Positions 1-20,161 of a stretch of DNA of 20,161 nt are shown one piece after another. Numbering within the stretch: the first letter of the stretch is position 1; each line of letters begins with the position of its first letter. The translations under genes and the position numbers were made by a program. A model generated the notes under the pieces. The model was not told the origin of the DNA and made no database searches. It saw only the letters and a program-made list of their open reading frames with translations. Source of the DNA: Candidatus Vogelbacteria bacterium CG22_combo_CG10-13_8_21_14_all_37_9 (GTDB taxonomy: Bacteria; Patescibacteriota; Minisyncoccia; Phycocordibacterales; XYD1-FULL-46-19); contig PCSX01000030.1 of the NCBI GenBank assembly GCA_002772495.1, forward strand, positions 1 through 20,161. The letters are read 5' to 3'.

Positions 1-2
1 CA

Positions 3-272
3 AATCACGACAAAGCTAAATTTAACATTCCCTCTTTTACTGAAGAGGAACTGGTCGGTTGGAAAGTCTACTATGACCAGCTAGAGGTCAAACAAGCCTC
101 TGATATGGAAAAGTGGCTAATAAAGAAATCTTGGTTTAAATCTAGAAACCAAGTCTACGCCGAGAGTTTTGACTGGCTGAAGAACAAAAAGAAATTAAGT
201 GATAAAGATCACTTGTTTCTGATTCGAGTCAATAACGAAGGCAAAGTATTAGCACCAAGAAAGATATGTTAG
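3..272 (+). CDS. C-terminal part of an unidentified protein (5' end outside window)
   Basis: Reading frame 3 is open from the window edge to a TAG at 270-272 and gives 89 residues. The peptide is charged and rich in Lys, Trp and aromatic residues, with stretches such as FTEEELVGWKVYYDQL and KWLIKKSWFKSRNQVYAESF. There is no signal, membrane segment or motif that I recognise. A good terminator-like hairpin follows about 20 bases downstream, which supports this being the genuine end of a plus-strand gene. I cannot name the function; only the C-terminal end is visible. Confidence 0.6.
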   Translation, partial: NHDKAKFNIPSFTEEELVGWKVYYDQLEVKQASDMEKWLIKKSWFKSRNQVYAESFDWLKNKKKLSDKDHLFLIRVNNEGKVLAPRKIC

Positions 273-292
273 TCTATATGAAGTTAATCCCG

Positions 293-329
293 CGCGCGCC
301 GATAAAAAATTGGCGCGTTTATTTTTTAT
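293..329 (+). terminator. Rho-independent terminator of the first gene
   Basis: CGCGCC at 295-300 pairs with GGCGCG at 312-317 across an A-rich loop and is followed by a T-rich tract to 329. It has no matching T tract on the minus strand, so it serves the plus-strand gene ending at 272. Confidence 0.7.
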
Positions 330-330
330 T

Positions 331-450
331 AGAGTGTGCTGTTTGGATATCCCGCGACCAAATCAACAGATTCGTGACTTGGCCATAAATACATGAGGAC
401 AACCCGCTTTAGCGGAGCAGTCCCCTTTAATGGGGATAGAACACACAACT
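331..450. other. Hairpin-rich gap, possible structured RNA
   Basis: This gap between two convergent genes holds several nested complementary segments. GTGTG (334-338) pairs with CACAC (442-446), and TATCCC (348-353) pairs with GGGATA (433-438). Inside lie AATC-AACA-GATT (361-372) flanked by CCA/TGG, and a two-part hairpin with GGAC (397-400)/GTCC (420-423) and CCGC (404-407)/GCGG (412-415). CCCC (422-425)/GGGG (432-435) is an alternative pairing. Together they would make a closed, two-branch fold. I see no promoter or terminator that fixes the strand, so it may also just be the 3' untranslated region of one of the neighbours. Confidence 0.3.
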
Positions 451-457
451 TGTCTTA

Positions 458-2383
458 TTAATTTCTACACTGACCGACAAAATCGGCCAAAAAAGATACT
501 TTTAAAACAAATATCGACCAACCCTTACAAATACCAGGATTATTTTCAGTGATAACATTAGTAAGAAATTCCGGAAAATCATTTTTTAATCGTGAAAGTG
601 GGGAATTCTGACAAAAAGAAGACTCAGCATTTTTAGAACAATAAGCGTTACGCCCGGCAATCAATGGATTTATCATTTGTTGCATAGAAAAATACCATTC
701 GTCTTTCAAGATCAGTATAATCTCATGAGAAGAAATATCACCGTAACGACGAGAGTATAAATTATTCAATTCGTCCTCAGTGAGTTCAAGATTTTGACTA
801 CTACAAACAACTCCCCTATAATTTGTGTTTCTAAAATCTAAATACTTCCGTTCACAAGTTAAAGTATCAATCTCCGGACCATTAGAATCCAAAACTGTCA
901 AAATAAATTTTTCTTCAAATCGAGAAGTGCTTTTGTTTTCATATTCTAATACGATAACAGCATGCTTACCAAAATAGCTATAATAAAACTGGCCACCAAT
1001 ATCAGCTTTAACATAGATATTATAAACAACAGGAGCTGGATAACCACGATTTAGATAATAGTTTATTTTCGACCCAACTCGTCCATAAGGTCTAGTCGCT
1101 GATGAACCTATGGATTGAAAAAGAGATTGAGTAAAATTAAATAAAGTAGGTCTAGCATAGCAAGTCTGATTTTTATCCATTTCATCATAAATTTCACCCG
1201 GATATTCTTTAGACCACTGTTTAAAGGAACTGGAATTAACCGTAACATATTTATTCTTTCTGAGATCATCAAAAATATACTGAATTGGTCGCATAGAAGC
1301 AACACAACTAACAATATCTAAAATACAATTCTCTGTGGTTGGTGGTATTATCGAACCAGTCCTTTCACGGGCACCACTGGTACTCGGGCAAGTGCTTGGA
1401 ACTGGTCTATTAGTGCAAGTCCGAGTCCTAGTCCCTTCACTTGGACAAATGGCTGGCAAAAATTCACTACAAGTCCAGACATCTCTAGTGCAAGTTGGTG
1501 ATGGATTCGAAACTCTTAAAGTAATTTCTCCTCTAGCAGATCTACTAGGAGTATTGATACTCTGAACGACGACAGAAATAGTTGAGGTTCCTACTGGAAG
1601 AGTGGTTCGAAATTGAGAGGCATTTCTAGAAGGATAAGCAACAATGTTATTATTAATGCCATCACTATTTATGTACCAAGCATAGGTATAACTTTCATTC
1701 CTCTGGCCACCCGTCACTCGAGTCGAAAAAGTGATACTAGTACTAGCCGTGAGATTAGAATTATGTGAAGCAGTCACGCTCACTGCCAATCGTTCACTTG
1801 GTTGTTCACTGACACAGACACCGTTTGAGTTTCTAGTTTGGCCAGTTGGACATCCAGTATTAGGATTATTATTAGGATTACTATTAGGATTTTTTGACCA
1901 ATACAATTTGGTTTGAATAGTCTCATAATTATTCCCGGCAACACAATAACGCAGGAGCATTTTTTGGGTCGAAGCATCCCAATATGAATAAAGAAGGTCA
2001 CTATCGGAGATAACATCAACATCTGGCTCACTAACAGAAGCTCCGTTCGGCGGAGAAATATTTAACCCATTTTTACCAATATTATGAGTTGTAACGATCT
2101 TATTTAAACGGCCAAGGGCAGAACCGGTATCTCCTTTATCAATTAAGGGTTCAGTCTTGCTACAAAGATTAGTAATAGTCACCAGACCAGAAGTGGGAAT
2201 TGGAACGGGAGTGCGATACTGCATGGGATACCACCAACGAAAGGTTCTAATTTGGGCCACCGAATTAACATAATTTGTTCCGGAATAAAAAACTTCTTGT
2301 AAATTCTGACCAAGACCGCCAAACAAAGCTGGCAAAAAGGCCAGAATGATTGGCCAAGTAAAAGCGTTGAGTTTGTAGTTCAT
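458..2383 (-). CDS. Large secreted modular Cys-rich protein with possible peptidase-like C-terminal domain
   Basis: A 641-residue exported protein. Residues 8-25 form a hydrophobic signal or anchor. A low-complexity Asn/Pro linker (164-176) leads to a short Cys-containing segment (GCPTGQTRNSNGVCV, 177-191) and then to a beta-rich Ig/PKD-like stretch (about 197-292). Residues 298-338 contain spaced Cys, Trp and an RTRTCT motif resembling a thrombospondin type 1 repeat. The C-terminal 290 residues include C408, GKHAVIVLEY with H474, and VLDSNG with D499/N501. This Cys...His...Asp/Asn order resembles papain-like cysteine peptidase folds, but that is an inference from motif order only. It lies downstream of lemA and a small membrane protein on the same strand, so a cell-surface role is likely. 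No Shine-Dalgarno sequence precedes the ATG. Export is fairly certain; activity is not. Confidence 0.75.
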   Translation of the reverse strand: MNYKLNAFTWPIILAFLPALFGGLGQNLQEVFYSGTNYVNSVAQIRTFRWWYPMQYRTPVPIPTSGLVTITNLCSKTEPLIDKGDTGSALGRLNKIVTTHNIGKNGLNISPPNGASVSEPDVDVISDSDLLYSYWDASTQKMLLRYCVAGNNYETIQTKLYWSKNPNSNPNNNPNTGCPTGQTRNSNGVCVSEQPSERLAVSVTASHNSNLTASTSITFSTRVTGGQRNESYTYAWYINSDGINNNIVAYPSRNASQFRTTLPVGTSTISVVVQSINTPSRSARGEITLRVSNPSPTCTRDVWTCSEFLPAICPSEGTRTRTCTNRPVPSTCPSTSGARERTGSIIPPTTENCILDIVSCVASMRPIQYIFDDLRKNKYVTVNSSSFKQWSKEYPGEIYDEMDKNQTCYARPTLFNFTQSLFQSIGSSATRPYGRVGSKINYYLNRGYPAPVVYNIYVKADIGGQFYYSYFGKHAVIVLEYENKSTSRFEEKFILTVLDSNGPEIDTLTCERKYLDFRNTNYRGVVCSSQNLELTEDELNNLYSRRYGDISSHEIILILKDEWYFSMQQMINPLIAGRNAYCSKNAESSFCQNSPLSRLKNDFPEFLTNVITENNPGICKGWSIFVLKVSFLADFVGQCRN

Positions 2384-2398
2384 AATTTAAGGACTAAG

Positions 2399-2581
2399 TT
2401 ATTTTTTACTAATATAGCTAATGAGTATCGAGCCTAACGAGAGAATGGCCAATAAAAGAATAAACTTTTCCAATAAGTCTTTGACTTCATCAAGATTAAC
2501 AAAATCAAAAACAAACAAAGCGGAAATTATAGCAATTAAGACCGTTAGAATAATAATGATAATTTTCAGAAAATTTTGCAT
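2399..2581 (-). CDS. Small two-helix membrane protein
   Basis: Sixty residues with two hydrophobic segments (about 5-26 and 39-57) separated by an acidic turn (NLDEVKDLLEK) and a basic C-terminal SKK. It sits 24 bases downstream of lemA and 15 bases upstream of the large secreted protein, all on the minus strand, so it is probably the middle gene of one operon. I do not recognise the family. The membrane topology and the tight spacing are the reasons to accept it as a real gene. It may help hold or organise LemA or the secreted protein at the envelope, but nothing in the sequence proves this. Confidence 0.65.
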   Translation of the reverse strand: MQNFLKIIIIILTVLIAIISALFVFDFVNLDEVKDLLEKFILLLAILSLGSILISYISKK

Positions 2582-2605
2582 AATTATAGAATAATGAGAT
2601 TGATT

Positions 2606-3160
2606 TTAAAATTTAACCGCCACCGGTTCTCGTTCGGCTGAATCAGCTTCCAATTGGAAAAAGGCTTCCGCGCCAAATTTAAATTGTTTCGCTAAAATAT
2701 TAGACGGAAAAGTGGCAATCAAAGTGTTCCAATCTCGGACATTACCATTGTAAAAACGACGAGACGCTTGAATCTTATTTTCGGTATCTGACAATTCATC
2801 TTGCAGTTTAGAAAAATTAGCTGAAGCTTTTAAATCGGGATAGGCCTCGGCGACCGCAAAAATACTTTTTAAGGCGCTGGCCAACTCGCCTTCGGCGACA
2901 CTTTTATTTTCAGCACCGGTGGCAGACAAAGCCTTAGCTCGAGCCATCGTAACTTGTTCAAAGACGGTGCTTTCATGAGTGGCATAGCCTTTCACCGTTT
3001 CGACTAAATTAGGAATCAAATCATAACGACGCTTGAGTTGGACATCGATATCGGCCCAGGCCTCTTTGACTCGATTTTTAAGAGTAATAAAACGATTATA
3101 GGTAAAAACCAACCATAAAATAATAAGCACCAAGATCACTAACAAAATTGTGGTAAACAT
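2606..3160 (-). CDS. lemA: LemA family membrane protein
   Basis: A full-length LemA family protein of 184 residues. It starts with one transmembrane helix (about 3-21), followed by the family signature RVKEAWADIDVQLKRRYDLIPNLVETVKGYA (split here: RVKEAWADIDVQLKRR, then YDLIPNLVETVKGYA) and a long helical region ending in a conserved NxxxRxYN-like stretch (ASRRFYNGNVRDWN). LemA proteins have a short outside N-terminus and a large helical domain. Their biochemical role is poorly defined, though they often accompany membrane stress or protease genes. It is the first gene of a three-gene minus-strand cluster and diverges from secG, with a candidate -10 (TATACT, 3205-3210) upstream. Confidence 0.92.
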   Translation of the reverse strand: MFTTILLVILVLIILWLVFTYNRFITLKNRVKEAWADIDVQLKRRYDLIPNLVETVKGYATHESTVFEQVTMARAKALSATGAENKSVAEGELASALKSIFAVAEAYPDLKASANFSKLQDELSDTENKIQASRRFYNGNVRDWNTLIATFPSNILAKQFKFGAEAFFQLEADSAEREPVAVKF

Positions 3161-3204
3161 AATTTTTTAATTAAAGCTAAAAATTAAGATCTAGACTAAG
3201 TTTA

Positions 3205-3210
3205 AGTATA
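3205..3210 (-). promoter_or_regulatory. Candidate -10 box of the lemA operon
   Basis: On the minus strand the sequence is TATACT, which would start transcription near 3198 and leave a leader of about 38 nt before the lemA ATG. No good -35 hexamer is visible at 16-18 bases, so this is a moderate call based on the -10 alone. Confidence 0.4.
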
Positions 3211-3253
3211 AAACTTTTAATTCCAAAAAGCTACTTTAATCCAAATTAGATAA

Positions 3254-3282
3254 TTTGCAGTTAATTTCGTTCGTGCTATAAT
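3254..3282 (+). promoter_or_regulatory. secG promoter, giving a nearly leaderless transcript
   Basis: TATAAT lies at 3277-3282 and is preceded by TG at -15/-14 (extended -10). A weak -35, TTTGCA (3254-3259), sits 17 bases upstream. Only eight bases separate the -10 from the ATG at 3291, so transcription should begin one or two bases before the start codon. Confidence 0.65.
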
Positions 3283-3290
3283 CTGACGGT

Positions 3291-3518
3291 ATGCAATTTA
3301 TTTCGCTTTACCTTCCCTATGTCCAAATTGGACTGGCGATAGCCCTAATTATCACGATTTTATTTCAACAAAGTGATGCTGGTCTAGGAAGCGCTTTTGG
3401 TGGTAATTCTTCCTCTAACCCTTTTAGCACTAAACGCGGTTTTGAAAAGACCCTTTTTATCATTACAATTATTTTAGCTATTTTATTCATCGCTTCGACT
3501 ATTCTGGCTCTCTTCTAG
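3291..3518 (+). CDS. secG: Preprotein translocase subunit SecG
   Basis: SecG is the small accessory subunit of the SecYEG protein-export channel in the cytoplasmic membrane. The 75-residue product has the family layout: a first transmembrane helix (about 6-25), a cytoplasmic loop with Gly/Ser-rich GSAFGGNSSSNPFSTKRG (32-49), and a second helix (about 53-74). The NPF-type loop is characteristic. It is first in a plus-strand run followed by a membrane-anchored substrate-binding protein and RNase J; the 59-base gap to the next gene has no strong terminator. The start is fixed by the very close -10 box. Confidence 0.93.
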   Translation: MQFISLYLPYVQIGLAIALIITILFQQSDAGLGSAFGGNSSSNPFSTKRGFEKTLFIITIILAILFIASTILALF

Positions 3519-3577
3519 TAGTTAATCTCCCCTAAAAGAAAGTGGGTTAGTCCGAGCTTAAGTTTTTTAATTTTATC

Positions 3578-5377
3578 GTGAAAGAACAATTGATTTCTGC
3601 TTGGTCTTGGTTTAAGACCAAATTTTTAGCGTCTTATCGGGCTTTAGGTTTACCAAGCTTCTCCGAATTGCGTTTGGCTATTTTATCTTTTTCTCCACGT
3701 CAACGTCTAAATTTAAGCTTAGTGGGTATAATTTTTGTTATTAGTTTCGGAGTTTTGTTATTTCGATTTAATGATTCCTTAGTAGTAGAAGTCGCTATCC
3801 CGGGTGGTAGTCTTAGTGAAGGTTTAGTGGGTATTCCTCATTTTGCCAACCCCCTTTTAGCCACCTCTGATGCCGATCGCGATTTAGTAGCTTTAATTTA
3901 TTCGGGTCTCTTACGGCCAAGCGAAAATGGCACTCTCATTCCTGATTTAGCTGAAAGCTTTACTGTTTCAGAAGATGGTTTAATTTATACTTTTAAATTA
4001 AAGCCTAATTTACATTGGCAGGATGGGGAAAAAATTACCACCGCTGATATTGTTTTCACTCTCAAACGAGTAGTTGATCCGATTTTAAAAAGTCCGCGCC
4101 GAGCGAATTGGGACGGAGTCACTATAAATAAAATTAATGATTCTGAAATCCAGTTTGTACTTAAAAAACCTTACGCTTCTTTTTTAGTCAATACCACTAT
4201 CGGGATTTTACCTAAACACTTATGGGAAAAAACTGCTTCTGAATCTTTTTCTTTAAGTAACCTCAATATTGAACCAATTGGTTCTGGACCTTACCAAGTC
4301 GCTTCTGTTCAAAAAAATTCAGCTGGCTTAGTCAATACCTATGAACTAGTCGCTTTTCCTGATTTTGCCCTGGGTCTGCCTCGTCTAGAAACTATCAAAC
4401 TTAGTTTTTATCCCAATGAAAAAGAACTCCTAAGTGATTACTCCCTCGGTCGGATTAAAGCCGTGGGTGGTTTATCCCCAGATAGTCTTAAAATTTTTAA
4501 TCAAGATCAAATCTCAAGACTACCACTACCACGAGTATTTGGAGTTTTCTTTAATCAAAATCAAGCCCGAGTTTTTACTAATACCGAAGTCAGAAAAGCG
4601 CTTGATTTAGCCACTAATAAACAAGCCATTATTGATCAAGCTTTAGCTGGTTATGGTGAAATTTTAGATAATGCTCTGCCACCGGGTTCACCAGGCTATC
4701 AAGCTAACACTAATCAAAATCCATTCAATTTAGAAAACGCTAAGAAATTATTAGCGGACAAAGGTTGGAAGCCGAATAAAGACGGTATTTTAGAGAAAAA
4801 AGTGACAGTCAAAAAAACTACGACTACCGAAACTCTGACTTTTTCCATTTATACTTCTAATGCCCCCGAACTAGTCAAAGTCGCTAAACTCCTCAAACAA
4901 CAATGGGAAGTTTTAGGGGCCAGTATTACTATTCAAGTATTTGAACCAAGTGATTTAAGTGATAATTTTATCCGACCCCGAAAATATGATGCTCTACTCT
5001 TTGGTGAAGTGTTAGGGCGCAATCCCGATCTCTTTCCTTTCTGGCACTCTTCCCAACGTCTTGATCCCGGTTTGAATATTGCCATGTATACCAATATTAA
5101 AGCTGACAAATTATTAGAAGAAGCTCGAGCGACCAGCGATCCCGAACAACAAAAAGAAAAATATCGTCTGTTCCAAGCAGAAATTTCGAAAGATACTCCC
5201 GCCATCTTCCTCTATTCACCTTATTATCTCTATTTTTTACCAAGTGAAATTAAGGGTGCTATTTTTTCAACCATCACTACTCCGGCCGAACGTTTTGAAA
5301 ATGTCTATCACTGGTATCGTCAAACCGATCAATTATGGCGCTTCTTAGCCAAACCTCAAGATATAATTAATAATTAG
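3578..5377 (+). CDS. Membrane-anchored family 5 extracellular substrate-binding protein (peptide ABC transporter type)
   Basis: A 599-residue protein of the SBP_bac_5 (OppA/DppA-like) family, which binds peptides or related solutes outside the membrane for ABC import. The body from about residue 88 shows family features such as NPLLATSDADRDLVALIYSGL, LAESFTVSEDGLIYTFKL, WQDGEKITTADIVFTLKRV and EPIGSGPYQV. Instead of a cleavable lipoprotein signal there is a 45-residue basic N-terminus and one transmembrane helix (about 46-62), so it is probably an uncleaved anchor. The start codon is GTG without a Shine-Dalgarno sequence. It is followed after only 7 bases by the RNase J gene, so the two are likely co-transcribed. 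No permease or ATPase gene for it lies in the window, so the transporter partner is unknown. Confidence 0.9.
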   Translation: MKEQLISAWSWFKTKFLASYRALGLPSFSELRLAILSFSPRQRLNLSLVGIIFVISFGVLLFRFNDSLVVEVAIPGGSLSEGLVGIPHFANPLLATSDADRDLVALIYSGLLRPSENGTLIPDLAESFTVSEDGLIYTFKLKPNLHWQDGEKITTADIVFTLKRVVDPILKSPRRANWDGVTINKINDSEIQFVLKKPYASFLVNTTIGILPKHLWEKTASESFSLSNLNIEPIGSGPYQVASVQKNSAGLVNTYELVAFPDFALGLPRLETIKLSFYPNEKELLSDYSLGRIKAVGGLSPDSLKIFNQDQISRLPLPRVFGVFFNQNQARVFTNTEVRKALDLATNKQAIIDQALAGYGEILDNALPPGSPGYQANTNQNPFNLENAKKLLADKGWKPNKDGILEKKVTVKKTTTTETLTFSIYTSNAPELVKVAKLLKQQWEVLGASITIQVFEPSDLSDNFIRPRKYDALLFGEVLGRNPDLFPFWHSSQRLDPGLNIAMYTNIKADKLLEEARATSDPEQQKEKYRLFQAEISKDTPAIFLYSPYYLYFLPSEIKGAIFSTITTPAERFENVYHWYRQTDQLWRFLAKPQDIINN

Positions 5378-5384
5378 TAAATTT

Positions 5385-7289
5385 ATGACCAACAAACGAC
5401 CGACTGAACAGAGACATTTTACTCAGTCACCATCCAAAACTGAAGTCTCAGCCGAAAAAACTTTTCCAATTTCTCGTTTGGCTAAAAAGAAAAACAATTT
5501 TCCGCCTCGCTCCAAAAGTAGAGCCAGTAGTAATCGCCGACCGAGAAATAATTTTGGTAGCCAACAATCCAGTTCCAATCAGGAAAAAATTGTTAAAGAA
5601 AAAATCCCTGACATTAGTAAGGGGGTTATTCGAATTATCCCCCTAGGAGGAGTCGAAGAAATTGGTAAAAATATGACCGCGGTAGAAATCGGTCAAGATA
5701 TTATTGTCGTTGATGCTGGTTTGGCTTTCCCGGGTGATGATGCTCCTGGTGTTGATTATATTATCCCTGATACCACTTATTTAGAACAACGAAAAGATCA
5801 CATTCGAGCTCTCGTTGTCACACATGGTCATCTCGATCACATTGGCGGTATTCCTTATATTATGGATAAAATTGGCAACCCCCCAATTTATACTTCGCTC
5901 TTAACGGCCGTAATGATTAAAAAACGCCAAGAAGAATTCCCTCATCTCCCCACCCTTAATATCCACGTCACCAAATCTGGCGAATTAATGAAAATCGGCC
6001 AAATCCGTTGTCGCTTTTTTGCTATTTCCCACACCGTCCCTGATTCCATGGGAGTAATTATTGCCACTCCTCACGGTAATTTAGTTTTTACTGGCGATAT
6101 TAGAATTGAAAACGAAAATGGAGTCCCGGTTGATTATGAAGTCAAAACTTATAGCGAGATTGGAAAGGAAAAAAATCTTCTCCTAGTCGCTGATTCCACT
6201 AACGTCGAAAAGCCCGGTTTTTCTTATCCGGAAAAAATGGTTCAAGAAAATATTAAAGAAATTATTCGCAACATCAAGGGCCGATTAATCATTGGTACTT
6301 TTGCCTCTTTATTAGAACGAATTATTTATATTATTTTAGCGGCGGAAGATTTGGGAAAAAAAGTGGCGATTGAAGGCCGATCGATGAAAAACAATATTGA
6401 AATTGCTAAGGAATTAGGTTTACTAAAAGTAAAAGCTGGGACTTTGATTGGTTCTGATGAACTGGATTCTTTTCCTGATGATAAAATTGTTATCATGGCC
6501 ACCGGGGCCCAAGGCGATGAATTCGCAGCCCTAATGCGAATGTCCCAAAAAGAACATAAATTTGTTAAAATTAAAAAGGGTGACACTATTTTGCTTTCCT
6601 CATCAGTTATTCCCGGTAACGAAAAATCGGTCCAAAAATTGAAAGACAACCTTTCTCGCCAAGGAGCCAAGATCGTTCATTATGGTATTGCTAATGTTCA
6701 TTCCAGTGGTCATTCTTATCAAGGTGAATTGGAGTGGATTCATAAAATGATTAAAGCTAAATTTTTTATTCCCGTTCATGGTCATCATTCGATGCTTCGA
6801 GTCCATGCCGATTTAGCAGAGCGTTTAGGTTCACCAGAAAAAAATATCATCGTCCCTGATAATGGCTCAATTATTGAAATTAGTGAAGATGGCACCAAAA
6901 TTAGTATTCTCAAGTCTAAGGCCGAATCAAGAGTGGTGATGGTTGATGGTTTAGGCACTAATAATGTTCAAGAAGTAGTGATCCGAGACCGTCAAATGTT
7001 AGCCCAAGACGGTATGTTTGTTATTATCGCCATTGTCGATGTTCAAAATGGCAAGATTCGCAAATCACCTGATATTATTTCTCGCGGTTTCGTCTACCTC
7101 AAAGAATCTCAAGAATTACTTCGAGCGGTTCGTTCAGTGGCAAAAAAAACAATTGAGGATTCAACCGCTAAAATGAATCCGATCAATATTGATTATGTTA
7201 AAAATAATGTCCGTGAAGAATTAGGTAAATATCTTTTCCAAAAAACTCACAAACGACCAATTATTTTGCCAGTGATTATCGAAGTTTAG
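5385..7289 (+). CDS. rnj: Ribonuclease J
   Basis: RNase J is a metallo-beta-lactamase/beta-CASP ribonuclease with 5'-3' exo- and endonuclease activity in mRNA decay and rRNA maturation. The 634-residue product has an 80-residue N-terminal extension rich in Arg, Lys, Ser and Asn, then the catalytic core. The zinc motif THGHLDHIGG has H147, H149, D151 and H152. Further core motifs are AISHTVPDSMGV, FTGDIRI, a beta-CASP region with SSSVIPGNE, and HSSGHSYQGEL followed by PVHGHHSML. The C-terminal domain includes RDRQMLAQDGMFVIIAIVD. The extension is probably disordered and could bind RNA or partners. The ATG lies 7 bases after the preceding stop codon. Confidence 0.95.
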   Translation: MTNKRPTEQRHFTQSPSKTEVSAEKTFPISRLAKKKNNFPPRSKSRASSNRRPRNNFGSQQSSSNQEKIVKEKIPDISKGVIRIIPLGGVEEIGKNMTAVEIGQDIIVVDAGLAFPGDDAPGVDYIIPDTTYLEQRKDHIRALVVTHGHLDHIGGIPYIMDKIGNPPIYTSLLTAVMIKKRQEEFPHLPTLNIHVTKSGELMKIGQIRCRFFAISHTVPDSMGVIIATPHGNLVFTGDIRIENENGVPVDYEVKTYSEIGKEKNLLLVADSTNVEKPGFSYPEKMVQENIKEIIRNIKGRLIIGTFASLLERIIYIILAAEDLGKKVAIEGRSMKNNIEIAKELGLLKVKAGTLIGSDELDSFPDDKIVIMATGAQGDEFAALMRMSQKEHKFVKIKKGDTILLSSSVIPGNEKSVQKLKDNLSRQGAKIVHYGIANVHSSGHSYQGELEWIHKMIKAKFFIPVHGHHSMLRVHADLAERLGSPEKNIIVPDNGSIIEISEDGTKISILKSKAESRVVMVDGLGTNNVQEVVIRDRQMLAQDGMFVIIAIVDVQNGKIRKSPDIISRGFVYLKESQELLRAVRSVAKKTIEDSTAKMNPINIDYVKNNVREELGKYLFQKTHKRPIILPVIIEV

Positions 7290-7300
7290 GAAAGTTATAA

Positions 7301-7384
7301 AGTTTGTAAGTTTGTAAGTTGCAACTCGAAATTACCATATAGTATAATTTCGAGTTGTTTCTAGAGACAAAAAACTTACAAACT
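7301..7384 (+). terminator. Nested inverted repeat downstream of RNase J, probable terminator
   Basis: An inner perfect 12-bp stem joins CAACTCGAAATT (7322-7333) to AATTTCGAGTTG (7346-7357), followed by TTTCT. An outer 12-bp stem joins AGTTTGTAAGTT (7301-7312) to AACTTACAAACT (7373-7384). The inner hairpin is a plausible terminator for the secG-rnj transcript; the outer arms make the structure unusually long. Confidence 0.6.
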
Positions 7385-7442
7385 GGGGTTTTTAAAATAA
7401 TGTTATTAACCCTCTTATATAAACCAAAAATTTAATTTGTGT

Positions 7443-7448
7443 TAAAAT
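7443..7448 (+). promoter_or_regulatory. Candidate -10 box of the MFS gene, leaderless spacing
   Basis: TAAAAT at 7443-7448 is preceded by TGT (extended -10) and lies 7 bases before the ATG at 7456, so the transcript would start at or next to the start codon. No clear -35 is present. Confidence 0.45.
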
Positions 7449-7455
7449 ATAGCCT

Positions 7456-8628
7456 ATGTCTACCAAAATTCTTCGTCATCATACTTATTGGGCCGTTTTT
7501 TTTATGGCCTTTTATAGTTCCCTCCCGGCTTATATCAACTCTTCTTTTTTAAGCCAACGAGTTTCAGCCCAAGCGATTGGTTTAGTTTACTCGGCTAGCT
7601 CAATTTTAATCATTCTAGCTATTCTAAAACTAAATTATTTTCTTAATCGTTTTGGTTTACTAACCACCACTATTTTTCTAAGTGTTCTAGCTAGTCTAGT
7701 GATCTTACCCCTAGTTTTAGGTGGTCCCTTTTGGTTAGTCATTGGCACCTTTATTATTTATTTGGCTTTAGGTTCGATTATTCGTTATCAATTAGATATT
7801 TATTTAGAGAATATTTCTAATAATGCTAACACTGGAGCTATCCGAGCTTGGTCACTAACCGCTCTCAATATCGCTTGGCTCGGCTCACCTCTGTTAGCCG
7901 CTTGGTTACTGGGAGTAGGTAATTATGCTTTAGTTTTTCTCATCTCGGCTCTGACTCTCTTACCTTTTATTTTATTGCTCACTTTTTTTATGACTGAATA
8001 TTTTCCTCAGCCAAATTCTAAAGCTAATTCTATTTTCTATAATTTCTATTTACTCAGGAGCCAAAAAAACCAAAATAGCCATGATTTAAAAAATATTCTA
8101 TTAATTGATTTTGCCCTTAACTTTTTTTACTCCTTGATGGTTATTTATATGCCACTTTATCTCCACACTAAAATCGGTCTAACTTGGACCGAAATTGGTT
8201 TTGCCTTTTCCATTATGCTTTTACCTTTTGTTCTCTTTGAGATTCCACTCGGTCGACTAGCAGATAAAGTTTATGGTGAAAAAGAGATTCTTATTGCCGG
8301 ATTGACTCTAACTGGTCTAGCCACCATTGTGGCGGGTTTATTTAGTGGTTCGAATTGGATCTGGTGGGCGGTTATTCTTTTTGCCACTCGCACCGGCGCT
8401 GCTTCAGTCGAAATCATGAAGGAAACTTACTTATTCAAAAAAATTAACAGTCAAGATATTGCCATTATCGGTTTATCCCGCTTGAATAGTCCCCTCGCTT
8501 CACTAGTGGGGCCCTTATTGGGTGGCCTAATCTTATTGGTGGCTAACTTTCACTGGCTTTTTGTCCTCTTAGGAATTTTTATCCTAACAATGATTATTAA
8601 TGCTTATCGCTTAGTTGATACTCGTTAA
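7456..8628 (+). CDS. Major facilitator superfamily transporter
   Basis: A 390-residue polytopic membrane protein with about twelve hydrophobic segments in two halves separated near residues 185-210. The loop after the second helix of the C-terminal half carries the MFS motif-A-like GRLADKVYGEKE. The N-terminal half has a degenerate equivalent. Such carriers move small solutes or drugs by proton-coupled exchange; the substrate cannot be told from sequence. The gene is monocistronic: it has its own close promoter upstream and a strong hairpin between it and the convergent helicase gene. Confidence 0.88.
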   Translation: MSTKILRHHTYWAVFFMAFYSSLPAYINSSFLSQRVSAQAIGLVYSASSILIILAILKLNYFLNRFGLLTTTIFLSVLASLVILPLVLGGPFWLVIGTFIIYLALGSIIRYQLDIYLENISNNANTGAIRAWSLTALNIAWLGSPLLAAWLLGVGNYALVFLISALTLLPFILLLTFFMTEYFPQPNSKANSIFYNFYLLRSQKNQNSHDLKNILLIDFALNFFYSLMVIYMPLYLHTKIGLTWTEIGFAFSIMLLPFVLFEIPLGRLADKVYGEKEILIAGLTLTGLATIVAGLFSGSNWIWWAVILFATRTGAASVEIMKETYLFKKINSQDIAIIGLSRLNSPLASLVGPLLGGLILLVANFHWLFVLLGIFILTMIINAYRLVDTR

Positions 8629-8651
8629 AAAATTGATAAACTTATCAAAAA

Positions 8652-8690
8652 AACATTCTCACATTCTCAAGAATGTGAGAATGTTTTCAA
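8652..8690. terminator. Bidirectional terminator between MFS and helicase genes
   Basis: A perfect 16-bp inverted repeat pairs AACATTCTCACATTCT (8652-8667) with 8670-8685 across a 2-base loop. On the plus strand it is followed by TT, and on the minus strand by a run of seven T, so it can stop both convergent transcripts. A second palindrome, TTGATAA-AC-TTATCAA, lies just before it at 8633-8648. Confidence 0.75.
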
Positions 8691-8737
8691 CTTTGCATTT
8701 TTAACTTTCAACTTTCAACTTTTCAGTTTTAACTTTT

Positions 8738-8757
8738 TCCGCCAGCTAGCGGATTTT
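8738..8757. repeat. Short GC-rich hairpin TCCGC...GCGGA
   Basis: TCCGC (8738-8742) pairs with GCGGA (8749-8753) over six bases, in an otherwise T/A-rich tract just beyond the helicase stop codon. It resembles the other GC-rich hairpins in the window (14235-14265 and the three next to tRNA fragments) and may be a member of a dispersed repeat family. Confidence 0.4.
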
Positions 8758-11700
8758 AATTACCCATAGTTTCTCGCAATTGGCAAAATTCGCATTGAGA
8801 ATTATCACATCGTTTATCCCAAAAAGCCACACTAATAATTTCATCAGCGACTCGTTTGATTAAAGTTTCTAAATCAGCAATTTCCTGATCGCTAACGATG
8901 AAACTTTCTTTTTTATATTTACCACTACTGTTGGGCTCGATAAAATCAATATCACCAGAAACCATCTGATAGCGACCATTATCATAATGATCCAATAATA
9001 ATTTATAAAAAGCTAATTGGCGCTTCAAAGATCCTTCTGATTCATCATCTGAATCATCATCCCCTTCAATCTTACTTCGACTTTTAGTTTGACCAGTCTT
9101 GTAATCAACCACATTTACTTCATTACCAGTGCCCAAAAATTCGAGCTTATCTATTTTTCCCGTTAAAACAATTTCCGTCGGCTTGGCGCTATCAGTTTTT
9201 AAAATAATCCCTTTGATATCAAATTCAGTCAGAACATTAGTTCGCCAAGAATCGTGATAATGATCATAGTACCCAGCTAAAGCTTTCTCTCCTCGTTTTT
9301 TAAAATCCGGATACTCTTCAGCCGGCAAGGCTTGACGGGCAAGGCTTCGTTCAAAAGCCAACAATAAAAATTCTTTGGTGGCTGATTCATTATTATCTTT
9401 AAACTGATCAAAAAAATCACATAAGGCAGCGTGAATCGCCGTCCCATAAAGAAGATGTCTAGCCAGTGCCTTTGGTAAACGTAACAAATTCATATAAAAA
9501 TATTTCCAAGGACAAGTTAGATAATTATTCAAATGGGTCACCGAAAAACCTCGAGCGCTGAACAGAGCTCTAACAAATTCTTGATTACGGATATCTAAAG
9601 CTTCCACCTTTCCTGCTCGATAACGGAGGTCAGGCCAAGCCGAAACTTCCGTTTCCAATTGATCTAGATTAAGTTTTTCAGATAATAAGGGGTCTAATTC
9701 AGTCACAAAGATACTAGGTAAAAGTTCTTTCAAATTTTTTCCTTGCCGAGAATAAGAAATCGTCAACCCTTTTCTGGCTCGAGTCAAAGCCACATAAAAT
9801 AAACGCCGTTCATCATCAAGAGCTTCGGTTTGATCTAAATTATTTCCGACTAGAGAAAAAATTTGACTCGGTAATTTAATTAATTCTCGATGAGTTTTAT
9901 TACCCCAATGTTTATCATTAACATAAATAATATAAACATAATCAAATTCTAAGCCTTTAGACCCATGAGCCGTCATCAACCTAACTCGGCCAGCTCTAAC
10001 CCCATCACTATTTTTCTTTAATCTAATTTCATGTTTTTCCAGCATCTCTAAATAGTCCATAAAATCAGTCAGTTTGGCATTTCGTTTTTTTTCCAACAGA
10101 GCTTGGGCTTCATCAAACAAAGCATTGATGCGCTCGATTTTTTCAACATTCCCTGGGCTATTCAAAATCTCGGCTAACAGGCCACTATCTCGAAGTACTG
10201 TCTCAAATAAAACCACCACATCAAGTTCACTCGCTAAGCGATTAAACTCAGCTAATTTTAAATACCAGTTATTAATTTTGACCGCCCCCGCTAGTCCCAA
10301 TTTTTTCAAGTAAGTTAAATTTTTTCCAGCCTCATAAGCATTAATTTTTTCTCGACCAACCGCTTCCGTAAATTTAAATACGTCGAAAGCTTCAATATCT
10401 AAAAATCGCAGATGAAGAGTCTCAATCAAAGCCCGGCTATCACCAAAATTATTGACCGCTCGAAGAATTTTGATCAACTTATTAACTTCCTGATCGTCCA
10501 ATAAATCTTGATTTGATTCAATCGAAAAAGGGACTCCCTCTTTAGACAACATCGCCGAAACAGAAAAGGCATCTTGATTGTCTCGATAAATAATCGCGAT
10601 TTCCTCCGGCTTTACTCCGGCCGAAATTTTACTGGCAATATCTTTAGCCACAAAATAATCCTCTACTTCGACTCGAGATAATTCCGCTAGTTTGACTCTC
10701 TCATTTAAATGTTTAGTTTGCGTAGTCAACTTTTTATCTCCAGCCAATAAACTATGGGCTAAATCCAAAATTACTTGCGAAGAACGGTAATTATTTTCTA
10801 AAATAATTAACTTAGCTGATGGATATTTATTTTTAAAATAAAGAAAATTTTCTAATGACGCTCCCTGAAAACGAAAAATAGCTTGCTTGTCATCTCCCAC
10901 CACAAACAAATTCGGCTGATCATAAAAATCAGCTAATTTTTCTAAAATACCATTTTGAGCATTATTGGTATCTTGATGTTCATCAACCAAAATATACTGA
11001 TAAGTTTCTTGTAAGGATAGAAGTAAATCGGGATCAGTTTTCAGCGCTTCAAAAGTCTGACTAATCATATCGCTATAATCGTAATATTTATATTCTCGCA
11101 GTTTTTTCTCATAAGTCTCATAGACCAAAACTAGTTCTTGATTTTTTTCAATTCTTTTTAGCTCTTCGGTATATTTAGTCTTTAATTTTCCTTCGTAGCC
11201 TTTTTTAGTACTGTAAAGATCTTCAATTTGCCAAAATTCGCTCTCAATCTTTTTAAGTTCTGAAGCTAATTTAGCCGGACTAACACCTTCTTGTTTTAAT
11301 TGGCCAATCGCATTTTTAGCTTCTTTTAAATAATAGAAAGGGTCACCAAAAGTAGTTAGTCTGTTTAAATTCAATTCTGAAAAAACTTCTTCTAAAACTT
11401 TTATTTGATCGACTTCAGTAATATTGACTGCTCCAATAATGGTCGGAAAATCTTCGGGCCGATTGCGAATAATTTCATTACAAAAACCATGAAAAGTATT
11501 AATCACTACTCGATAAGCGGGATTACCGATAATTTCCCGTAAACGTTTACGCATGGCCAAAACCCCCGATTCAGTAAAGGTAAGCGCTAGAATATTTTCT
11601 GGTCGAGTATCAGTTTGGACTAAGATATTAGCAATCCGTAAAGCTAAAATCTGGGTTTTTCCGGTACCCGGGCCAGCCGAGACTAAAACTGGGCCTTCGA

Positions 11701-11770
11701 TAGTATCGACGGCTTCTTTTTGAGCTAAATTAAGTTGTTGATAGGCTTCTTGAAATTTTTGATTAGCCAT
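8756..11770 (-). CDS. UvrD/PcrA-family superfamily 1 helicase fused to a Fe-S PD-(D/E)XK nuclease
   Basis: A 1004-residue DNA helicase-nuclease for double-strand break processing or repair. Helicase motifs in order: Walker A SAGPGTGKTQ (31-40), DEHQDTN (263-269), VVGDDKQAIFRFQGA (290-304), LMTAHGSKGLEFDYVYI and ALTRARKGLTIS in the second half. The last 260 residues form a RecB/AddB-like nuclease: LTCPWKYFY, GTAIHAALCDFF, GKIDKLEF and VVDYKTGQT. Three cysteines at the end (C988, C993, C996) together with the Cys in LTCPWKYFY match the four-cysteine iron-sulfur clamp seen in AddB and Cas4 nucleases. One polypeptide thus carries both activities. The -10 box lies 7 bases before the ATG. No separate AddA/AddB partner is in the window. 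Confidence 0.93.
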   Translation of the reverse strand: MANQKFQEAYQQLNLAQKEAVDTIEGPVLVSAGPGTGKTQILALRIANILVQTDTRPENILALTFTESGVLAMRKRLREIIGNPAYRVVINTFHGFCNEIIRNRPEDFPTIIGAVNITEVDQIKVLEEVFSELNLNRLTTFGDPFYYLKEAKNAIGQLKQEGVSPAKLASELKKIESEFWQIEDLYSTKKGYEGKLKTKYTEELKRIEKNQELVLVYETYEKKLREYKYYDYSDMISQTFEALKTDPDLLLSLQETYQYILVDEHQDTNNAQNGILEKLADFYDQPNLFVVGDDKQAIFRFQGASLENFLYFKNKYPSAKLIILENNYRSSQVILDLAHSLLAGDKKLTTQTKHLNERVKLAELSRVEVEDYFVAKDIASKISAGVKPEEIAIIYRDNQDAFSVSAMLSKEGVPFSIESNQDLLDDQEVNKLIKILRAVNNFGDSRALIETLHLRFLDIEAFDVFKFTEAVGREKINAYEAGKNLTYLKKLGLAGAVKINNWYLKLAEFNRLASELDVVVLFETVLRDSGLLAEILNSPGNVEKIERINALFDEAQALLEKKRNAKLTDFMDYLEMLEKHEIRLKKNSDGVRAGRVRLMTAHGSKGLEFDYVYIIYVNDKHWGNKTHRELIKLPSQIFSLVGNNLDQTEALDDERRLFYVALTRARKGLTISYSRQGKNLKELLPSIFVTELDPLLSEKLNLDQLETEVSAWPDLRYRAGKVEALDIRNQEFVRALFSARGFSVTHLNNYLTCPWKYFYMNLLRLPKALARHLLYGTAIHAALCDFFDQFKDNNESATKEFLLLAFERSLARQALPAEEYPDFKKRGEKALAGYYDHYHDSWRTNVLTEFDIKGIILKTDSAKPTEIVLTGKIDKLEFLGTGNEVNVVDYKTGQTKSRSKIEGDDDSDDESEGSLKRQLAFYKLLLDHYDNGRYQMVSGDIDFIEPNSSGKYKKESFIVSDQEIADLETLIKRVADEIISVAFWDKRCDNSQCEFCQLRETMGN

Positions 11771-11777
11771 TGGACCT

Positions 11778-11783
11778 ATTCTA
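11778..11783 (-). promoter_or_regulatory. Helicase-nuclease -10 box, leaderless spacing
   Basis: On the minus strand TGCTAGAAT forms an extended -10 box whose hexamer ends 7 bases before the ATG at 11770. Transcription should begin at or beside the start codon. Confidence 0.5.
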
Positions 11784-11828
11784 GCATTTCTGTTTAATCT
11801 TTTCTTCTCTTAAATTTTAAGTGGTTTT

Positions 11829-11857
11829 TTGACTGATTAAGAAAAATAGTCTATAGT
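11829..11857 (+). promoter_or_regulatory. Sigma-70-type promoter of the GatB/YqeY gene
   Basis: TTGACT (11829-11834) and TATAGT (11852-11857) are separated by exactly 17 bases. The start would fall near 11864, giving a leader of about 57 nt that is almost entirely A and T. Confidence 0.75.
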
Positions 11858-11920
11858 TTGCTTATCTTGGATTAAAAATTCATTTTTAATTTTAGATTTT
11901 TAATTTTTAATTTATCAAAT

Positions 11921-12370
11921 ATGCTCCACGATCAAATCAAAGAAGAAATCAAAACCGCCCTGAAGGCTCGAGCTGAAGTCCGACTGCAAACTCTCCGAAA
12001 TTTAGTTTCGGCTTTTGTCACTGAAGTGACAAGTAAAAATCGAAAACCTGATGAAAAATTAACTGATGAAGAAGCTTTGGTCGTAATCAAACGTCTGGTT
12101 AAACAACGTCAAGATTCGATTGAGCAATTCACCGCTGGTGGTCGGGCTGATTTAGCTCAAGCCGAAGAAGCCGAGATGGCTATCTTAAAAACTTATCTGC
12201 CGGCCGAAATGCCGACAGACCAAATTAAAGCTATTGCTTTAGCTAAAAAAACCAAACTCGGAATTAACGATCGAGCTAAAATTGGTATTTTAGTCGGAGC
12301 GGTGATGAAAGAAACCAAAGGTCAAACCGATGGTAAAATTGTCAAAGAGATTGTTGAAAGTTTGTTTTAG
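11921..12370 (+). CDS. yqeY: GatB/YqeY domain protein
   Basis: A complete 149-residue YqeY-type protein. Residues 1-60 contain the family start (IKEEIKTALKARAEVRLQTLRNLVSA), then LTDEEALVVIKRLVKQRQDSIEQF and the hinge AEMAILKTYLPAEM. The C-terminal half (about 93-149) is the helical tail domain shared with the GatB subunit of the tRNA-dependent amidotransferase. Free-standing YqeY proteins are widespread and thought to act on or bind tRNA, but the reaction is not established. The gene has its own good promoter. No dedicated plus-strand terminator is evident; the hairpin 14 bases past the stop codon is polar in the opposite direction. Confidence 0.92.
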   Translation: MLHDQIKEEIKTALKARAEVRLQTLRNLVSAFVTEVTSKNRKPDEKLTDEEALVVIKRLVKQRQDSIEQFTAGGRADLAQAEEAEMAILKTYLPAEMPTDQIKAIALAKKTKLGINDRAKIGILVGAVMKETKGQTDGKIVKEIVESLF

Positions 12371-12376
12371 AAAATT

Positions 12377-12414
12377 AAAAAAACCGGTCATCACTTTTTT
12401 AAAATGACAACCGG
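12377..12414 (-). terminator. Rho-independent terminator of small RNA 1
   Basis: On the minus strand CCGGTTGTCA (12414-12405) pairs with TGATGACCGG (12393-12384) in a 10-bp stem with two G-U pairs, followed by seven T residues. There is no T tract on the plus side, so it is directional. Confidence 0.8.
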
Positions 12415-12537
12415 CACTGTGCGTTTATGAAACTTTTGTTGGCCTTTTTAGACCATAGGCAGCCCCCTTTCTAACTTACAACCTTATGCCTATGTCACCA
12501 CCCGACCCCGAGTCGTCAGTGACTACGACCAAAGACT
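12377..12537 (-). ncRNA. Candidate small RNA 1 (about 160 nt)
   Basis: This unit has its own promoter and terminator and no open frame worth calling. From a start near 12537 the RNA would contain a 5-bp hairpin (12512-12516 with 12525-12529), a G-rich linker, and an 8-bp stem (12454-12461 with 12487-12494) closing a 25-base purine-rich loop. It ends in a 10-bp terminator stem with seven U residues. It shares the 11-mer GCCTATGGTCT with candidate RNA 2 next door. I compared it by eye with SRP RNA, 6S RNA, tmRNA and RNase P signatures and found no match. Family unknown. Confidence 0.6.
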
Positions 12538-12543
12538 AAAATT

Positions 12544-12572
12544 AGTATAGTAAATACCTCAAAAAAAGTCAA
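12544..12572 (-). promoter_or_regulatory. Promoter of small RNA 1
   Basis: On the minus strand TTGACT (12572-12567) and TATACT (12549-12544) are separated by exactly 17 bases. This is one of the two best-matching promoters in the window, and no protein start lies downstream of it, which is strong evidence for an RNA gene. Confidence 0.75.
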
Positions 12573-12615
12573 ATAAATAGCCAAAATAAAAAGCCGTTGA
12601 CCTAACGACTTCAAG

Positions 12616-12668
12616 AAAAAAATAAATGGAAGGTCACGCTTTGAAAACATTGGAAACGTGACCTTCCA
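12616..12668 (-). terminator. Rho-independent terminator of small RNA 2 / gpsA
   Basis: TGGAAGGTCACG (12627-12638) and CGTGACCTTCCA (12657-12668) form a perfect 12-bp stem with an 18-base loop. On the minus strand it is followed by TTTATTTTTTT. Direction is therefore minus. Confidence 0.8.
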
Positions 12669-12779
12669 GCCTGACCACTAAAAACGCGTCGATTCGTTAG
12701 ACAACCTAGGTGTAAAGATGGGTTTTGGGACTTCCAATCAGACCATAGGCTTTCCCCTCCAAAGACCAATTCCAAAGCT
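12616..12779 (-). ncRNA. Candidate small RNA 2 (about 160 nt)
   Basis: It lies between the gpsA stop codon and small RNA 1, on the same strand. From the extended -10 box a start near 12779 is expected. The RNA carries the shared 11-mer GCCTATGGTCT (12750-12740), a possible partner ACCTAGGT (12711-12704) that pairs with it through one bulge, and ends in a perfect 12-bp terminator stem. It could instead be a long 3' untranslated region of gpsA, because the terminator would serve that transcript too. The length matches small RNA 1. Confidence 0.45.
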
Positions 12780-12785
12780 AATTTA

Positions 12786-12794
12786 AATATAGCA
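12786..12794 (-). promoter_or_regulatory. Candidate extended -10 of small RNA 2
   Basis: TGCTATATT on the minus strand fits the TGnTATAAT extended -10 pattern. TTGTCA is present upstream but at the wrong distance (9 bases), so no -35 is assigned. Confidence 0.4.
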
Positions 12795-12807
12795 AAAACC
12801 TGACAAA

Positions 12808-13710
12808 TTATAAATAGCCAGCCTGTGTATAAAGTATCTTGGCTTCCGCTTTATCTAAAACTAGTTTTTTTAATAACAATAAAAGCGGAAATTTTTTAGC
12901 CCGAGGACCAAGCAAATCTAACAAAATCGGCAAGGAAGCTTGACCTTCACTGATTTGACTTAAATCTTTCCCATTAACTAAAGATTGCCCAACTTGAAAA
13001 TTAAATGAATCCAAACTAAAACCGGTCGCCAACAAATCCCCCAAGCCGGCTAAACCAAAAAAAGTCTCTGTTTTAGCCCCAAAAAAATGACCGATTTTAA
13101 TCATTTCCTGTAAAGCCTCCGTCAAATATAGAGCGCGAGCATTAGCTCCCCATTTTAAAGCTTCTCCCGCCCCTAAACCAAGAACATAAATATTTTTCAA
13201 AACCCCAGCAATGCTTACCCCAGCCAAATCAGAACTAGTCTCCACTCGCAATTTAGGATTACTTAGAAGTGGAGCTACTAAATCTAACACTTTAGCTCGT
13301 TTACTAGCCAAAACAGCTCCGCCGGGTAAATTAGCTTTTAATTCTTCGGCTAACATCGGTCCACCTAAAACTCCTAAATAACAGCGGGGAACAATTTTAC
13401 TAATAAATTGAGTCGCGGTTAAACCTTGACTAGCTTCCAAACCCTTAATTAAAGAAACTAAAACTTGTTTAGCCTTAAGATAGGGTTCAATAAAAAACAA
13501 TACTTCTCTTAAAGCACTCGATGGTACACATAAAAAAATTACTTCCGCCGAATCAATAATGGCCGGCAAAGATTGATCTGAATCTTGATTTAAACCAATT
13601 AATTGGTCAGCGAATTTATCCCAAAAATAAACCGAATGGCCCTTTTGAATAATCAAAGAGCCTAAAGTTCGGCCCATTTCCCCTGCTCCAATAATCGCCA
13701 CTTTAGTCAT
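12808..13710 (-). CDS. gpsA: Glycerol-3-phosphate dehydrogenase [NAD(P)+]
   Basis: GpsA reduces dihydroxyacetone phosphate to sn-glycerol 3-phosphate in the cytoplasm, giving the phospholipid backbone. From the chosen start it has 300 residues. The Rossmann motif VAIIGAGEMGRTLG is at 4-17, followed by VIFLCVPSSALREVL, LGGPMLAEEL and the catalytic Lys region GVLKNIYVLGLGAGEALKWGANARALY. FFGLAGLGDLLATGFSLDSFNFQVGQ (in part) is the usual substrate-domain signature. The frame stays open 31 codons further upstream, but an extended -10 box sits 7 bases before the Met at 13710, so the short start is preferred. In this organism it may support use of scavenged or residual lipid building blocks; that is inference. 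Confidence 0.92.
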   Translation of the reverse strand: MTKVAIIGAGEMGRTLGSLIIQKGHSVYFWDKFADQLIGLNQDSDQSLPAIIDSAEVIFLCVPSSALREVLFFIEPYLKAKQVLVSLIKGLEASQGLTATQFISKIVPRCYLGVLGGPMLAEELKANLPGGAVLASKRAKVLDLVAPLLSNPKLRVETSSDLAGVSIAGVLKNIYVLGLGAGEALKWGANARALYLTEALQEMIKIGHFFGAKTETFFGLAGLGDLLATGFSLDSFNFQVGQSLVNGKDLSQISEGQASLPILLDLLGPRAKKFPLLLLLKKLVLDKAEAKILYTQAGYL

Positions 13711-13717
13711 GGGCCAA

Positions 13718-13726
13718 ATTATACCA
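13718..13726 (-). promoter_or_regulatory. gpsA extended -10, leaderless spacing
   Basis: TGGTATAAT on the minus strand, with the hexamer at 13723-13718, ends 7 bases before the gpsA ATG. It decides the start codon against the longer open frame. Confidence 0.6.
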
Positions 13727-13759
13727 CATTTATATCTGCTATTATAAAATAGCTTCATT

Positions 13760-13784
13760 TTTACATAGGGTGGTCCTATGTAAA
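13760..13784. promoter_or_regulatory. Perfect 10-bp palindrome upstream of gpsA, possible operator
   Basis: TTTACATAGG (13760-13769) and CCTATGTAAA (13775-13784) flank GTGGT. Neither side has a T tract, so a terminator is unlikely. Its position, 37 bases upstream of the gpsA -10, would suit a regulator binding site. The CATAGG core also appears in the small RNA 1 stem. Confidence 0.35.
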
Positions 13785-13877
13785 GACTGGTCAATTGGGT
13801 CATTTTTTGTTAGATTAAAAGCGAGAGAAAAAAGAAGAATATTTAAAAAATTATAAAGGTTCAAAAGAGAAGTTAGA

Positions 13878-13883
13878 TATAAT
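13878..13883 (+). promoter_or_regulatory. Candidate -10 of the tRNA-Gln fragment/GIY-YIG transcript
   Basis: TATAAT at 13878-13883 lies 10 bases before the tRNA-Gln 5' copy. This is probably the original tRNA promoter, now driving the fragment and the nuclease gene. No clear -35 is seen. Confidence 0.55.
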
Positions 13884-13893
13884 AGACAAACAT

Positions 13894-13914
13894 TGCGGGA
13901 TCATCTAATGGTAG
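13894..13914 (+). repeat. Truncated copy of the tRNA-Gln 5' end (nt 1-21)
   Basis: These 21 bases are identical to positions 14271-14291 of the intact tRNA-Gln. They cover the acceptor 5' strand and most of the D arm, and break off after GGTAG. The rest of the tRNA is absent, and a GC-rich palindrome follows two bases later. Together with the intact gene it brackets a 377-bp segment that holds the GIY-YIG gene. Confidence 0.9.
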
Positions 13915-13915
13915 T

Positions 13916-13947
13916 CGCCTTATCGGCGACCCGCCGATAAGGCGGGG
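13916..13947 (+). repeat. GC-rich palindrome at the tRNA-fragment junction
   Basis: CGCCTTATCGGC (13916-13927) and GCCGATAAGGCG (13933-13944) are perfect 12-bp inverted repeats with a GACCC loop. An alternative fold is CCCGCC-GATAA-GGCGGG (13930-13946). GC-rich inverted repeats of the same type sit at the fragment junctions of both tRNA-Thr genes. Confidence 0.85.
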
Positions 13948-13956
13948 ATAAAAAAT

Positions 13957-14214
13957 ATGTATTATTTATATATTTTAGAAAGTAAAAAAAATAAAAGACG
14001 CTACGTTGGATCCACTAGTAATTTAAAACGTAGATTACTAGAACATAATAATGGACAAGGTGGTAAATATACTCACGACAATCGTCCATTTGTATTAATT
14101 TATTATGAAGCTTATATTAATAAATTAGATGCAATACAAGCTGAGAAATTTTACAAAACAGGTTACGGTCGAGAAATTCTAGCTGGTAAATTAAGTCATT
14201 TTTTGTTAGCTTGA
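13957..14214 (+). CDS. Small GIY-YIG nuclease-domain protein
   Basis: An 85-residue stand-alone GIY-YIG domain. The signature appears as YYLYILES (2-9) and YVGSTSNLKRRLLEHN (16-31), with the conserved Arg in LKRRL and a Glu in AEKFYKT (63-69). Such proteins resemble the catalytic part of UvrC and of homing endonucleases; the small ones are of uncertain role. The gene lies between a partial and an intact copy of tRNA-Gln, directly behind a GC palindrome. A hand count gives about 27% GC, lower than neighbours such as the YqeY gene, and it uses AGA arginine codons that neighbours rarely use. This hints at transfer. GGGG at 13944-13947 is the only weak ribosome-binding candidate. Confidence 0.88.
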   Translation: MYYLYILESKKNKRRYVGSTSNLKRRLLEHNNGQGGKYTHDNRPFVLIYYEAYINKLDAIQAEKFYKTGYGREILAGKLSHFLLA

Positions 14215-14234
14215 GTTTGTAATATTTTAAACAT

Positions 14235-14265
14235 TCCGCCTAGATTTTCTAAAAAACCTAAGCGG
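14235..14265 (+). terminator. Hairpin between the GIY-YIG gene and tRNA-Gln
   Basis: TCCGC (14235-14239) with TAG, and CTA with GCGGA (14261-14265), form an imperfect stem around an AT-rich loop. It may end the nuclease transcript or form the right end of the inserted segment; there is no good T tract after it. Confidence 0.35.
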
Positions 14266-14270
14266 ATAAT

Positions 14271-14341
14271 TGCGGGATCATCTAATGGTAGGATAGCAGA
14301 CTCTGAATCTGTTCATCTTGGTTCGAATCCAAGTCCCGCAG
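14271..14341 (+). tRNA. tRNA-Gln (anticodon CTG)
   Basis: The acceptor TGCGGGA pairs with TCCCGCA (14334-14340). The anticodon stem GCAGA/TCTGT encloses CTCTGAA, giving anticodon CTG for CAG codons. The T arm is CTTGG-TTCGAAT-CCAAG. The discriminator is G14341 and the next bases are CCG, so CCA is not encoded, unlike in the two tRNA-Thr genes. The gene is intact although a partial copy lies upstream. Confidence 0.95.
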
Positions 14342-14348
14342 CCGATTT

Positions 14349-14466
14349 TTAAGCGTAAAAATCGCGTCGAAACGAACACGCTTTCGACGAGAATAAAATC
14401 TAACGCGAAGCGACCTTATTAAGCGTAAAATTCGCGTCGAAATTAGCAAATTTCGACGCAGATAAA
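14349..14466. repeat. Two tandem copies of a 70-bp hairpin repeat
   Basis: Both copies begin with TTAAGCGTAAAA (14349 and 14419). Copy 1 has an 8-bp stem, CGTCGAAA (14365-14372) with TTTCGACG (14382-14389). Copy 2 has a 10-bp stem, GCGTCGAAAT (14434-14443) with ATTTCGACGC (14450-14459). Stems are conserved while loops differ, which suggests the structure matters. It fills most of the gap after tRNA-Gln; open frames across it are artefacts of the repeat. Confidence 0.75.
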
Positions 14467-14512
14467 AAGGATCGAAACATTCCATCATCAAAAATAAATA
14501 ATTTAAAAAATT

Positions 14513-14725
14513 ATGTCTAAATCACGACTAATAATTCTAACCTTAATTCTTATCCTGGCTCTTGGCTTTTTATGGTTTACAACTAGGTCTTTAAAAATAA
14601 ATAAACTTCCAACAGACGAACTAGGTCCGATACTTACTTGTACGAAAGAAGCCAAGATTTGTCCCGATGGTAGTGCCGTCGGCCGAACCGGTCCTAATTG
14701 CGAGTTTGGAGCTTGTCCAAATTAA
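14513..14725 (+). CDS. Small secreted or anchored Cys-rich protein
   Basis: Seventy residues: an N-terminal hydrophobic helix (about 5-24), a short linker, and a C-terminal motif with four cysteines, CTKEAKICPDGSAVGRTGPN followed by CEFGACPN. The pattern CPDGxxVGRxGPNCEFxxCP recurs in many Patescibacteria exported proteins (from memory), but I know no assigned function. With even cysteine spacing it probably forms disulfides outside the membrane. A thioredoxin-like protein is encoded 38 bases downstream on the same strand, so the two may be co-transcribed. No Shine-Dalgarno sequence is present. Confidence 0.75.
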   Translation: MSKSRLIILTLILILALGFLWFTTRSLKINKLPTDELGPILTCTKEAKICPDGSAVGRTGPNCEFGACPN

Positions 14726-14763
14726 AAAATAGTTTCCAATATTAAATTTAATCAATTAAAAAT

Positions 14764-15018
14764 ATGCTCTTAGAATTTTATGGTCAAGATTGTCATTATT
14801 GTCTCGAAATGGAACCTTTAGTAGAGAAACTAGAAAAAGAAACCGGGGTCAAAGTGGAAAAATACGAGACTTGGCACAATGAAGAGAACGCTCGAAAGCT
14901 TGAGGAGATCGATCGCGATCGTTGTGGTGGTGTTCCCTTTTTCTACAATACCGAAACTGAAGAATTTATCTGTGGTGGCGCTGATTATGAAGAACTAAAA
15001 GCTTGGGCCAAAAAGTAA
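14764..15018 (+). CDS. Thioredoxin/glutaredoxin-like protein
   Basis: An 84-residue thioredoxin-fold protein without a signal peptide. The redox motif is C10-H-Y-C13 in FYGQDCHYCLEMEPLVEKL, and the cis-proline loop is GGVPFF (55-60, Pro58). An additional cysteine (C54) lies immediately before the GG of the cis-Pro loop, and another lies at FICGG. The product is shorter than typical thioredoxins (about 105 residues), closer to glutaredoxin length. It would reduce or exchange disulfides in the cytoplasm. It follows the small Cys-rich protein on the same strand and ends 9 bases from the convergent oxidase gene, with no obvious terminator between them. Confidence 0.85.
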   Translation: MLLEFYGQDCHYCLEMEPLVEKLEKETGVKVEKYETWHNEENARKLEEIDRDRCGGVPFFYNTETEEFICGGADYEELKAWAKK

Positions 15019-15027
15019 AGTTCTAAA

Positions 15028-16689
15028 TTATTTAGCAGGTCTGGTGTTAATCGCTTGTCGCAAATCGGCAAAAGTGCCACCGACTTTTTTACCAGGATTA
15101 AATATATTGTTGGGATCAAAAATAGTTTTAGTTTGAGTGAATAATTCCACCATCGGAGCACCAAACATTTGAAGTAAATAGGGAGTTCTGATAATTCCGT
15201 CATTATGTTCGGCGGAAATAGAACCGTGATACTGAAGGACCAGATCATAAACTTTTTGGGATAACTCAACAATCACATCGGCTGATAAAGGTGAGGCTAA
15301 ATCCATAAGGGGAATAATGTGAAAATTACCATCGCCCGGATGACCCGCGATAGTATAGACCAATTTATAGTCATCAATTAATTTTTGGACTTGAGGCAAA
15401 AATACTGGTAAAAATTCTGGTTTGACAATAATATCTTCAATAAACGGAGCAGTCCGCATACCTTTAGTGTGTTTGCGTAAAAGATTAAAACTCTCTCGCC
15501 TGATCCGCCAATACTTTTCCGCTTCTTGACTCGAACGAGCTAATTTGATCGGATAATTAAATTTCAATAAATGAGCTTTCAAAGCCTCAATTTTTTCTTT
15601 AATTTCTTTTGGTTCATGCCCGGTAAATTCAACCATTAAAATTAATTTAGGTAATTTTCGACTTAATAAAACTAGAAAAGCTTCTGGTAAAAATTGCCAA
15701 GCTAAACGTAGCGAGTGCCAGAAACCAATTTGAGTAAAAAAATCGGGAAAAAATTTAACCGCTAATTTCAAACTGTAGTCATCATAAGATTCGATGCTAT
15801 CCGGACCAAAGGGCAAAATTTCATTAATCATTTCACTGATATGAGACAATTCTGGTAGAAAAACGGTTAGTAGATTAGAGTAGGGTTCCACTGGAACTAA
15901 TTTGAAAGTAATCTCAGTGACTAAAGCAAGAGTCCCTTGAGAACCAACAATCAAACGACAGAGATCGAAAGTATCAGTAGTTTGATCATAAACATTCCAT
16001 AAATAATAACCAGAAGAATTTTTTGAGACTTGAGGTTTAGCTGATTTAATTTCAGAGTAATGATCATCAATTAATTTCTTTAACGAACGATAGACACCAC
16101 CTTCAAAATCGGTTTGAGCAATCTTTTGAGCTAGTTCATCGGGAGTTAAGGGTTTAACGACATATTCATTAGCATCGGAAAAAATAACTTTTAATGACGC
16201 AATATGGTCTTCCGTCTTGCCATATTTAAGACTTTTTTCGCCACCGCTATTATTAGACACCATACCGCCGACCGCGCATAACTCACGGGAAGCTGGATAA
16301 GTCGGCATCAATCCCCCTTTAGCTAGAGTGGCTTTTTCGAAATTACGATAAAAACAACCCGGTTCGACCGTCGCCAAGGTCGAGCTAACATTTTTAATTT
16401 GATTTAAATAGCGAGTAAAATCAATAATAATCGAAGCGTTAATCGCTCCCCCCGACATATCCGTCCCGGCTGAACGAGCGGTTAGAGAAAGAGTTGGGTC
16501 TTCAACCCGATGCTGATTAACCCAAGCGACTAAAGTTTTAAGATCAGCCACCGATCGAGGAAAAACCACTAATTTTGGCTTAATTTCAAATAAACTAGCA
16601 TCATAAGAATAAAGAGCTAGAGTCGCTGGAGATGAATCTAAGTCTCCCTTGAAAATTGGTTTCAAACTGGCAAAAATAGATTCAGGCAT
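15028..16689 (-). CDS. FAD-binding oxidase (GlcD / D-lactate dehydrogenase type)
   Basis: A 553-residue flavoprotein of the FAD_binding_4 plus FAD-oxidase C-terminal type. The FAD site is SLTARSAGTDMSGGAI (68-83), followed by GGMVSNNSGGEKSLKYGKTE and IVGSQGTLALVTEITFKLV. The C-terminal half has AGHPGDGNFHIIP and ISAEHNDGIIRTPYL, and ends with the usual NPGKKVG. Such enzymes oxidise 2-hydroxy acids such as D-lactate or glycolate; the substrate is not determined here. It follows ftsX by 15 bases, so it may be the last gene of the ftsEX transcript. There is no Fe-S partner gene nearby. Confidence 0.9.
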   Translation of the reverse strand: MPESIFASLKPIFKGDLDSSPATLALYSYDASLFEIKPKLVVFPRSVADLKTLVAWVNQHRVEDPTLSLTARSAGTDMSGGAINASIIIDFTRYLNQIKNVSSTLATVEPGCFYRNFEKATLAKGGLMPTYPASRELCAVGGMVSNNSGGEKSLKYGKTEDHIASLKVIFSDANEYVVKPLTPDELAQKIAQTDFEGGVYRSLKKLIDDHYSEIKSAKPQVSKNSSGYYLWNVYDQTTDTFDLCRLIVGSQGTLALVTEITFKLVPVEPYSNLLTVFLPELSHISEMINEILPFGPDSIESYDDYSLKLAVKFFPDFFTQIGFWHSLRLAWQFLPEAFLVLLSRKLPKLILMVEFTGHEPKEIKEKIEALKAHLLKFNYPIKLARSSQEAEKYWRIRRESFNLLRKHTKGMRTAPFIEDIIVKPEFLPVFLPQVQKLIDDYKLVYTIAGHPGDGNFHIIPLMDLASPLSADVIVELSQKVYDLVLQYHGSISAEHNDGIIRTPYLLQMFGAPMVELFTQTKTIFDPNNIFNPGKKVGGTFADLRQAINTRPAK

Positions 16690-16704
16690 AAAAATTAAGA
16701 GAAC

Positions 16705-17622
16705 TTAAATTCGGGTGTAGCGACGAACCGCCAAATAACTCGCGATGAAACCAAGCGCTAAACCAGAGCTAAGAAGAACCAAAAAGATCATGGGAAAATT
16801 ACTGATATAATACGAAACTAAATCGATCCCGCCAAAAACATTGATCGTCGTGGCTTTAACCCAAGCCACACTAGGATAAAGTCCAAAGAGGGCCAGCAGG
16901 GTGCCTAAAAAGCCCGCCGTCAAACCTTCGACCAAGAAAGGCCCTTTGACATAGACATTACCCGCGCCCACCAAACGCATCACCGAAATTTCTTCGCGAG
17001 AAATATAAATCGCTAAAGTGATCGTATTGAAAGTGGCAAAAATAGCTAAACAAATCATGACTGTACTAATCACTAGACCAACTCTTTTAATCAGAGCAAT
17101 AATCCGACTCAAGCGGTCAACAATATCTTTTTTGAAACTAATTTGATCAATAATCGAACGATTGACCGATAGAGAACCTTCTTCGTTATTTAGAAAATTA
17201 GCAATACTTTCATATTGAGCCGGATCTAGTGCTCGAACATTAATCCGAGCTCCAAAGGGATTACCCACTTCATCTAGAGATTGCAACAACAAAGCATTAT
17301 CTTGATGTCTTTGCTTAAAAGCTTCGTATTCTTCCTCCCGAGTGATTAGGGTCACCTCTTTAACCTCAGCTAAGGCTTCTAATGATTTTTTCAGAGCTTC
17401 AATCTCATTAGTATCAGCCGTTGACTTAAAAGAGATACTAATATCAACCTTAGTTTTTATTTCATCAATAATACCATTCAAAAAAGCTGAACCAATCATC
17501 AGTGCCCCAATGGTATATAAAGAAACCGTAATGGCTAAAACCGAAGCCAAAGAGACTAAACCATTACGCCAAAAATTAACAAAACCAGAGTATAAAATTC
17601 GTTTTAAATTAATCCAAATCAT
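16705..17622 (-). CDS. ftsX: Cell division protein FtsX
   Basis: FtsX is the membrane partner of FtsE; the pair transmits ATP hydrolysis to cell-wall hydrolases during division. The 305-residue protein has an N-terminal helix after a short cytoplasmic segment (about 18-45), an extracellular domain (about 50-165) and three C-terminal helices (about 180-205, 228-250, 275-298). The conserved cytoplasmic stretch YISREEISVMRLVGAGNVYVKGPFLVEG is typical (quoted here as YISREEISVMRLVGAGN and following PFLVEG). It overlaps ftsE by four bases (ATGA), indicating translational coupling. No hydrolase partner gene follows; an oxidase gene does. Confidence 0.93.
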   Translation of the reverse strand: MIWINLKRILYSGFVNFWRNGLVSLASVLAITVSLYTIGALMIGSAFLNGIIDEIKTKVDISISFKSTADTNEIEALKKSLEALAEVKEVTLITREEEYEAFKQRHQDNALLLQSLDEVGNPFGARINVRALDPAQYESIANFLNNEEGSLSVNRSIIDQISFKKDIVDRLSRIIALIKRVGLVISTVMICLAIFATFNTITLAIYISREEISVMRLVGAGNVYVKGPFLVEGLTAGFLGTLLALFGLYPSVAWVKATTINVFGGIDLVSYYISNFPMIFLVLLSSGLALGFIASYLAVRRYTRI

Positions 17623-18296
17623 TGTATTTTGTGCTTTTTATCATCACTCTTAATCCGACCATTTTCAATTTCAATTACTCGCTTAGCAATTTTTTCGATC
17701 ACATCGGGATTATGAGTAGTTAAAATAATAGTGGTGCCTAAATCATTAATCTTTTTCAAAATTTCGATCACTTCGGTCGCATTATCCGGATCAAGACTAC
17801 CGGTCGGCTCATCAGCGATTAAGAGATCGGGTTGATTAATAATGGCTCGAGCAATCGCCACGCGCTGTCTTTCTCCACCGGATAATTCATGAGGAAAATG
17901 CCAAAGTCGATCGCCGAGTCCCACAATATCTAAAACATGAGGCACATCATTTTTAATATCAGCTTCATTGCGACCAGCTACTTCCATGGCAAAAGCGATA
18001 TTTTCATAAGCAGTTTTATTAGGTAAAAGTCGAAAATCCTGAAAGACACTACCCACTCGGCGTCGTAATTTAGGAATAGCAAAACGATTCAAAGAATGAA
18101 CATCAACGGATTCAAAAAAGACTTTGCCTGAACTCGGTTTATCCTCAGCTAAAATCATTTTTAATAAAGTGGTTTTACCAGCTCCAGAGTGGCCAACAAT
18201 TGAGACAAATTCACCGGGTTCAATCGTAAAAGAAACCTTATCTAAAGCGACTGTTTCCGGATTATAAATTTTAGACACTTTGTCGAAATAAATCAT
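17619..18296 (-). CDS. ftsE: Cell division ATP-binding protein FtsE
   Basis: The ABC-type ATPase of the FtsEX complex, 225 residues, standard length. Motifs: Walker A GHSGAGKTTLLKMI (35-48), Q-loop QDFRLLPNKTAYENI, the ABC signature LSGGERQRVAIARAI, Walker B LLIADEPTGSLD, and the switch His in TTHN. The C-terminus is a short charged tail. It overlaps ftsX by four bases. A candidate promoter lies about 105 bases upstream, with an AT-rich leader that includes a short AAGCTC/GAGCTT inverted repeat. Confidence 0.95.
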   Translation of the reverse strand: MIYFDKVSKIYNPETVALDKVSFTIEPGEFVSIVGHSGAGKTTLLKMILAEDKPSSGKVFFESVDVHSLNRFAIPKLRRRVGSVFQDFRLLPNKTAYENIAFAMEVAGRNEADIKNDVPHVLDIVGLGDRLWHFPHELSGGERQRVAIARAIINQPDLLIADEPTGSLDPDNATEVIEILKKINDLGTTIILTTHNPDVIEKIAKRVIEIENGRIKSDDKKHKIQ

Positions 18297-18405
18297 AATA
18301 GATAAACTTAAAATTTAAAACTCAAAACATAAAACTGAAGCTCCAATCTTTAAACTCTAAATCTTGAGCTTTACTCTTTGCGTTTTAAACTTTGAGCTCA
18401 TCGTA

Positions 18406-18433
18406 ATTATAACAGAAAGCAGATTTTATCCAA
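18406..18433 (-). promoter_or_regulatory. Candidate ftsEX promoter
   Basis: On the minus strand TGTTATAAT is an extended -10 (hexamer 18411-18406), with TTGGAT (18433-18428) 16 bases upstream. It lies between prfB and ftsE and leaves a leader of about 100 nt. Confidence 0.5.
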
Positions 18434-18465
18434 AATCCAATGCTTAAGTAAAGACGAATCTAATT

Positions 18466-19368
18466 TTAGTCAAATTTTAGGTCTTTTTCTGCCTTCAAAA
18501 AATCCTCAATGTCACCATTTAAGACCGCTTCGACATCACTCGTCTCATAATCCGTCCGATGATCTTTAACCATTTTATAGGGGTGAAGGACATAGGAACG
18601 AATTTGGTTCCCCCATTCGATTTCAGTGGTTTTACTAATATATAAACCTTGTTCTTTTTTTAATCTCTCTTCTTCAAGTCGTTTGTAAATCTTACCCCGC
18701 AAAAGAGTTAGGGCTAATTCTCTGTTTTGCTGTTGGGAACGCTCTGATTCCGAGTGGACAGTCAAACCAGTCGCTAAATGAGTGACTCGCACCGCCGTCT
18801 CTCGCTTATTGACATTCTGCCCACCCGGACCACTGGAACGAGTAAATTCTATTTTCAGATCTTCGGGTTTTAGTTCAACATCACCAGTTTGAGCCAGTTC
18901 AGGAATGACTTCGACTAAAGCAAAAGAAGTATGACGCAATTTCTTAGCATTAAAAGGTGATAATCGGACCAAACGATGGACTCCCGATTCATTTTTTAAT
19001 TGACCATAAACACCTTTACCCATTAGTTCAAACGTAATATTACGATAGCCACCTTGTTCATTTTGATTTTGATGAATAACTTTTAAGTCAAAATTATGTT
19101 TAACGGCATATTTGGAATAAAGTGTGAACAACATACTGGCAAAATCTTCAGCATCATCCCCACCAGCACCGGCCAAGATCGTTACTATGGCCGATCCCTG
19201 ATCATATTTACCCTGACCAGCCAATTCCGCCTTTAAATCACCTAAGTCCTTAATTTTTTGTTGAGCCAAATCTTTGTCAGACCAAAAATCAGGCTCGGCC
19301 ATTTCTTGCTCAAGCTCCGAGATTTTTTGAGCAATATCTAATTTTTCCTGATTCTTATTTTTAGTCAT
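18466..19368 (-). CDS. prfB: Peptide chain release factor 2, short N-terminal domain
   Basis: RF2 ends translation at UAA and UGA. The stop-codon tripeptide SPF is at 137-139 (HRLVRLSPFNAKKL) and the catalytic GGQ at 182-184 (SSGPGGQNVNKRETA). The usual AGAGG-DDAEDFASML region is at 66-79. The total of 300 residues is about 65 less than E. coli RF2, and the shortening is all at the N-terminus, so domain 1 is reduced. The classical autoregulatory frameshift near codon 26 has no room: the 3' end of a tRNA-Thr gene lies only 37 bases upstream of the ATG. The presence of RF2 indicates that UGA is a stop codon here. It may be co-transcribed with the tRNA. Confidence 0.95.
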   Translation of the reverse strand: MTKNKNQEKLDIAQKISELEQEMAEPDFWSDKDLAQQKIKDLGDLKAELAGQGKYDQGSAIVTILAGAGGDDAEDFASMLFTLYSKYAVKHNFDLKVIHQNQNEQGGYRNITFELMGKGVYGQLKNESGVHRLVRLSPFNAKKLRHTSFALVEVIPELAQTGDVELKPEDLKIEFTRSSGPGGQNVNKRETAVRVTHLATGLTVHSESERSQQQNRELALTLLRGKIYKRLEEERLKKEQGLYISKTTEIEWGNQIRSYVLHPYKMVKDHRTDYETSDVEAVLNGDIEDFLKAEKDLKFD

Positions 19369-19405
19369 TAAATTTTTAATTTTACATTTTTAACTTTAAA
19401 TTTAT

Positions 19406-19481
19406 TGGAGCCGAAGGCCGGGATTGAACCGGCGGCCTACACGTTACGAATGTGTCGCTCTACCAACTGAGCTACTTCGGC
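19406..19481 (-). tRNA. tRNA-Thr (anticodon CGT)
   Basis: The acceptor GCCGAAG pairs with CTTCGGC, and T plus an encoded CCA follow. The D arm is GCTC...GAGC, and the anticodon loop TTCGTAA gives CGT for ACG codons. The pair next to the loop is an A-C mismatch. The T arm is GCCGG-TTCAATC-CCGGC. It lies directly upstream of prfB. Confidence 0.95.
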
Positions 19482-19604
19482 AAATTTTGGCGGGCCAGAT
19501 TGAGCTAGGGTGGCATTATTAAGTGGGTAAATCTACCAACTGCTTGCCCGCCATAGGTTTTTAGTTTACTGAAAGCTGGGCGGGAGCTACTTCGGCAGAT
19601 TTTG
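19482..19604 (-). repeat. Duplicated 5' end of tRNA-Thr(CGT) with GC-rich inverted repeats
   Basis: The plus-strand segment 19584-19604 repeats 19469-19489 with one mismatch. It contains tRNA nt 1-13 and eight bases upstream. The copy stops after GCTC and is joined to CCCGCC. Between the copies lie GGCGGGC (19489-19495), GCCCGCC (19546-19552) and GGGCGGG (19578-19584). Two further stretches resemble tRNA D arms: TAGCTCAATCTGG and CAGTTGGTAGA on the minus strand. Confidence 0.85.
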
Positions 19605-19660
19605 ACAGGAAGAATACTCTAACTATCTTAAAATCAGACCTTAACTAATCCTCCTAAATT

Positions 19661-19701
19661 AACACAAAAAATCCCTATTGGAAACAGGGATTTTTTGTGT
19701 T
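19661..19701. terminator. Bidirectional terminator after tRNA-Thr(GGT)
   Basis: A perfect 16-bp inverted repeat, AACACAAAAAATCCCT (19661-19676) with its complement at 19686-19701, encloses a 9-base loop. The A/T runs at both sides make it a terminator on either strand; it ends the minus-strand tRNA transcript. Confidence 0.8.
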
Positions 19702-19776
19702 GGAGCCAATGCTCGGGTTTGAACCGAGGACCTTTCCCTTACCATGGGAATGCTCTACCAGCTGAGCTACATTGGC
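19701..19776 (-). tRNA. tRNA-Thr (anticodon GGT)
   Basis: The acceptor GCCAATG pairs with CATTGGC, followed by T and an encoded CCA. The anticodon stem TTCCC/GGGAA encloses ATGGTAA, giving anticodon GGT for ACC (and ACU) codons. The T arm is CTCGG-TTCAAAC-CCGAG. It has its own terminator, and its upstream sequence exists twice. Confidence 0.95.
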
Positions 19777-19839
19777 AAGATATAATATAATTAAACGCCA
19801 TTTCGGAAGTAAGACCAGACTTTAAAAAACTTCCTCTCG

Positions 19840-19931
19840 CCCGCCAGAATCCTGAGTTTCGCGAAGGATTACGGCGGGAGCTACATTGGCAAGATGCGAT
19901 ACAATCAAACACATTTTCGGAGGTAAAACCA
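19840..19931 (-). repeat. Duplicated 5' end and upstream region of tRNA-Thr(GGT) with GC-rich palindrome
   Basis: The plus-strand segment 19878-19931 repeats 19764-19817 with 44 of 54 identical bases and an identical tRNA part (nt 1-13). The repeat also covers about 40 bases of the upstream region. The copy stops after GCTC and joins a palindrome at 19840-19878: CCCGCC/GGCGGG outside and AATCCT (19848-19853)/AGGATT (19865-19870) inside. Confidence 0.88.
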
Positions 19932-20006
19932 AAATCAAAATTAGCCTTTTAAAGCATCGAAACTTGGTCGATTTTAACATAGACCTAAAATCCATTCAAC
20001 CATCTT

Positions 20007-20042
20007 AAAAAAGTGCCCCACTAATCTTGCGACTAGTGGGGC
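20007..20042 (-). terminator. Rho-independent terminator of small RNA 3
   Basis: On the minus strand GCCCCACTA (20042-20034) pairs with TAGTGGGGC (20023-20015), followed by AC and six T residues. No T tract on the plus side, so it is directional. Confidence 0.85.
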
Positions 20043-20161
20043 AGTCTATACTAAACCTGACTTTGTTTTTAAAGAGCTGGGCTCTCCCTAGGACGAAAAG
20101 CCCAGTGCGGAACCATCTCTTCGAGCGGAAGCCAGAAAGCTAGCACTCCAAAGTCAGGTAA
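20007..20161 (-). ncRNA. Candidate small RNA 3, 5' end outside window
   Basis: On the minus strand an 11-bp perfect closing stem joins ACCTGACTTTG (20159-20149) to CAAAGTCAGGT (20065-20055). Inside is a 7-bp hairpin CTGGGCT/AGCCCAG (20105-20099 with 20083-20077). A strong terminator follows ten bases later. There is no worthwhile open frame. The promoter would lie beyond the window edge. Not recognised as SRP RNA, tmRNA or RNase P RNA; family unknown. Confidence 0.5.

Follow-up and report, generated by a model that had tools for sequence, protein, structure and literature searches.

The tRNA-Gln locus and its nuclease

Why does an intact tRNA-Gln gene stand just behind a broken copy of its own 5' end, with a palindrome and a small nuclease gene between the two? 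We analysed this locus in the window, the whole 20,161-nucleotide stretch of a Candidatus Vogelbacteria contig, where it comprises the following features.

13878..13883, + strand: TATAAT, possible -10 element of the native tRNA-Gln promoter, 10 nt 5' of the broken copy
13892..13914, + strand: broken 5' copy of tRNA-Gln, covering tRNA nt 1-21 and 2 bases of the leader; identical to 14269-14291 over all 23 bp
13915..13946, no strand: GC-rich palindrome forming a double hairpin, which either terminates the broken copy or lies within it
13947..13950, + strand: GATA, weak candidate (4 bases) for resumption of the broken tRNA copy (tRNA nt 22-25)
13957..14214, + strand: GIY-YIG nuclease gene, 85 aa (PF01541, E 7e-19)
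14215..14270, + strand: 56-nt spacer between the nuclease stop and the intact tRNA (covered by the promoter scan)
14271..14343, + strand: intact tRNA-Gln(CTG) (ARAGORN; Rfam RF00005)

An earlier note on this DNA had reported that the first 21 bases of the tRNA-Gln gene occur twice, and the repeat proved exact: they recur at 13894-13914, offset by 377 bp, and the match reaches 23 bp with the 2 leader bases. By arithmetic, an exact 23-bp repeat within ~1 kb is far below chance expectation, and the broken 5' copy scored 21.0 in alignment, above the 99.9% level (16.7) of 1,468 cross-isotype comparisons. The segment between the copies does hold the palindrome and the 85-residue GIY-YIG gene that had been described; this gene is the only ORF of at least 60 aa within the 377 bp, and no integrase gene was found in the insert. 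The palindrome consists of two overlapping hairpins immediately 3' of the first tRNA-Gln copy. Its 13-base core, GGCGACCCGCCGA, was found once in the 494,502-base assembly with up to one mismatch allowed, and a multi-copy repeat of the host's own genome was thus rejected. The GATA that follows may be resumed tRNA sequence, its 4 bases being too short for certainty; longer resumptions past the palindrome occur in relatives (e.g., L059, L074 and L095). Downstream of the intact tRNA, no tRNA-Gln 3' remnant was found in the window (score 6.0). What is visible in the window is only the 5' half, the palindrome, the nuclease and the intact tRNA-Gln, and the case for this locus is made by the 5' half together with the family pattern described below. 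The 5' part of the intact tRNA-Gln, or the whole of it, would belong to the insert. Our reading is that the segment probably represents a self-rescuing, homing-type tRNA-gene element of very small size.

If the segment were instead an intron or intervening sequence, the tRNA would be made by splicing it out. Nuclease-gene insertions are known in rRNA genes of these bacteria (PMC11270868, in the part available), and two GIY-YIG genes of our set lie inside a 16S rRNA gene (L023 and L028). However, the complete tRNA downstream means that splicing is not needed, no Rfam intron family (including the group I and group II cores) matched the window at the gathering threshold, and broken halves are mostly disrupted by palindromes; we regard splicing as extremely improbable.

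The window nuclease has both the GIY-YIG domain and the marks of the UPF0213/Slx1 branch. Its motif residues Y5, Y16, R26 and E63 (Tyr, Tyr, Arg, Glu) are invariant across 18 sequences, the window protein included, and the same alignment contains no invariant Asn; the lack of a conserved C-terminal Asn is the criterion given for this branch (PMC1564403, in the portion available). Among solved structures the nuclease is nearest to UPF0213/Slx1, ahead of I-TevI. The nearest chains are 1zg2, 1ywl and SLX1, and a profile search gave E-values of 5e-14 for 1zg2, 1e-6 for SLX1 and 5e-3 for I-TevI. Foldseek returned the same order (1zg2, SLX1, I-TevI) with only 1zg2 passing E 0.001, and the model of the window nuclease has a pLDDT of 89.6. 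Nine sequence pairs were tried for dN/dS, of which four gave no dS, two had a dS of at least 2 and two were usable; the values from these two close pairs (0.13 and 0.17) suggest purifying selection. Homologues of the window protein are present in at least 50 of the 61 genomes searched, its own genome counted, and no relative was found in viral contigs. The host's own assembly has seven PF01541 matches. On contig C22 of that genome, two tandem GIY-YIG genes (L002 and L005) are followed directly by the contig end, and by eye each has a tRNA-Asn-like 5' fragment on its 5' side.

Recurrence of the layout at other RNA genes

GIY-YIG loci were fetched from relatives, from the order and from named genomes (named relatives include Tagabacteria, Moranbacteria and Nomurabacteria), yielding 171 distinct genes, which are part of those listed; L, G and g numbers are our labels for loci, genomes and genera. 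Loci were picked by protein similarity, about one per genome from the searches plus 60 further listed places, and the distance to a tRNA was measured from the end of the HMM match rather than from the stop codon. Among the 164 distinct GIY-YIG genes with at least 230 nt of downstream sequence, 46 were followed within 150 nt by the start of a same-strand tRNA (42) or tmRNA (4) and 1 by such a gene on the opposite strand, a 46:1 strand bias downstream of the nuclease match (p = 7e-13). The tRNAs behind GIY-YIG genes are of the types Ser, Leu, Gln, Asn, Thr, Val, Ile, Met, Tyr, Ala, Lys and Cys.

We aligned the 5' end of each tRNA to the sequence upstream of its nuclease in a palindrome-tolerant manner, with the four tmRNA loci excluded from the counts. 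Of the 42 loci, 32 had a 5' fragment whose score exceeded 95% of the cross-isotype comparisons, and in 22 it exceeded 99% of them. The layout that the earlier note had proposed searching for (GIY-YIG genes beside truncated tRNA 5' ends) does recur across loci. Ten loci fell under the 95% line (L004, L009, L042, L047, L076, L105, L106, L111, L113 and L253); by eye, L042, L105, L111 and L113 look similar to the others, and some of the rest have no visible fragment. Across 30 loci the usual order is tRNA nt 1 to nt 8-36, a palindrome, tRNA again to about nt 17-42 and the nuclease ATG, which often lies only a few bases past the broken half. At L059, for example, nt 1-23 of tRNA-Leu, a palindrome, nt 24-40 and one base precede the ATG, and L074 runs from nt 1-15 through a palindrome and nt 16-31 directly into it. 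The point at which the broken half stops varies among loci, from the D arm as far as the anticodon loop; the D arm, where the earlier note had placed the point of entry, is one end of this range.

A palindrome, mostly of 19-50 bp, is seen by eye in or at the broken half in about 25 of 30 loci, and hairpins with perfect arms of at least 8 bp occur in 15 of 42 upstream regions versus 3 of 41 and 3 of 38 elsewhere. One palindrome type is multi-copy in other hosts (e.g., 12 copies in G030). In a set of 20 further copies, which left out copies already known beside GIY-YIG genes, 2 (L288 and L293) lie within tRNA remnants and 18 have no remnant by eye; no GIY-YIG gene was found near these 20 copies in the 1.2-1.6 kb stretches examined. 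The palindromes could themselves be the primary mobile DNA, with a structure-specific, Slx1-like nuclease mobilising hairpins into tRNA genes and spare tRNAs being selected. The abundance of hairpins at broken halves fits this proposal, as do the nearest solved relatives of the nuclease (UPF0213 and SLX1) and the existence of GIY-YIG genes of other clades between inverted repeats. We nevertheless hold it to be distinctly unlikely, given that the 20 further copies have no GIY-YIG gene in the stretches examined and only 2 have a tRNA remnant, that the core of the window palindrome is single copy, and that the clade-by-isotype pattern of the nucleases (see below) points to sequence recognition. 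The dead half raises the cost of forming the cloverleaf (median 5.8 versus 1.7 kcal/mol without it, 18 transcripts). An insulator role, in which the palindrome keeps the dead half from misfolding the tRNA, was rejected, since removing the palindrome made 4 of the 18 worse and 9 better and left 5 unchanged.

A 5' fragment above the 99% line was found at 29 of 44 tRNAs with a GIY-YIG gene directly upstream versus 3 of 51 without (Fisher p = 2e-10), and a 3' fragment at 16 of 41 versus 5 of 51 (Fisher p = 1e-3). The 51 controls, fetched by tRNA or flank similarity and with no GIY-YIG gene near, are mainly tRNA-Ile and tRNA-Gln, whereas the GIY-YIG set is mainly Ser and Leu. Other tRNAs with no GIY-YIG gene near also exceeded chance (8 of 41 for the 5' and 12 of 40 for the 3' fragment), many of them coming from loci fetched via palindromes or element matches. 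Duplicated 5' ends without a GIY-YIG gene, mostly interrupted by a palindrome, are present at L122, L165, L206, L209, L215 and L263 (tRNA-Lys); 11 such GIY-less loci had been chosen for looking affected, and the control of 51 was used for rates instead. The earlier note would have counted against itself either such nuclease-free duplications or a lack of empty sites; the former exist, and so do empty sites. We tentatively read the GIY-less layouts as remnants or non-autonomous forms. At L164 and L165, one tRNA-Gln lies inside another between short arms, with no nuclease gene between; the arms at L164 form a 15-bp inverted repeat resembling the CCCGT type by eye.

A duplication might also have come first, in which case a tandem tRNA copy died and gathered palindromes, and GIY-YIG genes later settled there as in a safe haven, driving nothing. 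The GIY-less loci with a dead half beside an intact tRNA are what this origin would leave, and one palindrome type is indeed dispersed in many copies that mostly lack a tRNA remnant. It seems unlikely to us all the same: nuclease lineages tend to be specific for a tRNA type, the strand bias is 46:1, the start codon often lies a few bases past the broken half, L086 and L269 have different acceptor stems in their intact and broken tRNAs, and at L122 the tRNA on the inside appears foreign.

Empty sites, native leaders and carried tRNAs

Filled and empty alleles, as expected of homing, are best seen at the tRNA-Ile(tat) site of genus g100, which is filled in G358 and G373. Among the matches listed, the flanks that lie 329-353 nt apart in the G358 query are 7-87 nt apart in G407, G302, G101, G424, G419, G403 and G422; this spacing was read from match coordinates, and G387, G439, G448 and G449 have longer gaps. 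In G373, the leader of the broken half shares 38 of 45 bases with the native G302 leader when counted along the alignment, whereas the leader of the intact copy is unlike it (best score 12.5 versus 33); the leader evidence from G358 is weak. A second, weaker case is tRNA-Leu in genus g53, filled in G054 and empty in G210, with an insert of 302 bp and identical tRNAs. Here the broken half had a leader score of 23 and the intact copy one of 6; leader and tRNA make the pairing, as no match to the upstream flank of G054 was found in G210. These comparisons place the native leader with the broken half. Since, in addition, the intact tRNA begins 15-65 nt past the nuclease match end in 26 of 30 loci, it is probably co-transcribed with the nuclease.

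For the window, the original tRNA promoter had been assigned to the first copy. TATAAT does stand 10 bases before this copy, but the promoter scan did not list it among its sites and there is no good -35; the assignment draws on relatives, mainly the G373/G302 pair. The same scan found no same-strand promoter-like site in the 14215-14270 spacer. Empty sites were likewise found in relatives, but none lacking exactly 377 bp was found for the window, where the comparison is one of gene-level synteny. The nearest syntenic site, in G008, has gpsA (50% identical), another ORF, tRNA-Gln (95% identical) and a gene that we take, by eye, to be ftsX-like, in the same order as the window. It has no GIY-YIG gene and is too diverged for base-by-base alignment.

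A copy of the tRNA 3' end lies downstream of the intact tRNA in 15 of the 42 GIY-YIG loci, and both halves exceed their thresholds in 11; the other 27, the window among them, fail for the 3' fragment. Because the 3' half is also found downstream, the inserted thing often appears to bring a complete replacement tRNA rather than a 5' end. The layout proposed in the earlier note (a 5' stub, a GIY-YIG gene and an intact tRNA) is retained, with the carried part often enlarged to a whole tRNA and with a mirror type added. At L088, the downstream 3' copy matches in 45 of 45 bases. The acceptor stem at L086 pairs in 7 of 7 positions when the two broken halves are combined and in 5 of 7 when they are combined with the intact tRNA, and at L269 the halves TGCGAGA/TCTCGCA pair while the intact tRNA has TGGGAGA/TCTCCCA (L269 was read by eye, as the computed alignment had misplaced its 5' half). 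At L122, which has no GIY-YIG gene, a tRNA-Ile lacking its initial bases is interrupted close to the anticodon by another tRNA-Ile, which is complete and differs from it. When stubs and carried copies were compared with native tRNAs, the stub was closer in 22 of 26 comparisons over nt 1-17 and in 18 of 26 over nt 1-23 at L120, and in 16 of 26 at L122 (9 opposite, 1 tie); such a divergence is not seen at L201 or in the window, where stub and carried part have the same sequence.

The mirror type (L112, L178, L188 and L199) has the nuclease between an intact tRNA, immediately before it, and a 3' fragment behind it; L112 has 31 bp of tRNA-Val, and the other three come from a Bacteroidetes MAG, Acidobacteriia and Saccharibacteria, respectively. 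A same-strand tRNA closely precedes the nuclease at 8 loci; the four of the mirror type are among them, and the other 4 (L047, L061, L080 and L090) have no 3' fragment. Inverted repeats flanking the carried tRNA are striking at L269, L088, L009, L258 (tRNA-Cys) and L288, but they are not general (median 5.0 in 43 GIY-YIG loci versus 6.0 in 51 controls). The genus-mates G013 (L065) and G015 (L062) have identical broken tRNA-Ser halves, but the variable arm, the anticodon stem and the D loop are not the same in their intact tRNA-Ser genes; G013 also has, farther on, a 3' half that contains a palindrome. Downstream of the tRNAs at L201, L206, L215, L217, L158 and L159 lies, by eye, what may be the tRNA 3' end in inverted orientation, in some cases with a palindrome breaking it.

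Target specificity, proposed movement and known systems

In a tree of 54 RNA-associated nucleases, tRNA isotype changes 16 times versus a shuffled mean of 31.1 (0 of 200 shuffles as low), so related nucleases tend, by sequence, to share a tRNA type. Eleven of 12 Leu nucleases form one clade (support 98/99) spanning nine host families, and the sister of the window protein is the nuclease of L009 (97/95), both being at tRNA-Gln. No clustering was seen for the five Gln rows taken together (76 of 500 shuffles reached as low a value) or for the two Gly rows. With the nuclease of L059 (tRNA-Leu) as query, 10 of the 12 next-best matches precede tRNA-Leu (caa, gag, taa); two matches were previously known, which makes 8 of 10 among the new ones. 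The cut after 12 was set by us, and no Leu is found among the later matches shown. With L015 (tRNA-Ser gct) as query, 5 of 29 other loci precede tRNA-Ser, and most of the others are of the type without an RNA gene. An earlier tree of 94 proteins, which compared RNA downstream (29) with RNA upstream (6) and has no bearing on RNA-associated versus other genes, gave 4 changes (26 of 500 shuffles as low). Single sites, in turn, are occupied by different nucleases: the Ser-tga site holds the distinct lineages L037, L062/L065 and L101, the Ser-gga site holds L086/L088 and L099, and the sisters L099 and L101 are at different sites (Ser-gga and Ser-tga). Target-specific lineages at one site in different hosts are what homing would produce, and are found here, with the Gln and Gly groups not clustering by themselves.

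Gene neighbours are conserved within isoacceptors, and the association of clade with isotype could therefore partly reflect vertical descent. In its full form, this alternative holds that a few ancient inserts were inherited at conserved tRNA loci with widespread loss. The flanking genes shared by many loci of the same isoacceptor agree with it. We consider it very unlikely, as different nuclease lineages occupy one orthologous site and sisters occupy different ones, a single Leu clade spans caa, gag and taa genes, and occupancy is patchy, with a GIY-YIG gene in 2 of 30 fetched tRNA-Ile loci of genus g100 (60 genomes searched, among the matches listed).

Across the family, then, the 5' half of a broken tRNA gene, usually with a palindrome in it, comes first, and a GIY-YIG gene and an intact, same-strand tRNA of identical isotype come after it; about one locus in three has the 3' half farther on. 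The gene is uninterrupted in relatives, and related nucleases tend toward one tRNA type in different host families of the order. For the family, this sequence pattern gives good support to an insertion that enters tRNA genes and replaces the broken gene. That the nuclease drives the movement we infer from the type of enzyme, the empty sites and the target-specific clades. In the homing-type element that we propose, the nuclease would cut the uninterrupted tRNA gene of a recipient in its middle, and repair from an element-bearing copy would insert the nuclease gene together with a replacement tRNA (a new 5' part or a whole tRNA). Transcription would start at the stranded native promoter and run through the nuclease gene into the replacement tRNA, which RNase P would release; this supply would keep the host alive. 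Several points count against a homing reading. The nuclease consists of one domain and has no obvious DNA-binding module, and a repair function is predicted for prokaryotic Slx1-like proteins (PMC1564403, in the portion available). The identical 5' ends in the window do not explain how the resident tRNA escapes the nuclease, and the same layout exists without a GIY-YIG gene (the 3 of 51 with a 5' fragment in the tRNA-chosen sample).

The closest analogues, by layout, appear to be the mORFs of fungal mitochondria and the seg genes of phage T4. In the former (Allomyces atp6; Glomus atp6, atp9, cox2 and nad3), an endonuclease ORF enters an essential gene with a replacement gene part and leaves a native stub, which resembles relatives while the carried part has diverged (PMC3630166, in the text available). 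In that text, mORFs replace the 3' ends of mitochondrial protein genes and encode LAGLIDADG or, at atp9, GIY-YIG enzymes, whereas the element described here occupies bacterial tRNA genes, leaves mostly 5' stubs, often carries a whole tRNA and has an Slx1-type GIY-YIG gene and a palindrome. The T4 seg genes, notably segB beside tRNA genes, are likewise free-standing GIY-YIG genes between genes; they home, and the tRNA region is preferentially inherited (PMC2988022, in the part available). SegB, however, lies in an intergenic tRNA region of a phage, and the available part of that source describes neither a broken target copy nor a carried replacement gene. Insertion sequences in CPR rRNA genes occur in the same broad host group and some carry GIY-YIG genes, which the authors placed outside spread by homing (PMC11270868, in the part available); the GIY-YIG clades here, in contrast, tend to track their tRNA targets. 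UPF0213 and prokaryotic Slx1-like proteins, minimal single-domain GIY-YIG enzymes, share sequence and fold with the window nuclease, and the available portion of their description predicts them to be repair enzymes rather than parts of mobile elements (PMC1564403). In titles and abstract beginnings of the open-licence literature, we found no description of the tRNA layout.

Tyrosine-integrase elements also insert into tRNA genes, which are restored by element sequence, usually at the 3' part. The likeness is a tRNA gene restored by an insert; here, there is no integrase, the insert is ~0.3-0.4 kb, and the stub is usually the 5' half.

A layout that recurs with so many tRNA types looks like a little-known kind of small selfish DNA. 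More tentatively, and with more doubt than confidence, we suggest an undescribed class of autonomous mobile elements of ~0.3-0.4 kb in Patescibacteria and some other bacteria, in which an Slx1-type GIY-YIG gene and a spare tRNA would break and replace the same tRNA gene in new hosts, the palindrome in the dead half would be a working part (an immunity mark or a nuclease substrate), and spread through many tRNA types would swap tRNA genes between species. If the proposal is true, it would give a role to small GIY-YIG genes that are frequent in this bacterial order, extend the driving of mobile elements to an Slx1-type branch, provide a very small autonomous nuclease element and open a way for foreign copies to take the place of essential tRNA genes. 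The idea can be tested directly, because a separate cutting site is predicted for every clade that is specific to one tRNA.

GIY-YIG genes were also found in other settings. One nuclease clade lies upstream of tmRNA at five loci (L032, L069, L071, L072 and L073), where alignment gave no 5' fragment and the tmRNA start called by ARAGORN may be off; the gene preceding the nuclease at L072 is presumably smpB, recognised by eye. The two GIY-YIG genes within 16S rRNA genes (L023 and L028) lie, by eye, near the 5' end in a stem extension, ACACCTC...GAGGTGT, in two host families. Another group (L104, L109, L110, L117 and L119) was seen by eye between inverted repeats, mostly near the stop or start codons of neighbouring genes, and is possibly a sister type of element; the repeats are CCCGTTAGAG...CTCTAACGGG, and in L104 CCCGTACGAAGT...ACTTCGTACGGG.
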